Of a stretch of 64,000 bases of DNA, positions 1 through 64,000 are shown one piece after another. The position numbers and the translations under genes were made by a program. The DNA comes from Bacteroidota bacterium (GTDB taxonomy: Bacteria > Bacteroidota > Ignavibacteria > UBA10030 > UBA8401). Numbering within the stretch: position 1 is the stretch's first letter; each line of letters begins with the position of its first letter. The stretch is taken from the NCBI GenBank assembly GCA_030679145.1, contig JAUXTU010000055.1:1-64000 (forward strand), read 5' to 3'. The notes beneath the pieces were generated by a model. The model searched no databases and was not told the DNA's origin. It saw only the letters and a program-made list of their open reading frames with translations.

Positions 1-1238
1 GAAGCCCGAATAAACAAGACTCGCATGAAGCTCACGGATCACCTTTGGGCGATGACGAGATAAAATTAACCAAGAAAAATTATGGATGGGATGAAAACAA
101 AACATTCTTCATTCCTGATGAATCTTTACAGCATTTCCGCAGCGCTGTTGATGGCGGGAAGAAAAAAGAAAACGAATGGAAACAGTTATTTAGTGAATAT
201 AAAAAATCATTTCCGGAATTAGCCGCAACATTTGAAAATGCCATTAACGGAAATTATGGTGAGGAATGGAAAAAAGCTCTTCCTCTCTTTACTGCTGAAA
301 ATGGAAATCTTGCGACACGCGAAGCATCCGGTAAAGTTCTTGCTGCCATTGCACAGCATTTGCCGACACTAATAGGCGGCTCAGCGGATCTTACTCCATC
401 AAATAATACATTTGTTAAAGGGATGGAGAATTTTTCGTCGAGTAATTTTGGAGGGAAATATATTCGGTACGGTGTGCGTGAGCATGCAATGGGTTCATTG
501 ATGAATGGAATTGCACTTACCAATGGAATGATTCCGTATGGCGGAACATTCTTGATTTTCTCCGAATATATGAGACCGCCAATTCGACTTGCTTCGCTAA
601 TGGGAATTCGTCCCATTTATGTTTTTACGCACGATAGTATCGGTCTTGGTGAAGATGGACCAACACATCAACCGGTAGAACAATTTGCATCGTTGCGGGC
701 AATTCCAAACATGACACTCATTCGCCCTGCAGATGCAAATGAAACAGCTCAAGCATGGAAAATTTCCATTGAACAAAGATCTGGACCTGTTGCTCTTGCA
801 TTGACACGTCAAAAACTTCCATTTATTGATAGAACAAAATATGCATCTGCGGATTTGACCGGGAAGGGAGCCTATATTCTTGCAGAAAACTCTTCATTTC
901 CGGACATCATATTGATCGGGACTGGTTCGGAGCTGCAATATGCGCTTGGCGCGTATGAACAATTGGTCAACAATGGAGTATTCGCACGTCTTGTGAGTAT
1001 GCCGTCGTGGGAATTATTTGAACGGCAATCAAGAGAATATCGAGAATCTGTATTTCCAATCTCTGTTAAGAAGCGTTTGGCGGTAGAAGCCGGTGTAGAA
1101 ATGGGCTGGCATAAGTATGCCACCGAAACAATAACGATCAATTCATTTGGTCAGTCCGCACCATACGAAACACTCTACAAACATTTCGGATTTACAACAG
1201 AGAATGTTCTTGCAAGAGCAAAAGCGATGTTAGGATGA
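1..1238 (+). CDS. tkt: transketolase, C-terminal part (5' end outside window)
   Basis: The reading frame is open from base 3, and its first residues (PNKQDSHEAHGSPLG) are internal transketolase sequence, so the gene begins left of the window. Transketolase moves two-carbon ketol units between sugar phosphates in the non-oxidative pentose phosphate pathway using thiamine diphosphate. The visible 411 residues hold the end of the ThDP-binding domain, the pyrimidine domain and the C-terminal domain. The pyrimidine domain starts near GGSADLTPSN and contains YGVREHAMG, whose Glu activates the cofactor, and GEDGPTHQPVEQ. The C-terminal domain has GTGSELQYAL. A TTG at base 45 is not a real start. The stop overlaps the next start (ATGA), indicating translational coupling. 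Confidence 0.96.
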   Translation, partial: SPNKQDSHEAHGSPLGDDEIKLTKKNYGWDENKTFFIPDESLQHFRSAVDGGKKKENEWKQLFSEYKKSFPELAATFENAINGNYGEEWKKALPLFTAENGNLATREASGKVLAAIAQHLPTLIGGSADLTPSNNTFVKGMENFSSSNFGGKYIRYGVREHAMGSLMNGIALTNGMIPYGGTFLIFSEYMRPPIRLASLMGIRPIYVFTHDSIGLGEDGPTHQPVEQFASLRAIPNMTLIRPADANETAQAWKISIEQRSGPVALALTRQKLPFIDRTKYASADLTGKGAYILAENSSFPDIILIGTGSELQYALGAYEQLVNNGVFARLVSMPSWELFERQSREYRESVFPISVKKRLAVEAGVEMGWHKYATETITINSFGQSAPYETLYKHFGFTTENVLARAKAMLG

Positions 1239-1651
1239 GATTGATGAATATTTCTTTTGACATAGCCGGAATACTTATTTCTTCATTCATTTGTTTTGCA
1301 CTTGCCGCATTATGGTTCTCTTCAGCGTTATTTGGAAATCTCTGGTTGAAACAGTTATCAAAGAACGGTTTGGTTGCGCATGAATTGAATAAATTGAGAA
1401 TATTTGTTTATGTATTTCTGTTCTTGATTCTTTTTGCAACGGTAGAGAATATCATTGTTGATGGCTTCAAAGTAAACGGCATGAAGGAAGGAATTGGAAT
1501 CGGTATTATTGTCTGGTTTTTGATCACCTCAGCGCACGGTGCAATCCACTTTGCATTTGAACGAAGAACAATAATTCTCTTCGGAATTTATTCGAGTTAT
1601 TATCTTGCTGCATCAGTAATTATTGCTACGCTTCTCTCAATGCGGCGATAA
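1235..1651 (+). CDS. DUF1761-type small integral membrane protein
   Basis: This is a 138-residue protein with about four predicted membrane helices (residues 8-30, 47-68, 82-102, 112-135). The N-terminal LAALWFSSALFGNLWLK resembles the LGALWYSPLLFG-type signature of DUF1761 proteins. Its ATG overlaps the tkt stop, so it is probably cotranscribed with tkt. A second ATG three codons later (1244) is an equally good start. The function of the family is not established, and nothing here ties it to transketolase beyond position. Confidence 0.72.
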   Translation: MRLMNISFDIAGILISSFICFALAALWFSSALFGNLWLKQLSKNGLVAHELNKLRIFVYVFLFLILFATVENIIVDGFKVNGMKEGIGIGIIVWFLITSAHGAIHFAFERRTIILFGIYSSYYLAASVIIATLLSMRR

Positions 1652-1656
1652 AGAGC

Positions 1657-1671
1657 GATGCCGAAGGCATC
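1657..1671. repeat. REP-like palindrome copy 1 (GATGCC-GAA-GGCATC)
   Basis: A perfect 6-bp dyad with a 3-nt loop lies just after the DUF1761 stop and 77 bp before the transposase start. The same core recurs at 1704-1720 and 2209-2225. Confidence 0.8.
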
Positions 1672-1703
1672 ATACGTTTATAGAATGGTATTTATAAGGT
1701 GTT

Positions 1704-1720
1704 CGATGCCAACGGCATCG
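1704..1720. repeat. REP-like palindrome copy 2 (CGATGCC-AAC-GGCATCG)
   Basis: This is a 7-bp perfect dyad with a 3-nt loop, 28 bp upstream of the transposase start. It shares the GATGCC/GGCATC stem with the other copies and differs only in the loop. Confidence 0.8.
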
Positions 1721-1747
1721 TACCAGTACCAAGCATCAATAAAATAT

Positions 1748-2206
1748 ATGTCAACCTATTCGCAAATATATATCCACGTTGTTTTTGCCGTCAAAGGAAG
1801 GAATAGTTTAATTCAACCTGTGTGGGAAGAACGGCTTTATAAATACATCACGGGAATTGTTCAAAACAAAGAACAAAAAATGATCGCCATTAATGGAATG
1901 CCTGACCATATTCATTTCTTGATCGGGATGAAACCAACGTGTTGTCTTTCCGATCTTGTGCGAGAGATAAAAAAATCATCGAACGAATTTATTAAAGAAA
2001 ATAATTTTACGAAATACAAATTTAATTGGCAAGGAGGATTTGGTGCGTTTTCCTACAGCCACTCTCAATTGGATGATGTGATTGGGTATATCAAAAGACA
2101 AAAAGAACATCATAAACAGAGAACATTCAAAGATGAATACATTCAATTCTTGAAGAACTATAACATTGAATACGAAGAAAAATATTTATTTGAATGGATT
2201 GAATAG
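1748..2206 (+). CDS. IS200/IS605-family Y1 (HUH) transposase, REP-associated type
   Basis: These transposases nick and rejoin single-stranded DNA through a tyrosine at hairpins. The 152-residue protein starts MSTYSQIYIHVVFAVKGR and carries the HUH motif in PDHIHFLIG. A C-terminal helix YIKRQKEHHKQRTF supplies the nucleophilic Tyr, and its EHH pattern is typical of the REP-associated subgroup. I chose the ATG at 1748. The longer reading frame from 1658 would translate the two upstream palindromes, and its extra residues match no Y1 protein I know. The gene looks intact. It stands alone, with no TnpB. The three flanking palindromes are its likely substrates. Confidence 0.85.
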   Translation: MSTYSQIYIHVVFAVKGRNSLIQPVWEERLYKYITGIVQNKEQKMIAINGMPDHIHFLIGMKPTCCLSDLVREIKKSSNEFIKENNFTKYKFNWQGGFGAFSYSHSQLDDVIGYIKRQKEHHKQRTFKDEYIQFLKNYNIEYEEKYLFEWIE

Positions 2207-2208
2207 TG

Positions 2209-2225
2209 CGATGCCGTTGGCATCG
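2209..2225. repeat. REP-like palindrome copy 3 (CGATGCC-GTT-GGCATCG)
   Basis: A 7-bp perfect dyad starts two bases after the transposase stop codon. Loop changes relative to the upstream copies leave the stem intact, which suggests the hairpin matters. Confidence 0.8.
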
Positions 2226-2551
2226 GATAATACTGGTGCGAACCGTTTGCTATAAACGTTACATCCCTTCGGGATGAAGTCATGACAATGTAAGTTCAGA
2301 TGTAAATTGCCACAATCATTGGAAACGTGGGGAGTGACAGTTTCTATAAAATATTATGTTGTGTAGTTACAAATATTAACTCACGTAACGCAAAACATCT
2401 AAAAACTCGCCACAAAGACAGGAGGAAACACGAAAAGTTTTACCTGTTGACCTTACTGAGTAAAGTTTCTTATTCAAATTCTTTGTGTCTTTGAGCCTTC
2501 GTGGCATAGCTTTTATCTTCTGCGTAACATCAGATACTAATTAATAAACCA
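2226..2551. other. non-coding interval with degenerate dispersed repeats
   Basis: No credible gene lies here. A second type of palindrome, CATCCC-TTC-GGGATG, is at 2262-2276. From 2408 to 2506 there is an imperfect inverted repeat: GCCACAAAGACA at 2409-2420 is mirrored by TTTGTGTCTTTGAG and CCTTCGTGGCA around 2482-2506. This wording matches a class of dispersed intergenic repeat common in AT-rich bacterial genomes. The promoter of the next gene probably lies in the last 45 bp, but I cannot point to a clear box. Confidence 0.55.
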
Positions 2552-4150
2552 ATGAAAAAACTATTTATCATACTGTTGTTCGTTTCGCTTTATTGTTTTG
2601 GAAAATCCCCGTCACCAAAACTCATCGTCTTTATCTCCATTGATCAAATGCGGGCAGATTATTTTGAACGCTACAATCAATATTTTACAGGAGGATTCAA
2701 TCGTCTATTTTCAAAAGGTATTGTCTATACCAATGCAGACCTTAATTATGCGGCTAGCGAAACAGGACCCGGGCATGCAACACTCGGAACCGGCTGTTAT
2801 CCCTGGAAAAGCGGCATTCTCGCCAATGAGTGGGTAGAACACAAAACCTTAAAAGAGATGTATTGTGTGAGTGACTCTACAGCAAAATCCGTTGACAGTG
2901 TTGGAGGAGGAAATTCACCTCGTAATTTAGTAGTAACGGCGGTTGGAGATTGGCTGAAACAACAAACACCAACATCAAAAGTTATTACCGCATCCTTCAA
3001 AGACAGAGCGGCAATTTTGATGGGTGGAAAAAATCCTGATTATGTTTTTTGGTATAGCAAATCAGTGGGTGGAATGGTTACATCTGATTATTATTCAAAA
3101 TCATTGCCGCAATGGGTGAAAACATTCAACGCTTCAAATTGGCCCGAAAAAAATGTTCCTGCTGAATGGTCAAAGACTTTAGCAGACAGTGACTATTCAA
3201 AAATTGGACCGGATGAATATGCAGCCGAAGCAAAACGGAAAGAGACTACAGCATTTCCTTATTCCTTTACAATTGGGAAAAAAGCCGAAGAGCTTGGCGG
3301 TTCGCCGTATGGAGATAAGATCATCGTTGATTTTGCTATGGATGCGGTAAAGAATGAAAAGCTTGGTCAAAGAAACGTAACCGATCTGTTATGTATCAGT
3401 TTATCGAACTGTGATTATGTTGGTCATGCACAAGGTCCGGATAGTCATGAGATGCTTGATCTGCTTGTCAATGTTGATCGATATCTTGGTGATTTTTTTT
3501 CATTCCTTGATAAAAATATTGGCAAAGACAATTATGTTGTTGCGTTGAGCGCAGATCATGCAGTCTGCCCGTTGCCGGAATTCAATACGGAATTCCGAAA
3601 TGTGTCCGCAAAGCGATATATTTATGCAGCTGATATTAAACCAAAAACTGATACACTTAACTCAAAACTCAAGCTTGAGTTGAATTCATCCGAAGATATT
3701 TTGATCAAGAATGCATTTATCAATTATTCTGCAGGAACAAAAGCCGGATTGGACAGTATTCAACTTGAACAAAAAGTAAAGATGGGATTGCTCTCCATTG
3801 ACGCTTTTGTTGATATTTATTTTAGAAGAGAATTAGTCACCAGAGAAAAATCCGATAAACTGTTTATCGAAAAATATCGGAACAGTTATTATGCTCCTCG
3901 TGGTAAGGATTATCTTTATCGGATTAGAGAAAACAGTATCATCTCTTCACGTCCTTATGGAACCACACATGGCTCTCCATATTCGTATGATACTCATGTT
4001 CCGCTAATTTTTTGGTGGAACAATGCAACTCCTAAAAAAATAACCCGGGAAGTTCACTCTGCGGATGCGGCGCCGACACTTGCAAAGTTTGCAGGATTTT
4101 CCTTTCCCAAAAACCTGGATGGAGTTCCGCTCAAAGAAGTGGTAAAATAA
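2552..4150 (+). CDS. PafA-like alkaline phosphatase superfamily phosphomonoesterase
   Basis: This is a secreted metal-dependent phosphatase of 532 residues with signal peptide MKKLFIILLFVSLYCFG. Metal ligand Asp31 is in SIDQMRADY. The nucleophile is Thr71 in ASETGPGHAT. Further metal ligands are in CDYVGHAQGPDSHE, SADHAV and TTHGSPYSYDTHVP. The SFKDRAAIL segment gives Lys150 and Arg152, which match the Lys/Arg phosphate-binding pair that marks phosphate-irrepressible monoesterases (PafA) rather than diesterases. Its likely role is freeing phosphate from organic esters in the periplasm. The gene stands alone upstream of a poorly conserved kinase-like gene. Function is by motif, so the exact substrate range is open. 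Confidence 0.88.
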   Translation: MKKLFIILLFVSLYCFGKSPSPKLIVFISIDQMRADYFERYNQYFTGGFNRLFSKGIVYTNADLNYAASETGPGHATLGTGCYPWKSGILANEWVEHKTLKEMYCVSDSTAKSVDSVGGGNSPRNLVVTAVGDWLKQQTPTSKVITASFKDRAAILMGGKNPDYVFWYSKSVGGMVTSDYYSKSLPQWVKTFNASNWPEKNVPAEWSKTLADSDYSKIGPDEYAAEAKRKETTAFPYSFTIGKKAEELGGSPYGDKIIVDFAMDAVKNEKLGQRNVTDLLCISLSNCDYVGHAQGPDSHEMLDLLVNVDRYLGDFFSFLDKNIGKDNYVVALSADHAVCPLPEFNTEFRNVSAKRYIYAADIKPKTDTLNSKLKLELNSSEDILIKNAFINYSAGTKAGLDSIQLEQKVKMGLLSIDAFVDIYFRRELVTREKSDKLFIEKYRNSYYAPRGKDYLYRIRENSIISSRPYGTTHGSPYSYDTHVPLIFWWNNATPKKITREVHSADAAPTLAKFAGFSFPKNLDGVPLKEVVK

Positions 4151-4170
4151 ATCTAAACTTTGTTATCTGA

Positions 4171-4800
4171 TTGCCCAAACTAACTCCTAAAATAATTCTT
4201 GAGGGAACTCGCCTGACGCATAAAACCGACCTTGCATTTGCGTTGAACGAACACCCTCGCATCGTAGGTCCACGAAAGTATCAATATCATTCCCCGCTTA
4301 TTTCCGGAGAGTGGTGTGCGTTTACAAATTTTCCATGGGGAAGAGGTCTGATCAATTTTGATCTTCAGGAAGAACAGCAGGCAATGGAAACATACCACAC
4401 ATGGCTTCGTTTATTTGAACTTCAACGGTATTATTCCTGGATCATTGACCGGTTTCATATTTCAACAATGATGCATCAGCGAAAATATTGCGGACGGAAT
4501 TATGACCTCCGCTGGGTTGAAGAACGGCTGCTTCCTCTTGGATTTCACATAGTTTTTTGCCACCGCTCCCGCGAATCTTTTGAAAAAGCAAAACGAAAGA
4601 GGTTAAAAGTTTCAGGAAATCCAAAACAGTATGACAATCTCAATATTTTTTTTGAAGAACAAGAAATACTGTTTGAATTAGTAGAAAAGTCCATTTTACC
4701 AAAATTATATTTGGATGTCTCTTCAGACAATGTAAAACTGTTGACGGATTCTGTAGCAGATTGGATGGAACAAACAGACGGCTTATACAGTAAATCTTAA
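4171..4800 (+). CDS. deoxynucleoside/thymidylate kinase-like protein with eroded P-loop
   Basis: The 209-residue product resembles the kinase-like P-loop fold. It begins KIILEGTRLTHKTDLAFAL, where kinases have EGxxGxGKST, so the Walker A glycines are missing. An internal IIDRFHIST segment corresponds to the DR(Y/F/S) substrate-binding motif, and the C-terminal helix-rich part looks normal. The protein may therefore bind but not phosphorylate a nucleotide, or use a non-standard loop. Its start is TTG at 4171, 20 bp after the phosphatase stop, with a weak ribosome site, so expression is probably low or coupled to the upstream gene. Confidence 0.5.
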   Translation: MPKLTPKIILEGTRLTHKTDLAFALNEHPRIVGPRKYQYHSPLISGEWCAFTNFPWGRGLINFDLQEEQQAMETYHTWLRLFELQRYYSWIIDRFHISTMMHQRKYCGRNYDLRWVEERLLPLGFHIVFCHRSRESFEKAKRKRLKVSGNPKQYDNLNIFFEEQEILFELVEKSILPKLYLDVSSDNVKLLTDSVADWMEQTDGLYSKS

Positions 4801-4936
4801 TAATCCCTAAATCACATCCTTGGAATAAATACCGTTTCGCTCTTGATTAAAACTTCCTCTTGTCTTAAATTACAATAGGTTCAATGGTTCAGTTAAAACC
4901 GTTACTTTAACCAAGCTGCAATAGTATGAGGAAACA

Positions 4937-7936
4937 GTGAAGAGATTATTTTTATTATGTATAGTTGTTTTTGTAGGTCATCTTAATGCCCAACAAAACT
5001 CCGGTGAATTACAGGAAGAACAGGACTATGCCTTTTCATTCGGACTTTTTGATGATAAACTGTACCAGCTTTCATTTGAGCAATTCAAAAAATTCATCGA
5101 CCAATATCCGAACAGCGTAAAGCGGCCGGACGCGATTTTCCTTTCTGCTGAATCACAATTCCGGCTTAATCAGTATCAGTCTTCCATATCCATTTTTAAG
5201 AACTTCACTCAGGATTATCCCAAGCATAAACTTCGGTTAGATGCACTCTTTCGTTTAGGCGAAATGAATTATGCATTGACCGTGTATAAAGATGCAATTC
5301 CTTTCTATCGTGAAGTATATGAAAAATATCCGTTGATAGATCAAGCAGGAGAGGCAGCGTATTGGGTTGGCGAATGTTTTCTCAAATTGAACGATGTAGC
5401 AAATGCCCAAATTTATTTCAAAGTGAGCTACGAACGGTATCCGAAACACCGTTTAGTGGATTATGCATTGTATTCCATTGGCTGGACATTTGAGCGAAAA
5501 AAAGAATATTCCAAAGCAATTGAAGTATATCAGAAACTCTTAACTGAGAAGAAAGAGAGTGATTTGTTCTCTGCAACTTCTGTGCGGATTGGCGAATGTT
5601 ATTTTCAATCGCGTGATTATAAAAAGTGTATTGAATATCTCATGCAGACAAAGTCAACACTTTCTGATTCAACAGAAGTACAGCGAAGTGAATATCTGAT
5701 CGGAGAATCGTATTACAGTTTGGCTGACTATCCAAAAGCAAAAATGCAATATGCGGAATTCCTTAAAAAATATCCGAAGAGCATCATTTTCCGCGATGTA
5801 AAATATTCCTATGCATGGACATTCTTGAATTTAAAAGAATATGATCAAGCAGCATTATTGTTTGGAGAACTTTCCGGCGGTAATGATGATATTTCATATA
5901 AGTCGATGTTCCGCAAAGGGCGTTCGCTTCAATTGAGCGGGAGGATAGATTCTGCTCTTACAACCTATCTGCAAGTGGTCGCGGTTCGGTCGAATGGTGA
6001 TCTTTCTGACAATGCTTATTATGAGTCGGGAATGATTTACTTTGAAAAAAAGGATTATGACAAAGCGCTGCAATCATTTCAAAATATTGTTGCAAAATAT
6101 TCTCAAAGCGATGTGATAGCCGATGCCCACCGAATGATTGGAGAAACATTCTTAGCACAGAAAAAATTTAATGAGGCATTGACCGCATTCCGTTCGGTGG
6201 GGAAGACTGAATCGGGAAATTCCAGTGTGAAGAGTGATGCTCAATTTCAAGAGGCGTGGGCATTATACAAAATGAAAAAATTTGCTGATGCTGCAAATTT
6301 ATTCCAGCAATATGAACGCCGGAATACAAGACAGCCCCAAAATGCTGAAGCAAATTTCTGGGCTGCAGAGTCATATTTCCAAATCGAAAAATACCTTGAG
6401 GCGGAACGACATTATGCTCAATCAATAGAGAATCTGCAGGATGTGAAAAAAATCGACGCACAATATGGTCTGGCATGGTCATACCTTAAACAAGGAAAAT
6501 ATCAGGCGGCTGCAAATGCATTTGAAAAGGTTGTAGAAGGTGACACAGCAAAAAAATATACTCAAGATGCTCAATTACGAATTGCTGATAGTTATTACTC
6601 TGCGAAAATGTATGATAAAGCAAGTGATGCATATCGAGCATACATTAAGACGAATTCTGCGGCAACAAATAACGATTATGCATTGTTTCAAGTGGCAAAT
6701 GCTGAGTTCCGTTCGAATGATGATAAAGAAGGTATAGCGCAGTTTTCGGAACTCATTGCACGATATCCAAAATCGCAATATGTCGACGATTCGCAATATG
6801 GAATAGGACTAATTCATTTCCAAAACAAACGCTATCAGCTTGCGATCGCAGAGTTTGAAAAACTGATCAAAAATTTCCCCAAAAGTGAAATGGCTTCACG
6901 TGCTCAATATAGCATCGCTGACGCATATTATAACCTTGAAAAATATCCTGATGCAATTGCCGCATATAGCGAAGTTGTAAAAAATTACGAGAATTCTCCC
7001 TTGGCAAGCGATGCTGTGAATGGGATGCAATATTGCTTTGTTTTATTGGGAAAGCCGCTTGATGCAATCTCTGTCATAGATGATTTTGTGAAATCAAATC
7101 CAAATGTTCGCCTTGCTGATGAGTTGTTTTTCAAAAAAGGGGATTTATTCTACGGACAAAAGCAGTTTGATAGTGCGATTGTTGCATATAAGGATTTTAT
7201 TGGTCGTTTCTCAAAAAGTAAATTATTAGGTGATGGATATTTCTGGCTTGGAAAATCATATCAGGCATTAGGAAATGCGCAAACCGCCCTGGAGTCGTAT
7301 AAAACTTCTGCTGAAAATTTTCCCTCCAGTCGTGTAGCAAGCGCTGCGCTCTTTGAAATCGGAGGTATTTCCTCACAGCGCGGTAAACCGGATGCGGCAT
7401 TGAGTGCATATTCAAAGATTGAGGAACAATATCCGGCATCCAATGAAGCTTCTGAAGCTTCTTATCAACAAGCTCTTGTGTTAAAAGGTACAGGACAATT
7501 GATTGCTGCCGTAAAGAAATTCGAAGAGACAATCTTTAAATATCAAAAGAGTATTGCCGCGGACAGGAGTAAGCTTGCACTTGGCTGGCTCAATGTTGAA
7601 TCCGAACGATACGCAAAAGCCGCAGAATATTTTAAATCGGTGGCGGTGAATCGTACGGATGAAATCGCAGCTGAAGCACAATATGCTGTCGGGCTTGTGT
7701 ATCAAACTCAAAAAAATTATCAGGAAGCGATCGTGAATTATTTGCGAGTACGATATGTATTTCCTGCGGCTGCACAATGGATCGGTCGTTCATATTTCAA
7801 TCTTGGCGAATGTTACGAGAAGATAAATCAAATTCAAAAAGCAAAGGATGCATTCAACTTTGTGGTGAAACAAAATAAAGTTGCAGATCTGGTTCCCGCC
7901 GCCGAGAAAAAATTGAAATCATTGGAGCAATTGTGA
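4937..7936 (+). CDS. giant TPR-repeat envelope protein (YbgF/BamD-like repeats)
   Basis: This 999-residue protein has signal peptide MKRLFLLCIVVFVGHLNAQQ followed by about 25 tandem TPR units. These units recur as YxxAxxxFxxxxxxYPxS, for example KAKMQYAEFLKKYPKS and LAIAEFEKLIKNFPKS. This is the repeat type of BamD and of CpoB/YbgF, periplasmic scaffolds that bind envelope machinery. The start is GTG at 4937 behind GAGGAAAC. It is the first gene of a six-gene run that continues with a beta-barrel, a SPOR protein and TolQ/TolR/TonB-like proteins, so it is probably the periplasmic hub of that envelope complex. At 999 residues it is about four times the length of a normal YbgF. Confidence 0.88.
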   Translation: MKRLFLLCIVVFVGHLNAQQNSGELQEEQDYAFSFGLFDDKLYQLSFEQFKKFIDQYPNSVKRPDAIFLSAESQFRLNQYQSSISIFKNFTQDYPKHKLRLDALFRLGEMNYALTVYKDAIPFYREVYEKYPLIDQAGEAAYWVGECFLKLNDVANAQIYFKVSYERYPKHRLVDYALYSIGWTFERKKEYSKAIEVYQKLLTEKKESDLFSATSVRIGECYFQSRDYKKCIEYLMQTKSTLSDSTEVQRSEYLIGESYYSLADYPKAKMQYAEFLKKYPKSIIFRDVKYSYAWTFLNLKEYDQAALLFGELSGGNDDISYKSMFRKGRSLQLSGRIDSALTTYLQVVAVRSNGDLSDNAYYESGMIYFEKKDYDKALQSFQNIVAKYSQSDVIADAHRMIGETFLAQKKFNEALTAFRSVGKTESGNSSVKSDAQFQEAWALYKMKKFADAANLFQQYERRNTRQPQNAEANFWAAESYFQIEKYLEAERHYAQSIENLQDVKKIDAQYGLAWSYLKQGKYQAAANAFEKVVEGDTAKKYTQDAQLRIADSYYSAKMYDKASDAYRAYIKTNSAATNNDYALFQVANAEFRSNDDKEGIAQFSELIARYPKSQYVDDSQYGIGLIHFQNKRYQLAIAEFEKLIKNFPKSEMASRAQYSIADAYYNLEKYPDAIAAYSEVVKNYENSPLASDAVNGMQYCFVLLGKPLDAISVIDDFVKSNPNVRLADELFFKKGDLFYGQKQFDSAIVAYKDFIGRFSKSKLLGDGYFWLGKSYQALGNAQTALESYKTSAENFPSSRVASAALFEIGGISSQRGKPDAALSAYSKIEEQYPASNEASEASYQQALVLKGTGQLIAAVKKFEETIFKYQKSIAADRSKLALGWLNVESERYAKAAEYFKSVAVNRTDEIAAEAQYAVGLVYQTQKNYQEAIVNYLRVRYVFPAAAQWIGRSYFNLGECYEKINQIQKAKDAFNFVVKQNKVADLVPAAEKKLKSLEQL

Positions 7937-9684
7937 TGAGAAAATTGTCTTTGATCGAATGGCCAATGATGTTCATTAATTTTTGCAAGACAGTACTATT
8001 GTTGTTTGTATTTGTTACAATTTCTTTTTCGCAAGAAGCTGATAAAAAAGAAGCGACGAAAAAAGATGTTGACCTTCAAAATGTTCAAAGTCCCAAAGCG
8101 GATGCTCCCCTTCCAAAGATTGATCTTCCAGAGTTTGTCATTACCGGCAGTGAAAAGATCGATCTTCAGATCGAATCAAAATCCGAAGATGACGAAGACA
8201 GAATATTTTCACCCGCTAAACCAACACCGGGCGAACGTCCAATGAATGTTGGTGAAGCACTTTCTCCAAAACAGATCAAATCATTTTCGAAAACACCCAG
8301 CGCACTTAATGGAAAAGTGTTTGCCGGATTTGGTTTTTATCAAACACCACAGTTTGATGGATGGTTCGGTCAATACGATCCTACAAGTTCATTTGTTCTA
8401 AATGGTTATTACTCTGAAAGCCAGGGTCATTTGGACAATGGAGTTACCCAATTTTGGCGTGGGGGATTTGGTGCTCGAGGAACGTACGTTTTGCCGGAAT
8501 CTTCAACAATTCTTCCGTATGCTCAATTAAACGCGGAGACAAAATATGGAAGAGAGTTTTATCGAAGTTATGCATTAGGTTCGCTGAGTCAAGATAGGAA
8601 TCTTAGTGGAATTGAAGTGACTGGCGGAATTGGATCACGATACGCTCTGCCATATAAAGCCCTTTCTGGATTTGATTACAGTGGAAAACTTGGGTGGAGT
8701 TATTTTTCTGCAAAAGATTCGATTAGAAAGAGTGAAGCAGAATTCTTTCTAAATGGCAGCGCAACTACACGATTTTTAGCAATGTCACTTCGTGGTCAAA
8801 CAGAATATAGGATAACCAGTTATACAATGAGTATTCCCGGCAAACAAATCCAAACAGGGCATTGGTTTGTTCTTCGGGCAGATGGCAGTCAGTTGGTCAT
8901 TCCATCACTCCAACTTTCGTTTGTTTTGCAGCAATACATCTATCAAGGAAATGTTGATGCCGCCGCCGGACGGTTCTACCCTCAAATTGAATTGAAATAT
9001 TCATTTACTGAAAATGCGTTAATGTATTACGGTTTTGCGCCATCTGTCGAGCGAAATACACTTTCTTCAATAATTAAGCAGAACAAATACATAGATTTTA
9101 ATGCAAAAATAGTTCCTACGGATACCCGGCTTAATTTGTATGCGGGAATGGAATATTCTCCGTTGGAATACATTACAACAACCGTTAAACTTTCCTATAA
9201 GCATATCAATAATTATCCCACTTTCTATGACAAGGATAGTGCAAAAGTGTGGGAAGTTCTTTATCTTTCAGGGGTTCGTTCAACAAAATTTGATGTTTCG
9301 ACGCTCTTTCGTTTAAATCAAAAACAAAATGTTACTGGATATGCATCATTACAGACAGTGAAGCAAAAAGATTCGTCCGGTGTTTTACCGTATATACCAA
9401 ATTTTATTATCGGCACCGTGTATCATCACTTCTTTGATTTTGGACTTCACATTGAAGCATTTGCAGAGTATAATTCTTTCCGGTTCACAGATTTTTGGAA
9501 TTCTGTGAAGAGACATTCAAATGCAGGATTTGTCTTCTCGGGAGTGAAAGCTGACATAGAATTGTTCGATCAGTTTAGGGGATTTGCAGAATTAAATAAT
9601 TTGATCAATCAACAATATTATGTGTGGAATGGATATCAGGAACGGACGATTTTTTTACTTCTTGGTGTGAGTTATCATTGGTAA
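7936..9684 (+). CDS. outer-membrane beta-barrel protein of the Tol-like operon
   Basis: The product has a hydrophobic leader (FCKTVLLLFVFVTISFSQ), then a charged, low-complexity linker to about residue 95. A long region of alternating amphipathic strands rich in Tyr/Phe/Gly follows and ends with an aromatic residue (LLGVSYHW), typical of outer-membrane barrels. The linker segment LPEFVITGSEKIDL resembles a TonB-box/plug-entry stretch, but no full plug domain is evident. I use ATG 7936, which overlaps the TPR gene stop; a GTG one codon earlier is possible. Its position between the TPR scaffold and the TolQR-type motor suggests it is the motor's outer-membrane partner. No specific substrate can be inferred. 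Confidence 0.75.
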   Translation: MRKLSLIEWPMMFINFCKTVLLLFVFVTISFSQEADKKEATKKDVDLQNVQSPKADAPLPKIDLPEFVITGSEKIDLQIESKSEDDEDRIFSPAKPTPGERPMNVGEALSPKQIKSFSKTPSALNGKVFAGFGFYQTPQFDGWFGQYDPTSSFVLNGYYSESQGHLDNGVTQFWRGGFGARGTYVLPESSTILPYAQLNAETKYGREFYRSYALGSLSQDRNLSGIEVTGGIGSRYALPYKALSGFDYSGKLGWSYFSAKDSIRKSEAEFFLNGSATTRFLAMSLRGQTEYRITSYTMSIPGKQIQTGHWFVLRADGSQLVIPSLQLSFVLQQYIYQGNVDAAAGRFYPQIELKYSFTENALMYYGFAPSVERNTLSSIIKQNKYIDFNAKIVPTDTRLNLYAGMEYSPLEYITTTVKLSYKHINNYPTFYDKDSAKVWEVLYLSGVRSTKFDVSTLFRLNQKQNVTGYASLQTVKQKDSSGVLPYIPNFIIGTVYHHFFDFGLHIEAFAEYNSFRFTDFWNSVKRHSNAGFVFSGVKADIELFDQFRGFAELNNLINQQYYVWNGYQERTIFLLLGVSYHW

Positions 9685-9718
9685 TATAATTTTCTACAAT
9701 AAATAAAGGATACATACA

Positions 9719-10300
9719 ATGCCAAACTTAAACGTAAAAGGTGATTCACCGAAAACAACAGGTAGTGCAGCTGGGTCGGCATCAGGCGGCGGAGGTTCAA
9801 AAGTAATTATTATTATTGTCGTCGCAATTATTGCGCTCGGCGCTGTTGCATTCATTCTGAATACAATGGGAGTTGTAAAATTATGGGGAAAGAAAAAAGC
9901 AATACCCCAAGTTGTTGCTCTCCCGCCGGAAAACTTTTCGCCCGTGACAACTCCGGAAGTCGCACAACCTGTTGAACAACAGGCGGTGGAAACCACTCCG
10001 ATAGTTGAGAATAATACAAAAGTTGAAACAAGTGCTCTTCCTTCGGTATCAAAGAAAAATATTGTCAGCGGCACAGGAATGTACACAGTGCAAATATCTT
10101 CATGGCCGATTGAAGCAAAAGCAAATGCTCAGGCACAAGTCTTCACTGATGCTGGATTTGATGCATTCGTTGAACCCTTAGGTGCTTATTTTCGTGTATG
10201 CGTTGGACGATTTGGAACAAAGTCGGAAGCAAAGTCACAAATGGAAAAAATGGAACCGATGCTGGAGTCCAAACCGGTTGTTGCAAAAGTAGGTAAATAA
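9719..10300 (+). CDS. SPOR-domain inner-membrane protein
   Basis: This 193-residue bitopic protein has a short Gly/Ser-rich cytoplasmic start and one membrane helix (VIIIIVVAIIALGAVAFIL, about residues 29-48). A Pro/Val/Thr-rich periplasmic linker leads to a C-terminal SPOR domain (about 118-193, starting MYTVQISSWPIEAKANAQ). SPOR domains bind glycan strands lacking stem peptides at division septa. Here the protein sits between a beta-barrel and the TolQ-type gene, which fits a role in envelope constriction or anchoring the complex to peptidoglycan. The start follows AAAGGATACATA. A hairpin downstream (10313-10360) separates it from the motor genes. Confidence 0.88.
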   Translation: MPNLNVKGDSPKTTGSAAGSASGGGGSKVIIIIVVAIIALGAVAFILNTMGVVKLWGKKKAIPQVVALPPENFSPVTTPEVAQPVEQQAVETTPIVENNTKVETSALPSVSKKNIVSGTGMYTVQISSWPIEAKANAQAQVFTDAGFDAFVEPLGAYFRVCVGRFGTKSEAKSQMEKMEPMLESKPVVAKVGK

Positions 10301-10312
10301 ATTATTATCCAT

Positions 10313-10360
10313 CGCAGATTCAGCAAAGGAATGTGATAAATTTCTTTCTTTGAATCTGCG
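10313..10360 (+). terminator. hairpin between SPOR gene and tolQ-like gene
   Basis: A perfect 10-bp stem (CGCAGATTCA / TGAATCTGCG) encloses a 28-nt loop, followed by a weak T stretch (ACTGTTTT). It probably gives partial termination or mRNA processing inside the operon rather than a full stop. Confidence 0.5.
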
Positions 10361-10401
10361 ACTGTTTTAAGAAGTATTATACACTCTCAAAGGATTGTAG
10401 G

Positions 10402-11118
10402 ATGAATCTGTTAGAACTTTTTTTGAAAGGCGGATTGGTGATGTGGCCGATCCTTATTTGTTCGCTAATCACTGTTGCTGTGATCATTGAAAAATATATT
10501 GTGCTTTCAAAATCAAACATCGATCCCAAACAGTTAATGGTGAAGATACGAAGTTCACTTTCACGCAACGATATTGCCAGTGCCGTTGATGCGTGTACTA
10601 AAGTAAAGGCTCCTGTTGCCAATATCCTTAAACATGGCGTAACCAATTACAAACACGGTCAGCAGGCAGTAAAAGAAGCAATTGAGCTTGCCGGTAAAGA
10701 AGAGATTTTTCATTTAGAGAAACGATTATCTGTGCTTGCAAATATGGCAGGTACGGCTCCTATGCTTGGTTTTCTAGGAACCGTTACAGGAATGATTGCA
10801 GTATTCCACACAATAGAACAGCTTGGCGGAAATGTTAATCCGAGCATTTTGGCGGCTGGAATATGGGAAGCAATGCTAACAACAGCATTTGGGTTAATTG
10901 TCGGAATCCCTGCTCTTTATTTCTATAATTATTTTGTTGCCAAAGTGAATCGTTTTGTTTTTGAAATTGAAAACAGTGCTGAAGAGTTTATGAGTTTAAT
11001 GAAAACGGGACAATTTGACGATGATGGCTCATTACCGGAAAAGAAAAGTGAACGGAAGTCTTCGCCAACGAGAACCATTTTTGCTGATGATGATTATTTT
11101 GAACCGAAAGACGAATAA
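10402..11118 (+). CDS. TolQ/ExbB/MotA-family proton channel subunit
   Basis: These proteins form the proton-driven inner-membrane motor together with TolR/ExbD. The 238-residue protein has the expected three helices: LKGGLVMWPILICSLITVAVIIEK near the N-terminus, and two in the C-terminal half around MAGTAPMLGFLGTVTGMIAVF and LTTAFGLIVGIPALYFYNYF. The GTAPMLGFLGTVTGMI motif is the family signature. The cytoplasmic tail is extended and charged. The start is ATG 10402 with AGGATTGTAGG upstream. Followed directly by tolR- and tonB-like genes, it forms a complete energy module. Tol versus Exb cannot be decided from sequence alone, although the SPOR/TPR neighbours favour a Tol-like envelope role. 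Confidence 0.92.
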   Translation: MNLLELFLKGGLVMWPILICSLITVAVIIEKYIVLSKSNIDPKQLMVKIRSSLSRNDIASAVDACTKVKAPVANILKHGVTNYKHGQQAVKEAIELAGKEEIFHLEKRLSVLANMAGTAPMLGFLGTVTGMIAVFHTIEQLGGNVNPSILAAGIWEAMLTTAFGLIVGIPALYFYNYFVAKVNRFVFEIENSAEEFMSLMKTGQFDDDGSLPEKKSERKSSPTRTIFADDDYFEPKDE

Positions 11119-11163
11119 TACGATATCTGTACAGATGTGTTGAATATTGAATGATTGGTATTA

Positions 11164-11571
11164 ATGAAATTTGAGCGTAAACATAAGATAGAACCAAATT
11201 TTAACTATGCTTCATTAACTGATATTGTTTTGCAGTTATTGATCTTCTTTCTTATTACATCATCCTTTGTTTCTTCTCCTGGAATACAAGTACAATTACC
11301 GAAGGCTCAAACAAGTGAAACACAAACTGACCGTCAAACTGTACTTACCATTACGACATCCGGTAGGATATACATAAATTCTGAAGAAGTTACGACTGAA
11401 ACGTTAGGTCAAAAACTTATTCCTATCCTTGACCAAAATAGATCTCAGGTGATCATCGTTCGTGCAGATAAGGAAGTGAGCCTGCAAAAAGCAGTTGAAG
11501 TGATTGATCTTGCCAAAGGTGTTGGTGCCCAGCGTTTTCTGATAGCCACGGAACCGGTTGAAGGAAATTGA
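11164..11571 (+). CDS. ExbD/TolR-family transport energizer
   Basis: This 135-residue protein has a single N-terminal helix (SLTDIVLQLLIFFLITSSFVS) and a periplasmic domain. The helix carries the conserved Asp of the family (Asp in LTDIVLQ), which relays protons with the TolQ partner. The rest (VQLPKAQTS..., VIIVRADKEVSLQKAVEVIDLAKGVGAQRFLIATEP) is a standard ExbD domain. I prefer ATG 11164 because the in-frame TTG at 11155 would add only three residues. The next gene starts three bases after its stop. Confidence 0.92.
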   Translation: MKFERKHKIEPNFNYASLTDIVLQLLIFFLITSSFVSSPGIQVQLPKAQTSETQTDRQTVLTITTSGRIYINSEEVTTETLGQKLIPILDQNRSQVIIVRADKEVSLQKAVEVIDLAKGVGAQRFLIATEPVEGN

Positions 11572-11573
11572 AT

Positions 11574-12353
11574 ATGGTTCGCAGCCGTAAAGAATTGCAA
11601 ACAGGTTGGGTTGTTTCTATTGGTTTTCATATCCTTATTGCTGTTCTTCTTTTCTATTCAACATTCCGTCAATATATCCCTGAGCCTCAATTTATAGAGA
11701 TGATGTGGGGAGATATTGCTTCACTTCAATCACCAATGCCAAATATTCCATCTGAAAAATCCACGGCAAAGGAAGAGGTTCAACAATCAGATCAAACCGA
11801 TAATTCCATTGCACTTCCTTCAAGAACGTATTTGGATCTTCCCGACGAAGTTATTTCAGTAAAACAAAATAAAAAAAATATCAGCGCAGATATTCCTTCA
11901 AATACAGGGCGTAATGGAAAAATATCTGCGGATGAGAGACGATCAAATATTGTTTCCAGCGGACTTGGATCTCGTGAAAATGTTGCCGGTAAATCTTTTA
12001 ATCCGTCGAATATGCAGGTAGCCACTCCGTTTGGTTCTGGCACTGAAACGGGCGGGCTAGGAAATAATATTGCTTATTCAGTTCAATGGGCGGGAGGAGG
12101 AAGTAGAAAATTATTGACCGGTGATATGCCCTCATATCCATCCGGAGTGAATGTATCGGCTCAGATTAAATTGAAAGTCGCCGTTCAACCGGACGGTACT
12201 GTTCGTTCTACCTCACCCGCACAAAAAGGTGATACACGTTTAGAAAATGCCGCGATCAGTAAAGTGAAATTGTGGAAGTTTGAACCACTGTTAAATGCTC
12301 AACCTCAGATTGAACAACTCTGCACAATTACTTTTAATTTTACATTAAAATAG
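11574..12353 (+). CDS. TonB/TolA-like energy transducer
   Basis: The product has an N-terminal anchor (GWVVSIGFHILIAVLLFYS), a long variable Ser/Asn/Gly-rich periplasmic linker and a C-terminal TonB-type domain (about residues 165-259). That domain includes VNVSAQIKLKVAVQPDGTVRS and AAISKVKLWKFEPL. TonB proteins carry energy from the ExbBD-type motor to outer-membrane proteins. The start is ATG 11574 behind AAGGAAAT; an in-frame TTG at 11568 overlaps the previous stop. It is the last gene of the envelope operon, and a 295-bp gap follows. Confidence 0.88.
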   Translation: MVRSRKELQTGWVVSIGFHILIAVLLFYSTFRQYIPEPQFIEMMWGDIASLQSPMPNIPSEKSTAKEEVQQSDQTDNSIALPSRTYLDLPDEVISVKQNKKNISADIPSNTGRNGKISADERRSNIVSSGLGSRENVAGKSFNPSNMQVATPFGSGTETGGLGNNIAYSVQWAGGGSRKLLTGDMPSYPSGVNVSAQIKLKVAVQPDGTVRSTSPAQKGDTRLENAAISKVKLWKFEPLLNAQPQIEQLCTITFNFTLK

Positions 12354-12537
12354 TTTGTTGCGAACATTATTCATATAACCACGCTTCTCGAATCCCACTC
12401 TTTTACCAACTATATATAAATTTAGAATATTGAATTCATTCTTGATCTGGATAGTTTCCACATTTAAGCTAGCATCCATTCTTTCTGTTTTTGCAATTCT
12501 GACTTTTACAATTTAAACCGCCTGAATTTATCCCCTT

Positions 12538-12561
12538 TTGTAGATTTGTAAAAATCCACAA
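12538..12561. promoter_or_regulatory. imperfect dyad upstream of sigma54-like promoter
   Basis: TTGTAGATT and AATCCACAA form an inverted repeat with one mismatch and a 6-nt spacer, centred about 54 bp upstream of the -24 element at 12604. It could be an activator site, but the position is close for an enhancer and the call is tentative. The rest of 12354-12603 shows no gene or other clear signal. Confidence 0.3.
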
Positions 12562-12603
12562 CCTAAAAAACGCCAAAATCTTCTTAAAATCACCTGTTTT
12601 AGG

Positions 12604-12619
12604 TGGCATATCGTTTGTA
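12604..12619 (+). promoter_or_regulatory. sigma54-like -24/-12 promoter of PAS kinase gene
   Basis: TGGCATATCGTTTGTA matches the sigma54 consensus TGGCAYRNNNNTTGCW at all defined positions except the -12 GC, which is GT. The promoter at 21673 has the same TTGTA ending. It lies 29 bp before the ATG at 12649, leaving about 18 nt of leader with an AGGGAGGATA ribosome site. Confidence 0.6.
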
Positions 12620-12648
12620 ATTAACCCTATCAAATAAGGGAGGATACA

Positions 12649-13845
12649 ATGGCCACCGTTCAAGAAATTTCCGTAAATGACAGATTTATTCACCGTAGTA
12701 ATTCAAAAGAATTGGAACGTCAGGTCGGGGTATTCTCAAATAATAAGCAACTCGAAATTTTTGGGAATGCAATCTCTGATTTTATGATCGTGACTAATTC
12801 ACAATGGCAGATCGTATTTGCGAATGAGTCTCTGATAAAATATCTCGCTGTTCCTTCGTTGGATGATCTTTTAGGGATGCGGATCGGTGAAGTTTTTTTC
12901 TGTAATAGCTCTATAAAATCGTCGCTTGGCTGTGGTACCGCTGAGACTTGCAATTTATGCGGTGCTTACAAGGCTTTTGTCTCCACAGAACAAGGATTTC
13001 TTGGTGAACAAGAATGTAACATCACTTCCGGAAGTGAGCATAAGAATATCGATCTTCGAATTAAATCAACACTCATTACTATTGAAGAAGAGCAGTTCAC
13101 AATATTTGTGATGACTGATATTACCGACAGTAATCAACAAAAAGTACTTGAACGGGTATTCTTCCACGATCTTGCAAACAGCATCGGTAGTTTGCTTGGG
13201 TATGCAGAATTGATGAAAAACGCAAAACCAAATGAGCTTGAACAATTCCGTTATGTTTTTTTTGAAATTACCCAAAATATTTCCGATGAAATAATTGCAC
13301 AACAACAATTGACTGCTGCGGAGAATCATGTATTAGAAGTGCAGTCCGTTGTCCTTCATTCTCGATCATTATTAAGTTCCATAGCAGAAATGTATCAATA
13401 TCATGTGGTAGGGAAAGGTAAGTCTATTGTCATCGATCGAAGTGCTGAAGATTTTGTTTTTGTCACTGACGATGTTTTGTTCCGACGTGTGATCAGTAAT
13501 CTTGTGAAAAATGCCTTAGAAGCATCCGGTGCACACGATGTTGTTACGCTCGGTTGCATTAGAAAGAATCAGGGGTTAGAATTTTCTGTCCACAATAATG
13601 CTGTCATCCCTAACGATGTACAATTACAGGTATTCAAACGATCGTTCTCGACAAAGGGAGTTGGACGAGGACTTGGAACATATAGTGTAAAATTACTGAC
13701 TGAAGAATATCTAAATGGAGTTGTCTCCTTCAATTCAAACCAGCGTATAGGAACGGTGTTCTCGATCATTGTCCCGGAAAACATTAAACAACATTCGCGG
13801 GAGAAAAAAGGAATGATTCTTGCATTTTCATCCACCAGTAAGTGA
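12649..13845 (+). CDS. PAS-domain sensor histidine kinase with a Cys cluster
   Basis: This soluble 398-residue kinase has an N-terminal PAS domain (about 35-160) and a histidine-kinase core. The PAS domain contains the cluster C85, C95, C101, C104 in the pattern CGTAETCNLCGA. A C-x5-C-x2-C arrangement like this is shared by a set of PAS kinases and could bind a metal or Fe-S/redox centre. The H-box is FFHDLANSIGSLLG with His173. The ATPase part has NLVKNALEASG and GVGRGLGTYSVKLL, with a somewhat short catalytic domain. There is no membrane segment, so it senses a cytoplasmic cue. It is followed 51 bp later by a hybrid kinase. Confidence 0.85.
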   Translation: MATVQEISVNDRFIHRSNSKELERQVGVFSNNKQLEIFGNAISDFMIVTNSQWQIVFANESLIKYLAVPSLDDLLGMRIGEVFFCNSSIKSSLGCGTAETCNLCGAYKAFVSTEQGFLGEQECNITSGSEHKNIDLRIKSTLITIEEEQFTIFVMTDITDSNQQKVLERVFFHDLANSIGSLLGYAELMKNAKPNELEQFRYVFFEITQNISDEIIAQQQLTAAENHVLEVQSVVLHSRSLLSSIAEMYQYHVVGKGKSIVIDRSAEDFVFVTDDVLFRRVISNLVKNALEASGAHDVVTLGCIRKNQGLEFSVHNNAVIPNDVQLQVFKRSFSTKGVGRGLGTYSVKLLTEEYLNGVVSFNSNQRIGTVFSIIVPENIKQHSREKKGMILAFSSTSK

Positions 13846-13896
13846 TAAATATTTTTTAGTCTGTTTGAATAATTAACATACCAAAAGGTACCCTTT

Positions 13897-15867
13897 ATGT
13901 TTGCACAGAATAATAGAAGAAATATCATCCCGTTCTCTCATTTTCGTCATGTTCAAAATGAGACTCAGAAGATCACTTTCCGCCGCCGCTCTGCAGATAG
14001 AACATTGCCGATAGATATTCTACAATTGGTGTGGGACAATACCAGTGATGGAATGCGTTTGACCGACAGTGATGGTATTATTGTTGCGGTCAATTCCGCT
14101 TTTTGCTCACTAATTCGGAAAACAGAATCAGAGTTGGTCGGTAAAGAGTTTACGGTTATGTATTCATCGGATGTCGATAAAAACAAATTGCGGACAATTT
14201 ATATGCGCAATTTAGAGACCGGAAGTTTTCAGAAGAAATATGAAAAATCTTTTCGGCTTCATGATGATACAATGATTGAAATCGAGATCACCAAAACGGA
14301 GCTGCTGGATGAAGCTGAAGAACGATATCTTCTCACTGAATTCCGTGATATTTCCGAACGGAAACGCTGGGAACGAAATGTTCAAGAAAGCGAACTGAAT
14401 TATCGGTCATTGTTTGAACAGGCTGTGATGCCAATGTATCAGTCAAGTGTTGAGGGGAGATTTGTCAACGCTAACAGTTCAATGCTAACATTGCTTGGAT
14501 ATGCGTCACTCACTGAACTTAGGAACATCAATATTGATACTGAGTTATATTGCGACCTTAAACAACGGGAGGATGTTGTTGGTTTAATGAGAACGAACGG
14601 CGAGATCAAAGGAAAAGAACTTCAATTAAAGAAAAAAGATGGAAGCATCATTCATGTGCTGTTATATTCCAGAGCCATCACTGTCGATTCCGGAACACTC
14701 ACCGGTTTTGAAGGAACACTTGAAGATATTACATTCCGAAAAGAGACTGAAGAAAAGATCTCAAAATATGTTGATGCACTTGAATCAATGCAAAAAGAAC
14801 TTACCAAACTGAATGTGCAAAAAGATAAGATCATTGCCGTCATTTCGCATGATCTTCGGTCACCGTTAAGCAGCATTTTAGGTTTTTGTGATCTCTTGAA
14901 AGAAGAGTTCACAACCCTTTCCGATAAAGAGAAAATGGAATTTATCGATTACATTAAAGAATCAGCGGAGCAGCAGCTATCGCTTGTCAATTCAATGTTG
15001 GATTGGTCACGCATTGAAACCGGACGAATTGCATTAACATTTGAGAATATTGATCTTAAGAATATTGGAAATGAAGTAATCCATTCATTATTGGGATTGG
15101 CAAAAAAGAAGCAGATCTATTTAGAGAATAATATTCCTAACGGTTCAATAGTAAATGGTGATGTAAAATTGTTAAGACAAGTATTCTCAAATTTGATTGG
15201 CAATGCATTAAAATTTACTCCCGCAAACGGCGTAATTACATTATCCCGAGAGATTGAGACTGACGGGACACATTCAATCTGTGTCTCCGATACAGGTGTC
15301 GGAATTCCTCAAGGAGAACTACAACGATTATTCAAAATTGAAGAAAAATATTCCAGAAATGGATTGGATGGTGAAATTGGAACGGGATTAGGATTACCCT
15401 TGTGTCTGGAAATAATGAAAAAACACGGCGGAACTATTACTGTGAAGAGTGAGATTGGAGAAGGAACAACATTTGCATTGAAATTTCCCCAGCCAGTTCG
15501 CGCCGGTTCGTCCCGAGTATTAATTGTTGACGATCAGAAAGGAAACAGGCTTCTTCTTTCGAAATTCATTTCTCGTATTTTAAGCGGCACAGAAATATTG
15601 TTTGCTGAAAATGGTGAAGAAGCTGAAGCAATTGCGATTGCTAAAAAGCCGACTCTTATCTTTACCGACTATCATATGCCTGCAATGAATGGAATTGATT
15701 TTCTGCGTAAAATGAGAAATAATTCTGTCACAAAAAATATCCCTGTGATCATTGTCTCGGGAGACGATATTGACAATCAAATACAGTATGATGCATTAAC
15801 TACAGGATTGAGAAAACCGATTATTTTCAAAAAATTAGAAGAAACTGTGAAAGGTCTTGTACATTAA
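13897..15867 (+). CDS. hybrid sensor kinase: PAS-PAS-HisKA-HATPase-receiver
   Basis: This 656-residue cytoplasmic hybrid kinase has two PAS domains (about 40-160 and 165-285), each closing with a PAC-type segment (TEFRDISERKRWE; EGTLEDITFRKETEE). A coiled linker leads to HisKA (VISHDLRSPLSSILGF, His near residue 319) and HATPase_c (GNALKFTP, DTGVGIP, GTGLGLPLC). A C-terminal receiver (about 540-656) begins VLIVDDQKGNRLL and has the phospho-acceptor Asp in IFTDYHMPAMNG. The start is ATG 13897 after AAAGGTACCCTTT. It is probably cotranscribed with the upstream PAS kinase from the sigma54-like promoter and ends at a strong terminator. It has no output DNA-binding domain, so it must signal through a phosphotransfer partner elsewhere. 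Confidence 0.93.
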   Translation: MFAQNNRRNIIPFSHFRHVQNETQKITFRRRSADRTLPIDILQLVWDNTSDGMRLTDSDGIIVAVNSAFCSLIRKTESELVGKEFTVMYSSDVDKNKLRTIYMRNLETGSFQKKYEKSFRLHDDTMIEIEITKTELLDEAEERYLLTEFRDISERKRWERNVQESELNYRSLFEQAVMPMYQSSVEGRFVNANSSMLTLLGYASLTELRNINIDTELYCDLKQREDVVGLMRTNGEIKGKELQLKKKDGSIIHVLLYSRAITVDSGTLTGFEGTLEDITFRKETEEKISKYVDALESMQKELTKLNVQKDKIIAVISHDLRSPLSSILGFCDLLKEEFTTLSDKEKMEFIDYIKESAEQQLSLVNSMLDWSRIETGRIALTFENIDLKNIGNEVIHSLLGLAKKKQIYLENNIPNGSIVNGDVKLLRQVFSNLIGNALKFTPANGVITLSREIETDGTHSICVSDTGVGIPQGELQRLFKIEEKYSRNGLDGEIGTGLGLPLCLEIMKKHGGTITVKSEIGEGTTFALKFPQPVRAGSSRVLIVDDQKGNRLLLSKFISRILSGTEILFAENGEEAEAIAIAKKPTLIFTDYHMPAMNGIDFLRKMRNNSVTKNIPVIIVSGDDIDNQIQYDALTTGLRKPIIFKKLEETVKGLVH

Positions 15868-15896
15868 AATCATAATCTACTCCGGTGAAATAAACT

Positions 15897-15926
15897 GAAA
15901 ACCACGACTTTTTCGTGGTTTTTTTA
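15897..15926 (+). terminator. rho-independent terminator
   Basis: The stem ACCACGA / TCGTGGT with a short T-rich loop is followed by TTTTTTT. It lies 30 bp after the hybrid kinase stop. Confidence 0.9.
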
Positions 15927-16018
15927 TGTCTATTGTGAATCTTTTCATTCATTCACTGCATCATAATGGTGGAACTGTCAACTGAATTACATAATAAAAG
16001 AACGCTAAATACTAAAAA

Positions 16019-17683
16019 ATGAATATAAACAACTCTAAAAAAATTTTGATTATTGGCGGAGTTGCCGGCGGTGCTACTGCTGCTGCTCGCATTCGCAGAT
16101 TAGATGAATCTGCAGAAATCACTGTTCTTGAAAAGGGACCATATGTTAGTTTTGCTAATTGTGGGCTTCCATATTTCATCAGCAGAGATATTCAACGACG
16201 CTCAAATTTATTACTGCAAACCCCGGAAGGATTTTTTAGTCGGTATCGCGTTAATGTTCGTGTAAATACTGAAGCAATTCAAATTCTGCGGGAAGAAAAA
16301 ATTGTGGTTGTGTGGACTAAGAATGGTGAAGAAAAAATCCAATATGATAAATTGATTTTAGCGCAGGGTGGCTCTCCAATAGTCCCGCAACTTCCAGGAA
16401 TTACACAAGAGCATGTTTTTAAGCTGTGGACAATTCCTGACATGGATCGAATTCACAAATTTATTGAAGAAAAGAAACCGGTCAAAGCAATTGTTGCCGG
16501 TGGTGGTTTTATCGGTCTTGAAATGGCAGAAGCTTTTCATGCGCGAGGAATGAACGTAACTGTTGTGGAATTAGCTTCGCAAGTGATGATTACAATGGAT
16601 AGTGAATTTGGAGAAATGATAAAGAACGGGCTGGAAGAAAAAGGAATCTCCGTAAAGACGAAGACCGGTCTTTCAGCAATTGGTGAAAAGAATATCACAC
16701 TTTCTGACGGCACCACAATTGATGCTGATTTAGTATTGCTTTCCGTTGGTGTTCGTCCCGAATTGTTATTGGCCAAAACTGCCGGACTGACGATTGGCGA
16801 AAGCGGCGGATTGGTAGTGAATGAATATATGCAGACAAACGATCCGGATATTTTTGCAGCCGGAGATATGGTTGAAATCGTCAATAAAGTTCATGGAAGG
16901 AAAGTAAGAATTCCGTTAGCTGGACCCGCGAACAGACAAGGAAGAATTGCCGGAACAAATGTGCTGGGCGGGAAAATGAAATATAATGGGGCACTCGGCA
17001 CATCGGTGGTAAAATTATTTGATCGAACTGCTGCGTCAACCGGGCTTTCAGAAAAAACTGCTCGTGATGCAGGACTTGCTGTCGGAGTTGCGTATGTTTT
17101 CAAAGACAATCACGTAACATATTTCCCAGGTGGAAAACCTCTTGCAATGAAGATTGTGTATGATGTAACGACGAAATTACTACTTGGTGGTCAAGCATAT
17201 GGAGAAGTCGGCGTTGAAAAACGAATCGATGTTTTAGCAACTGCGCTTCATGGCAAAATGACTATGGAAGATCTCTCAGAATTGGATCTATCATATGCTC
17301 CGCCATACAACAGCGCGAACGATCCAGTTAACATTGCATCATTTGTTGGACTTAATCATATTTCTGGTTATAGTTCATTAAAAACTCCGCGTGAAACAAC
17401 AATAGAGCTTTCCAAAGAAAAAGGAATGATCCTTGATGTTCGAACAATGGGAGAACAATCAAAAGCGCGTTTAAATGATGTATTGCATATTCCGGCAGAC
17501 GAAGTTCGTGATAGATTATCGGAGATTCCCAAGGGAAAAAATATTTATCTTTTAAGTAAAGATGGTTTTTTAGGCCATACAACCCTTCAAATTCTTAAAG
17601 CGGAAGGATGGAAGAATGTGTATAATATTGCCGGTGGTTATTACGCAGCAAAATGGTTTGAAGGATGGAAATTTTCACATTAA
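16019..17683 (+). CDS. CoA-disulfide reductase-type flavoprotein with C-terminal rhodanese domain
   Basis: This is a 554-residue pyridine-nucleotide disulfide oxidoreductase of the single-cysteine type. The FAD motif is IIGGVAGGATAAARI, the redox Cys48 is in SFANCGLPY, the NAD(P)H motif is AIVAGGGFIGLEMAE, and the second FAD motif is IFAAGDMVEI. The C-terminal about 95 residues are a rhodanese domain (GMILDVRTMGEQSKARLND ... NIAGGYYAAKWF). Its active loop reads LLSKDGFLGH, so the catalytic Cys is replaced and the domain is probably inactive. Related CoADR-rhodanese fusions reduce CoA disulfide/persulfide or polysulfide. An active stand-alone rhodanese follows 27 bp downstream and may supply the missing activity. 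Confidence 0.88.
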   Translation: MNINNSKKILIIGGVAGGATAAARIRRLDESAEITVLEKGPYVSFANCGLPYFISRDIQRRSNLLLQTPEGFFSRYRVNVRVNTEAIQILREEKIVVVWTKNGEEKIQYDKLILAQGGSPIVPQLPGITQEHVFKLWTIPDMDRIHKFIEEKKPVKAIVAGGGFIGLEMAEAFHARGMNVTVVELASQVMITMDSEFGEMIKNGLEEKGISVKTKTGLSAIGEKNITLSDGTTIDADLVLLSVGVRPELLLAKTAGLTIGESGGLVVNEYMQTNDPDIFAAGDMVEIVNKVHGRKVRIPLAGPANRQGRIAGTNVLGGKMKYNGALGTSVVKLFDRTAASTGLSEKTARDAGLAVGVAYVFKDNHVTYFPGGKPLAMKIVYDVTTKLLLGGQAYGEVGVEKRIDVLATALHGKMTMEDLSELDLSYAPPYNSANDPVNIASFVGLNHISGYSSLKTPRETTIELSKEKGMILDVRTMGEQSKARLNDVLHIPADEVRDRLSEIPKGKNIYLLSKDGFLGHTTLQILKAEGWKNVYNIAGGYYAAKWFEGWKFSH

Positions 17684-17710
17684 AAATAAAACAACTAAAA
17701 GGAGAAACAG

Positions 17711-17983
17711 ATGTCTGAGTTACTGAACAAGATCAAATCCGGTGCAAAAATTATCGATGTAAGAACTTCAGAAGAATTTGGCGAAGAACATTATCCGAAT
17801 GCGGTAAATATTCCCGTGGATGCACTACAGTTTAAACTAAATGATGTTGGAGAAAAGAATTCATCGGTTGTTCTCTATTGTGCTTCCGGTGCACGGAGCG
17901 CTTATGCAGCAAGAGTTTTAAAAAACTTAGGCTATACTGATGTTATTAATGCCGGTGGACTCTATGATATGCCGGAAATGTAA
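17711..17983 (+). CDS. single-domain rhodanese (sulfurtransferase)
   Basis: This 90-residue one-domain rhodanese has the active loop YCASGARSAYAA with an intact catalytic Cys, plus the family DVRTSEEFGEEHYPNAVNIP start. Such proteins carry persulfide sulfur between donors and acceptors. It has a good ribosome site (AAAAGGAGAAACAG) and follows the CoADR gene closely, consistent with one sulfane-sulfur handling unit. Confidence 0.92.
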   Translation: MSELLNKIKSGAKIIDVRTSEEFGEEHYPNAVNIPVDALQFKLNDVGEKNSSVVLYCASGARSAYAARVLKNLGYTDVINAGGLYDMPEM

Positions 17984-18018
17984 ATCATTGAATTATTATT
18001 GAAGAAACGGACTATTGT

Positions 18019-18507
18019 ATGAAAAAAATATTTTTGGTTTTACTGTTGATAATCGGTTATTCAACTGGTCTTTCTGCAAAAGATCTACAGTGGAAAAAAT
18101 TTAACGAAGGAATCATTGAAGCAAAAAAGAGCGGAAAAAAAATATTGGTGGATGTTTACACCGATTGGTGTAAATGGTGTAAGGAAATGGATAAAAAGAC
18201 ATATGCCGATAAAATGATCTCCACTTATTTGAAGAAGAATTATGTAATTATCAAATTAAACGCAGAAGGAAATGAAAGACTTAATTATCAAGGACAAACA
18301 ATTAGTCCGCGGGAGTTTGCACAAGGAATGGGTGTTGACGGATATCCTGCAACCGTGTTTCTGCAAAGCGATGGAAAGCCAATAACGTTGCTTCCCGGAT
18401 ATTCAACGCCTGATCAATTCATTCATGTTCTTAGCTTTATCGGCGAGAATCATTATTTGAAGAAAAAATTCCCAGATTACTTAGCGGAAAAAGGTGTAAA
18501 ACAGTAA
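18019..18507 (+). CDS. periplasmic thioredoxin-like protein (Thioredoxin_7/SoxW-like)
   Basis: The product has signal peptide MKKIFLVLLLIIGYSTGLSA and a thioredoxin fold with a WCKWC active site in VDVYTDWCKWCKEMDKKTY. The conserved cis-Pro is in VDGYPATVFL. The long insertion between these elements is typical of the DUF255/thioredoxin_7 group. It probably reduces periplasmic disulfides or accepts persulfide. Neighbouring rhodanese and CoADR genes suggest a sulfur context, though the electron donor is not evident here. Confidence 0.88.
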   Translation: MKKIFLVLLLIIGYSTGLSAKDLQWKKFNEGIIEAKKSGKKILVDVYTDWCKWCKEMDKKTYADKMISTYLKKNYVIIKLNAEGNERLNYQGQTISPREFAQGMGVDGYPATVFLQSDGKPITLLPGYSTPDQFIHVLSFIGENHYLKKKFPDYLAEKGVKQ

Positions 18508-18577
18508 TAGATCATTGTCATGGGGACGTGGCAATGTGCCGTTCAAGTTGTGTATCATTTTAAAATCAAGGAGTAAA

Positions 18578-18805
18578 ATGTCTAAAAGAGCAATGGCTCG
18601 AAGAGTATTTTTCACGATTGGTATTGTAGAGCTATTGCTGTTTGCTGTAACGGGATTGGCAAATTCATCTGCTGGTGTTGTTGGTGTAATGTTCTTGTTT
18701 ATTGGTGCAACAAATTTTTGCAGTCAGTGTCCTCTTTTGTCTGCATTTAAGCGTATGTTTAATAAGTCAAAATGGAATAAAGTTTCTACACAAAAGTTGA
18801 ATTAA
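18578..18805 (+). CDS. small DUF2892/YgaP-like inner-membrane protein
   Basis: This is a 75-residue protein with two membrane helices (VFFTIGIVELLLFAVTGLA and GVVGVMFLFIGATNFC), followed by NFCSQCPLLSAF. DUF2892 proteins have an NFCPLY-type motif at this place. They often accompany, or are fused to, rhodaneses as in YgaP. ATG 18578 is preceded by AAGGAGTAAA, so the longer in-frame TTG-type starts upstream are not used. It closes the rhodanese/thioredoxin group. Confidence 0.75.
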   Translation: MSKRAMARRVFFTIGIVELLLFAVTGLANSSAGVVGVMFLFIGATNFCSQCPLLSAFKRMFNKSKWNKVSTQKLN

Positions 18806-18838
18806 AGGAATATGAATTAGTGTATGATGAATTAACAG

Positions 18839-20206
18839 ATGAATATGAATAATTTATCCATTCTTATTGTTGATGATGAAGCATCCCAGAGGGAGATTTT
18901 AGCCGGATATTTAAAAAAGAAACGACACACCGTTCACCAATCATCTTCTGTTCAAGAAGCACTTCAGCTAATCCAGTCTCAACACATTGATCTTGTTCTC
19001 ACCGATTATAAAATGCCGGGCAAAACCGGTTTTGATCTTTTGCAAGAGATTAAAAAGATTGATACTGAAGTTGTTGTGGTATTAATGACTGCGTTTGGCA
19101 CGATTGAGGGTGCGGTAGATGCAATGCGTGCCGGTGCATATGATTATCTCAGCAAGCCGATCGAATTGGATGAAATTGATCTGCTCATAAAACGGCTGCA
19201 GGAACGGCAGCAGTTAATTTCGGAAAACAAGTTGCTTCGGGAGCAGCTTGTTGAAAAATACTCCTTTTTGGAGATAATTTCTCAATCTGCTCAAATGCAG
19301 GAAGTGCTTTCTACTGTTTCACGCGTAGCACAAACCAAAGCCCCGGTTCTTATACGAGGTGAAAGCGGGACAGGAAAAGAATTGATCGCGCGGGCGATCC
19401 ATTTCAATAGTACGCGAAACAGAAAACCATTTATCGCGATAAATTGCGCCGCGCTCAATGACAATTTATTGGAAAGCGAATTGTTTGGTCATGAAAGGGG
19501 AGCATTCACCGGTGCGGAAAAACAACGACGAGGAAGATTTGAACTTGCTGACGGAGGAACAATATTTCTTGATGAAATAGGAGATATTTCCTCCGCGACT
19601 CAGGTAAGATTATTGCGCGTATTGCAAGAACAAAAATTTGAACGTGTTGGCGGTTCTGAAACGTTATCGGTTGATGTTCGGGTAATTGCAGCAACACACA
19701 AAAATCTAGAAGAAGCGATTGTGAATGGAAAATTCCGCGAAGACCTATTCTATCGATTGAATGTGGTTGCAGTAGAAATTCCGCCGCTTCGAAAGCGAAG
19801 AGAGGATATCGCTGTTTTATTGGATCATTTTCTCTCGGCGTTTGCGAAAGAACATAAAAAAAAGAAATTGAATTTCTCTAAGGAGGCGTGGGAACATCTT
19901 ACCAGATACGATTATCCGGGGAACGTCCGTGAGTTAGAAAATATTGTTCAACGTTCCGTTATTTTTTCACGGGGAGATACGATTACATCTGAAGATCTTC
20001 CGCAAATTGTAAAAACAAACAAGAGCGAATCTACTTCTGCCAAACAAGACTTAGAGAATTTTTCTGAACAGATTGAACGATTGGAGAAAGATCTCATCTT
20101 TGAAGCCCTTCGAATACATGGCAATAATCAGTCAAAAGCAGCGGAACAGCTTGGACTATCCGAGAGAAACTTACGCTATCGGCTCAAAAAGTGGCGTGTG
20201 AAATAA
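18839..20206 (+). CDS. NtrC-family sigma54-dependent response regulator
   Basis: This 455-residue enhancer-binding protein has a receiver (1-120, phospho-acceptor Asp56 in [10 protein letters not shown]), an AAA+ domain (Walker [16 protein letters not shown]) and a C-terminal Fis-type HTH ([24 protein letters not shown]). The AAA+ domain contains the sigma54-contacting GAFTGAE loop. It therefore activates sigma54 promoters. The nearest good one is at 21673, with tandem dyads upstream. No kinase is adjacent. The NtrB-like kinase at 30485 is the most likely partner in the window, which is inference. A terminator overlaps the end of the gene, so the following genes are separate units. Confidence 0.95.
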
Positions 20207-20230
20207 TTAATGTTACATACGCCATTTTTT
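20192..20230 (+). terminator. rho-independent terminator overlapping the stop codon
   Basis: TGGCGTGTG pairs with CATACGCCA (one G-U) and is followed by TTTTTT. The stem includes the last codons of the NtrC-type gene. Confidence 0.75.
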
Positions 20231-20261
20231 ATATATTTCTAAGTATGGTTTTAGGGATTAC

Positions 20262-20780
20262 ATGAAATTGAACCTTGTCTTTTTTCTGCTTGTAACCGTT
20301 CTAACAACTGGCACAGCACAAGAAAATATTCTTTCGTCAACCCCACTTCGTTTAGACTTAAACGCTGGCTACAAAGGAATCCATCTAACCGGATTTTCAT
20401 TTCATTTCAGACTTATTAAAGATGAAACACTTGGAATAGATGTTGGTGTTGGATATGATTTTCTATACTCATACAGCATTGGGGCAATATATTATCTCAA
20501 TCCCGGCAATAATCAATTCTTTGTCTCGGGTGGCTACGCTATCTTTAAAAGAAGTGAAGAGAATGTTTACGGCATCAAAATTAAATCACTGCACGGCCAG
20601 TTAGGATATGAATCTCAATTTGGAGATCATATTATTATTGGAAGCACGATTGGTGTCGTTAAATATTTAGAAGAACGTTTTTCCATTCCAAATTATCGTG
20701 TTGAACAACAATTTCTTGCGTATGAAAGTAAATATTTTGAGATTGGTCTTACTCTCGGCTATCGCTTTTCTTTTTATTAG
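20262..20780 (+). CDS. small outer-membrane beta-barrel-like protein
   Basis: This 172-residue protein has signal peptide MKLNLVFFLLVTVLTTGTAQ, alternating Gly/Tyr-rich strands (LRLDLNAGYKGIHLTGFSFHF, FFVSGGYAIF) and a final FEIGLTLGYRFSFY with a C-terminal aromatic. It is consistent with an 8-strand barrel, but no family could be assigned. Its last 59 bp overlap the start of the next gene in another frame. Confidence 0.6.
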   Translation: MKLNLVFFLLVTVLTTGTAQENILSSTPLRLDLNAGYKGIHLTGFSFHFRLIKDETLGIDVGVGYDFLYSYSIGAIYYLNPGNNQFFVSGGYAIFKRSEENVYGIKIKSLHGQLGYESQFGDHIIIGSTIGVVKYLEERFSIPNYRVEQQFLAYESKYFEIGLTLGYRFSFY

Positions 20781-21510
20781 TTGCTCGGAAGATCAAGGGA
20801 GCAAGCCGCTACCTGTCATCATAGCCCATCGTGGGCTACCTCTTTCTTTTCCTGAAAACTCAAAAGAAGGATTTGATGCTGTTGTTTCCCTTGGAATAGA
20901 TGCGGTTGAAACTGATGTCTATATGACAAAGGATGATTCCGTTTTTATTATTCATGATGTTGAGTTATCTAGATTAACGGATTTAACAGGAAATGTACAA
21001 GATTTCACTGCTCAAGAACTCCGAGAAGCTGTCTCCCGGAAGACTGGTGGCACTTCGTTAACGGTTGCACAATTTCTTGAGCGATATAAAGGAAAATTTC
21101 AAAAAATTTATTTTGATGTAAAAGAGGGACAGAACGAAGTTATTATAGCAACTGCATTGCAAATAGAGGGAATTGTCCACTTCCATACAATGGAAAATAT
21201 TGTGATCGCGACATCCACCAGTGAAGCCCCATTGGATACACTATTAAAAGTGAATCCATCTTTTCAAACGGCAATTGAGATTGGTGATGCAAATTTATTT
21301 TCAGACAAAGTGAAAAAGCATTCAAGAGTATTATTGAATCATGGAAGTTTAACTCGCGCAATTTCTGAAATGTCCAAAGCATCCAATGCAGAATTGATCA
21401 TTTTCACGCCAAATACATCAGTAGAATTTCAAAATGTTATTGACATTGGCTGCGATGCCATCATGACGGACAATCCTGTTTTACTGCAAAAATATTTAGA
21501 CACCCTGTAA
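20722..21510 (+). CDS. lipoprotein glycerophosphodiester phosphodiesterase
   Basis: The enzyme hydrolyses glycerophosphodiesters to glycerol-3-phosphate and an alcohol. Catalytic elements are IIAHRGLPLSFPENS (HR and E), ETDVYMTKDDSVFIIHD (E-x-D and H) and YFDVKEG. The N-terminus MKVNILRLVLLSAIAFLFISC has a lipobox ending in Cys, so it is probably membrane-anchored in the envelope. ATG 20722 gives this clean signal; an in-frame GTG at 20698 would add eight residues in front of it. The coding start lies inside the upstream barrel gene, giving an overlap of 59 bp. The protein is somewhat divergent but all core residues are present. Confidence 0.85.
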   Translation: MKVNILRLVLLSAIAFLFISCSEDQGSKPLPVIIAHRGLPLSFPENSKEGFDAVVSLGIDAVETDVYMTKDDSVFIIHDVELSRLTDLTGNVQDFTAQELREAVSRKTGGTSLTVAQFLERYKGKFQKIYFDVKEGQNEVIIATALQIEGIVHFHTMENIVIATSTSEAPLDTLLKVNPSFQTAIEIGDANLFSDKVKKHSRVLLNHGSLTRAISEMSKASNAELIIFTPNTSVEFQNVIDIGCDAIMTDNPVLLQKYLDTL

Positions 21511-21572
21511 TATATCTCTGCAACAAATACGTTTGTTTCATTTTTCTTTCTCTTTAATCTTATTTAAGACTA

Positions 21573-21590
21573 TTCGACAATAGTGTCGAA
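21573..21590. promoter_or_regulatory. candidate enhancer site 1 (TTCGAC-N6-GTCGAA)
   Basis: A perfect 6+6 dyad with a 6-nt spacer, centred about 91 bp upstream of the -24 box at 21673. The related site 2 begins 22 bp further on, two helical turns away. This is the expected geometry of binding sites for an NtrC-type activator. Confidence 0.6.
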
Positions 21591-21594
21591 CCAT

Positions 21595-21612
21595 CTCGAC
21601 AGAAACGTCGTA
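21595..21612. promoter_or_regulatory. candidate enhancer site 2 (CTCGAC-N6-GTCGTA)
   Basis: This shares the TCGACA/GTCG arms and the 6-nt spacer with site 1, with two end mismatches in the dyad. Its centre is 22 bp from that of site 1, and its end is 60 bp before the -24 element. Confidence 0.55.
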
Positions 21613-21672
21613 ATAGTTTATCTTCAATTTTATTTATTCAAATTTTCCTCAGCAAAATCCTCAAATTGTGTT

Positions 21673-21688
21673 TGGCACGGTGCTTGTA
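21673..21688 (+). promoter_or_regulatory. sigma54 promoter of the EF-hand/DUF2202 operon
   Basis: TGGCACGGTGCTTGTA matches consensus TGGCACRNNNNTTGCW in every position except the C of the -12 GC. It sits 67 bp before the ATG at 21755. Tandem dyads lie upstream, and an AAA+ sigma54 activator is encoded 1.5 kb away. The -12 GT variant is the same as at 12604. Confidence 0.75.
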
Positions 21689-21754
21689 ATACTATGAGCA
21701 TAACGCAACAAGCTCAATTAACTAATTACCAATTCAAAATACACAGGAGGTTTT

Positions 21755-22111
21755 ATGAAACGCATCATCAACGCAGCATTCACACTTGCAGTCGTATTCG
21801 CTCTCGGCTTCTTGTTCACAGATTCAGCATTTGCACAGCAAAAAGGAACCGGCACACCAAAGGGTAACGGTCAATATTTTGTTGATCAAGATGGCGACGG
21901 AATCTGTGATAATGTCGGTACGCATCAAGGACAGAAGATGGGAAATGCAGCAAAAGGAAAAGGTAACGGTCCGAAAGATGGAACAGGATATAAAGGTAAC
22001 GGACCAAAAGATGGCACAGGCAATGGTAGCGGTACGTGCACTGGCACTGGAACAGGTGTTTGCGATGGAACAGGTTCAAAAGGAAGCATGAATCGCGGCG
22101 GTAGAAAATAA
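21755..22111 (+). CDS. small secreted Gly-rich protein with one EF-hand-like Ca loop
   Basis: The 118-residue product has signal peptide ending DSAFA, then FVDQDGDGICDN, an Asp-rich calcium-loop motif of the dockerin/thrombospondin-3 kind. A low-complexity tail follows, built of KGNGPKDGTG repeats and a CTGTGTGVCDGTG stretch. The tail repeats are also visible at DNA level (two near-identical 30-bp units around 21960-22020). It has a strong ribosome site (ACAGGAGGTTTT). It is the first gene behind the sigma54 promoter. A paralogue with two such loops lies at 23389. It is probably a small abundant envelope or extracellular metal-binding protein; its true function is unknown. Confidence 0.8.
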   Translation: MKRIINAAFTLAVVFALGFLFTDSAFAQQKGTGTPKGNGQYFVDQDGDGICDNVGTHQGQKMGNAAKGKGNGPKDGTGYKGNGPKDGTGNGSGTCTGTGTGVCDGTGSKGSMNRGGRK

Positions 22112-22122
22112 AAGCAGTATTG

Positions 22123-22150
22123 TGTGTGGAGAGTGTGAACTCTCCATACA
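22123..22150 (+). other. intercistronic hairpin 1 of the sigma54 operon
   Basis: TGTGTGGAGAGT pairs with ACTCTCCATACA (one G-U) around a GTGA loop. No T tract follows, so it is more likely an mRNA processing or stability element than a terminator. The same hairpin type recurs at 22902. Confidence 0.7.
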
Positions 22151-22196
22151 CGCAAACTACTAAACCAAATAAAACACACAAGGAAAGGATACAACA

Positions 22197-22889
22197 ATGA
22201 AAACATTCTCCATTTCACTTATACTCACTTTGGCAATAATGATCTCAGCAATAGGATGTGACAAAACAGACGCAGGACCAACTGGAAATGAACTATCGGG
22301 GCAGTATCAAAATACTTTCGAACAAGATGCTGCTTTGATGGTGGCTTCTTTGGATGGAATTGCATCAGACTCTTTATCAGTTGAAGAGGGGAATGGTTTG
22401 CTCTATATGCGAGAAGAAGAAAAACTTGCGCGCGATGTTTATTCTGAATTGTATGTAAAATGGAATCTGCGCCCATTCTCAAATATTTCTCGAAGCGAAC
22501 AAATGCACATGAATGCAATTCTATCATTGGTGAATAGATATTCATTGCAAGATCCTGTTGATGTAAATGGCGCGGGAGTATTTAAAGATGAAATATTACA
22601 AAATCTATATAATACTCTTATAGTAGAGGGGAACAAGAGTGTTGTAGATGCATTAGAAGTTGGAGCAACAATTGAAGAAGTTGATATTGTTGATCTTCAA
22701 AAACATTTAAAAGAAACGGATAATGAAGATATTACATTTGTATATGATAATCTTATGCGCGGATCGAGAAATCATTTGCGGGCTTTTGTGAAGAATTTAA
22801 AAGCACAGGGTGTAACGTATGTTCCACAATATTTAACGGCGGCAGAGTATGAGCAAATCATTTCCACACCGATGGAGCGCGGTAGATAA
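22197..22889 (+). CDS. DUF2202 ferritin-like lipoprotein/secreted protein
   Basis: The product has an N-terminal signal with IGCDK, a possible lipobox Cys. From about residue 60 it carries the DUF2202 domain: LYMREEEKLARDVYSELY, SRSEQMHMNAILSLVNRY, GATIEEVDIVDLQKHL and MRGSRNHLRAFVKNL. The E-E and H residues at regular helical spacing fit a four-helix ferritin-like bundle able to hold a di-metal centre. Family function is unknown. In this operon it sits between small Ca-loop proteins and a double DUF1858 protein, which suggests metal or redox handling in the envelope. The ribosome site AAGGAAAGGATACAACA is good. Confidence 0.88.
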   Translation: MKTFSISLILTLAIMISAIGCDKTDAGPTGNELSGQYQNTFEQDAALMVASLDGIASDSLSVEEGNGLLYMREEEKLARDVYSELYVKWNLRPFSNISRSEQMHMNAILSLVNRYSLQDPVDVNGAGVFKDEILQNLYNTLIVEGNKSVVDALEVGATIEEVDIVDLQKHLKETDNEDITFVYDNLMRGSRNHLRAFVKNLKAQGVTYVPQYLTAAEYEQIISTPMERGR

Positions 22890-22901
22890 ACTGAATAGTA
22901 T

Positions 22902-22933
22902 TGTATGTGGAGGGTGTGAACCCTCCACATACA
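22902..22933 (+). other. intercistronic hairpin 2 of the sigma54 operon
   Basis: A perfect 14-bp stem (TGTATGTGGAGGGT / ACCCTCCACATACA) with loop GTGA. It is the same design, loop and flanking wording (AGTATTGT...) as the hairpin at 22123, so the two are duplicated elements. Confidence 0.75.
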
Positions 22934-22993
22934 CAAATCAACAAACAGAAGTATTGTAAATATTCAGCGTTTATACAACACATGGAGAGATTT

Positions 22994-23392
22994 ATGATAG
23001 ACAGAAACATTGCTCCCGAAGACCTGGTGCTTGAAGTTCCCGACTCAATTGGATATTTGAATCGAAAAGGAATAACCTGTGTGGTATGTGGAGAACCGAT
23101 GGTAGGAACATTAGAATCAGTTTCGAAAGAAAAAGGATATTCTATTCAGGATATTGAAAATATTGTAACAGAATTAATAGAACTCAAGCGAGCCGGAATA
23201 AATACTGATATAACCGTTGAAGAACTTGTACATCAGGTTCCTGAATCAATCGAATATTTGAATCGTAAAGGAATAACCTGTTTGACGTGTGGAGAACCAA
23301 TAACCAATACGCTCGAAACTCTTCTAAAAGGGCTGGGATATTCAGATCGAGATATTGAAAGTATTGTAACAGAATTAAAGGGACTTGCATGA
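22994..23392 (+). CDS. tandem double DUF1858 protein
   Basis: This soluble 132-residue protein is two copies of the DUF1858 domain: residues about 1-62 (LEVPDSIGYLNRKGITCVVCGEP) and 70-132 (HQVPESIEYLNRKGITCLTCGEP). Each carries a CxxCGEP motif. Single DUF1858 domains occur at the N-terminus of the iron-sulfur repair protein ScdA/RIC and next to hybrid-cluster-type proteins, so a thiol/redox or Fe-S role is plausible. ATG 22994 follows GGAGAG at good spacing; ATG 22982 is the alternative. There is no signal peptide, so it is the cytoplasmic member of an otherwise envelope-directed operon. Its stop overlaps the next start (ATGA). Confidence 0.82.
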   Translation: MIDRNIAPEDLVLEVPDSIGYLNRKGITCVVCGEPMVGTLESVSKEKGYSIQDIENIVTELIELKRAGINTDITVEELVHQVPESIEYLNRKGITCLTCGEPITNTLETLLKGLGYSDRDIESIVTELKGLA

Positions 23393-23691
23393 AAACTATC
23401 TCAATCATATTAATATCTCTCATTATCGTAGTAAGTGGTTCAATTGCCCAAACGACGGACAGCATTTCTTCGCGACAGAAAAATAAACAAGAAAGAAATA
23501 AATTTGTTGATCAGAACGGCGATGGTATTCAAGATTCACCTCAGGTAAATAAAATACGACAACGCGATGTATTTATTGATGCAAACGGAGACGGTATTTG
23601 CGATAACCGTGAACAAGGTCTCGGTTTTCGACGCGGCAAAGGACAATCAACCAATCAAACAGGAAAACGCCAACAAGGAAGGCAAAAATGA
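23389..23691 (+). CDS. small secreted protein with two EF-hand-like Ca loops
   Basis: The 100-residue product has signal peptide MKTISIILISLIIVVSGSIAQ. Two loops follow, FVDQNGDGIQD and FIDANGDGICDN, then a basic Gln/Arg/Gly tail. It is a paralogue of the product at 21755, sharing the FVDQ-GDGI-D core and loop spacing. ATGA overlaps at both ends show it is translated as part of the operon. Confidence 0.8.
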   Translation: MKTISIILISLIIVVSGSIAQTTDSISSRQKNKQERNKFVDQNGDGIQDSPQVNKIRQRDVFIDANGDGICDNREQGLGFRRGKGQSTNQTGKRQQGRQK

Positions 23692-24821
23692 AAACAATCA
23701 AATCAATTCTCGCTGTAGCAATTATTATGTTGTTCGTATTCGGACAATCTCTTTCTGCTCAATTCAATATTCGTCCAACAATAAGTTCAATGGCTGATGA
23801 CAATGTGAATAATAATGCGTTTCAAATAAAAAGCAATGTTACCACATTCAATCTTAACAGCGGATACTCATGGGATAATGAAAGTAATTTCACGAGTTTA
23901 TATTACGATGGAACGTTTACCTATTTTGAATCCTTCCTGCAGCGGACTAATCATTTTCATTCAATCAATACTGAATACACACAATTGTATGGAAGCGAGA
24001 ATCAAAATGCTCTAAACGTAGGCGGATTACTCGGAACAAGTATCAACCGAGATGATTATGTGATCTTCAATCATTCACAGCTATCCGGATTCATCAACTA
24101 TAAATATTTTGCTGCGGATTGGTTAATCAATAAGTTTGGTTATTCATTCAGATCGGTTGGATTTGTCTCACTGAATGATTTTAGTTTTACAGAACATTCA
24201 ATATTTGCTCACGCGGCATTTGCTGCGACATCAACAACAACTGCAATAGTGCAAGCCGATCTTGGGACAAAATTTTATTCCACTACTCCGTCGGGCTCCA
24301 GTTCATCAATGAGAAAAGGTGTCATGTCTTCACTGCTGCCGAGTGTTACACAATTAACAGGAATGATAAAACTTGGTCAGCGTATCACGGATGAATTAGG
24401 CGTGAGCATTACGGAACGGTATCAATGGAACATTCAAAAACAGACACGGTATCTCAGTTCGGATTATGGATTTATTTCGGATGATGAATTATTTGATGAC
24501 CATTACGGATATGAAGGATTTCATACGAATGCCACAATAACATCGCTTCTCTCGGAAACAATAATGTTAAAATTATCCGGCGGATTGCAGAATAAACTAT
24601 ATTCGTCACTGTCAGCTTACGATTGGGATGGAAATGTAGTTGCTGATCAACGAATTGATGCTCGAACATATTTCAATATTGGATTGCGAAAAAATTTTGA
24701 AGATCTCGGATTTTCTCTTAAGGGTGCAGTTGATGTTATTCAAAACTCTTCAAACGATTCATTTTACAGCTACAAAAATAACGCTTTCACATTAGAAATA
24801 AGTGTTCCGTTTTCTAATTGA
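23688..24821 (+). CDS. outer-membrane beta-barrel protein of the sigma54 operon
   Basis: This 377-residue protein has signal peptide MKTIKSILAVAIIMLFVFGQSLSAQ, then many amphipathic strands rich in Tyr/Phe/Ser/Asn, ending FTLEISVPFSN. No known porin family was recognised. Its start overlaps the stop of the second Ca-loop protein. It is the natural surface partner of the small secreted proteins or of the ABC transporter that follows after a 165-bp gap, in which I see no clear promoter or terminator. Confidence 0.7.
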   Translation: MKTIKSILAVAIIMLFVFGQSLSAQFNIRPTISSMADDNVNNNAFQIKSNVTTFNLNSGYSWDNESNFTSLYYDGTFTYFESFLQRTNHFHSINTEYTQLYGSENQNALNVGGLLGTSINRDDYVIFNHSQLSGFINYKYFAADWLINKFGYSFRSVGFVSLNDFSFTEHSIFAHAAFAATSTTTAIVQADLGTKFYSTTPSGSSSSMRKGVMSSLLPSVTQLTGMIKLGQRITDELGVSITERYQWNIQKQTRYLSSDYGFISDDELFDDHYGYEGFHTNATITSLLSETIMLKLSGGLQNKLYSSLSAYDWDGNVVADQRIDARTYFNIGLRKNFEDLGFSLKGAVDVIQNSSNDSFYSYKNNAFTLEISVPFSN

Positions 24822-24986
24822 CCATTATATTTGAATAAATGCCAAATCCTTCGGAAAATAGGTTTATGCTCAGGATTTGACGATTATTTAGTTAGAACAA
24901 ATGTATGAAATCTTGTTGAACCGTTATACACTTGGTAGCATCATATTATTAGTACTAGATAGATAGAACATCACACGAATCCAAAT

Positions 24987-25679
24987 ATGAGCCTCATTCA
25001 GCTGCAAGATATCACAAAACAATACCAAACGGGGGAAGTACCTGTTACAGCGCTAAAAAACATCGATCTTGAAATAGATGCCCGTTCATTTGTGTCATTC
25101 ATTGGACCGTCAGGCAGCGGTAAATCAACGCTTCTCAATTTGATAGGATGTTTGGATAAATCCACGCAAGGGAAAGTGCTGATTAATGATGTAGATGTTG
25201 GTTTGTTCAGCCGTGCCGAAAGCGCTGCCTTTCGTGGAAAAAACATTGGATTCGTTTTTCAAAATTTCAATCTCATACCTGTTTTAACGGTGTATGAAAA
25301 TGTTGAGTATCCACTTCTTATGCTCGACCGGATTCAAACGAAAGAACGCCACGATCGGATAATGCAACTCTTAGAAAAAGTTGAAATGGCTGATCAAAAA
25401 AATAAATTTCCAAATCAAATTTCCGGAGGGCAGAAGCAACGCGTGGCTGTTGCGCGTGCATTAGTCACCAATCCGCAAATTGTTCTTGCAGACGAACCGA
25501 CAGCAAATCTCGATCGTGTTACCGCGTTTAAAGTTATTACCATTATGCACGAAATGAAGAATGAATTTGGTACGACATTTATTTTTTCTACACACGATCC
25601 AAGAATTGTCGGCGAAGCAGAGATTCTATATACACTCGAAGACGGAGCGATTACACACCGGGAAGTGAAGAACAAATAA
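24987..25679 (+). CDS. ABC transporter ATPase, LolD/MacB type
   Basis: This 230-residue ATPase has Walker A GPSGSGKST, Q-loop FVFQNFNLIPVLT, signature ISGGQKQRVAVARAL, Walker B IVLADEPTANLD and H-loop STHDPRIV. The NLIPVLTVYENVEYPL segment is typical of the LolD/MacB/FtsE branch, which works with FtsX-fold permeases on envelope substrates rather than small solutes. The permease follows 12 bp downstream. Confidence 0.94.
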   Translation: MSLIQLQDITKQYQTGEVPVTALKNIDLEIDARSFVSFIGPSGSGKSTLLNLIGCLDKSTQGKVLINDVDVGLFSRAESAAFRGKNIGFVFQNFNLIPVLTVYENVEYPLLMLDRIQTKERHDRIMQLLEKVEMADQKNKFPNQISGGQKQRVAVARALVTNPQIVLADEPTANLDRVTAFKVITIMHEMKNEFGTTFIFSTHDPRIVGEAEILYTLEDGAITHREVKNK

Positions 25680-25691
25680 TAACCGAACATT

Positions 25692-26924
25692 ATGGGAAAC
25701 TTACTTAAAATCAGCATTCGAAATTTATTCCGGTACAAACGGCGTACATTATTAACATCGTCTCTTATTGCTTTCGGAGTTGTCCTCGTCATTGTTTTTG
25801 GCGGACTGGCGATCTCATTCAAAACACAGATGATCGGAATTCTTACGAACTCATCACTCGGCGATTTACAGATACACAAAAAAGGGTACGTTGAGTCGAT
25901 TGATAATCTGCCGTTGAATATAACACTATCAACAACCGAACTGGCAATGGTCGAGCAAAAACTGAAATCAATGCCTGAAGTTTCTGCGTACAGTCCGCGC
26001 GTTAAATTTGGCGCGATGATCAGTAACTATGCACAGACATCAAATATCCGATTGAGTGGAATTACCCCTGAGAATGAAATTGCAACGTGCCCTGATCTGA
26101 TAAAAAGAATAAAAGGAACTATTTCTGATCCGCTGCAATTTATTCAGCCCGGTGAAATTCTTGTTCCCGAAAATCTAATGAAGGGTCTTTCACTTCATGT
26201 TGGCGACGAAATAGTATTGATCGCAACAAATAAAGAAGGTTCAGTAAACGGCATAACCTTGCGTATCGCCGCGAAAATGGAAAATGTTTTTGGTCCGTCG
26301 GGGAAAGACGGCTACATTCATATACAAGATGCAACGGCGTTGCTGCGAATGGATCATCCAGAAATTGTTGAAATTGCAGTGCATCTCAAAAATTTCGATC
26401 AACTCAAGAATGTTTCTGAAGAATTGAAGCAGCAATTTAATACACCAAATTCGCCAACAGAAGTTCACACGTGGGAACAGCTTTCCCCATTTGCAAGTAT
26501 TGCCCGCATTGTGGATTTGCTCATTATTGTCGTGAAATTCATTCTCATTTCAATTGTTCTTGTCAGCATTCTCAATATTATGACGATGTCTGTGTACGAA
26601 CGTATCAGCGAGATTGGAACGATTGCTGCAATTGGAACTCCGCCATCGCGCATTTTAGCATTATTCCTTGTCGAAGGTTTTTCGATGGGATTACTCAGCA
26701 CAGTAGCCGGTACGGTTGTTGGACTTGGAATTCTCTGGCTGATGAATTTTATAAAGATAAATTTTTCATTTGGTGGAATGAATATTTCACTTGCTCCAAG
26801 TATTCCCGCAGGTGAAATTTTGTGGGTGGTATTTATTGTTATGCTTGTATCAGTATTTGCAAGTGCACAGCCGGCGTATAAAGCTTCAAAAATGGAACCT
26901 GTTGATGCACTGGGACATGTGTAG
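25692..26924 (+). CDS. FtsX-fold ABC permease (LolC/E-MacB type)
   Basis: This 410-residue permease has one N-terminal helix (TLLTSSLIAFGVVLVIVFGGL), a large periplasmic MacB-PCD-like domain (about 45-270) and three C-terminal helices forming the FtsX domain. The FtsX domain shows ILNIMTMSVYERISEIGTIAAIGTPPSRI, the family hallmark. Together with the ATPase at 24987 it forms a mechanotransmitting transporter. A LolA-like protein and a barrel encoded downstream suggest export or sorting of a lipid, lipoprotein or small secreted protein. Confidence 0.93.
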   Translation: MGNLLKISIRNLFRYKRRTLLTSSLIAFGVVLVIVFGGLAISFKTQMIGILTNSSLGDLQIHKKGYVESIDNLPLNITLSTTELAMVEQKLKSMPEVSAYSPRVKFGAMISNYAQTSNIRLSGITPENEIATCPDLIKRIKGTISDPLQFIQPGEILVPENLMKGLSLHVGDEIVLIATNKEGSVNGITLRIAAKMENVFGPSGKDGYIHIQDATALLRMDHPEIVEIAVHLKNFDQLKNVSEELKQQFNTPNSPTEVHTWEQLSPFASIARIVDLLIIVVKFILISIVLVSILNIMTMSVYERISEIGTIAAIGTPPSRILALFLVEGFSMGLLSTVAGTVVGLGILWLMNFIKINFSFGGMNISLAPSIPAGEILWVVFIVMLVSVFASAQPAYKASKMEPVDALGHV

Positions 26925-26984
26925 ATTGAACCGTATTATGAGTTTAGGGTTTGAATCATCAATTATATATGAAAGACAAATTGT

Positions 26985-27383
26985 ATGAAACGAGTACTAT
27001 GGACAATAAGTGGTATTTTCTTAACTATAGTTATCATTTTCACAAGTACTATCGCAACAGAAAAAGGAGAACATATGAAAATTTTAAATTTGAAAACAGA
27101 AATCGGTGAAGGAAACAATAAACAGATAGATTTATTATTTGAGGGACCTCGTAGAAAGATTGTTCAGATAACGTTACGGAATAACGGTGTACTTGAATCC
27201 CATAAAGCCGTTGAACCTATCACCATTCAGTGCATTTCGGGGAAAGGGACTTTGAGCGTTGGAAATGGAAAAGAATCACTTGAATTGATTTCCGGAGTAA
27301 TCGTAACAATTGAGCCAAACACCGTTCATGAAATAAAATCTGAACCTGCTGTTTCCGTGCTTCTCAGTAAATTTACAGAATAA
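26985..27383 (+). CDS. cupin-domain protein (start uncertain: secreted or cytoplasmic)
   Basis: The cupin core (about residues 35-130) has THE-type sheets with ESHKAVEPITIQCISGKGTLSVG and IEPNTVHEIKS, but only a few of the usual metal His/Glu residues. Two starts compete. ATG 26985 gives a membrane/signal segment (VLWTISGIFLTIVIIFTSTIA). ATG 27075, preceded by a much better ribosome site (AAAGGAGAACAT), gives a purely cytoplasmic 102-residue cupin. Both could be used. The function is unknown; it may be a small-ligand sensor or isomerase in the operon. Confidence 0.7.
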   Translation: MKRVLWTISGIFLTIVIIFTSTIATEKGEHMKILNLKTEIGEGNNKQIDLLFEGPRRKIVQITLRNNGVLESHKAVEPITIQCISGKGTLSVGNGKESLELISGVIVTIEPNTVHEIKSEPAVSVLLSKFTE

Positions 27384-27411
27384 TAAAATAAATCATAAAG
27401 GGAGATTCATT

Positions 27412-27816
27412 ATGAAAACTGGGAAATTAAATATTGGAATAGGCTTCTTGTTCTTAGCCGGATTTATGCTCTATGGATTTGTCCTTATTTATCTGCGCGA
27501 TTTCGCACAGGGAAAAGAAGAATGGATTTTGGGAAGTTTAACAGGACCGCATTTTGAATCTAAACTTGCTCACGCGCATGGCAACCTTTTTGCATTTCTC
27601 AATATCGTCATCGGTTATTTGCTGATGAATTTATCGTTAACCGTAACGGATGCAAAATGGATTTCACGCCTTGCTCTTGCCGGAATGTTGATGCCTATCG
27701 GAATATTAAGTGAAGTGTTATTTGGATTGCCGCCTTTTCTCGTTATAATCGGCGGAATTTCCATTGTAACATCTTCTGCTTGGTTTGGGATTGTTATGCT
27801 AAAGAAACATGAGTAA
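27412..27816 (+). CDS. four-helix membrane protein of unknown function
   Basis: This 134-residue protein has four predicted helices, and AHAHGNLFAFLNIVIGYLL near the second could place two His at the membrane face. It starts after AAAGGGAGATTCATT. I do not recognise the family. Its position between the cupin and a similar small membrane protein suggests a membrane sub-module of the locus. Confidence 0.65.
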   Translation: MKTGKLNIGIGFLFLAGFMLYGFVLIYLRDFAQGKEEWILGSLTGPHFESKLAHAHGNLFAFLNIVIGYLLMNLSLTVTDAKWISRLALAGMLMPIGILSEVLFGLPPFLVIIGGISIVTSSAWFGIVMLKKHE

Positions 27817-27907
27817 ACTTTCATTCTATCAAAATTAAAATAAAATTTATTAAAGGTTGTTGAACAAAGCGGATCGAGTAAGAAATCCTATTATCATATA
27901 ACGAATC

Positions 27908-28318
27908 ATGAAAACATCAACCTCATTTCTGAAAATCATCACATTATTTCTAGCAACGGCATTGGGTACAATGTCGTTGCTTTCGGGAATACGTACACTG
28001 TTAGGTTTTTCCATTCCAGATAAAATAATTTTTATTCCGCTACTCATCAGTCAAACAATTATGGGTGTTATAAACATCATTGTGGCTGTTTTGATCTTTC
28101 GTGAAAATCGATACAATTTGCCAATAGCAATCGGCGTGTTTTCAATAAACCTCGTAATATTATTACTCATAACAATACATATGTTTACAGGGGGAACGCT
28201 TATTGATCCTTCAAGTCAAAATGCAATGATGATGAGATCGGTGGTTTGGGGAATTATTGTTGGCTTACTTATTATGCGAAAAAAGATAATGGATAGTAGA
28301 AAGAGTATAAACGCATGA
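27908..28318 (+). CDS. four-helix membrane protein of unknown function
   Basis: This 136-residue hydrophobic protein has helices at about 10-30, 40-62, 74-94 and 112-130. No family was recognised. Its stop overlaps the start of the LolA-like gene (ATGA), so the two are translationally coupled. Confidence 0.65.
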   Translation: MKTSTSFLKIITLFLATALGTMSLLSGIRTLLGFSIPDKIIFIPLLISQTIMGVINIIVAVLIFRENRYNLPIAIGVFSINLVILLLITIHMFTGGTLIDPSSQNAMMMRSVVWGIIVGLLIMRKKIMDSRKSINA

Positions 28319-29046
28319 AACAAATGATCAAAGCATTTTTAATAACGTTGTTTTACAGCGTTTTTGTTCTTTCTCAGAATGCAAATGTTCTCCTTAAAAC
28401 TGTGGATGATAACTTAATGCCTGAATCGTACGCATCCTATCGTAAACTAATTAATGAAGAACCGGACGGCTCAAAAAAAGAGTTTGCATTTTTTTCAGTT
28501 AAAAAAGGAAAAGATAAAATAGCATTACTTTATATTGCGCCGGCAAGCGAAAAAGGAAGATCAACGCTTCGTGTTGGTGAAAATATGTGGTTATATATTC
28601 CCAATGTGAACAAGCCGGTAAGAATTACGAGCCTTCAATCTGTTGTCGGAGGGGTTTTTAACAACGCAGATATTATGCAGTTGGAATATTCTGCAGAATA
28701 CGACGCATCATTTGGCGAGGGAACGGACAAAGAGAATCTGCTCGACTTGAAAGCGAAGAACAAATCTGTTGCGTACGATAAACTAAAGATGTGGATCACG
28801 AAAGACAAAAATATACTCCGTAAGGTTGAAGCATATTCCTCCAGCGGCATGCTTATCAAAACGCTCGAATTCAAAAAGGATAAAGATTTTGGAAGGGGCT
28901 TGATTCGACCTTCTGTTATAGAAACATACAGTCCGTTATACAAAGGGTATCGATCGTTGATGATTTATCAATCTATTAAAAAACGGCAATTCCCCGACGA
29001 GGTATTTACACTGAACTATATGGGTCGATTAGGAGATTTGAAATAG
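28315..29046 (+). CDS. LolA-like outer-membrane lipoprotein-sorting protein
   Basis: This 243-residue periplasmic protein has a signal (MKQMIKAFLITLFYSVFVLSQ) and the COG2834-type LolA-like fold. Typical segments are KLINEEPDGSKKEFAFFSVKKGKDK, GENMWLYIPNVNKPVRI and the C-terminal QSIKKRQFPDEVFTLNYMGRL. These proteins carry lipid-like cargo across the periplasm and are often encoded with an ABC or RND transporter and a barrel, as here. Its start overlaps the membrane-protein gene, and its stop overlaps the barrel start. Confidence 0.85.
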   Translation: MKQMIKAFLITLFYSVFVLSQNANVLLKTVDDNLMPESYASYRKLINEEPDGSKKEFAFFSVKKGKDKIALLYIAPASEKGRSTLRVGENMWLYIPNVNKPVRITSLQSVVGGVFNNADIMQLEYSAEYDASFGEGTDKENLLDLKAKNKSVAYDKLKMWITKDKNILRKVEAYSSSGMLIKTLEFKKDKDFGRGLIRPSVIETYSPLYKGYRSLMIYQSIKKRQFPDEVFTLNYMGRLGDLK

Positions 29047-30326
29047 TGCGTCGTTCCCAATGGCTTATATTGTTTTTGTTGTTCGTTTTAACGGGAGTAT
29101 TGTTCGGACAAGAAGAAGAACTTTCGGAAACTCCACAGGAGCAAGAAAAGAAACTTGAATGGAGTGGCAATCTTGATGTTAAATATACTCTGTTCCAAAT
29201 GGACCAAAACTCATCGCAATACAAACTTCAATTCTTCAAGGAACGTTCATCACCAACTCTAATCTCGCAATATAAAATAGAACCGTATCTGAATGCCGAA
29301 TACCGAACGAGTGATTTGGGATTTGTTCTAAAGACGCATGCGACATATTACAGCGATGCTAATGCACAATTCGATTTGTTTGAATCCTACGGAAGTTTCA
29401 ATCCGTCGCTTAATGTTACTTTGCAGTCTGGTAAACGCATGTATAGTTGGGGAAAAGGGTATGCGTTCAATCCGGTTGGTTTTGTCAATTCCATCAAAGA
29501 TCCGGAAAATCCCGAACTTGCTCAGGCAGGACTGCTCTCTGCAAATATTGAATACTTAAAAAGTTTTCAATCTGATGTGCTGCAAAGTTTCGCAATGATG
29601 TTCGTTGTGATTCCCTCATCTGAGTTATTGAACAGCAGGTATGGTGACGTTGAGAAAACTGATGTAGCTTTGAAAACGTATTTTCTGTTATGGGATACAG
29701 ACATTGATCTGATGACATATTACAGCGATGATAAACCGAAACGATACGGGGTAGATTTTGCCAGAAATCTTAAAGAGAATTTTGAGATTCATGGAGAGGT
29801 CAGTCTAAATCTGAATTCACAGCGGTATTCAATTTTGAACGATTCTATTTATGTTAAGTCAGTCGATAATTATTCATATCTGTTTGGCTTACGGTATTTA
29901 AGTGAGACCAATGTTACCGTTATTGCAGAATATTATCATAACGGACTTGGATTGACAAGAAGTGAATACGAACAGTATGGTGACTATCTACAGAAGAGTA
30001 CCGCAAATAATAATCCTTTCATCATGCAACAAGCACTCGGAGTCAGTCAAACATATTTTCGTAGCAGCACGGTGATGGAGGATTATTTGTACCTCAAAAT
30101 CATCTATCCCGAACCGTTTGACATGCTCTACTTCACGCCGTCTCTTTACACGATTTACAATCTGGCAGACAAGAGTTTTCTCCTATCACTTCAAATGAAT
30201 TACAAACCGGCTACAAACGTTGAATTTATTTTTTGGCCAAGCGCACTTATAGGTGGCGATCAAACAGAATATGGCGACAAACAAGTAAAAGAGCGTTTAG
30301 AGTTATGGATGAGAGTATATTTTTAG
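29046..30326 (+). CDS. outer-membrane beta-barrel protein, terminal gene of the locus
   Basis: This 426-residue protein has signal MRRSQWLILFLLFVLTGVLFGQ, an acidic linker (EEELSETPQEQEKK), then beta-strand-rich sequence ending LELWMRVYF, a C-terminal Phe typical of barrels. The GTG start overlaps the LolA-like stop by one base. ABC ATPase, FtsX permease, LolA-like carrier and this barrel together make a possible inner-to-outer-membrane route. Confidence 0.75.
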   Translation: MRRSQWLILFLLFVLTGVLFGQEEELSETPQEQEKKLEWSGNLDVKYTLFQMDQNSSQYKLQFFKERSSPTLISQYKIEPYLNAEYRTSDLGFVLKTHATYYSDANAQFDLFESYGSFNPSLNVTLQSGKRMYSWGKGYAFNPVGFVNSIKDPENPELAQAGLLSANIEYLKSFQSDVLQSFAMMFVVIPSSELLNSRYGDVEKTDVALKTYFLLWDTDIDLMTYYSDDKPKRYGVDFARNLKENFEIHGEVSLNLNSQRYSILNDSIYVKSVDNYSYLFGLRYLSETNVTVIAEYYHNGLGLTRSEYEQYGDYLQKSTANNNPFIMQQALGVSQTYFRSSTVMEDYLYLKIIYPEPFDMLYFTPSLYTIYNLADKSFLLSLQMNYKPATNVEFIFWPSALIGGDQTEYGDKQVKERLELWMRVYF

Positions 30327-30484
30327 GAAAAATATCTAAAAACGTTCTACGATAATAAGCCGAAATACATTTCCACTTTAATTCAAGCAATGAAATCCTG
30401 CAATAATTGACTCTGTTTTTTGTATCTTGGCAATACATTCTTTCAAATTTTTATTACATCACTTTTAAAAAATAGTAAACTCCT

Positions 30485-32500
30485 GTGAAGTTCCTATCAA
30501 ATATCCAACCTCGTTATATCATTGCTATTACGATCAGTATTGCTGTGTTGATGTTTACTTCCGCATATGTTGAATTACAGCAGAGTAAGGAAGAGCTATT
30601 TCATCTTTTAGAAGAACATTCAATTTCCCTTGCTGAAATTGTACAACGAAGCAGTTCCAACATAGTTTTGTCTTCGGATTACATAGAGCAACAACTTGCC
30701 GAACGTCTTTATAACAATGCATCATTCATTGCGCGAATGGATAGTGCGAAAAAATTAAAACAGTCCGATCTTGCTCGCGTTGCAAACAAGAATGGAATTT
30801 TTCGCATTCACATTTTTGAGTCAAAGGGAAAGAGAATTGCCAGCAGTCATATCCCGCTTGGATATGGCGCCGCAATGCACGATCAAAATATTTCATCGCC
30901 GGTTTTTGCGCCAATTCTGCGCGGTGAATTGGATCAAATGACTATTGGGTTCAAAGAATCCCGTTTTATGGATGGCAAACGATTTGCTGTTGCAGTAAAA
31001 CGGACAGGCCGGAATCACGGTGCTATTGTTCTTACACTTGATGCTAAAGAGATTGTTGAATTCCGAAAAAATATTGGTATTGGTCGTCTCATTAACGACC
31101 TAAGTAATAACAGTGGAATAGAATATGTTGTGCTTCAGGATAGTTTGGGAATTATTGCTGCTACACAAGGCATCACAGAAATGTCGAGGATCGATGACGA
31201 CCAGGTTTTGCTAAGAGTGTTGACGAATGATTCTTCCATTACACGACGATCACTATTTCATGACCGTGAAGTGTTTGAAGTTATTCGAGCATTAACAATT
31301 GAACAGTCAGTCGTAGGTCTTTTACGAATCGGAATATCTATGGATGAAATCCGTTCTGTTGAAAGTCGAATGTGGCGAAGAATGTTCATTATGTCGATAG
31401 TATTAATTTCTATCGGTGCTGTTATTTTTACTGCTATCATAGCCAACCAAAATTTTCAGTTAATGTCAAAAAAATATGAACGAGTGCAACAGTTTACCGA
31501 GAATATCCTCCATTCCATGCAGGATATTGTAATAACATTTGACGATCAGCAGCGAATATCAATTTTCAATCAACAGGCAGAATTATTTTTTAGAATATCA
31601 GCAGAGAATGTATTAGGTAAATCTATTGAAGAATTGCCTGATGGTTTACGCAATTCAATTCGCAATATTAGCACTGTTCAGAATAAAGATACTAATGAGC
31701 AATTAGTTGTAAACGGAAATGAATTTATTCTTTCAATTTCTGTATCAGAAACTCTTAAAAAGGATGGTTCAATTGAAAGCCGAACAATATTGATTAAAGA
31801 TCTTACGGAATCAAAACGATTAGAGCGCGAAGTTCAACGAAAAGAAAAGATGACGGCAATGGGAGAGTTAGCGGCAGGTGTTGCTCACGAGATCAGAAAT
31901 CCGTTGAATGCAATTTCAATGATCGCTCAGCGGTTTGAGAAAGAATTTTTACCGAAAAAAGGATTAAAGGAATACAAAGAACTGAATAGTGTCCTCAAGA
32001 ACGAATCTATTCGAGTAAACGGGATCATTCAGCAATTCTTATCATTTGCGCGGTCGAAAAAGATCAAGCCATCGATTATCTCTTCATTGATGTTAATAAA
32101 TCATCTTTCAATGTTATTCCAATCTCAGGCGAAAGAAAGAAAAATATATTTTACATCTCATTCTGAGGATATACCAATTTCTATCGACTTTGAGCAAATG
32201 ACACAAGCATTATTGAACCTTCTTCAAAATGCGTTAGATGCGACTTCAGAAGATGGTTCGATCGTACTTACGCTAGCAAAGATCAATAATGAAATCAAGA
32301 TTGAAATAGCAGATATAGGCACGGGAATTGAAACTGAACTGCAGGAAAAAATATTCGATCTGTACTTCACAACAAAATTAAATGGCACCGGTATGGGGCT
32401 TGCCATAACGCAGCAAATTATTTCGCAGCATAATGGTTCCATTACGGTAAGAAACAACAAACCACAAGGCTCTATTTTCTTGATTACGCTCCCCGTGTAA
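30485..32500 (+). CDS. membrane sensor histidine kinase, NtrB/ZraS type
   Basis: This 671-residue kinase has helix 1 (YIIAITISIAVLMFTSAYVEL), a periplasmic sensor domain of about 265 residues, helix 2 (MFIMSIVLISIGAVIFTAIIAN) and a PAS domain (about 340-440). The kinase core follows, with MGELAAGVAHEIRNPLNA (His468), LNLLQNALDAT, DIGTGIE and GTGMGLAITQQII. This core type normally pairs with NtrC-like regulators. No regulator gene is adjacent. The NtrC-type protein at 18839 lies on the other side of the sigma54 locus, so the two plausibly form one ZraSR-like system. That pairing is inference. The start is GTG 30485. Confidence 0.9.
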   Translation: MKFLSNIQPRYIIAITISIAVLMFTSAYVELQQSKEELFHLLEEHSISLAEIVQRSSSNIVLSSDYIEQQLAERLYNNASFIARMDSAKKLKQSDLARVANKNGIFRIHIFESKGKRIASSHIPLGYGAAMHDQNISSPVFAPILRGELDQMTIGFKESRFMDGKRFAVAVKRTGRNHGAIVLTLDAKEIVEFRKNIGIGRLINDLSNNSGIEYVVLQDSLGIIAATQGITEMSRIDDDQVLLRVLTNDSSITRRSLFHDREVFEVIRALTIEQSVVGLLRIGISMDEIRSVESRMWRRMFIMSIVLISIGAVIFTAIIANQNFQLMSKKYERVQQFTENILHSMQDIVITFDDQQRISIFNQQAELFFRISAENVLGKSIEELPDGLRNSIRNISTVQNKDTNEQLVVNGNEFILSISVSETLKKDGSIESRTILIKDLTESKRLEREVQRKEKMTAMGELAAGVAHEIRNPLNAISMIAQRFEKEFLPKKGLKEYKELNSVLKNESIRVNGIIQQFLSFARSKKIKPSIISSLMLINHLSMLFQSQAKERKIYFTSHSEDIPISIDFEQMTQALLNLLQNALDATSEDGSIVLTLAKINNEIKIEIADIGTGIETELQEKIFDLYFTTKLNGTGMGLAITQQIISQHNGSITVRNNKPQGSIFLITLPV

Positions 32501-32637
32501 TCTTCCGCTTCCCAAATTTTTTTGTTAATTTATCGTTCACCTCATGGAACAAATATGATTTAAATTTTGTATAATCTTGTCATCATCCAACTATCATAAC
32601 TAAATCTGAATGAATTTTCCATTGCAGGGAGATTATT

Positions 32638-33498
32638 ATGCATTCGATTATTTATACCACCTCACTTTTCATTGCGTTATTTACTTCGTTCGGACTTATT
32701 AATAACGATCAGTTTTTTAGCGATGAGAATGAACAAAACTATAGGAGTGAAATAGACCGTTGGCACAATGAGCAGATTAAAAATTTGAAGAAAGAACATG
32801 GTTGGTTAAGTTTGATCGATCTCGTCTGGCTTAAAGAAGAAAAAAACGCCATTCCTTTACTTGGGAGTATAACTTTAAAAAATGAAAAATTATTCGTTGC
32901 ATTGAAAAATAATATTCAAGCGACTTCCCATGGAAAACCGTTTACGTCCGGTGTTATTCAACCTGAAAAGGATAAGATACTATTCGGATCAAAGGCATTT
33001 GTTGTAATCCGGCGCGATGGAAAATACGGTGTGCGAATATGGGATTCTGAATCTCCTACGAGAAAAAATTTTAATGGAGTTGAACGATATCCTGTCTCTA
33101 TTAAGTGGAGAGTTGAGGCTCGCTGGGAAGTATATGCGAAACCAAAAAAAGTAGAGATTCCGACCATTGTTCCCGGAATATTTGGGAAAGGAATTGCACC
33201 CGGTGTTGCAATCTTTACAATAGATGGGAAAGAATTCCGGCTGGAACCAACAGTTGATAGCGCTCAAACTGAATATTTTTTTGTATTTGCTGATCGAACA
33301 AACGGAAAAGAATCGTATGCGGCGGGAAGATTTTTAGATGCAGATCCGCCGGTGAACGGAACGATCGTTCTCGATTTTAATAAGTCGACCAATCCGCCAT
33401 GCGCATTTACAGATTTTGCAACATGCCCGGTTCCATCAAAGGAAAATAGATTATCAGTAAAGGTTGAGGCAGGCGAAAAAAAATATGACCATCGTTAA
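32638..33498 (+). CDS. DUF1684-domain protein
   Basis: The 286-residue product has an N-terminal hydrophobic segment (IIYTTSLFIALFTSFGLI, signal or anchor) and a complete DUF1684 domain. Characteristic parts are WHNEQIKNLKKEHGWLSLIDLVWL, GVRIWDSESPTRKNFNGVERYP and the end motif NPPCAFTDFATCPVPSKENRL. The family is widespread, but its biochemical role is not established. The start at 32638 follows GGGAGATTATT. No operon partners are evident. Confidence 0.88.
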   Translation: MHSIIYTTSLFIALFTSFGLINNDQFFSDENEQNYRSEIDRWHNEQIKNLKKEHGWLSLIDLVWLKEEKNAIPLLGSITLKNEKLFVALKNNIQATSHGKPFTSGVIQPEKDKILFGSKAFVVIRRDGKYGVRIWDSESPTRKNFNGVERYPVSIKWRVEARWEVYAKPKKVEIPTIVPGIFGKGIAPGVAIFTIDGKEFRLEPTVDSAQTEYFFVFADRTNGKESYAAGRFLDADPPVNGTIVLDFNKSTNPPCAFTDFATCPVPSKENRLSVKVEAGEKKYDHR

Positions 33499-33586
33499 AT
33501 GCTGAGACAGCTTATTTTGTTTGGACAGTAAGAAAACAGAAAAGACAATCTTCCTGTTCAACAAGCAAATTAAATCGTTATAAAAA

Positions 33587-33626
33587 TAACAATGCCATAC
33601 AATGTAATTTTTGTATGGTATTGTTA
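33587..33626. terminator. long intergenic hairpin between convergent genes
   Basis: A 16-bp stem (one G-U) with an 8-nt loop lies between the DUF1684 gene and the AbiGi-like gene on the other strand. There is no T tract, but its symmetry and convergent position fit bidirectional termination. It abuts the TAGCGGGG sequence at 33627. Confidence 0.55.
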
Positions 33627-33665
33627 TAGCGGGGTCAGGTCAGATATTGTCACAAAGTATGGGGA

Positions 33666-34463
33666 TTAAATATCTTCTTCAATCGCTTCTACTGTTGTTA
33701 TTCGTGTTATTAATTTCATTTTTTCGTCTTCACTGTATTTTGCTTTTATTCGCCTAATTTCGGTAACCATTTGTAATACTTCTATATCTCTTTGAACTAT
33801 GATATATTTAATATCACTTGGAGTAAAAGATATTTTTATATGTTCTAGTTTTTTATTTTCTTCCGATAACGATACAAACTCATTATAATTTATTTCCACA
33901 ATCGGTGCATAATTGTCGTCTATAGGAACAAAACGCCATTCTCGTTCATTATAGAAATTCCTATCGTTATAAATTGTATCATTTTTCTTAGTGGAACCTG
34001 TATATGGTTTCAGATATCTCAGAAGTAATTTAATATCATTTGAAACGTCCGTATTGAAAATAAGTCCATTTTCCGGGTCTCCCGTTTGTGTGTCACTCAT
34101 TAAATTAAAAAATATATCCTCAATTCCGTGTATTGTATTAGAATTATAGTGAACATAATGGACAGGAGAAATTCCATTTCTTATTCCCCATTCTTTTCTT
34201 AAACCAATTCCATAATTTCCATAAAACGATATATTATTTTTAATTAAAGAAAGTGGTAAATCGCAGAAGCAAACCATTGGATATGCATACTCTGGAGCTA
34301 CATAGGGATTATTTGGGTTTAGAATATGTCCTATTTTATTCTCTGGACAGAATCTTGGACTAAATTCATTCTCTAAGATATTTAACAAATTGTCAATTGA
34401 ACTTGTAAAATGAAAAAGCGTATTTGAACTTACGTTACTTCCTGTGTTAATTTCGTATGGCAT
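33666..34463 (-). CDS. AbiGi-like abortive-infection protein
   Basis: The 265-residue soluble protein starts NTLFHFTSSIDNLLNILENEFSPRFCPEN and continues with AYPMVCFCDLPLSL. This resembles the conserved HFT...ILE...PRFC...PMVCFCDIPL pattern of the AbiGi family, described as the antitoxin-like half of the AbiG phage-exclusion system. A later NEREWRFVP motif is also typical of that group. No AbiGii toxin gene is adjacent; the next gene upstream on the strand is a small membrane protein. Base composition is more AT-rich than in the flanking genes, which suggests acquisition. AbiGi assignment is by recalled motif, not by search. Confidence 0.65.
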   Translation of the reverse strand: MPYEINTGSNVSSNTLFHFTSSIDNLLNILENEFSPRFCPENKIGHILNPNNPYVAPEYAYPMVCFCDLPLSLIKNNISFYGNYGIGLRKEWGIRNGISPVHYVHYNSNTIHGIEDIFFNLMSDTQTGDPENGLIFNTDVSNDIKLLLRYLKPYTGSTKKNDTIYNDRNFYNEREWRFVPIDDNYAPIVEINYNEFVSLSEENKKLEHIKISFTPSDIKYIIVQRDIEVLQMVTEIRRIKAKYSEDEKMKLITRITTVEAIEEDI

Positions 34464-34585
34464 AAATAATAGTTTGATAATTTCTTAGTTTTGAATCAAT
34501 AATAACAGATAGTCAATTATGTAAACTGTAGTAGAAGGTTTCTTTCTTATCTTCATCCTGAATGTCTGAAAAGTTATTAATATAA

Positions 34586-35116
34586 TTATCCTAACTCAAC
34601 TTTTCTTTTAAGTTTACTAGTAGCACCTTTCCTCATTACTTCAAAATCTGTTTTTTCGTATGTATAACGCAAATTACAAGTATCTTCTGGACAGGTTAAT
34701 TCCATAAATGTTGAAAACATAACACCATCACTCCAATCAGGAATCAACTCTAATTTATGCTCAGGACAGTAGGGCATATCTTCTGAAGTATATGTTCTTG
34801 GATTGTATCTCCATAATAAGTTATTATGTACGACTTCAATCGGTAATTGTGTTTTAGGTTCAATTTGTTTTTCCACAATTATTTCAACTTGTTGTACTTC
34901 TGGTTTAATTTTTTTAAGAGCAATGATTGAATATACGACAACACATAATGCAATTATTGAAAGAACGAATGCTGTAATTAATAGATACGGTTTAATGAGA
35001 AATACTACAGTAGTAACGCCTGTAATTATAACTCCAATAAATATTATCCCTTTATAGAATGTGTCAAAGTATTCTACTGCTTTTTTATACCAATCGTAAA
35101 ACTTCTTAAATTCCAT
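34586..35116 (-). CDS. small membrane protein with C-terminal Cys/His cluster
   Basis: The product has two adjacent membrane helices (about residues 20-40 and 45-68), a coiled charged stretch and a C-terminal part. That part has YCPEHKLELI and LTCPEDTCNLRY, which could hold a zinc ion. I start it at ATG 35116 (MEFKKFYDWYKK). Upstream in-frame sequence starting TTG 35194 would translate the terminator hairpin at 35166-35190 and is unlikely. It may be a partner of the AbiGi-like gene 122 bp downstream, since both lie in the same AT-rich patch. Family unknown. Confidence 0.6.
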   Translation of the reverse strand: MEFKKFYDWYKKAVEYFDTFYKGIIFIGVIITGVTTVVFLIKPYLLITAFVLSIIALCVVVYSIIALKKIKPEVQQVEIIVEKQIEPKTQLPIEVVHNNLLWRYNPRTYTSEDMPYCPEHKLELIPDWSDGVMFSTFMELTCPEDTCNLRYTYEKTDFEVMRKGATSKLKRKVELG

Positions 35117-35165
35117 ACTTATTCCAATAGGGTCACTGAAATTAAACACATATAAGGATAAACGC

Positions 35166-35190
35166 AATAAAAACCCCGCTATTGCGGGGC
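35166..35190 (-). terminator. rho-independent terminator (minus strand)
   Basis: CCCCGC-AATA-GCGGGG is followed by TTTTTATT on the minus strand. It insulates the small membrane gene at 35116 from transcription coming from the tRNA side. Confidence 0.8.
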
Positions 35191-35338
35191 TCAATTCAGA
35201 TATTGAATGTATTTCTAATTTCTCATAGTTGGAATCTGATGGACGGCATTCTGTAAAGTAGAAGGCGCAATATGAGCATAAATTGAAGTGTCGCCAGAAA
35301 TAAAAAAACTGAATACGTAATGGAACAGCCTTTTTTTA

Positions 35339-35353
35339 GTAGCGGGGGGCGGA
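35339..35353 (-). repeat. 15-bp copy of the tRNA-Met 3' end
   Basis: GTAGCGGGGGGCGGA is identical to 35465-35479, which covers the acceptor 3' strand and discriminator of the tRNA. It is followed by another dyad (ATCCCGCC-aaaggac-GGCGGGAC, about 35353-35374). The rest of the interval 35195-35465 has no credible gene. Confidence 0.6.
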
Positions 35354-35421
35354 TCCCGCCAAAGGACGGCGGGACCTCGCAAAAAACGCTCGGCTTGGAT
35401 ATCAAAGCTTTCAATTGATTT

Positions 35422-35462
35422 AAAACAAAAACATCGAAGACAAGCTTCGATGTTTTTGTTTT
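35422..35462. terminator. bidirectional terminator downstream of tRNA-Met
   Basis: The stem ACATCGAAG / CTTCGATGT with loop ACAAG is flanked by AAAACAAAA and TTTTTGTTTT, so it works for the minus-strand tRNA transcript. It lies 3 bp beyond the tRNA 3' end. Confidence 0.85.
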
Positions 35463-35465
35463 ACG

Positions 35466-35539
35466 TAGCGGGGGGCGGACTTGAACCGCCGACCTACGGA
35501 TTATGATTCCGACGCTCTAACCAGCTGAGCTACCCCGCC
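35466..35539 (-). tRNA. tRNA-Met (anticodon CAT)
   Basis: The minus strand folds into a full cloverleaf: acceptor GGCGGGG/CCCCGCT (one G-U), D-stem GCTC/GAGC, anticodon loop ATCATAA with CAT at 35503-35505, T-arm GGCGG-TTCAAGT-CCGCC and discriminator A. CCA is not encoded. The acceptor start GG and the ordinary D-loop favour elongator Met over initiator. Ile2 (CAT read after lysidine modification) is less likely but not excluded. Confidence 0.95.
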
Positions 35540-35826
35540 ATAAGTTTCTCATACAGACTGTATATCATTTTGTATGATAAAATGTGTATCAATATATCAT
35601 TTTTTGCTCAAAAGTTCAACCATACAGACAAGAATGTCTTGTAATGGTGAATAGAAAAAATGATGAATTTTTTTGCATTGCTGTTTTCTTCATCATTATC
35701 TACCTTCTAGTAACGATATACACGAACCAGAGGATATGGTTTGTACATTATTGGCTCAACCTCCGGATCGCGAATGCATGAAAGAGGTTTTTTTGTGTTC
35801 AACAGAAAATTACTTTGGAGGTTACT

Positions 35827-36396
35827 ATGAAAAATATCTTCAGTCAGCTATGGAAACTTTTGCTCATTACTTTTACCGGAACATTGGGAAGCATTACATT
35901 CGGATTAATGCTGCATGGCAGTGATGTTTTTAATTATACTGGAATAAATTTTGGATTTGTTGCTTTTGGACTTAGCGGAGCATTCATCTTTTCCTTTTAT
36001 CATGTGTATGGTCTTTCAAATTGCACTACTGCTGCTGTTACAACGAGCGTTATCCAATTCATCATTGCTTCAAATTGGATGCCGATGTTGAATGCGGGAT
36101 TCTGGTCGTTTGGTGTGAATCTTCCGGTGATCTGGCTGGCATTTTTATTTGAACGAAAACTTGCCGCGTTTCATTGGGCAAAATTCATAGTGGTGGGAAT
36201 CGTCTATGGTGCTGTTTTTGTGTTGTTAACATTGATCGTTGGAGTAATACAGGTGTCCAGTCAGATTCCTTCAGAGGTATTTCGTGATAATTTTGTTGAT
36301 GGTTTATTGATCGGTCTTGGTATGGGTCTTGGCGTTCAAGCGGGTGAGGCAAATATCCATTCAATACGAACTAGCAGTCATTCAATATTGAGTTGA
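35827..36396 (+). CDS. polytopic membrane protein of unknown function
   Basis: This 189-residue protein has five to six helices, with segments such as LLLITFTGTLGSITFGLML, FIVVGIVYGAVFVLLTLIVGV and LLIGLGMGLGVQAG. ATG 35827 follows a strong TTGGAGGTTACT site. It stands alone, with 287 bp of gene-free sequence (35540-35826) between the tRNA and its start, where I see no further signal. No family was recognised. Confidence 0.7.
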   Translation: MKNIFSQLWKLLLITFTGTLGSITFGLMLHGSDVFNYTGINFGFVAFGLSGAFIFSFYHVYGLSNCTTAAVTTSVIQFIIASNWMPMLNAGFWSFGVNLPVIWLAFLFERKLAAFHWAKFIVVGIVYGAVFVLLTLIVGVIQVSSQIPSEVFRDNFVDGLLIGLGMGLGVQAGEANIHSIRTSSHSILS

Positions 36397-36476
36397 CATA
36401 CAGAGTTTTTCCGAAATTTGCAGCAGAGCATAAGATTATTGATGTAGGTTTTTTTTTGAAGTGACGTAAAGAAAAC

Positions 36477-37460
36477 TCAATTCATTTCTCTTTTGGGATT
36501 AAATTCTTTTATATCAATGAATTGTTCGAACATTCGCAGTTTAGCAATTGGGGTCATCATCCCGATCTCTTTTCTTGGTTGAATGTTGTTATACTCAAAA
36601 AGATGATTAGTGATTGCTCGTTCGGCATCGATCTGAGAATTGAATGAGAAAGATAAAAATGAATCGGGCGTGTCAAATATTTTAATCCGTTCTTGATGCA
36701 GTTTTGATTGTGATTGTTTACGTGTTGGTGTGTGTTGTTTTATTCCAAGTCGCCGCAAATTTTGTGTGAACGCGTGCGTGGTAGATCGTGATGTTGCAAT
36801 ACTGGTGAATGCATTATCCAGTGGAGTATGAACGTAATGGATCGGAAAAGGGAACATCGTCAATAGATTCTGGACAAAATCCAATGCTGATAATGTTGAA
36901 TGACGAGCATACATTTGTGCAATACGAAGATGGGAACATTCGTCCACTGCAACATAATAAAAATATCGCTGCCTGTTGATCGGTTTTTCAAATTGTTTTA
37001 CAAAGATTATTACACGGTCTCCGGGAAGCAGCGCATCGTGTGGTTTTACTTTACGCCGTTTTGTCTTTGTTCCCTTCATATCAATACCGCTTCTGCGCAG
37101 TATCTTCCAGATAGTGTTTTCAGCAAGATCAATGCCGTACCAAATTGAAAGATATAATTGCAGCCGTTTCTGACCGAAACCTGTTTGTTCTCGTAAATTC
37201 TTTAAACGTTGGATAACATGTTCGGGTGTAGCACGGGGATTGTGATGGGGTCTTCGTGATCGATTCTTTAGGCTTTCAGTTGAATGTTCATCCTTGTTAT
37301 ATCGTTTCCACCATTTGTAAAATGTCTTTCGACTAATACCGAATTTTTTGCAGACTGTCGGTACTTTTTTTACCTTTTCATATTCGGTAAACCATTCCAG
37401 GCGTTCTTCAACGCTTGGCATTCGTTCTTTTGGCTTCGATATGTCAGGAGTTGTGTTCAC
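36477..37460 (-). CDS. IS481-like DDE transposase/integrase-core protein
   Basis: This 327-residue protein has an N-terminal HTH (KKVPTVCKKFGISRKTFYKWWKRY), a second HTH (TPEHVIQRLKNLREQTGFGQKRL) and an rve-type core. The first acidic residue is in YVAVDECSHLRI. The second is expected near VHTPLDNAFTS, where normal elements have TDNGxEF. A Glu lies in LHQERIKI. The middle motif is altered, so activity is doubtful. The GTG start is only 7 bp downstream of the stop of the Fe-S oxidoreductase gene on the same strand. I found no clear terminal inverted repeats next to it, so it may be a fixed, formerly mobile gene. Confidence 0.75.
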   Translation of the reverse strand: MNTTPDISKPKERMPSVEERLEWFTEYEKVKKVPTVCKKFGISRKTFYKWWKRYNKDEHSTESLKNRSRRPHHNPRATPEHVIQRLKNLREQTGFGQKRLQLYLSIWYGIDLAENTIWKILRRSGIDMKGTKTKRRKVKPHDALLPGDRVIIFVKQFEKPINRQRYFYYVAVDECSHLRIAQMYARHSTLSALDFVQNLLTMFPFPIHYVHTPLDNAFTSIATSRSTTHAFTQNLRRLGIKQHTPTRKQSQSKLHQERIKIFDTPDSFLSFSFNSQIDAERAITNHLFEYNNIQPRKEIGMMTPIAKLRMFEQFIDIKEFNPKREMN

Positions 37461-37467
37461 AATATTG

Positions 37468-39471
37468 TTATGTACGTTCTACAGCATCCAATAAAATTTC
37501 TGCAACATCGCGCACCTGTACTTTTTCAGCAGCCTCTTTTGCTTTTACACCATCGCTCATCATTGTCATACAGAAAGGACATGCAGATGCAACAGTCGTT
37601 GCGCCGGTTGAAAGAGCTTCTTCTGTTCGTTCAATATTGATCCGTTTACCGATTGTTTCTTCCATCCACATTCTTCCACCTCCCGCACCGCAACATAGTC
37701 CTTTGTCTTTTGAACGTGGCATTTCAACAAGTTCAGCTCCGGTGCTTTCTAACGCTTTTCTTGGTGAATCAATAACACCATTATAACGGGATAAGTAACA
37801 AGAATCGTGATATGTGACGGTTCCCGAAGATTTTTTCTCAGATAGAACAACGATTTTTCCCTCTTCCACTAACGAATTTAAAAAATCAGTATGATGAACA
37901 ACCTCAAAATTCCCGCCGAACTGCGGATATTCTTTCTTTAATGAATGGAAACAATGCGGACAAGTGGCAACGATTTTTTTCACATTATACTTATTCAAGG
38001 TTTCAATGTTTTCCACCATCATTGTTTGAGCCAGATATTCATTCCCCATTCTGCGTGCTGCGTCGCCGTTACATTTTTCTTCAGTCCCGAGAATTGCAAA
38101 TGAAATTCCGGCATGTTTCATCAATTTAGAGAAAGCAACTGATACTTTTTTGTATCGTGCATCATACGCTCCTGCACATCCAACCCAGAAAAGCACATCA
38201 ATATTCTTTGCGTCGCCGACTTGCGCCATTGTGGGAATATTTAATCCTTCAGCCCAATCTGCACGCGTTGAATGCGAGAATCCCCACGGTGTATAGTTTC
38301 TTTCAAGATTATCAAACACTGTTTTTAATTCAGGAGGGAATCGGGATTCATTCAACACTAATCCGCGACGCATATCAACAATTTCATCCACGTGTTCAAT
38401 CATTACAGGACATTCGTTGACACACGCCATACATGTAGTGCACGACCATAATTCTTCTTCAGTGATATAATTGTCCAATAATGAATTTGAAATAATTTGT
38501 TGATTTGCTTCAGCAGTTCCGGCGATCATCACCGGAGATTTTTCAGAAGTTCTTCTACGAGTATCAACAATAATTTTACGCGGCGAAAGTGGTTTGCCTG
38601 TAATATTTGCAGGGCAAACAGATTCGCATCGTCCACATTCTGTGCAGGTGTAGCCATCTAATAATTGTTTCCATGTGAGGTCTTCAACATCGGTTACACC
38701 GAATTTCGTCAATGTTTCATCTTGAAGATTGATCGGATTCAACGCTCCTTTTGGTTTCAGCGATGAAAAGAAAACATTTGGTACCGAAGTGAGAACATGA
38801 AGATGCTTTGAATAGGGGAGATAATTCAAAAATGCGAGAACAAAAGTAATATGTCCCCACCAGAAAATATTTTCTGCGATATATGTTGTTCTGTTATATT
38901 CGAAAAAAGTTGATAAGGTGGATGAAATTGGATATTGCCATCCTACCTCAATCATATTCATCCTGATGCGGGCGGCATTTTGGAATAATGTGAATGTAAC
39001 GATCAAAAATATCCACGACAAGATCATCGCCGCATCTTTGCTTCCGTGAGCATCCACTTGCAGGCGTTTTACTTTTGTGATGAATCTTCTCCATAATGAA
39101 CCGAAAACGCCAACCATTACAAGTAAGCAGAAAATTTCTTGAGAGAATGTAATTACTTTGTATCCGGTTCCAAGAAAAGAGAATGAAAAATGTCCAAACA
39201 AACCTTCTATGATAGTTTCAACAACAACAAGCGAGAGAGCTAAAAATCCCCAAAAAATGAATAAGTGTAATATTCCTGCAACCGGTTCACGTAATAATTT
39301 TGTTTGAAGAAATGCGATCGTAAATACATTTTTCAACCGATCAGGGATATTGTCGAATCGATTATCTGCTTTTCCAAGCTGCAGTGTAGTGATAAGTTTT
39401 TTTATACTTATTCCAAAGAATGTCAACGAAGTAAGAAAAACTATGCTGAAGGTGATTTGTCCAAATTCCAT
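37468..39471 (-). CDS. membrane Fe-S oxidoreductase: NarI-like domain + 2[4Fe-4S] + CCG domains (HdrDE-like)
   Basis: This is a 667-residue fusion. Residues 1-235 hold five or six helices of NarI-like haem-b type (EFGQITFSIVFLTSLTFFGI; GILHLFIFWGFLALSLVVVE). About 270-390 hold two 4Fe-4S motifs (CTECGRCESVCPAN and CTTCMACVNECPV). The rest has two CCG domains; the second is complete (DSCYLSRYNG, GLCCGAGGGRMW, ACPFC), while the first has KCNGD in place of CCG. Such proteins pass electrons between a soluble flavoprotein or ETF and menaquinone, as heterodisulfide-reductase-like modules. An upstream DUF4905 gene and a transposase-like gene are the only neighbours on the strand. ATG 39471 follows AGGAAAT. 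Confidence 0.9.
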   Translation of the reverse strand: MEFGQITFSIVFLTSLTFFGISIKKLITTLQLGKADNRFDNIPDRLKNVFTIAFLQTKLLREPVAGILHLFIFWGFLALSLVVVETIIEGLFGHFSFSFLGTGYKVITFSQEIFCLLVMVGVFGSLWRRFITKVKRLQVDAHGSKDAAMILSWIFLIVTFTLFQNAARIRMNMIEVGWQYPISSTLSTFFEYNRTTYIAENIFWWGHITFVLAFLNYLPYSKHLHVLTSVPNVFFSSLKPKGALNPINLQDETLTKFGVTDVEDLTWKQLLDGYTCTECGRCESVCPANITGKPLSPRKIIVDTRRRTSEKSPVMIAGTAEANQQIISNSLLDNYITEEELWSCTTCMACVNECPVMIEHVDEIVDMRRGLVLNESRFPPELKTVFDNLERNYTPWGFSHSTRADWAEGLNIPTMAQVGDAKNIDVLFWVGCAGAYDARYKKVSVAFSKLMKHAGISFAILGTEEKCNGDAARRMGNEYLAQTMMVENIETLNKYNVKKIVATCPHCFHSLKKEYPQFGGNFEVVHHTDFLNSLVEEGKIVVLSEKKSSGTVTYHDSCYLSRYNGVIDSPRKALESTGAELVEMPRSKDKGLCCGAGGGRMWMEETIGKRINIERTEEALSTGATTVASACPFCMTMMSDGVKAKEAAEKVQVRDVAEILLDAVERT

Positions 39472-39520
39472 AATTATTTCCTGGTAAATACATTTCGCGA
39501 AGTGAACAATGTTTTTGTTT

Positions 39521-40369
39521 TCACGAAAGTTGTATGGTAACGAGTGTTTTTCGTTCTTTTATATAGTAGAGTGTTCCAAAAAAGTTGTCTTCGCCATTGT
39601 TATTCTTATCAATAAAAAAAGAATCGGGAACGGCATATGGTGTAAACTCATTCATCACATCGGAATATACTTTTTTCTTGGTAGCACTGTCAATGATATA
39701 GAATATATTTTTCAATCCTTTAGCAGGATCGGAATGAGGTGTATATGCATTAAAAAGAAAATATTTTCCAATGAGTGCATGCTCTGCAGTAGTACATTCT
39801 ATCTCTCTTCGAACGATATTCCATAATTCAACTTCTGATTTCGGAAGTGATTGAGGAAGAATAAAATCAACCTTCTCATGTTGACTGTTCGGATCGATCT
39901 CTTCCGGTAACGAAATGAGCTCTTCGATCGTTTTTCCGTCGGATTCATTGATTCGATAATAGACCCGCCGTTCAAATAGGTCTTTATACCCGTAAATAAA
40001 CGGCGAGTCTATTGCTAAAAATGTACTCTCATTGTTCCGCCACAATATTTCTCCGGAACTGACATCAACCGCAATGATATTTTTGTTCTCAGGCATATCT
40101 GGTTTTTTAAAACCGTGCAAATATAATCGAGTGCCCGTTATCCCATCAAGCCCAATCCACCATTGTTCACCAAGAACTTTTTCTTTCCAGAGTATCTTTC
40201 CTGTTGTTGAATCCAAACAAGAGAAAGAAGCAGATTTTGTCTCTGTATCCCTGTCTTCAATAATGATCTTTCCATTGTGCGAAAACATGACGCGCCATAA
40301 AACGTTTTTTGATGAATGATGCCACAGAGGTTTAATTTTTTTCGAGGAGAACAGGGAAAGAATTTTCAT
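39521..40369 (-). CDS. DUF4905 beta-propeller-like protein
   Basis: The 282-residue product has PQQ/Trp-like repeats (FSCLDSTTGKILWKEKVLGEQWW; IIAVDVSSGEILWRNNEST), characteristic of beta-propellers and of DUF4905 of the Bacteroidota. I use ATG 40369 (MKILSLFSS); the longer form from 40393 starts at TTG. It has no signal peptide. Its role is unknown. It is probably cotranscribed with the Fe-S oxidoreductase 49 bp downstream. Confidence 0.7.
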   Translation of the reverse strand: MKILSLFSSKKIKPLWHHSSKNVLWRVMFSHNGKIIIEDRDTETKSASFSCLDSTTGKILWKEKVLGEQWWIGLDGITGTRLYLHGFKKPDMPENKNIIAVDVSSGEILWRNNESTFLAIDSPFIYGYKDLFERRVYYRINESDGKTIEELISLPEEIDPNSQHEKVDFILPQSLPKSEVELWNIVRREIECTTAEHALIGKYFLFNAYTPHSDPAKGLKNIFYIIDSATKKKVYSDVMNEFTPYAVPDSFFIDKNNNGEDNFFGTLYYIKERKTLVTIQLS

Positions 40370-40475
40370 TAAATGAAAATAACAGAATATCATCAGAGTT
40401 TCAATGTTTGCTTCTCACTCAATTTCTTGGTAATTTTCAGCAGCAAATGGACAAAATTACGCACTTTTCTTCTAG

Positions 40476-41555
<1,080 letters not shown>

Positions 41556-41611
41556 GAACGTGAACTTTGCGAATGCGAGAATTTTCGCAATGAAAAATAA
41601 AACCTAAGCAA

Positions 41612-41648
41612 GGGCTGATCTCGTCTTTCGGGCTCAGCCCTTTTGTTT
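41612..41648 (+). terminator. rho-independent terminator after gap
   Basis: GGGCTGA and TCAGCCC enclose a 15-nt partly paired loop, followed by TTTTGTTT. It lies 57 bp after the gap stop. Confidence 0.85.
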
Positions 41649-41669
41649 CATTAGAAAGCGATCATTATT

Positions 41670-42935
41670 ATGAATAAGAAAACGATCAAAGATGTTGATT
41701 TTAAAAACAAACGCGTTTTATTACGTGTTGATTTTAATGTTCCGTTAAAGAATGGCGTCATTCAAGATGATATACGCATCAAAGCAGCGCTTCCAACCAT
41801 CAATTATATTCTTGAGCACAACCCGAAATCTCTCGTCTTAATGTCTCACCTCGGTGATCCCAAAAAAGATGCGAAGAAAGCAAAAGAGAAAGCGGATAAA
41901 GATGGTAAATCGTTTGATGAAGCAGCATTCATCGAAGGGAAACATAAAATGAAACCGATCGTTGAACGTCTATCTTCATTACTGGGGAAAGCCGTTAAAC
42001 TTGCTCCCGCTGCGATCGGCGTAGAAACGAAAAAGATGGTTGACTCGTTAGCTTCGGGAGAAATATTATTGCTTGAGAATACCCGATTTCATAAAGAAGA
42101 AACCTCAAAAGAAGCGGCAGATCGTGAAGTAATGGCAAAACAGCTTGCAGAATATGGTGATGTGTATGTGAATGATGCATTTGGTTCTGCTCACCGTGCT
42201 CACGCATCAACAGAAACAGTTGCTCATTTACTTCCTGCAGTTGCCGGATTTTTGATGGAAAAAGAATTGGCTTATCTTGAGAAAGCAACAAGTCATCCGG
42301 TAAAACCGTATGTTGCTATCATGGGCGGGGCGAAAATTTCCGGAAAGATCGATGTTATTCAGAATCTAATGGGAAAAGTTGACGCGCTGCTGATCGGCGG
42401 CGGAATGATGTTCACCTTTTATAAAGCGCAGGGAATGGAAATAGGGAAATCGTTGTTAGAAGAGGATAAGATTGCTCTTGCAAAACAATTGATCGATGAA
42501 GCAAAAGCAAAGAATATCAAACTTCTTCTACCGGTTGATTGTGTCGTTGCAGAAAAATTTGATAATGAATCACCCACAAAGATCGTAAATGTGAATGAAA
42601 TTCCTGCGGATGGTGTTGGAATGGACATTGGTCCCGAAACGGTCAAATTGTTCAGTGAAGAGATCCGTAAAGGAAAAACGGTTGTGTGGAACGGTCCGAT
42701 GGGTGTGTTTGAAATGTCCAATTTTGCAAAAGGAACAAATGCAATTGCGCAAGCATTGGTTGACGCAACAAAGCTTGGAGCAACAACGATCGTTGGCGGC
42801 GGAGACTCAGCCGCTGCAATTGCTAAAGCCGGATTAGAAAAGCAAGTATCGCACGTTTCAACCGGCGGCGGAGCATCGCTGGAATTTTTGGAAGGAAAAG
42901 AACTTCCGGGTGTTGCTGCATTAAATAATAAATAA
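41670..42935 (+). CDS. pgk: phosphoglycerate kinase
   Basis: This 421-residue enzyme transfers phosphate from 1,3-bisphosphoglycerate to ADP. Signature sequences are KRVLLRVDFNVPLKNG, LLENTRFHKEE, YVNDAFGSAHRAHAS, GGAKISGKIDVIQNL, WNGPMGVFEM and the hinge GGGDSAAAI. A lysine-rich insertion (KKDAKKAKEKADKDGK...) at about 70-90 lengthens it relative to E. coli Pgk. The gene starts after ATCATTATT with no strong ribosome site. Confidence 0.98.
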   Translation: MNKKTIKDVDFKNKRVLLRVDFNVPLKNGVIQDDIRIKAALPTINYILEHNPKSLVLMSHLGDPKKDAKKAKEKADKDGKSFDEAAFIEGKHKMKPIVERLSSLLGKAVKLAPAAIGVETKKMVDSLASGEILLLENTRFHKEETSKEAADREVMAKQLAEYGDVYVNDAFGSAHRAHASTETVAHLLPAVAGFLMEKELAYLEKATSHPVKPYVAIMGGAKISGKIDVIQNLMGKVDALLIGGGMMFTFYKAQGMEIGKSLLEEDKIALAKQLIDEAKAKNIKLLLPVDCVVAEKFDNESPTKIVNVNEIPADGVGMDIGPETVKLFSEEIRKGKTVVWNGPMGVFEMSNFAKGTNAIAQALVDATKLGATTIVGGGDSAAAIAKAGLEKQVSHVSTGGGASLEFLEGKELPGVAALNNK

Positions 42936-42947
42936 TTTATAAACTCA

Positions 42948-42978
42948 GACCTGCCACGTTTTTAAAACGTGGCAGGTC
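42948..42978. repeat. perfect palindrome GACCTGCCACGTTTT / AAAACGTGGCAGGTC
   Basis: A 15-bp perfect stem starts 12 bp after the pgk stop and ends 15 bp before the rhomboid start. Its AGACCTGCCACG wording is that of a dispersed palindrome I associate with Bacteroidota intergenic regions. It may end pgk transcription (TTTTT in the loop, TT after), but there is no real T tract. Confidence 0.65.
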
Positions 42979-42993
42979 TTACTACACTACTCT

Positions 42994-43911
42994 ATGGCTT
43001 ATAATCGTCCAGGTAATTTTAATCGTCCAAGTTTCTTCGGAGGGTTTCAATTCTTTCCACCGGTAATAAAATCGCTGCTGATCGCTAATGGTGCAGTATT
43101 CCTGGGAATGATGTTTCTCGGAAATTTCCATGTTGGTGAATTTTCTTTTGAACAATTTTTCTTTCAGGCATTTGCATTGTGGCCGTTCGGTGCAGGATTT
43201 GGTTTTTGGCAATTGTTCACCTATATGTTTATGCATGCAAGTTTTACGCACATTCTTTTTAACATGCTTGCACTCTGGATGTTTGGAATGGAACTCGAGC
43301 ATGTATGGGGCTCACGAAAATTTTTCATCTATTATCTGCTGTGCGGATTTGGCGGCGGATTGGCAAATTTATTGATAGCTCCAATGTTTACATCTGTTGG
43401 TCCGACAGTCGGAGCATCTGGAGCGGTGTATGGTGTTTTGCTAGCGTTTGGAATGATGTTTCCCGAACGCCTGATCTATGTCTATTTTCTTCTTCCGATC
43501 AAAGCAAAGTATTTTGTTGTGATGTATATGGCGTTTGAAATATTTTCTGTTGGAAGCATGGACGGCATTGCACACTTTGCACATCTTGGAGGTGCACTAG
43601 TTGGTTTTGTGTATTTGCTTTCTGATGGTTACCGGTTTGACAGTCTTTACGGAAGAGCACAGAGCGATAATGTTTTTTCAAAGTTTGCATCAACATTTAG
43701 CAATACAAAGAAGCAGACAGTAAATTATGGGGATGTTACTGATGCAAAGATATATAATATCAATGATTTTCAAACTCGGAATAATGAAGAGCAATTAAAA
43801 ACTCAAAAACAGATCGATGATATTCTTGACAAGATCAGCAAAGATGGTTACCAGAGTCTTAATGAAGAAGAGAAGAAAGTGCTTTTTGAAGCGAGTAAAA
43901 AATTGAATTGA
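42994..43911 (+). CDS. rhomboid-family intramembrane serine protease
   Basis: This 305-residue protein has six helices. The catalytic Ser is in TVGASGAVYGVL and the His in IAHFAHLGGALVG. The WQLFTYMFMHASFTHILFNMLALWMFG loop-helix region is typical of the family. A hydrophilic C-terminal tail (about 215-305) with ThrAspAla/Lys-rich sequence and a helical end (LNEEEKKVLFEASKKL) is characteristic of bacterial rhomboids of this size. Substrate unknown. Confidence 0.93.
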   Translation: MAYNRPGNFNRPSFFGGFQFFPPVIKSLLIANGAVFLGMMFLGNFHVGEFSFEQFFFQAFALWPFGAGFGFWQLFTYMFMHASFTHILFNMLALWMFGMELEHVWGSRKFFIYYLLCGFGGGLANLLIAPMFTSVGPTVGASGAVYGVLLAFGMMFPERLIYVYFLLPIKAKYFVVMYMAFEIFSVGSMDGIAHFAHLGGALVGFVYLLSDGYRFDSLYGRAQSDNVFSKFASTFSNTKKQTVNYGDVTDAKIYNINDFQTRNNEEQLKTQKQIDDILDKISKDGYQSLNEEEKKVLFEASKKLN

Positions 43912-43991
43912 TTTTGTTTTGAGAAGAAATTAATATTTATCATTAATTCAAAGGTGCAATGATCGTTGTTACTCAGCGTTCATAAAACAAT

Positions 43992-45128
43992 ATGGAAAAT
44001 ATCTTACCTGTAATTCAACCGGCACAAAGTGGAAACGGAAATTCACTTCCGACCAATTACAAAGTCGGCATCCGACGTCATACACGTCAGGTAAACATCG
44101 GCGGGATCAAAGTCGGCGGAGGTGCTCCGATCTCTGTTCAAACGATGACGAAATCAAAGACAGATGACATTGTTGGAACGGTAAAGCAAATTGTTGATGC
44201 GGCAGAAGCAGGTTGTGATATTGTTCGTGTAACAGTGAACGATAAAGAAGCTGCAGAGGCAATGGCAGAGATCGTTCGCCAATCTCCATTACCAATCGTC
44301 GCAGATATTCACTTCAACCATATTTTTGCATTAAAAGCAATTGAAGCAAATGTTGCCAAAGTCCGTATCAATCCGGGAAATATCGGATCAAAAGACAGGA
44401 TTCGTCAGGTGTTGAGTGCGGCAAAAGATAAAGGAATTCCGATCCGTATTGGTGTGAATTCAGGTTCGCTTGAAGAAGATATTCTTGAAAAATACGGCTA
44501 TCCGACTGCCGAAGCATTGTACGAATCTGCAATGCGCCACGTTGGAATTTGCGATGAGTTTAATTTTCGCGATGTGATTATTTCTGTTAAATCAACTGAC
44601 GTTCGATTGATGATTGAAGCGTACCGTTTAGTTGCACAGAGAACAGATATTCCTCTTCATCTTGGTGTAACAGAAGCAGGACTGACACGAATCGGCACGA
44701 TCAAATCCGCAGTTGGAATCGGTACATTATTGGCTGAAGGAATTGGCGACACGATCCGTGTTTCGTTGACCGATGAACCGGTGAAAGAAGTTGAAGTCGG
44801 GAAAGAAATTCTTCGTTCACTCGGACTTGCAACACGCAACGTTGAACTGATCGCTTGTCCTACCTGCGGTCGTTTAGAGATCGATCTCTTTGGAATCATG
44901 GCAGAGTTGGAAAAACGTCTTGAAGGTGTGAAGAAACCGGTGAAGATTGCGGTGCTCGGCTGCGTAGTGAACGGACCCGGCGAAGCAAGCGATGCCGATA
45001 TTGGAATTGCAGCGGGAAAAGGTGTTGGAATTTTATATCGAAAAGGACAAATGATACGTAAAATCAAAGAGAGCGAGATTGTTGATGTTGTGGTTGAAGA
45101 AGTTCACAAGTTTCAACCGGAAGCATAA
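43992..45128 (+). CDS. ispG: 4-hydroxy-3-methylbut-2-enyl diphosphate synthase
   Basis: IspG (GcpE) is the Fe-S enzyme that makes HMBPP in the MEP isoprenoid pathway. The 378-residue protein has the TIM-barrel part (PISVQTMTKSKTDD, GCDIVRVTVNDKEAAEA, PIVADIHFNH, KVRINPGNIG) and the C-terminal 4Fe-4S domain. That domain includes ACPTCGRLEIDLF and GCVVNGPGEASDADIGIAAGKG. It is the compact bacterial form without the central plant/Chlamydia insertion. It is followed by a strong terminator. Confidence 0.98.
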   Translation: MENILPVIQPAQSGNGNSLPTNYKVGIRRHTRQVNIGGIKVGGGAPISVQTMTKSKTDDIVGTVKQIVDAAEAGCDIVRVTVNDKEAAEAMAEIVRQSPLPIVADIHFNHIFALKAIEANVAKVRINPGNIGSKDRIRQVLSAAKDKGIPIRIGVNSGSLEEDILEKYGYPTAEALYESAMRHVGICDEFNFRDVIISVKSTDVRLMIEAYRLVAQRTDIPLHLGVTEAGLTRIGTIKSAVGIGTLLAEGIGDTIRVSLTDEPVKEVEVGKEILRSLGLATRNVELIACPTCGRLEIDLFGIMAELEKRLEGVKKPVKIAVLGCVVNGPGEASDADIGIAAGKGVGILYRKGQMIRKIKESEIVDVVVEEVHKFQPEA

Positions 45129-45149
45129 GAACAAAATGTTTTGGTACAA

Positions 45150-45180
45150 CAAAAAGGTCGAGTATATACTCGACCTTTTT
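45150..45180. terminator. bidirectional terminator between ispG and DUF6249 gene
   Basis: AAAAAGGTCGAGTATA pairs perfectly with its mirror and ends TTTTTG. The convergent genes on both sides can share it. Confidence 0.9.
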
Positions 45181-45203
45181 GTTTTGCTATTGTGTACAAC
45201 TGA

Positions 45204-45569
45204 TTATGACCGCTGCTTTTCATCTTCTGACATTCTTTTCTTAGCTATTGCATAGAATGTGATCAAACCAACTCCGCCGAACAGGAAGATAATACCGGCA
45301 GTGATTTGTTCTTCGTGTGCGAAGAACATTTGCGACATGAATGCACTCACCAAAATTCCTACCCCAATGAAAGCGGCTAACATTCCATATTTAAGTGAGG
45401 AGTAAGGATTTGTTTTCAATCCGTGTGTATAAAGATGCTTCAAATCTTCGTTGACCAATCCTTTTTCAATAATTGTCATTCGCTCTTTATGGCGCACATC
45501 GAAATATTTGTATAATATTAAAGCGATACAGCCGAACATGAAAATAGGTATGAGAATCTCTTCGTTCAT
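45204..45569 (-). CDS. DUF6249-like small membrane protein
   Basis: This 121-residue protein has three helices: PIFMFGCIALILYKYF, LKYGMLAAFIGVGILVSAFM and AGIIFLFGGVGLITFYAIA. Between helices 1 and 2 lies RHKERMTIIEKGL, a motif typical of DUF6249 proteins, which often accompany ECF sigma factor loci. The ECF sigma gene is divergent, with its start 177 bp away. Confidence 0.7.
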   Translation of the reverse strand: MNEEILIPIFMFGCIALILYKYFDVRHKERMTIIEKGLVNEDLKHLYTHGLKTNPYSSLKYGMLAAFIGVGILVSAFMSQMFFAHEEQITAGIIFLFGGVGLITFYAIAKKRMSEDEKQRS

Positions 45570-45745
45570 AAAACCTCCTCGATTTAGTTATTGATGTTTG
45601 TTCTTTGCTTTATTACTTTGACTTGAAGATTGACAGCAAGGTTTCAATTATTTGTCAAAATATTTCTCAAATAAAACAACGGAATATTGAAACCTGAACG
45701 AAAGAATCAAAGTCTAACTCAGTGTATGTTCAGTAGAACAATTGA

Positions 45746-46333
45746 ATGAAAACCACTGACAATGAAATTATCCGGCGTGTGATCGATGGAGACCAGCGGG
45801 CGTATGCCGAGTTGGTGGAACGTCATAAGGATAAAGCAATGACTCTTGCAATGAGAATGTTGAAAAATAAGAGTGAGGCAGAAGAAGCATTACAGGATGC
45901 GTTTGTCCGTGCCTATAAGGCACTGCCAAGTTTTGAGAAAAAATCAACTTTCGCTACGTGGTTCTATAGAATAGTGTTCAATGTATGTTCATCGGTATTG
46001 AATAAACGGGGGAGCAATAATCTTTTGTCGATTGATATTGAAAACGACGGTGAACTGAAGATAGAGATTCCCTCTGAAGATGATGAGCCGGATATAGAGC
46101 TTGAAAGCAAAGAATTCTCTGAAATTGTCCGGCGGGAAATTTCCACAATGGAAGAGAGTTATTCAATGATCTTGACGATGTTCTTTTTGCAGGAAATGAG
46201 TTATGAAGAAATTATCAGTGTTACAGGTCTGCCGCTTGGCACCGTAAAGAATAGATTGTTTCGAGCGCGAACGCAATTACGCTCAGCGGTGTTGCGGCAT
46301 TTTTCCGAAATGAAACAAATGGTGAATGTATGA
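45746..46333 (+). CDS. ECF-type RNA polymerase sigma factor
   Basis: The 195-residue product has sigma region 2 (YAELVERHKDKAMTLAMRMLKNKSEAEEALQDAFVRAYKAL) and region 4 (MSYEEIISVTGLPLGTVKNRLFRARTQLR), joined by an acidic linker. It controls an extracytoplasmic stress regulon with the anti-sigma gene overlapping its stop (ATGA). The DUF6249 protein encoded divergently could be part of the same unit. I cannot define its promoter from one copy. Confidence 0.94.
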   Translation: MKTTDNEIIRRVIDGDQRAYAELVERHKDKAMTLAMRMLKNKSEAEEALQDAFVRAYKALPSFEKKSTFATWFYRIVFNVCSSVLNKRGSNNLLSIDIENDGELKIEIPSEDDEPDIELESKEFSEIVRREISTMEESYSMILTMFFLQEMSYEEIISVTGLPLGTVKNRLFRARTQLRSAVLRHFSEMKQMVNV

Positions 46334-46887
46334 AGAATCCCACACTTCAGGAATTAATGGAATATCTTGATGGAACATTGCATCCAATGCGGTATCAAGA
46401 GATCGATGTGATGGTCTCAAAATCTTCTCATCTGCAAAAAGAGATTGCACTCTTGAAAGCGATGCAAAAATTAGTACGGAACGATATCGCTGTTTCTCCG
46501 TCAAAAAGGTTTGTATCCAATGTAATGAAGGATGTTGTTCCTGTAAAAGAGGAATCGCTCTGGCTACGGGCGCTGAAGAATTCTTCAAATCTCTTTGCGA
46601 TGGTTTTGGTGCTGTCAATGATCGGAATTGTGCTGGTTTCTTCCCCTGCATCATCCAGCAGCGGATCCAATGTGTTAACAAAGAATATGGAATCGTATAG
46701 TATTGCATACAACTCTGCAATAGAAACAATTGCTTCGTGGACCAAACAATATACTCATCCGGTCAACCAAGCAGCAAAAACAACGTCTGGAAAGTTTTTC
46801 TTTATAGGACTCTCAGCTTTTTTTATCTTCATTATTGCTGATGAATTTTTCAGCAAGCGATATTTCCATCCGCGAATAAAGAACTGA
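46330..46887 (+). CDS. anti-sigma factor (membrane-bound)
   Basis: This 185-residue protein has a cytoplasmic N-terminus with an anti-sigma-like helical segment (LQELMEYLDGTLHPMRYQEIDVMVSKSSHLQKEIALL) lacking the HxxxCxxC zinc motif. A membrane helix follows (LFAMVLVLSMIGIVLVSSPAS), then a second hydrophobic stretch near the C-terminus (FFFIGLSAFFIFIIADEFF). Coupling to the sigma gene by a 4-bp overlap supports the role. Confidence 0.8.
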   Translation: MKNPTLQELMEYLDGTLHPMRYQEIDVMVSKSSHLQKEIALLKAMQKLVRNDIAVSPSKRFVSNVMKDVVPVKEESLWLRALKNSSNLFAMVLVLSMIGIVLVSSPASSSSGSNVLTKNMESYSIAYNSAIETIASWTKQYTHPVNQAAKTTSGKFFFIGLSAFFIFIIADEFFSKRYFHPRIKN

Positions 46888-47091
46888 TCAAATATCTTCC
46901 TTTGTCGTATTGTTCTAATTTTTGGGACAATGCTGACAAAGGATAACTTCTTGCAAGCCCAACCACTTTTTAGTATTTTGACTGCATACTATCAGAAAGC
47001 GACTGTGCAGTTTCATATCTAAATACCAAATCTCCCGATCCAAAACTGAAATATAACAACAAAAGATTTTTTTTACAGAAAGCGAGACCTA

Positions 47092-47886
47092 TTGTCACAA
47101 ACCATTAACATACTGTTTATCGGCGACATTATCGGAAAACCGGGAATGGATCTTGTAACAAGTCTCTTCAAAGGGCTTATTGAAAAACACAAGATTGATT
47201 TTTGTATTGCAAATGGAGAGAATGCGGCCGATGGAAAAGGAATTGAGGAAGGTCAGGTAAAACAGTTATTCGATCTCGGTGTTCATGTCATTACCGGTGG
47301 AAATCATACGTTTGATCGCTGGGATATGAGGAAAGTGTATACCTCGTTCAAACATCTTCTTCGTCCGTTGAATTTTCCTCATGGAACAGCAGGAATTGGT
47401 TATACGATCTATGAACTGAAAAGCGGCGTGAAAGTCGGTGTGATGAATTTACAGGGACGAACCTATATGCAGCCAATCGAAGATCCGTTCCGCACCGTGG
47501 ATTGGGCGCTTGCAAAGATCAACGAACAGACAAAAATATCATTCATTGATTTTCATGCAGAAGCGACTGCTGAAAAGATGGCGTTGGCATGGTATGTGGA
47601 CGGACGTGCAAGCGTTGTTGTTGGAACACATACGCACACACCAACCGCTGATGCGAGAATACTTCCACGGGCTACGGGATTTATCACTGATGTCGGGATG
47701 ACCGGACCGTACGATTCAGTGTTGGGAATGAAAAAAGATCTTGCAATCAAACGGTTCCTGACGCAAACTCCGCACAAATACGAAACCGCAATGAATGATG
47801 TTCGTCTCTGCGGAGTGATCGCAGAAGTTGAAGTGGAAACTGGGAAGTGCGTGAAATTTGAACAATTGATTTTTCCAAAATTTTAA
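47092..47886 (+). CDS. YmdB/TIGR00282-family metallophosphoesterase
   Basis: This 264-residue di-metal phosphodiesterase has NILFIGDIIGKPG, IANGENAADGKGI, VITGGNHTFDRWD, ISFIDFHAEATAEKMAL and VVGTHTHTPTADARIL, the complete metal-ligand set. Members hydrolyse 2',3'-cyclic nucleotides or cAMP and influence RNA turnover. The start is TTG 47092; the residues that follow (SQTINILFIGD) match the normal N-terminus, and no ATG lies nearby. The upstream gap 46888-47091 shows no feature. FolD follows after a repeat-containing gap. Confidence 0.93.
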   Translation: MSQTINILFIGDIIGKPGMDLVTSLFKGLIEKHKIDFCIANGENAADGKGIEEGQVKQLFDLGVHVITGGNHTFDRWDMRKVYTSFKHLLRPLNFPHGTAGIGYTIYELKSGVKVGVMNLQGRTYMQPIEDPFRTVDWALAKINEQTKISFIDFHAEATAEKMALAWYVDGRASVVVGTHTHTPTADARILPRATGFITDVGMTGPYDSVLGMKKDLAIKRFLTQTPHKYETAMNDVRLCGVIAEVEVETGKCVKFEQLIFPKF

Positions 47887-47895
47887 CTTTATCTT

Positions 47896-47971
47896 CTCGC
47901 AAAGACGCCAAGTCGCAGAGAAATTTATACTCCCCCCTTGCAGCGAGGATCGTGTGATGGAGAAGGGGGGA
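47896..47971. repeat. dispersed repeat remnants between ymdB-like gene and folD
   Basis: CTCGCAAAGACGCCAAGTCG at 47896-47915 belongs to the same repeat wording as 2408-2506. It is followed by TCCCCCCTT at 47931-47939, paired with AAGGGGGGA at 47963-47971. No gene lies here. Confidence 0.45.
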
Positions 47972-48011
47972 AGGGAGATGTAAAAAATATTGACACTACA
48001 TTGCAAAAACT

Positions 48012-48887
48012 ATGGTAATCATTGACGGTAAAAAAATATCGCAGGAAATTAAAGACGAAGTAAAAGCCGCGGTAATAAAAATGAAGTCCGAGCGAGGAAT
48101 TGTTCCCGGACTCGCTGTTATTCTTGTTGGTGAAAATCCTGCATCACAGGCATATGTAAAGAGTAAAGGGAAAGCGTGCGAAGAGTTAGGAATTTATTCT
48201 GTTACTGAGCAGGTTCCCGCAACGATTTCAGAATCTGATCTGCTTTCAATGGTTGAGCGGTTTAACAATGATAAAAAAATCCACGGTATCCTTGTCCAGC
48301 TTCCCCTTCCAAAACATATCGATGAGCAAAAAGTGATCGAAACGATCTCGCCGGCAAAAGATGTGGATGGATTTCATCCCATCAGTATCGGGAAGTTAAT
48401 GATCGGGATTGATACATTCTATTCTGCAACACCGTACGGCATTATGGAACTATTGAAACGGTATAAGATCAATCCATCCGGAAAGCATGTTGTTGTTGTT
48501 GGACGAAGTAACATCGTTGGGAAACCTATTGCAAACATACTGGTGCAGAAAAAAGAATGGGCGAATGCAATTGTTACGATTGCACATACCGGTACAAAAG
48601 ATATTTCCTACTATACAAAACAGGCAGATATTCTTATTGCTGCGATCGGGAAACCAAACGCAATCACTAAAGATATGGTGAAACCGGGAGCTGTTGTGAT
48701 TGATGTTGGGATTAACCGCATTGATGATGCAACAACGAAGACAGGAACAAGACTCGTTGGTGATGTGGATTTTGAGAATGTGAAAGAAATTGCGTCGGCA
48801 ATTACTCCGGTTCCCGGCGGTGTTGGTCCGATGACAATTGCTATGTTGATGATGAATACTTTAAAAGCAGCAGGTGGGAAGATATAA
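48012..48887 (+). CDS. folD: bifunctional methylene-THF dehydrogenase/methenyl-THF cyclohydrolase
   Basis: This 291-residue FolD interconverts 5,10-methylene- and 10-formyl-THF. The catalytic Lys is in AYVKSKGKACEELGI, the substrate loop is GILVQLPLPKHID, with KDVDGFHP, and the NADP site is VVVGRSNIVGKP. The C-terminal TPVPGGVGPMTIAMLMMNT is canonical. It ends at a clear terminator. Confidence 0.98.
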   Translation: MVIIDGKKISQEIKDEVKAAVIKMKSERGIVPGLAVILVGENPASQAYVKSKGKACEELGIYSVTEQVPATISESDLLSMVERFNNDKKIHGILVQLPLPKHIDEQKVIETISPAKDVDGFHPISIGKLMIGIDTFYSATPYGIMELLKRYKINPSGKHVVVVGRSNIVGKPIANILVQKKEWANAIVTIAHTGTKDISYYTKQADILIAAIGKPNAITKDMVKPGAVVIDVGINRIDDATTKTGTRLVGDVDFENVKEIASAITPVPGGVGPMTIAMLMMNTLKAAGGKI

Positions 48888-48910
48888 AACGATCAACGCC
48901 AACATAAAAC

Positions 48911-48940
48911 AAGCGCAGACTTTTGTCTGCGCTTTTGTTT
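48911..48940. terminator. terminator after folD
   Basis: AAGCGCAGAC-TTTT-GTCTGCGCTT is followed by TTGTTTT. It is a perfect 10-bp stem 24 bp after the folD stop. Confidence 0.9.
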
Positions 48941-48966
48941 TAAATCCGTTTACTATATTTTTATTG

Positions 48967-49155
48967 TTACACTTTTACTTTAAGTTCATGCTCAACAAGT
49001 GTAACAAACTGTTGAAAAATTGCCCAAATTGCTTCGGGCGGTACAGGTTGTCTGTTACCGCTGTTATTGATTTCACCTTTGATCGCTGCGCTGTTTACGG
49101 TAAAGTATGCGGTGGTAAGATTGCCTGCAATGATGTGTGTAGTATTATCTTCCAT
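48967..49155 (-). CDS. small protein of unknown function (62 aa)
   Basis: This short frame has a good ribosome site on the minus strand (AAAGGGACAAATC before ATG). The product looks protein-like, with AAIKGEINNSGNRQPVPPEAIWAIF and an amphipathic C-terminal helix. It fills most of a 333-bp interval that would otherwise be empty. No homologue is known to me, so the gene call rests on the ribosome site and composition. Confidence 0.5.
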   Translation of the reverse strand: MEDNTTHIIAGNLTTAYFTVNSAAIKGEINNSGNRQPVPPEAIWAIFQQFVTLVEHELKVKV

Positions 49156-49220
49156 GATTTGTCCCTTTCGCTCTACTTAATCTACACTTTAAAACGATAG
49201 TGTCCTACTGACGTAATTAA

Positions 49221-49691
49221 TCACCGTTCATACATTCCAGTCATTTTTGACGTTGTTATTGTCTTTCCTTCAAGAGCTTTATTGAATTCTGCAAGAGTTG
49301 CTTTTTCAGGAAGTGTAAGTTTCTCAACATTCAAAGCATAAATGGTCACAACATACGGATGTGTTCCTGAACCTCTTGGAGGGGCAGGGCCGGCGTAACC
49401 AAGTGTGTTATCAGTGTTGAGCAATTCTTTTGCTCCGGCAGGCATTGCTTTTTGCGATGCACCTTCTGGTAATGACATCACAGTTTGGGGAATGTTGATA
49501 ACGAACCAGTGGATCCAATTCTTAGCAACCGGATGAGGATCGATAATGGAAAGAGCAAACGATTTTGTTGTCGGAGGATTATCAGTCCAACTGAATGGGA
49601 GAGAAATATTTTTTCCTCCGGCAACGCCATAATCTGCATACTTGATTGGAATAGTTTGACCGTCTTGAAACGCAGATGATGTGATTTTCAT
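49221..49691 (-). CDS. YbhB/YbcL-type phosphatidylethanolamine-binding protein (PEBP)
   Basis: This 156-residue protein has the PEBP ligand-pocket motifs DPHPVAKNWIHWFVINIP and GYAGPAPPRGSGTHPYVVTIYAL, and the LPFSWTDNPPTTKSFALSI start of bacterial RKIP-like proteins. Function in bacteria is unclear. It begins MKITSSAF with no signal peptide, so it is cytoplasmic here. Confidence 0.93.
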   Translation of the reverse strand: MKITSSAFQDGQTIPIKYADYGVAGGKNISLPFSWTDNPPTTKSFALSIIDPHPVAKNWIHWFVINIPQTVMSLPEGASQKAMPAGAKELLNTDNTLGYAGPAPPRGSGTHPYVVTIYALNVEKLTLPEKATLAEFNKALEGKTITTSKMTGMYER

Positions 49692-49716
49692 ATCTGACTC
49701 CTGAGCCGGAGGTTTA

Positions 49717-49731
49717 TAAGCCTTCGGCTTA
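49717..49731. repeat. REP-like palindrome TAAGCC-TTC-GGCTTA
   Basis: A 6-bp perfect dyad with a TTC loop, the same loop as CATCCC-TTC-GGGATG at 2262-2276. It is a different stem but the same design of small palindrome in an intergenic gap. Confidence 0.55.
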
Positions 49732-49785
49732 AAGACGTAAGAGTTGTAGTGTGGTAAGAAAAAACCTTGTCAAGGTTACTTTAGC

Positions 49786-50592
49786 CTAAGCTTCTTTTTT
49801 CCAGAAGATTCCGGCAATCGCCATCTGTCGTAACACTGGCGCAACTTTGTACCGTTCTTCATGATGTGATTGAAATAATGCATCCAATACTGCAACAACA
49901 TTTGCAAATCCGATCATTTCGCCCCACGCGATTGGTCCGTGAGGATAATTGGTTCCGAGTTTCATAGCATCATCGATCTCTTTTGGTGTGGCAACATCAT
50001 TCTGCACTGTGAACAATGCTTCGTTGATGATCTGGCAGAGAATTCTTGGCATCACCATCCCAACACCATCTTGCACCATTGCAGTCTCTTTTTTGATCGA
50101 TTCGAACAGAGCTGTCACAACATCTGCAATTTCCTTTGATGTATGTATTGATGGAGCAAGTTCAACCAACGGATGCGCCAACAGCGTTGGAAATGCTGCT
50201 ATTCCGATAAACCGATGTTTGTGTTTCAATAAATGGGATTGTGATAGTATCGTTTCAGTAAGAGAAGAAGAAATGATCGGGACATGTTCGGGAAGTGTTT
50301 CATCGAATGCCTGAAGATTTTTCTTCTTCTGTCCGTTCGATTCCAACGTTAATTCAAATGCTGCGGTGATCTTCTTTGCTGATGTTTTGAGCGACGCAAG
50401 ATTCTTTAATTCCTGAACAGCGATTCCTTTTTCCTGGAATGCGGCGGAATATTCTTTCACCAAAGCTTCATTGCCAAGCAGACAAACTAGTTGTTTAAGC
50501 TCAACCGGTTTGGAATTTTCGGTTTGCAGTTTGTGTTTTGCAGTTGGTCTTTTTTTGACTTTTATCTTTTCACTTTTGATTTGTTTTCTCAT
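49786..50592 (-). CDS. 3-hydroxyacyl-CoA dehydrogenase-like protein without NAD motif
   Basis: This is a 268-residue paralogue of the upstream dehydrogenase. The C-terminal 3HCDH domain is clear (DGVGMVMPRILCQIINEALFTVQND, ATPKEIDDAMKLGTNYPHGPIAWGEMIG). The N-terminal Rossmann region begins VCLLGNEALVKEY instead of GxGxMGxGIA, so it should not bind NAD normally. A Lys-rich leader (KQIKSEKIKVKKRPTAKHK) precedes it. It overlaps the end of the intact gene by 4 bp and is probably a structural or regulatory subunit, or a decaying copy. Confidence 0.75.
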   Translation of the reverse strand: MRKQIKSEKIKVKKRPTAKHKLQTENSKPVELKQLVCLLGNEALVKEYSAAFQEKGIAVQELKNLASLKTSAKKITAAFELTLESNGQKKKNLQAFDETLPEHVPIISSSLTETILSQSHLLKHKHRFIGIAAFPTLLAHPLVELAPSIHTSKEIADVVTALFESIKKETAMVQDGVGMVMPRILCQIINEALFTVQNDVATPKEIDDAMKLGTNYPHGPIAWGEMIGFANVVAVLDALFQSHHEERYKVAPVLRQMAIAGIFWKKEA

Positions 50593-51446
50593 TTTTCTTC
50601 GTAATTATAGAATCCCTGTTTTGTTTTTTTGCCGAACATTCCTGCTTCAACCAATTGTTTTTGAATATGGCTCGGCTGGAATCGTGCATCGTTGAAGAAT
50701 TGCTGGAACATTGATTCTGTCACAGAAAAATTCACATCATTGCCGATCATATCCATCAATTCAAACGGTCCCATTTTAAATCCGCCGCTCTTTTTTACAA
50801 TGCGGTCGATTTCTTCAACAGTGGTAACATTCTCACTCAATATCTTCAATGCTTCAGTATAGAATGGACGGGCGACTCTGTTCACAACAAAACCGGGAGT
50901 ATCTTTAGTAACGATTGTCTTTTTGCCGAGTTTTTCTGCAATAGCAATAGTTTGCGTTATAGTCTCAGCAGAAGTTCGTACACCTTTGACCACTTCAACC
51001 AGTTTCATTAAATGAACTGGATTGAAGAAATGCATACCGACAACACGCTCCGGTTTTTTTGTTGCAGAAGCGATTGAAGTTATAGAAAGTGAAGAAGTAT
51101 TTGTTGCAAGAATTGCCGTATGATGCGCGATCTGGTCCAATTTTTTGAACAGATCTTTCTTTACCCGAAGATCTTCCAACACTGCTTCGATGATAATGTC
51201 GCATGTATCAAGATCATTGATATTCGTCCGCTTTTTGATACGGGTCAGTGCTTGCTTCATATCGTCGTCGGAGATCTTATTCTTATCGACGCTTCGTTTC
51301 ATTTCAAAATTGATCCTTTCTACACTGCGGCGGATCACTTCTTCGTTGATATCATAGAGCGAAACGGTGCACTTATTCAACGCCGCAATGTGAGCAATTC
51401 CCGCCCCCATTGTTCCTGCACCGACAATTCCAATTGAAATAGCCAT
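50589..51446 (-). CDS. 3-hydroxybutyryl-CoA dehydrogenase
   Basis: This 285-residue enzyme oxidises 3-hydroxyacyl-CoA with NAD. It has IGIVGAGTMGAGIAHIAA, ATNTSSLSITSIA, the catalytic-His segment VGMHFFNPVHLMKLVEVV and the C-terminal DTPGFVVNRVARPFYTEAL and GGFKMGPFELMDMIGNDV. It belongs to the PaaH/Hbd type. A crotonase lies 2 kb away (53521), giving two steps of a beta-oxidation or butanoate route, although the genes are not in one operon. Confidence 0.95.
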   Translation of the reverse strand: MAISIGIVGAGTMGAGIAHIAALNKCTVSLYDINEEVIRRSVERINFEMKRSVDKNKISDDDMKQALTRIKKRTNINDLDTCDIIIEAVLEDLRVKKDLFKKLDQIAHHTAILATNTSSLSITSIASATKKPERVVGMHFFNPVHLMKLVEVVKGVRTSAETITQTIAIAEKLGKKTIVTKDTPGFVVNRVARPFYTEALKILSENVTTVEEIDRIVKKSGGFKMGPFELMDMIGNDVNFSVTESMFQQFFNDARFQPSHIQKQLVEAGMFGKKTKQGFYNYEEK

Positions 51447-51582
51447 TATAAAATGATAAATAATGAATGAATAATGATGAACTGTGGAAAGAAATTACAG
51501 AATGATTGGTGGAAAACCAAAGAGAAAGTGTGAAGATAAAGACTTCCGAAACCGTTGAGATCTCGGAAGTCTCCAAACGTGG

Positions 51583-52743
51583 CTAATACAAGAACATCGG
51601 TTTTCCGATTACATTCAAGATGCGCGGTCGATAATTTTCAGAGTCGTATAATTCTTGAACATCAACACGTTTCACTCCATCGGTGATCGAATGAAGGGGA
51701 ACAGTCGTATATTTCCCGTCACGCAGCGCAACCATTCTTCCGGTATGTTTCTTTATTACCATATCCGTTGCAAGATTTGCGTAACACATTGCCACCATTC
51801 TATCCAGAGCGTCTGGTTCACCGCTCCGCATCAAATACGCAACTTGTTGATTGATGATATGTTGTCCTGTAATTTTCTGAATTGCTTCACCGGTTATTTG
51901 TCCGATTCCGCCAAGTTTTTTATGTCCATATGCATCCGCTTGTCCGTATTCAACAACTTTTCCGCCGATCATTTGCGCCCCTTCGGAAATTGTCATGATG
52001 GCGTATCCGCTCGGATTTGTTTTTTTATCATCCATTAACAATGCGGCAAGTTTTTCCGGATCGAAATGAACTTCAGAGATCACCGCACGATCAACCCCTG
52101 CAAGATAAGCTGAGATGAGCGAAGTTTCACCGGAGTTACGTCCGAAGAGTTCGATCACGGCAATACGTTCGTGCGAACCTGTTGATGTGCGAAGATTAGT
52201 GATGAATTCAACGCTGCGTGTTACTGCGGTGGAAAATCCAATACAGTAATCAGTTCCATACACATCATTGTCCATCGTTTTTGGAATAGAGACGACGGGA
52301 AATTTTTCGTTGTGCAAACGGACAGCATAACTTTGTGTATCGTCGCCGCCAATGGCAATCAATGCATCGATCTTCAAATGTTCCAGAACGCGCAGAACGT
52401 GCGGAGTAAAATCACTGATTGGGTCTCCATCCTTTGGCGGACGTTTCGGGTCCTGCAAAAATTTTGGAATATCTGTCCATTTTACTTTTTGCGGATTTGT
52501 TCGTGATGTATGAAGAAATGTTCCTCCGGAACGATCGATAGTTCTAGTGTTTTGTTTTGTCAGGGGAATGATCCAGTTCTTTTGATCTTCAACATCATCA
52601 ATATTATAGTTCAATAATCCGCCCCAGCCGCGGCGAATGCCAAAAACTTCTGCTCCGGCATTTGCTGCATGATAAACCACTTCTTTGATACAAGGATTTA
52701 ATCCGGGAACGTCTCCGCCGCCGGTAAGAATTCCGATACGCAT
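51583..52743 (-). CDS. 6-phosphofructokinase with PPi-type active site
   Basis: This 386-residue PFK phosphorylates fructose-6-phosphate. Motifs are [18 protein letters not shown] (Asp135 at the position that is Gly in ATP-PFKs) and PKTMDND (Lys155, where ATP-PFKs have PGTIDND). Also present are [13 protein letters not shown] and the C-terminal domain. The Asp/Lys pair is the recognised signature of pyrophosphate-dependent enzymes, so PPi is the expected phosphoryl donor and the reaction would be reversible. ATP use cannot be fully excluded without assay. No other glycolytic gene is adjacent. Confidence 0.92.
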
Positions 52744-52893
52744 ATGATACCTTTCGTTGATTTCAGAGACTTTTGTCTGAATGAAACTGATACACTTTAT
52801 TTAGTGAAAATTTGAAACGAATACACTAATGAATAAATGAAAAATTTGTCTAAATGACAACCGCTGATTTTTAAAATATTTTCCGTTTTAAAG

Positions 52894-53502
52894 TTATTTT
52901 TTTAATGAAGAAAAATATGTGATATTTAATGGAGTTGTAATAGAACGGACGGAATGAAATGAGGAAACCAAAATCTTTTTAATCTCATTGTTTGAGATGA
53001 ATCCTTTATGATGATCATTATGGTAAACAATCTCATGGATTTTTTGCATTGCATTGAAACCAGCTCTATTAAAATCACCGACCACTAACGTACCATCTGG
53101 ACTCATTACTCGAATCATTTCCTGAAGGCATTTCTGCGGATGTTCAACTTCATGCATTGTGTTCATACAGACAAGTGAAATGATGCTGTCAGAGCAAAAA
53201 GGAAGGTTTTCCATATTCAATTGAAGAAATTGAATGTTGCTTAAAAATTGTTTTGGAACTCGCTGCAAAGTGCGGGGAAGGTCGGCTAAAGAAATATCTC
53301 CTGAAATAGTTGAAGGGAACATACAGGAAAGAATTGCACACATCCGTCCTGTTCCGGTTGCAAGTTCGATGACAGGGGAGTTGGTGGGAGGGAGCTGTTG
53401 TGCAACATCAAAGTATTCTCGGACAAGATCAAATCCCCATGTTGTTAATAATTGATCACTTTGTGACTGTGGGATGAGGTCAAGAAAAGTCTCAATATCC
53501 AT
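52894..53502 (-). CDS. class I SAM-dependent methyltransferase
   Basis: This 202-residue methyltransferase of the Methyltransf_11 type has SAM motif I (PVIELATGTGRMCAIL), motif II-like DISLADL, and the LPFCSDSIISLVCMNTMHEVEHPQKCLQEMIRV core. The later GDFNRAGFNAM segment replaces the usual motif III region. Substrate unknown. It follows the crotonase gene on the same strand with an 18-bp gap and may be cotranscribed with it. Confidence 0.88.
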   Translation of the reverse strand: MDIETFLDLIPQSQSDQLLTTWGFDLVREYFDVAQQLPPTNSPVIELATGTGRMCAILSCMFPSTISGDISLADLPRTLQRVPKQFLSNIQFLQLNMENLPFCSDSIISLVCMNTMHEVEHPQKCLQEMIRVMSPDGTLVVGDFNRAGFNAMQKIHEIVYHNDHHKGFISNNEIKKILVSSFHSVRSITTPLNITYFSSLKK

Positions 53503-53520
53503 GATTTGAAGATTGTCGGA

Positions 53521-54303
53521 TTATTTTCCTGTAAACTTCGGCGCACGTTTTTCAATAAACGCCGCAAGCCCTTCTTTGTGATCGAGCGATTGTGCTGCAA
53601 TTTCCTGCATCATTGCTTCATATGCAAGAAGTTCATCAAATGACATTATGAGAGATTTGTTGAGAGTCCGTTTAATAATGCCGATCGCTTTGGTTGCGCC
53701 ATTCGCTAATTTATTCGTAAGTTCGTATGTGAATTTTTCCAGTTCAGCGTGAAGAACAACATGATTGACAAGTCCGACTTCTTTTGCTTCTATCGCATCA
53801 ATATCTTTTCCGGTCGCAGCAAATTCAAATGCTTTTGCAGTTCCAACAAGTCGGGGAAGAAACCAATGTGAACCTGAATCTGCAACTAATCCAATCCGAA
53901 CAAATGCTTGAATGAACTTTGCTTTATCGGACATGATTCTCATATCGCACGCAAGTGCAAAACTGAATCCGGCTCCTGCTGCAACACCGTTGATCATCCC
54001 GATGATCGGTTTTTCCATTGTCCGCATTTGTTTGATGATTAGATTGTATCCTTTTTCGAGCATCTCTTTCATCGAACTCTTTGCTTCTTGATATTCTTTC
54101 AGATCCTGTCCGGAGCAAAATGCTTTTTCTCCGGCACCTCGTAGTACAATGCATTTCACTGCCGGATCTTTCTCTGCCTGTTTAAAAGCCTCAAGCAATT
54201 CTTTTTTCATCTGCTCATTCACCGCGTTATAACTTTCCGGGCGGTTCAATGAGATGGTGAGAACATTGTCTGAAACGGAGTAGAGGATTGTTGTGTATTC
54301 CAT
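53521..54303 (-). CDS. enoyl-CoA hydratase/isomerase (crotonase family, PaaG-like)
   Basis: This 260-residue crotonase has the oxyanion-hole segments GAGEKAFCSGQDLKEYQE and INGVAAGAGFSFALACDMRI. The active-site segment is FVRIGLVADSGSHWFLPRLVG, with Asp in place of the common Glu, as in PaaG-type isomerases. The end DHKEGLAAFIEKRAPKFTGK is intact. It differs from the two crotonase 3'-end fragments at 60.2 and 62.2 kb, which come from other family members. Confidence 0.93.
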   Translation of the reverse strand: MEYTTILYSVSDNVLTISLNRPESYNAVNEQMKKELLEAFKQAEKDPAVKCIVLRGAGEKAFCSGQDLKEYQEAKSSMKEMLEKGYNLIIKQMRTMEKPIIGMINGVAAGAGFSFALACDMRIMSDKAKFIQAFVRIGLVADSGSHWFLPRLVGTAKAFEFAATGKDIDAIEAKEVGLVNHVVLHAELEKFTYELTNKLANGATKAIGIIKRTLNKSLIMSFDELLAYEAMMQEIAAQSLDHKEGLAAFIEKRAPKFTGK

Positions 54304-54398
54304 AATTTAATCCAAATCTAAAAGTTCCCTCTGTGCGAATGAAATTGCGTTGGGAGAGGGGATTTAGGGGTGTGTATTTATTTGCTTTCCACAATTAT

Positions 54399-54443
54399 CC
54401 CGCTTTAAAACAAAAGAAGCAACCGTTTCCGGCTGCTTCTTTT
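54399..54443. terminator. terminator copy 1 (45-bp repeat) after the toxin gene
   Basis: A hairpin built on GAAGCA...TGCTTC has A and T tracts on both sides, so it works on both strands. It ends the toxin-antitoxin transcript 10 bp after its stop. It matches 54933-54977 with only two mismatches over 45 bp. Confidence 0.85.
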
Positions 54444-54452
54444 GTTACAGAA

Positions 54453-54707
54453 TTAACGGTAAACTTCTTTTCTATGTTTGATTCGATAAATTAAAATGGA
54501 TTCTTTTTTGTCATCAATTTCATACAGAATTCTGTAATTGCCAGAGCGTATTCTGTAACCTTCTTTATGGTGCAGTTTCTGAATTCCTATCGGGCGTGGG
54601 TCTGATTCCAATTGTGCAATGCGAGAAAGTATCTTGAAGGCTTCCTTGTCAGGCAAGGCATCAAGGTCTTTTTGAGCAGAGGGTTTAATGTTAATTGTGT
54701 AAGCCAC
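54453..54707 (-). CDS. RelE/ParE-family toxin
   Basis: This 84-residue RelE-type protein has KPSAQKDLDALPDKEAFKILSRIAQLESDPRP and GYRIRSGNYRILYEIDDKKESILIYRIKHRKEVYR, the standard fold with the C-terminal basic-aromatic active-site tail. RelE toxins cleave mRNA on the ribosome; ParE toxins instead target gyrase. The tail (R-I-K-H-R-K-E-V-Y) favours RelE. The start is GTG at 54707, overlapping the antitoxin gene by 17 bp. Confidence 0.92.
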   Translation of the reverse strand: MAYTINIKPSAQKDLDALPDKEAFKILSRIAQLESDPRPIGIQKLHHKEGYRIRSGNYRILYEIDDKKESILIYRIKHRKEVYR

Positions 54708-54882
54708 GCTTCTTCAAATATTGTTGTATGGTAACACTTTTGCCCCGAATATTTTTTGCTTTTTCGAGATCAGAAATATCTTCGAGAAGTTCAATCGCTT
54801 CACTTAACGCCGGGTTTGTCTTCATACTCTCCCAATCTTTGCGTTTAATCTTTATGTGAGATTTTGTTTTTGTGAGTGTCAT
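54691..54882 (-). CDS. antitoxin of the RelE-type pair
   Basis: The 63-residue product is charged and mostly helical (LSEAIELLEDISDLEKAKNIRG), as expected for a small antitoxin that wraps the toxin. It precedes and overlaps the toxin gene. The DNA-binding part, if any, is not of a family I recognise. Promoter signals should lie in 54883-54932. Confidence 0.85.
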   Translation of the reverse strand: MTLTKTKSHIKIKRKDWESMKTNPALSEAIELLEDISDLEKAKNIRGKSVTIQQYLKKRGLHN

Positions 54883-54932
54883 TTGTTCTCCAATCGTTAT
54901 ATAAACATACAGAAAGATTTTCTTTGTCTCAA

Positions 54933-54977
54933 CCCGTTTTAAAACAAAAGAAGCAACCGTTTCCGGCCGCTTCTTTT
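54933..54977. terminator. terminator copy 2 (45-bp repeat) after the helicase gene
   Basis: This near-identical copy of 54399-54443 lies 65 bp downstream of the DEAD-box helicase stop on the minus strand and is its natural terminator. Copies 1 and 2 bracket the toxin-antitoxin cassette as direct repeats. Confidence 0.85.
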
Positions 54978-55042
54978 TAGTTTCGTTAAGTCACGCTTTT
55001 GTCAAAGCGCAGCGTGACTCACCAGCATAAATAACAGGGTTA

Positions 55043-57004
55043 CTAATCCTTCTTCTTTCTGCTAACCATTTTACGCACGACCTTATGTTCGCGCGGTTTA
55101 AATTCTCGTTCTTCCGGAATCAATGTCTTCCAGTCCGGTCCGCCATGCGGTTTCGGTCTGTCGAAACTTCGTGTTTCGGTAAATGATTCCCTTTTTTCAA
55201 AACTATGTTCTCGTTTCTGTGCATCAAACGGTTCACGTTTCGCAAATCCGCCTTCTCTGCGGCCTGCGCCGAATGAATCCCGTTTTGCAAAACTTTTCCG
55301 CTCGCCTCCGAATGAAGGTTTCTTTCCGAAGCTTCGACGTTCTCCGCCAAATGATTCTCGTTTCGCATATCCGCCTTCTTTACGTTCTCCACCGAATGAT
55401 TCCCGTTTCACAAATCCGCTATCTTTGCGCTCTCCGCCAAATGATTCACGTTTTGGATATCCGCTGTCTCTACGACCGCCTCCAAACGAATCACGTTTAG
55501 GGAAACCACCTTCTTTACGAGCACCACCGAATGAATCACGTCGCGGGAAACCGCCTTCTTTGCGATCTCCGCCAAACGATTCACGTTTTGCGTATCCGCC
55601 TTCTTTGCGTTCACCGCTGCCGAATGAATCCCGTTTTGGGTATCCGGTGCTTCGTTTTTCTCCGCTGCCAAATCCGCTGCTGCCGGTTCTACGATCATCT
55701 CGTTTGAAACCTTCGCGGCGATCCGGACGACTTCCAAAACTTGAACGTCTGTCCGTTCCACGATCATTTCGTTTGAAACGGTCTCTGTTTTCTCCGCGAT
55801 GTTCTCTGTTGAAATTCGGTTCATCGTTTGATTGATGATCAGATCCCGCCAGCTTTACAGGTTTTTCTTCTACCTTATTGTAATCAAAGTCAGGATATTT
55901 TTTAATTTCAAATTTCTTTCCGATGAACTGCTCGATCTTTTTTACGTGTCGTGCTTCATTTCGCGTAACAAAGGTTAATGCATCTCCGGTTGAAAGTGCG
56001 CGCCCCGTTCGACCGATGCGGTGAATATAATCTTCTGCATAGGTTGGGATGTCATAATTGATGACGTGTGAAATTCCTTCAACGTCAATTCCACGTGCTG
56101 CAACATCCGTTGCCACTAAAACTTTGTATTGACCTTGCTTGAATCCGGCAAGCGCGCGTTGTCGCTGTGCCTGCGTTCTGTCCGAATGGATCGATATTGC
56201 TTTGATTCCATTCTTATGTAAATTATTTGAAACTCGTTCTGCGCCGACTTTCGTTTTGGAAAATACCAGCACGCAGTCCAATTCTTTTGTTTGAAGAATA
56301 TGAAGCAGAAGGCTCAATTTTTTGTCATCATTCACAGTATAAAAATGCTGCGTTACTGTTGTTGCCGGTGTGCGCTGATGACCAACTTCGATCAATTCCG
56401 GATTTTTTTGGATGTTCTTTACCAATGCGCGAATTTCTTTTCCCATCGTTGCGGAAAATAACAATGTTTGCCGTGTTGCCGGAGTTTGTTTAATGATCAA
56501 TCGCATATCATCGATGAATCCCATATCAAACATTCTATCTGCTTCATCCAGTACAAGTACTTCAACATTCGATAGGTTGACACTTCTGCGTTCTAAATGG
56601 TCGATCAATCGTCCCGGTGTAGCGATAAGAATATCGACGCCTCGTGATAATTGTTTTAATTGATTCTGAATATTAGTTCCACCATAAATTGAAAGAGCTT
56701 TCACCGGAAGGAATCGTCCGTATTGTTTTACGGCATCTTCGATCTGCTGAGCAAGTTCACGTGTTGGTGTAAGAATAAGTGCTTTAATGTGATGCGATTT
56801 TTCTGTCTGTTCCGCCAAGCGGTTCAGGATTGGAAGTGTGAACGCAGCGGTTTTACCCGTTCCTGTTTGCGCACTGCCGATAATATCTTTGCCGGCGACT
56901 GCCAGCGGAATTGCACGTGCCTGAATTTCAGTGGGGGTAGAATACCCGGTCGCAAGAATTCCTTGCACAAGTCGGTCGTTAAGACCAAGGGCTTGAAAAG
57001 CCAT
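55043..57004 (-). CDS. DEAD-box RNA helicase with long repetitive tail (RhlE-like)
   Basis: This 653-residue protein has a complete helicase core (about 1-370): Q motif TEIQARAIP, AQTGTGKTAAF, VLDEADRMFDMGF, LFSATMG, VLVATDVAARGIDV and HRIGRTGRA. The last 270 residues are a disordered, Arg/Gly/Ser-rich tail. Its core is a unit like KRESFGGERKEGGYA repeated over ten times. Such tails bind RNA and promote condensates or annealing in RhlE/DeaD-type helicases. The start is ATG 57004. A 412-bp gene-free region lies upstream. Confidence 0.95.
   Translation of the reverse strand: MAFQALGLNDRLVQGILATGYSTPTEIQARAIPLAVAGKDIIGSAQTGTGKTAAFTLPILNRLAEQTEKSHHIKALILTPTRELAQQIEDAVKQYGRFLPVKALSIYGGTNIQNQLKQLSRGVDILIATPGRLIDHLERRSVNLSNVEVLVLDEADRMFDMGFIDDMRLIIKQTPATRQTLLFSATMGKEIRALVKNIQKNPELIEVGHQRTPATTVTQHFYTVNDDKKLSLLLHILQTKELDCVLVFSKTKVGAERVSNNLHKNGIKAISIHSDRTQAQRQRALAGFKQGQYKVLVATDVAARGIDVEGISHVINYDIPTYAEDYIHRIGRTGRALSTGDALTFVTRNEARHVKKIEQFIGKKFEIKKYPDFDYNKVEEKPVKLAGSDHQSNDEPNFNREHRGENRDRFKRNDRGTDRRSSFGSRPDRREGFKRDDRRTGSSGFGSGEKRSTGYPKRDSFGSGERKEGGYAKRESFGGDRKEGGFPRRDSFGGARKEGGFPKRDSFGGGRRDSGYPKRESFGGERKDSGFVKRESFGGERKEGGYAKRESFGGERRSFGKKPSFGGERKSFAKRDSFGAGRREGGFAKREPFDAQKREHSFEKRESFTETRSFDRPKPHGGPDWKTLIPEEREFKPREHKVVRKMVSRKKKD
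55250..55690 (-). repeat. tandem repeats in the helicase tail
   Basis: About ten degenerate units of 42-45 bp encode the KR-(D/E)-SFGG-(G/E)-RK-(D/E)-GG motif. The repeat is visible in DNA as recurring 'gaatga(t/a)tcacgtttt' and 'ccgccttctttgcg' blocks. It probably expands and contracts by slippage. Confidence 0.8.
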
Positions 57005-57500
57005 TATTTTAGATCCTTTTGTTTATTATTTGCCGCAAACAAAGCGCAGAAACAGACTAATCACTCTTATTCTGAGCGTAGCGAAGAATCTCAAACGAGA
57101 ATACTCGCAGGGTGTTGATTTAAGGCAAACGTTGTGTTAAAAAATGACTCGCTGCTTTTTGGATGCAGTGTGCGGAAGGAAAATCCTAATGCGAATTGCC
57201 ATCAGAGAAGCGTGTCGTATATCCGCTTCTGAGACAGTGTTAGATTTTCAGATGCGGTGTTGCATATTTGCAACGCTTAAATATACACAAAGAATGGCAG
57301 AGTTCCAATTAATGTTTGTTAATGATGTTTAATCATTATACTCTCTGGAAAACTTTGAAAAAAACTTTGGCAAGGGTGTCGGTGAGTGTATCGAAACGAT
57401 ATATTATATTCTGTAATTGAAAGTCAGATTAAAAGTATCTATATTAGTTGCAATAAATCGAAACTATGAAATTGAGCAACTTACTACCGATGGGGATAGC
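57005..57500. promoter_or_regulatory. divergent intergenic region; possible ArsR operator at 57389-57401
   Basis: No credible gene lies here. 57069-57101 holds the dispersed TTCTGAGCGTAGCGAAGAAT wording seen in many genomes. TATCG-AAA-CGATA at 57389-57401 is a perfect dyad 100 bp before the ArsR ATG and is a candidate operator for that regulator. A TTTGGCAAGG stretch at 57368 was considered as sigma54 -24 but lacks the -12 part. Confidence 0.4.
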
Positions 57501-57821
57501 ATGAGCAAAGAAATCTTTCAACTTCACGCCGAAGTGTGCAAAACACTTTCCCACGCAAAACGACTGGAAATACTCAGTATCCTCAGAAATGATGAATTAA
57601 GCGTTGGAGATATCGTCGATACGATGGAAATCCCGAAAGCGAATGTCTCACAACATCTTGCCGTACTGCGTAAAGCCGGAATTCTAGATTCGCGCAGGGA
57701 TGGGTTGAATGTTTATTACAGTATTTCTAATCCCAAAGTGATAAAAGCGTGCGATTTGATGCGCGAAGTGCTTGTAGAACATCAAACCAAGAAGAGCAAA
57801 CTCATGAAAAATATTGCGTGA
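57501..57821 (+). CDS. ArsR-family transcriptional regulator with two cysteines
   Basis: This 106-residue winged-helix repressor has AEVCKTLSHAKRLEILSIL, the HTH DIVDTMEIPKANVSQHLAVLRKAGIL and the wing DGLNVYYSISNPKVIKACDLMREVL. Cys13 and Cys84 are placed in the first and last helices and could form a thiol-based sensor. They are not at the SqrR/BigR positions, since the residue after RLEIL is Ser. ATG 57501 is the standard family start; the longer frame from 57417 adds 28 non-conserved residues. It lies directly before an SQR-type gene, so it probably senses sulfide or polysulfide. Confidence 0.85.
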   Translation: MSKEIFQLHAEVCKTLSHAKRLEILSILRNDELSVGDIVDTMEIPKANVSQHLAVLRKAGILDSRRDGLNVYYSISNPKVIKACDLMREVLVEHQTKKSKLMKNIA

Positions 57822-57834
57822 AAGGAATAGTATT

Positions 57835-59076
57835 GTGACCAGAAAAACTATTGTTATTGTTGGCGGCGGAGTTGGCGGAATTGTTGTCTCCAATGAACTC
57901 CGGCGAAATTTACCGCTGTCACATCGAATCGTTTTAATTGAGAAAAATGCAGTGCATACATTTGCTCCATCATATCTATGGTTGATGACGGGAGACCGCA
58001 CGCCGGAAAAGATATCAACGCCGCTGAAAAGTTTGGTTCGAGATGGAATCGAAGTAATTCATGCCGAGGTTACTAAAATTGATGTATCACGAAAATCTGT
58101 TACCGCTTCAAATCAGGAATTGAATTACGATTATCTGGTCGTCGCTCTTGGAGCAGAACTCGCTCCCGAGTTAATTCCCGGTTTGTCGGAAAGCGCATTT
58201 TCATATTATTCATTCACCGAAACAGTGAGACTACAAAAGGCACTGATTGATTTTGAAGGAGGAACAATCGGCATTGTCGTTTGTTCAATGCCATACAAAT
58301 GTCCAGGCGCGCCGCACGAAGGAGCCATGCTGATTGCTGATTATTTCCAAAAACGTGGAATGAAGGAGAAAATAAAAATCCATCTCTTTACTCCAGAGCC
58401 GCAGCCTATGCCCGTTGCCGGTCCGCAACTTGGCGAAGCAGTGAAACAAATGCTTGCAACCAAAGGAATTTCGTTTCATCCTCTCCATAAAATAATTTCT
58501 GTAAATTCACAAAGTCGTGAGATCTCATTTGAAGGAAAAGATCCATTTCATTTCAATATGCTTGTAGCAATTCCACCACACCGCGCTCCACGTATAGTTC
58601 GTGAATCTGGTTTATCAAATGAAGCGGGATGGATTCCTGTTGACCGCTCCACGCTTAAAGCAAATGCTGAAAATGTATATGCAATTGGAGATGTTACGGC
58701 ATTAGGAATTCCCGGAAGATGGAAACCAGACGTTCCGATGATGCTTCCTAAGGCAGGAGTGTTTGCTCACGATCAGGCTGAAATTGTCGCAAAGCGCATA
58801 ACAGATGAAATCAACGGACAATCACCGACTGCACAATTTTGCGGAACCGGATATTGCATGCTTGAAGCGGGGGAAGGAATGGCGGGTTTTGCATATGGTG
58901 ATTTCTTAAACGATCCACACCCAACACTTCAATTACGTAATATCGGCAGAGCGTGGCATTGGGGGAAAATAATTTTTGAACAATGGTGGCTTGCACCATT
59001 TGGATTGAAGAAAAACATTTTTGGTCTTCTGTTAAAACTTGGTGCAAAGATGTTAAGAATTCCGATAAAATTATGA
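57835..59076 (+). CDS. sulfide:quinone oxidoreductase-like flavoprotein
   Basis: The 413-residue enzyme has FAD motif IVIVGGGVGGIVVSNELRR, second FAD motif VYAIGDVTA, and cysteines in SMPYKCPGAPHEG and FCGTGYCMLEAG. The KCPGAPHE Cys corresponds to one of the sulfide-oxidising pair. A third conserved Cys of classical type I enzymes is not evident, so subtype and activity need testing. A C-terminal amphipathic Trp-rich helix (WHWGKIIFEQWWLAPFGLKK) fits monotopic membrane binding next to quinone. GTG 57835 is preferred; it follows AAAGGAATAG and begins TRKTIVIVGGG. Confidence 0.87.
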   Translation: MTRKTIVIVGGGVGGIVVSNELRRNLPLSHRIVLIEKNAVHTFAPSYLWLMTGDRTPEKISTPLKSLVRDGIEVIHAEVTKIDVSRKSVTASNQELNYDYLVVALGAELAPELIPGLSESAFSYYSFTETVRLQKALIDFEGGTIGIVVCSMPYKCPGAPHEGAMLIADYFQKRGMKEKIKIHLFTPEPQPMPVAGPQLGEAVKQMLATKGISFHPLHKIISVNSQSREISFEGKDPFHFNMLVAIPPHRAPRIVRESGLSNEAGWIPVDRSTLKANAENVYAIGDVTALGIPGRWKPDVPMMLPKAGVFAHDQAEIVAKRITDEINGQSPTAQFCGTGYCMLEAGEGMAGFAYGDFLNDPHPTLQLRNIGRAWHWGKIIFEQWWLAPFGLKKNIFGLLLKLGAKMLRIPIKL

Positions 59077-59096
59077 TTTCACTGTAACTATCGAAA

Positions 59097-59888
59097 ATGG
59101 ACAAATTTTTAGAAAATAAAAACTATCAAGAACCATCGGTTTTTACTCCGGAGAATTTACTACGTGAAGCGAGGAGACAAAAATCAATTGAACATTGTCG
59201 AATCCCCAATGTTTGTATCCTTGATCCCGATGGTGATTTGGTTGAGTATCTTTTACGAACAGGGCAAGCGGATTTAAATAAGTGTTGGGCTTGCTATCAT
59301 ACAAAACTTTACAGTTTTACGTATAAAGAATTAGAATTTGGTGTGGTGGGTTGTGTTGTTGGCTCATCATTTGCGGTTTTAGTTGCGGAAGAACTGTTTG
59401 CTTCAGGCTGTCAATTACTCATAAGTGTTACGTCGGCGGGCATTATTAATTCGCCTCAAAATAATTCCCGATTCATTTTAATAGATCGAACAATTCGAGA
59501 TGAAGGGACGAGTTATCATTATTTACCTCCCAATGAAGATGCTTCCATCAATAAAACATTATTGAATATTTTACTCAACTCTTTTAATGATTCATCACTA
59601 TTAGTTGAGAGTGGCACAAGTTGGACAACCGATGCTCCATTTAGAGAAACTATTTCAGCTATTGAGTTTGCAAAGAACAAAAAAGTTACCTGTGTTGAAA
59701 TGGAAGCCGCTGCACTTTATGCTTTTGCAAAAGTTAAAAATAAAAATGTAATCTGTTTTGCACACCTCACTAACACAATGGCACAAAGCAAAGGTGATTT
59801 TGAAAAAGGGGAGGAAATGGGAAGTGTAGATACCCTTGAATTAATTTATCATGCTGCTAAAATATTAGCAACGGAGAAGGAAAAATGA
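59097..59888 (+). CDS. nucleoside phosphorylase family protein
   Basis: This 263-residue PNP/UDP-phosphorylase fold protein has YKELEFGVVGCVVGSSFAVLVAEEL and LLISVTSAGIINS. The active-site end is VTCVEMEAAALYAFAKVKN. The family cleaves nucleosides, or MTA/SAH with sulfur-bearing bases, using phosphate. Between an SQR-like and a DsrE-like gene, and overlapping the latter by 4 bp, it may serve sulfur salvage, but this is only contextual. Confidence 0.85.
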   Translation: MDKFLENKNYQEPSVFTPENLLREARRQKSIEHCRIPNVCILDPDGDLVEYLLRTGQADLNKCWACYHTKLYSFTYKELEFGVVGCVVGSSFAVLVAEELFASGCQLLISVTSAGIINSPQNNSRFILIDRTIRDEGTSYHYLPPNEDASINKTLLNILLNSFNDSSLLVESGTSWTTDAPFRETISAIEFAKNKKVTCVEMEAAALYAFAKVKNKNVICFAHLTNTMAQSKGDFEKGEEMGSVDTLELIYHAAKILATEKEK

Positions 59889-60205
59889 AAATAGGAATCA
59901 TTATTGAAACGAATGAACCGGAAAAAGCTTGGAATGGTGTTCGCTTTGGTAACACAGCATTAAAACAAGGACACGAAGTAAAGATATTTCTTATGAGCGC
60001 CGGTGTTGAAATTGAAAGTATTGTTCATGAAAAATATAACGCGAAGAAACAAATTGATGAATTTATCCAAAACAAAGGAATCGTTTTAGCGTGCGGCACA
60101 TGCATTAAATCGCGAGATCAAGATAGCACAGAAGTTTGTCCTATCTCAACGATGATAGATTGTTTAGAAATGGTGGAGTGGGCTGATAAGGTTATTACGT
60201 TCTGA
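59885..60205 (+). CDS. DsrE-family sulfur-relay protein
   Basis: This 106-residue protein of the DsrE/DsrF fold begins MKIGIIIETNEPEKAWNGVRFGNTALKQGHEVKIFLM. Its conserved cysteines lie in VLACGTCIKSR and STEVCPIS. DsrE-like proteins carry persulfide sulfur in oxidation or tRNA thiolation pathways. It is the last gene of the ArsR-SQR-phosphorylase-DsrE operon and ends 4 bp before a crotonase 3' fragment on the other strand. Confidence 0.85.
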   Translation: MKIGIIIETNEPEKAWNGVRFGNTALKQGHEVKIFLMSAGVEIESIVHEKYNAKKQIDEFIQNKGIVLACGTCIKSRDQDSTEVCPISTMIDCLEMVEWADKVITF

Positions 60206-60209
60206 TCAA

Positions 60210-60278
60210 CTATTTGTTCTTCCACATTGGTTTCCGTTTATCCACAAACGCTTTCATCTCTTCTTTTTTGATTTTCAA
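60210..60278 (-). pseudogene. crotonase 3'-end fragment A (22 codons plus stop)
   Basis: The minus strand reads LKIKKEEMKAFVDKRKPMWKNK and stop, the canonical end of an enoyl-CoA hydratase. No crotonase sequence lies upstream; instead the stop of the barrel gene at 60275 is formed inside this fragment. Fragment B at 62208 is its counterpart (57 of 68 positions identical). It is a truncated remnant, not an active gene. Confidence 0.8.
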
Positions 60279-62092
60279 GGATAAATACTGATTCCTATCC
60301 ACCATGCAAACGAGAAAAGAGGATCGGAATATGGACGATCATTGATTGACGGTGAAACAAGGAGGCGCAAATTGAATAATGGCGTTGGGGATACCGTAAA
60401 TCCTCCAATGAACGATGTTTCAATATCGCTCAGTCGTTTTTTTGGTGTGGTGTATTGTTCTGCAAAATTAGTTTGAGTTGTTGTTGTCCCTGATTCTGTG
60501 CGTGTGCGGTAAGAAAAATATTGTGTTGTGACATCTTCAATTTCCCATTCAGTCATTCTTCTGTTAATTCCAAAAAGCAAAGTCCCGACTGCTGACGTTT
60601 TTAAGGTAAAGATAAGAGGAATTTGAATAGTTGTAAGTTTTGTTACGAAACGCCAATCTACATTTTTGCCTTCGGAAAGTTTAAAAATTGAATTGGAAGT
60701 TGAATTATTTGAGCTGGAAGAATTATAAGAAGAATTCAGAACTATTGTTCCATCGGATGTAGAAAGCTCTGTAATGTCGGACTCTCCCGATATCCCCACG
60801 TAAAGTTCTCTTTTTTGATCAAATTTCCAATTCAGCGAAATAATTCCGCGGTGAAAAATTCGTTCCGATGTTCCTTTTCCATTTCGCGTATCGGATACCG
60901 AATACTGAGATTCGTTTTGGTTCCAGTTCCCTAGATATTCGTACCGATTTGAATAATTGGACGAGTCGTTGATAAAAGATGCATTTGTAATGTCGAGGTT
61001 CTGTGTCTGCATTTGATATACGAATGTTACTGTTTTACCTGGACCAATTTGCGTTAAGAAATTCACACCGCCGTAATATGTGTTGCCGTTATGGTTCCAT
61101 GTTTGATCTGTTTTCGAAAACCGGCGGTTGTAATTCCACAATGGGGGTTTGTTTACACTTCCATCCGCGTAAAACGAAGTATCACGCCGATTGAGATTCT
61201 GCACCGCTGTTCCGGTGAGTAATCCAAGATTTGCTCCGATAATTTTTCCATCATCTATGCGATATTGCAACCCGCCGTTCAGATCCCAATGGTTATATGT
61301 TTGCCCGCGCGACTCAAGATTGTACCACGTTGAAGTACTCGCTTGAGAGTTTGTCCAAAGATTGTTGGATCCGACTTCGCCGTTCCGGTCAAACACCGAG
61401 CGGTTTACTTTCAAACCAACGGTGAAATCGGTTGAAAGATCATATCCGGCGAACAGTGAAAAGAAATGACCGGTGTGATGCATATTGTTTTCACCGCCGC
61501 TTCTATTGATGATTGGTCCGCTTTCTAATGTTGTGATTCTATTACCAGCATAATCATATCCTGGCATATTGTTGTAAATATCCTGTGGAATAGAATAATA
61601 TTCCTCGTCTTGGAAAATCGCTTGGTACGTAATACCGAGCGATAAAGCAGGGAGTGTACTGATCATCGGTCGTGTAAGAAAAGCAGCAGAAAAGATCGGT
61701 TCAATACTTTTTTGAGTGTTAATATAATATGTTGGATAAGGAGCTATCCGCAAATCGGCAATATCTGCGGTGATGCGTGGAGTGGCGAAATAATTTTGTT
61801 GCTTAGCAATATCCGGATTCGTTCGAAAATCTATATAAATGTAATTTTCTGATAGCGAATCTGAATACACATTTGCCGGATTAATATTTAGATTGAGCAA
61901 GGGATCGTTAATGAGACCCGGTGCAACTGAAGATAATCCTTTCAATCCATAAGGATTAACAAAATTCGGTGTAAAGAAAAAACTCGTTTGCTCAAATGAT
62001 TTTTCTAACGAGCGATCTGAATAATAATATTGAGCATTGAGGGTTGAAAGAAAAAGGCAAGTTCCAATGAAAATTATCGCGAGGTGTTTCAT
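60275..62092 (-). CDS. outer-membrane beta-barrel protein of unknown function
   Basis: This 605-residue protein has signal MKHLAIIFIGTCLFLSTLNAQ, then strand-rich Tyr/Asn/Ser sequence with an Asn/Ser-rich stretch around 460-480 and an end LFSFAWWIGISIYP. A strong ribosome site (AAAGGAGGTTAT) precedes ATG 62092. The last coding bases join directly to crotonase fragment A, which supplies the TGA stop. It lies between the two crotonase ends like a cargo gene. Family not recognised; a porin-like or secreted-surface role is a guess. Confidence 0.7.
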   Translation of the reverse strand: MKHLAIIFIGTCLFLSTLNAQYYYSDRSLEKSFEQTSFFFTPNFVNPYGLKGLSSVAPGLINDPLLNLNINPANVYSDSLSENYIYIDFRTNPDIAKQQNYFATPRITADIADLRIAPYPTYYINTQKSIEPIFSAAFLTRPMISTLPALSLGITYQAIFQDEEYYSIPQDIYNNMPGYDYAGNRITTLESGPIINRSGGENNMHHTGHFFSLFAGYDLSTDFTVGLKVNRSVFDRNGEVGSNNLWTNSQASTSTWYNLESRGQTYNHWDLNGGLQYRIDDGKIIGANLGLLTGTAVQNLNRRDTSFYADGSVNKPPLWNYNRRFSKTDQTWNHNGNTYYGGVNFLTQIGPGKTVTFVYQMQTQNLDITNASFINDSSNYSNRYEYLGNWNQNESQYSVSDTRNGKGTSERIFHRGIISLNWKFDQKRELYVGISGESDITELSTSDGTIVLNSSYNSSSSNNSTSNSIFKLSEGKNVDWRFVTKLTTIQIPLIFTLKTSAVGTLLFGINRRMTEWEIEDVTTQYFSYRTRTESGTTTTQTNFAEQYTTPKKRLSDIETSFIGGFTVSPTPLFNLRLLVSPSINDRPYSDPLFSFAWWIGISIYP

Positions 62093-62207
62093 ATAACCTC
62101 CTTTTGGAGATGAGCGGACTAAGCTTTTCTGTTAAACTGTACTTTAAAATTCCCCTTAATTTTTGAAAGAGTCAAGTGCAAATTTATAGCAAACTGTTTA
62201 TAATTAT

Positions 62208-62272
62208 TTATCCTTCCACACCGCTTTTCGTTTCTCCACAAATGCTTTCATTCCTTCTTTTTTGATTTTCAG
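62208..62272 (-). pseudogene. crotonase 3'-end fragment B (22 codons plus stop)
   Basis: The minus strand reads LKIKKEGMKAFVEKRKAVWKDK and stop. It begins at the same codon as fragment A (TGAAAATC), where homology stops abruptly in both. Differences from A are mostly conservative or synonymous, so both copies were coding when they diverged. Upstream of it comes the nSTAND3 gene, after 47 bp. Confidence 0.8.
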
Positions 62273-62319
62273 TATTAACAAACGAGAGTTCCTATTAAAG
62301 TTTGTTCATGAGATATTTT

Positions 62320-64000
62320 TTAATGATACAATAATGTTGAGAATAATGATTCGATTTCTTGGTTTTCTTCTTTCTCTCTATTGCTATTATCATTTAAATC
62401 ATCATTGTTTTCTTCTTCTGGCTCATCTTCATTTTCTTTGATTGAATTAATTTTTTCATTTAACTCAGTAATAAGATCATTAGAATCTGATTTAAAAAAT
62501 CTGCTTATCTTTTTTATTCTACTTAAATCCTCTTCAAAAGTATAAATATCGTCGTTTCTATTAGTGAGTTCTTCTTGATATGCATTGCTAAACTCTTCAA
62601 ATCTATTCCTAATATCATCTTCATCTTCTTCTGTTATGATTTGGCTATGTCTTGTATAAAAATCCATTAGTTCGACAAAATCTTGTGTCGAATTTGAGCG
62701 TTCCAATAGAGTGGTTTTCAACTTTAGAATTATATCATCTTTTTTTGAATTATTTAAGGATTTAATATTTTCAATTGATTGAGATATGGAAACTATTAAT
62801 GTTTTTTCAATTTGATGACTTAGTATTAGTTTATTCAAATTATCGATAATGTCTCCAATAATTAACATCTGTTCATCTTTTGTGAAATATTTCATTTCAT
62901 TAAGAATAAAAGCAATTCGCTTATCCATGGGTATCTTTTTCCATCGGTATAAATTTTTTTCCTCGTACCAAGTTAAAATTTCACAATCCATCGAACGGAT
63001 TGACTTTTGAGCGTTGAGTAAAAATTCTTTTTTTATTTCTTTATCTTTTTTATGGGAATAATTTTTAAGTATTTCCCAAGCTTTTTCGATTTGGTTGAAA
63101 AAGACGATAGAGTTAAATATTTGTTTAATTAATTTATCATTGTCCTTAAGTAGTTTTTCTAAAAAATCTCTAACTGATGGATTATGAAAAGAAACAATGA
63201 TGTTTCTTCCAATCTTTTCCGTCTTTATAAAATTGCCATCAAGTTCGTGCATCGAATTTGTAAATGTTTGTTCATCAAAAGAAGAAGTTGTATTCTTAAT
63301 TGAATAAAAGGCATCGAATGCCAGTTCGAGATCTTTAATTAACACTTCGCTTGGTAGGGTTGTCAAAACGACAAGAAGTTTTTTTGATGCAATACTAAGT
63401 TGATTATCATAAATATGCTTCCAAAGCCTACTTGGATCGTCTAAATTATTTAAAAAAGCCCTTACATAATTTTCTTTAGGCTTTGGGGTATAAAACTCGG
63501 CTCCCGTCATCCATTCTACTATTCTAGGATTAAAATTGGGATGTCCCACTATTTTCTTGTACGAGTGATCTTTTAAAAGTTGTTTTTTTATATGAAGTGG
63601 TAATAGGGAATGATAAATATGATTAAATAAAATTTTTGCTCTTTGAAGCTTAGTATATTTTTCTAAATCAATTACACATTTATGAATATCAAAGTTAGAA
63701 CGGCTGATTTTTTCGTATACATTTTTTGCTTGACTTAAAATATACTCCCTTGTCGTTAATATAAATCGTTTATTTTTTTTCCTTTTAACATAATCAATAA
63801 AATTGAGCAGTTCTTCATCTTCATTTTTTGCGAGCTTGTGCTCTAAAGATGTTTGCCCTAAAAAATCATCGTAGTAAAATACTTGTTTCTTTGTCTCACT
63901 TATAATTTCTAACGCCTCGCTAATAGATTTTGATATTTTTATTGCCTCGTATCCTTTACCGAGATATCTTACTATTAAAATATCTGCTAAGGTTGTTTTG
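62320..64000 (-). CDS. nSTAND3-type NTPase, C-terminal part (5' end outside window)
   Basis: The frame stays open on the minus strand from 62320 to the window edge; a GTG at 63549 is not its start. Residues beyond it translate as KTTLADILIVRYLGKGYEAIKIS (end of Walker A), QVFYYDDFLGQT (Walker B), KRFILTTREYILSQA (sensor) and KYTKLQRAKILFNHIYHS. These fit the nSTAND3 ATPase pattern, often fused to an N-terminal nuclease in anti-phage Avs-like proteins. KIVGHPNFNPRIVEWMTGAEF matches its HxNFNPRIIE motif. The C-terminal third is helical with an acidic Asp/Glu/Asn tail. The effector domain lies beyond the window. Confidence 0.8.
   Translation of the reverse strand, partial: KTTLADILIVRYLGKGYEAIKISKSISEALEIISETKKQVFYYDDFLGQTSLEHKLAKNEDEELLNFIDYVKRKKNKRFILTTREYILSQAKNVYEKISRSNFDIHKCVIDLEKYTKLQRAKILFNHIYHSLLPLHIKKQLLKDHSYKKIVGHPNFNPRIVEWMTGAEFYTPKPKENYVRAFLNNLDDPSRLWKHIYDNQLSIASKKLLVVLTTLPSEVLIKDLELAFDAFYSIKNTTSSFDEQTFTNSMHELDGNFIKTEKIGRNIIVSFHNPSVRDFLEKLLKDNDKLIKQIFNSIVFFNQIEKAWEILKNYSHKKDKEIKKEFLLNAQKSIRSMDCEILTWYEEKNLYRWKKIPMDKRIAFILNEMKYFTKDEQMLIIGDIIDNLNKLILSHQIEKTLIVSISQSIENIKSLNNSKKDDIILKLKTTLLERSNSTQDFVELMDFYTRHSQIITEEDEDDIRNRFEEFSNAYQEELTNRNDDIYTFEEDLSRIKKISRFFKSDSNDLITELNEKINSIKENEDEPEEENNDDLNDNSNREKEENQEIESLFSTLLYH

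Follow-up and report, generated by a model that had tools for sequence, protein, structure and literature searches.

Described relatives of the tandem protein

The closest described relatives of the protein analyzed here, which is encoded in a 64,000-nt stretch of DNA (the window) from a Bacteroidota bacterium, are the single-domain proteins of the DUF1858 (PF08984)/TIGR03980 family (2k53, 2k5e). To our knowledge, no biochemical function has been established for DUF1858. The tandem protein resembles these proteins in its fold, the presence of CxxC and its stand-alone status, and differs from them in having two copies per chain, a CGEP-type motif, and scores below the curated cut-offs. The association in the NCBIfam name of TIGR03980, "hybrid cluster protein-associated redox disulfide domain", has no counterpart here, as the genome harboring the window has no match to the hybrid cluster protein model (PF03063).

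ScdA_N (PF04405), the N-terminal domain of the RIC proteins YtfE and ScdA, has the same fold (Z 8-9, about 60 residues). YtfE combines vicinal Cys30-Cys31 with a fused hemerythrin-like di-iron domain, whereas the tandem protein has CxxC and lacks such a domain, being composed entirely of two DUF1858-like repeats. DUF1858 is also present in DrpB from Thermus thermophilus, described in PMC6282519 as a cytosolic, membrane-interacting protein with a role in the control of nitrate respiration; there, one DUF1858 is fused to two DUF2249 domains, while the tandem protein has two DUF1858-like domains only. The portions of the DUF1858 literature considered here do not describe a tandem DUF1858 protein.

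The tandem gene and its two repeats

The frame at 22994..23392 of the plus strand (also the strand of all other window coordinates written with two dots) encodes 132 amino acids with one CxxCGEP per domain, which confirms the tandem DUF1858 gene of the preliminary description. The start at 22994 is favored over an alternative in-frame ATG four codons upstream (22982) because of the probable ribosome-binding site GGAGAG at 22984..22989 and the starts of the relatives. No signal peptide was seen by eye in the 132-aa protein.

As had been proposed, the protein consists of two domains and nothing else: repeat 1 fills codons 1-67 (22994..23194) and the more diverged repeat 2 fills codons 68-132 (23195..23389), both having the YtfE N-domain/DUF1858 fold according to AF2 models and fold search. 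The cysteine motifs are CVVC (residues 29-32, 23078..23089) and CLTC (residues 96-99, 23279..23290), each directly followed by GEP. The motif PxSIxYLNRKGITCxxCGEP occurs twice, with 16 of its 20 positions identical between the copies, so the earlier term "near-identical" suits the motif but not the full repeats, identical in 38 of 65 aligned residues (58%). In 2000 shuffles this identity was 5 residues on average and 13 at most. At the DNA level, the repeat has a period of 201 nt, and its copies are 81-82% identical over two aligned stretches. The divergence of the repeats (dN 0.30, dS 1.07, overall dN/dS about 0.28) points to an old duplication under average constraint, which makes an assembly artefact unlikely.

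Family assignment

The tandem protein scored 27.4 bits with PF08984 (curated cut-off 32.2) and 35.1 bits, in two stretches, with TIGR03980 (curated cut-off 44.95). Since both scores are below the cut-offs, it is a divergent relative of DUF1858/TIGR03980 rather than a curated member. The name DUF1858 is therefore correct, though weakly backed by the direct scores, and the relatives connect the protein to the family clearly. When each repeat and each of 78 relatives with a single domain were scanned singly (80 rows, E 0.01), TIGR03980 was matched by 79 rows and PF08984 by 78, repeat 1 alone matching neither model. The ScdA model was matched by eight of these 80 rows. Thus, the earlier statement that DUF1858 caps proteins such as ScdA holds as to relatedness (fold Z 8-9, the eight rows) but not as to the cap itself, which strictly is ScdA_N, a domain of the same fold from another Pfam family.

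A scan of the genome collection with the protein query alone found no relative, whereas an alignment-based scan did. The latter, a pattern-plus-tblastn scan of the collection (84,980 species), yielded 477 confirmed relatives. The best 80 of them were used further; these are labelled Bacteroidota, Ignavibacteriota, Chlorobiota, Calditrichota, KSB1, Zixibacteria, Latescibacterota, and others. Loci L081 and L104, being near-duplicates, were omitted from the neighbor count and the alignments, leaving 78. The CxxC motif is retained in 79 of the best 80, exactly one in each, and the remaining one has none, though the pattern used to pick these loci required CGEP and Trp, which biases conservation at those positions. 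In a separate alignment of 19 relatives chosen without regard to the motif, CxxC is retained in 18. In one relative (L118:5001-5207, genome G008), situated in an island of thioredoxin, DUF6132, OsmC and DUF302 genes, the first cysteine of CxxC is replaced by Ala (GINALACGEP).

Fold

In the AF2 model of the tandem protein, repeat 1 is predicted confidently (block pLDDT 78-97) and repeat 2 poorly, as repeat 1 attracted every one of the 78 single-domain rows in the alignment; modelled alone, repeat 2 reaches pLDDT 91.3. The placement of the two domains relative to each other is not confidently predicted (pTM 0.54). The fold search with repeat 1 yielded 2k53 and 2k5e (Z 8.8 each) and YtfE (Z 8.0-8.6, 5fnn 8.6), and with repeat 2, 2k5e (Z 9.1), YtfE (Z 9.0, 5fny) and 2k53 (Z 7.8), all remaining rows having Z of 6.0 or less. 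Hence each repeat presents its CxxC in the family fold (Z 7.8-9.1 to 2k53/2k5e), which is also of the ScdA_N type, and the matches to YtfE at Z 8-9 show that the domain and the cap at the N-terminus of RIC proteins have a common fold.

The profile search of structures gave 2k53 at E 0.003 and 2k5e at E 1; both were accepted as genuine relatives, since they come out on top in the fold search. The BURRH rows of the same search look like chance matches to repeat proteins, and a single-sequence search of solved structures returned designed helical repeats and other chains, judged unrelated.

Rarity and origin of the tandem form

The free-standing state of the domain, previously regarded as unusual, turned out to be the rule: in all 80 loci (best 80 of the 477 relatives) a single domain of 64-94 residues stands alone. 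A second in-frame CxxCG motif was found in none of them, and the rare feature is the duplication alone. Matches were found in 36 of 98 genomes of the order sample and in 46 of 395 genomes of the phylum sample; only the match in the window spans both halves in the former and covers residues 1-132 in the latter. One match spanning residues 29-130, in genome G121, is probably spurious (676-aa frame, E 1.8e-4) and remains among the 46. Searches of plasmid and viral contigs gave no match.

In a tree of 92 rows, the repeats group together as sisters (support 99/92), the branch of repeat 2 being longer (1.0 vs 0.74). They share Ile19/86, Asn23/90, Arg24/91, Thr28/95, Tyr49/116 and Thr59/126, each found in at most 8% of the relatives. 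Moreover, both have lost the Trp present in all 19 relatives aligned without motif selection; repeat 2 additionally lacks the near-invariant Gly and Lys. In two loci of the same genus (L041, L043), a single-domain homologue lies, as in the window, near genes for a DUF2202 protein, a protein of 373-377 aa and a sigma-54-type regulator, and a CoA-disulfide-reductase/rhodanese gene is common to the window and L043. Sister repeats and single-domain homologues in a shared neighborhood indicate a lineage-specific duplication within the gene, and the simplest reading is that a widespread single-headed protein was duplicated in place. The tandem protein is thus a new two-headed form of a widespread small protein, a real but modest finding; taken by itself, the duplication changes a common protein only modestly. 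Of greater interest is how strongly the DUF1858 family as a whole is associated with DUF302.

Genomic partners of the single-domain family

DUF302 is the strongest genomic partner of the DUF1858 family. Among 60 relatives, it is present in all 26 genomes with DUF1858 and in 13 of the 34 others. In a strict subset, without genomes of less than 90% completeness and without the G011 match (a 704-aa frame counted among the 26, which we take to be FlhA-like), the counts are 25 of 25 and 10 of 28. Kinship was handled by the genus-level count alone: DUF302 occurs in 20 of 20 genera with DUF1858 and in five of 18 without it. In the phylum sample, 43 of 46 DUF1858 genomes and 151 of 349 others have DUF302. 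The two genes are also physically close in seven of the 26 matches (within 1.6 kb), and these seven also have OsmC at a distance of at most 3 kb. A literature search found no single paper in which DUF302 and DUF1858 occur together.

Other candidates showed no such correlation among the relatives tested: the presence of OsmC (p 0.16) and of DUF2202 is not significantly associated with DUF1858, and the same is true for the hybrid cluster protein (4 of 60 relatives, p 1.0) and ScdA_N (20 of 60, a control of intermediate frequency, p 0.58). ScdA_N has no match in the genome of the window. PF00210, tried as a neutral control, was too common to inform (57 of 60 genomes).

The neighbor clusters in the 78 loci include, in raw counts, thioredoxin (16), DUF6132-like (11), glutaredoxin-like (6) and two OsmC-like ones (5 and 3). 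A tested partner family lies within three genes in only 19 of the 78 loci, the ECF sigma factors not being among the families counted. Wider neighborhoods were examined for 20 of the 26 DUF1858 matches. Several further genomes from the order have the single DUF1858 gene in a compact island, together with varying combinations of genes for an ECF sigma factor, an anti-sigma factor, thioredoxin, OsmC, DUF302, DUF6132, rhodanese and, presumably, an FmdB-type protein. These labels were read from sequence, and all except FmdB were checked with Pfam on the copies in a locus of the window's own genome, L151:7391-10888 (contig C18). There, a compact island that lacks DUF1858 and has all its genes in the same orientation comprises genes for an ECF sigma factor, a zf-HC2 anti-sigma factor, a YgaP-like membrane protein, thioredoxin, rhodanese, a DUF6132-like protein, OsmC and DUF302. 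In six of the 78 loci, a cluster of small Cys-containing proteins (represented by L030:5756-6004, with no Pfam or NCBIfam match) is found directly upstream of the single-domain DUF1858 gene.

Possible function of the two-headed protein

We propose, with a probability of about 0.55, that the tandem protein is a cytosolic two-headed thiol-relay protein based on CxxC; transfer of electrons or sulfur via the cysteines is the most likely function, ahead of the binding of one shared metal. Each head would use the DUF1858/YtfE N-domain fold to present one CxxC, which may cycle between dithiol and disulfide, possibly persulfide, forms. It would be recharged by a thioredoxin-type reductase, as the genomic context suggests, and each head would pass two electrons, or sulfane sulfur, to a partner. 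From the same context, a DUF302 protein is the leading candidate for the acceptor. With a stand-alone two-headed form, and with DUF302 accompanying the family almost without exception, this is a concrete, testable partner hypothesis.

The proposed relay is consistent with the fold matches of both repeats to 2k53/2k5e and to the YtfE N-domain with its disulfide-forming cysteine pair, the CxxU forms of DUF1858, the retention of CxxC in nearly all relatives and, under average purifying selection, in both repeats, the link of the single-headed family to DUF302 by co-occurrence as well as by proximity (a link that the hybrid cluster protein and ScdA_N lack), the thioredoxin and OsmC genes in the family neighborhoods, and the CoA-disulfide-reductase/rhodanese and rhodanese genes near the tandem gene. 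Arguing against it are the thioredoxin/OsmC/DUF302 island of the same genome, located on another contig and lacking DUF1858, the relative without the first cysteine (L118), the lack of a significant correlation with OsmC, and the low fraction of loci with a tested partner nearby (19 of 78). Moreover, the activity of ScdA does not strictly depend on its cysteines (PMC12412097), and DrpB (PMC6282519) links DUF1858 to nitrogen-oxide metabolism.

The same link is provided by a DUF1858 gene reported in the NnrR regulon of Bradyrhizobium. Together with the fold match to the YtfE N-domain and the name of TIGR03980, this could be explained by a role in nitrosative stress or Fe-S repair, the protein either corresponding to a RIC/ScdA cap that stands alone or acting together with the hybrid cluster protein. 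Given that matches to PF03063 and PF04405 are both absent from the genome, and that neither family is associated with DUF1858 across the 60 genomes, such a role is possible but not probable. As suggested in the preliminary description, the two CxxC pairs might instead share one metal center. On this reading, both motifs of one chain would together hold one Zn, Fe or Fe-S center, and single-headed relatives would do so as homodimers. Four cysteines are a sufficient ligand set, only a short linker separates the helices of repeat 1 from those of repeat 2 in the AF2 model, and zinc-ribbon-type models give weak matches, below their cut-offs, on CxxCGE. Still, relatives carry one CxxC per chain (79 of the best 80) or none (one), and L118 has Ala in place of a cysteine. 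In YtfE, the cysteine pair of the same fold forms a disulfide and delivers electrons to the di-iron centre, which lies in another domain (PMC9052748), and selenocysteine CxxU forms of DUF1858 are catalogued (PMC9312934 and PMC13188914). By analogy, these observations would favor redox chemistry over a structural metal, leaving the shared site a live but weaker rival of the thiol relay, and an unlikely one.

Repeat 2 could also be a decaying or merely structural duplicate, with repeat 1 alone being functional, as suggested by its longer branch and the loss of the near-invariant Trp, Gly and Lys. This is very unlikely, since CxxCGEP is kept in both copies, overall dN/dS is low (about 0.28), repeat 2 modelled alone is confidently predicted in the family fold, and the Trp has been lost from repeat 1 as well.

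The relay could be extended, in a rather doubtful generalization, to an uncharacterised thiol/sulfane-sulfur system of Bacteroidota-like bacteria, comprising CGEP-type DUF1858, DUF302, thioredoxin, OsmC, rhodanese, DUF6132 and the YgaP-like membrane protein. In such a system, the tandem protein might serve as an internal two-step relay, its heads specialised as donor and acceptor.

Neighborhood of the tandem gene

Upstream in the window are genes for a CoA-disulfide-reductase-like flavoprotein with a C-terminal rhodanese (16019..17683; TIGR03385, 457.6 bits, below the cut-off of 578.8), a single-domain rhodanese (17711..17983) and a secreted-looking thioredoxin-like protein with WCKWC (18019..18507). 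They are followed by a sigma-54 response regulator (18839..20206), whose blast-cluster mate lies near the single-domain homologues of the same genus, and by the gene directly upstream, for a DUF2202 protein with a lipoprotein-like N-terminus (22197..22889; PF09968, 209.9 bits). The number of sigma-54 -24/-12 sites in the window is at chance level (10 vs 8.1 expected).

The stop of the tandem gene overlaps, as ATGA, the gene for a secreted-looking protein of 100 aa with DxNGDGxxD motifs (23389..23691), which in turn has an ATGA overlap with a gene for a 377-aa protein (23688..24821) from cluster c22, conserved beside the same-genus single-domain homologues. Due to these overlaps, the three genes appear to form an operon.

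Two near-identical hairpins with 14-bp stems are located upstream of the DUF2202 gene (22122-22153) and of the tandem gene (22902-22935). Their fold z-scores are -4.97 and -4.59, and the pattern has two exact matches with none expected; apart from copies of the window, it is absent from the other loci examined. Secreted-looking small proteins (21755-22111 and 23389-23691) flank the DUF2202 and tandem genes, and the motif F-V/I-D-x-N/D-G-D-G-I-x-D is common to both.

Follow-up and report, generated by a model that had tools for sequence, protein, structure and literature searches.

The 3' end of ECH1, a gene for an enoyl-CoA hydratase (crotonase), has very probably been the target of serial insertion. 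Sequence comparison supports an insertion point that was used at least twice in the present Ignavibacteria-type genome (G000) and independently in a genome of a sister genus (G017). Repeated insertion at one site had been proposed in an earlier note on this DNA; it gained support from empty sites in six congeners, from the array in G017 and from displaced gene ends that look recently functional. The window, i.e., the whole stretch of 64,000 nucleotides analysed, ends short of the intact gene, which was found just beyond it on the minus strand of the contig (C10, 64652-65425), where the earlier note had recommended a search. ECH1 was open through to its stop and its gene end is functional, as expected for a gene restored after insertion.

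Two fragments within the window, tail A (60211..60277, minus strand) and tail B (62204..62270, minus strand), were copies of the terminal ~66 bp of ECH1, in the same orientation as the gene and downstream of it; the intact gene sits 2.4 kb past tail B. With the intact gene end as blastn query, tail B was recovered at 93-94 % identity over 67-74 bp (E 3e-25) and the older, decayed tail A at 82-85 % identity (blastn 82 % over 67 bp, E 1e-9), which bears out their initial reading as crotonase 3' ends. A whole-genome search yielded exactly three tail copies, the gene itself, B and A, followed by a next match with an E value of 0.4. A dispersed repeat was ruled out, as the three copies all lie at the ECH1 locus. 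In each displaced tail 19 codons including the stop are in frame (KEGMKAFVEKR...), instead of the 22 codons plus stop assumed before, and 11 of the 57 in-frame bases differ between A and B, in line with the roughly 11 differences counted at first. The first 18 bases of A and B are identical and ECH1 differs there by one base and one indel: both copies have an extra A and a G-to-A change (TGAAAATCAAAAAAGAAG against TGAAGATCAAAAAGAAGG), which are absent from the aligned relatives. The fragments had been described as beginning at the same codon; this holds for A and B. When all four copies of the two genomes are compared, the starts vary, also within G017, and fall roughly between codons 231 and 240, a span of about ten codons and the finest placement possible. 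The left side of the joints is gene sequence throughout, and the right joints have at most a few matching bases. As the exact start points of the copies cannot be fixed, site specificity is only suggested.

Counted from ECH1, the array consists of the gene, 40 bp, an nSTAND3 gene, a spacer edge, tail B, 110 bp, a barrel gene and tail A. Past tail A follow a convergent DsrE-phosphorylase-sulfide reductase-ArsR cluster, the helicase-promoter edge, a DEAD helicase, a RelBE-like pair and ECH2. The first cargo gene (62320..64000, on to contig position 64611, minus strand) encodes an nSTAND3 NTPase of 763 aa with an N-terminal Mrr_cat nuclease-like domain (Pfam PF20720, E 7e-55; PF04471, E 4e-9). 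It matched PADLOC PDC-S73 (E 8e-168), making it a candidate defence gene, and was not found in the 97 other genomes of the order (98 examined including G000). The second cargo gene (60275..62092, minus strand) is complete and encodes an outer-membrane-barrel-like protein of 605 aa that had no Pfam match; the gene occurred in 25 of the 98 genomes of the order and in none of seven congeners. Its TGA stop is at the same time the opening triplet of tail A. A truncation of the barrel by the insertion was ruled out, since homologues end at the same residue (WW...P-stop) and the C-terminus is full. The third cargo (57417..60205, plus strand) comprises genes for an ArsR-like regulator (by eye), a sulfide:quinone/FCSD-like reductase, a PNP_UDP phosphorylase and DsrE, classified by Pfam; it ends 5 bp from tail A and had no match in the ECH1 loci of fourteen relatives. 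In the part at 59097-60205, the nucleoside-phosphorylase-superfamily and DsrE-like genes are co-directional with the sulfide:quinone-reductase-like gene. The DEAD-box helicase gene (55043..57004, minus strand) is native to the locus and, within the genus, the gene next downstream of ECH1. ECH2 (53521..54303, minus strand), about 33 % identical to ECH1, is a distinct native crotonase paralogue with syntenic orthologues of 82-94 % identity in the genus. Between the helicase gene and ECH2 lies a RelBE-like toxin-antitoxin pair (54453-54882, by eye), which among the relatives' loci was matched in G003 alone, and there by the antitoxin only.

Six congeners (G001-G005 and G007) presented the empty site with a single crotonase end, the second feature recommended for a search: one ECH1 tail, no cargo and the helicase gene ~400 bp later. 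None of them had a tandem second ECH1; the nearby second crotonase, where present, was ECH2. All genomes compared are drafts or metagenome-assembled. A misassembly over A and B is unlikely, since these copies are not identical and the second assembly shows an arrangement of the same kind. In other lineages the barrel gene and an aldo-keto reductase (AKR) gene appear to be natural neighbours of ECH1, as indicated by the gene orders ECH1-barrel-ECH2 in G010 and ECH1-AKR-ECH2 in L123, both without spare tails.

A second array with three tails was present at the same gene in G017, which belongs to another genus of the same family. Between its tails are a Y1/RAYT transposase and an AKR, in the order ECH1, hairpin, Y1/RAYT transposase, hairpin, tail, hairpin, AKR, tail and hairpin-like remnant. 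The array then continues with those genes that come immediately after ECH1 in the congener G009, which thus represents the empty site for G017. Homology of the G017 tails extends beyond the stop into the 3' hairpin, as expected if the inserted segments were chromosomal. The hairpin is REP-like (GTGCGACTCACTTT...AAAGTGAGTCGCAC; L065:6857-6900, 7518-7546, 7635-7663), stands after each ECH1 tail and flanks the Y1/RAYT transposase; it occurred at five places in G017, two of them on other contigs, and nowhere in G009. REP mobilisation was considered as a common cause by way of this hairpin, in a comparison covering G017 and G009, and was not retained. Spare ECH1 tails were confined to G000 and G017 among the 98 genomes of the order, and a scan of 124 loci revealed extra tails in these two array genomes only. 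No further array was among the matches listed for 391 genomes of the class; the scan of the phylum was stricter and insensitive to copies like A and B.

The codon record of the displaced ends depends on their distance to the gene. Against the live tail, the gene-proximal copy of G017 (copy 2) had seven synonymous and no nonsynonymous codon differences; for neutral change the expected synonymous fraction is 0.20, corresponding to a p of about 1e-5. Tail B had two synonymous and no nonsynonymous differences. The test is strong for G017 copy 2 alone, and the two changes of B say little. The distal copies had accumulated both types, three synonymous and five nonsynonymous differences in A and four and three in G017 copy 3. 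Copies near the gene diverge only synonymously and thus resemble gene ends that were live until displaced: they look functional until recently, and the distal copies look older. Such a gradient from fresh to decayed is predicted if insertions occur in series and each replaces the live end, and not if one old tandem duplication decays. The live gene tail gave no clear identity break against relatives, 57 bp being too short to tell. With 57-67 bp, the tails are also too short for a reliable phylogeny, so their source, host or donor, is inferred from position and decay only.

Tail B had been described as abutting the nSTAND3 gene. Instead, ~50 bp separate the two, and 27 of these copy the edge of the helicase promoter. 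This copy of the ECH1-helicase spacer edge (62285..62311, minus strand; TCATGAACAAACTTTAATAGGAACTCT) is joined to tail B. The native edge (57299..57325, minus strand) forms the right boundary of the insertion zone and is conserved downstream of ECH1 in G001, G002, G003, G004 and G005. A 24-base pattern of the edge matched only twice in the genome of 3.83 Mb at up to three mismatches, with zero matches expected in a shuffled window; with two genome copies, a dispersed promoter or repeat was ruled out. Together with the next 10 bases, 62285-62311 forms an imperfect inverted repeat (ATGAACAAAC...GTTTGTTAAT, 16-base loop) before tail B, its right arm being the reverse complement of the native edge motif. 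As the nSTAND3 unit ends in the 27-bp edge copy, it looks like a complete allele of the ECH1-helicase spacer that carries a defence gene and is followed, in a head-to-tail junction, by the next ECH1 tail.

A tyrosine recombinase (PF00589) was detected on neither array contig, in agreement with the first observation that no integrase is visible, and several are encoded elsewhere in both genomes. Two gene-tail patterns had no match in viral contigs. In phage records the annotated matches of the tail peptide were crotonase-family genes, two records being unannotated; among the matches listed for plasmid records, most were annotated crotonases and the rest had no annotated feature. The cargo contained no LAGLIDADG or GIY-YIG domain, and barrel and AKR are without a nuclease. 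The gene-proximal cargo has an Mrr_cat domain in G000 and is a Y1 transposase in G017. Traits of an element are present in the flanking copies of the target gene end, three tails each in G000 and G017, and in the empty sites.

With no tyrosine integrase at either array, ordinary recombination is the likeliest cause, and we see about an even chance that the arrays arose by serial additive recombination of ECH1-linked segments without a dedicated integrase. In each event a segment with its own ECH1 tail and downstream cargo would be joined onto the body of ECH1. The gene would keep a working end, and the previous end would be shifted downstream and decay there; the array would hence run from newest to oldest away from the gene. 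The segments may be ECH1-linked pieces of related chromosomes, acquired during uptake of relatives' DNA. On one side such a segment would pair with the homologous sequence in ECH1; its other side would enter the gene tail through an illegitimate joint or one based on short homology. A circle that integrates in the Campbell manner might give the same result. Integrase-free recombination does not readily explain that all four copy starts fall within about ten codons, nor the two changes common to the first 18 bases of A and B. Survival bias, by deletion of long repeats, or amplification of one joint could be the source of the shared starts and changes. Barrel and AKR may also be ancestral neighbours rather than imports.

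These same observations, the clustered starts and the common changes of A and B, make a site-specific element the main rival. Tandem decayed integrative elements comparable to the cis-mobilizable elements termed CIMEs, with the ECH1 3' end as att sites, a recombinase acting in trans or lost and the gene restored, would account for the use of the same gene end in two genera, for copy starts within one short stretch and for a core in A and B that differs from the gene, and units of 2-3 kb in tandem order fit classical CIMEs, which measure 1.2-13 kb and occupy the 3' ends of protein genes (PMC7563491, PMC5704250). We nevertheless regard this origin as rather unlikely, as both arrays lack an integrase (PF00589), neither tail pattern was found in viral contigs, unit 1 ends in host-spacer sequence and not in an element end, and the cargo includes native neighbours of ECH1. 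The specific version of the earlier idea, an element that carries a recombinase and restores the gene, is unsupported: a tyrosine recombinase is missing from both arrays, the viral contigs gave no tail match, and the nSTAND3 unit terminates on its right in a piece of the host's own ECH1-helicase spacer.

Local amplification, in which tail and spacer were duplicated in tandem, the joint was multiplied by unequal crossing-over and the contents were later exchanged with relatives, would trace the common start and changes of A and B to a single event; at B the joint connects the right edge of a spacer with the left edge of that same spacer, which is what a tandem duplication predicts. This course of events appears improbable, for G017 would need an event of its own, independent of the first and almost at the same position, and A differs by 19 % from B and the live tail, G017 copy 2 by 16 % from its live tail, so that exchange with diverged donors would be required in addition. 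Still more doubtful is a spread of cargo by nuclease-stimulated replacement of a conserved gene's tail without an integrase, conceived by analogy as a bacterial counterpart of mitochondrial elements that replace 3' ends; the nuclease-type protein of the newest cargo (Mrr_cat-nSTAND3 or Y1 HUH transposase) could then cut the tail of the empty allele. A tandem of two or three full crotonases that insertions or deletions later destroyed, in essence the alternative in the earlier note, would suit the uniform orientation downstream of the gene and is very improbable, given that none of the six congeners has a tandem ECH1, that extra tails were limited to the two array genomes in the 124 loci scanned and that all remnants, in both genera, would need to end at one short stretch of the 3' end.

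Insertion hotspots occupied by defence and metabolic genes are a common feature; how they acquire cargo in the absence of an integrase is often unclear. As fossils of the insertions, spare gene tails put the events in order and suggest that every event swaps the end of the host gene. The mechanism becomes testable with two arrays that arose independently at one gene, and the type of scar could be searched systematically. A survey of the fetched loci, which covered 1,016 other genes and, as the gene lies beyond the window, not the window's ECH1, gave one comparable case (L143); such scars are thus uncommon. In L143 (Anaerolineae; 11986 and about 13230-13283), an acetyltransferase-like gene (by eye) is followed 1.3 kb downstream by a spare 3' tail that is frameshifted. 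A 348-codon frame on the opposite strand lies between gene and tail, and the arrangement is possibly the same kind of scar.

Several known systems resemble parts of the ECH1 arrays; in its mode of operation the array is like the streptococcal CIMEs and the fungal mitochondrial insertions. In homology-facilitated illegitimate recombination, one end of a linear DNA pairs with a homologous sequence and the other is joined illegitimately (PMC3240628). Like the proposed serial recombination, it is integrase-free; it is known from naturally competent bacteria. To our knowledge it has been described as single experimental events, not as serial arrays at one gene end. Streptococcal CIMEs, related to ICESt1/ICESt3 and to the accretion of IMEs, form tandems in the 3' ends of fda, rpsI and rpmG without recombination genes (PMC7563491, PMC5704250). 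They share with the ECH1 array cargo units (1-13 kb) bounded by gene-end copies at the 3' end of a protein gene. The ECH1 array differs in that an integrase-bearing partner at the site was found neither on the two array contigs (PF00589) nor in viral contigs by tail match, that unit 1 contains host-spacer sequence and that some cargo is the natural neighbour of the gene elsewhere. In fungal mitochondria (Allomyces, Glomus), mORF insertions replace the C-terminus of atp6, atp9, cox2 and nad3, and one C-terminal copy of Glomus atp6 differs only synonymously from that of a relative (PMC3630166). As in the ECH1 array, a foreign in-phase gene end is fused and the native end is displaced downstream behind the cargo; the mORF elements are mitochondrial and encode LAGLIDADG/GIY-YIG homing nucleases, whereas the gene-proximal cargo of the ECH1 arrays is nSTAND3-Mrr or a Y1 transposase. 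Defence hotspots likewise combine a candidate defence gene (here PDC-S73) with other cargo, all within a single variable spacer that is flanked by core genes; the spare gene tails would set the ECH1 array apart from them.
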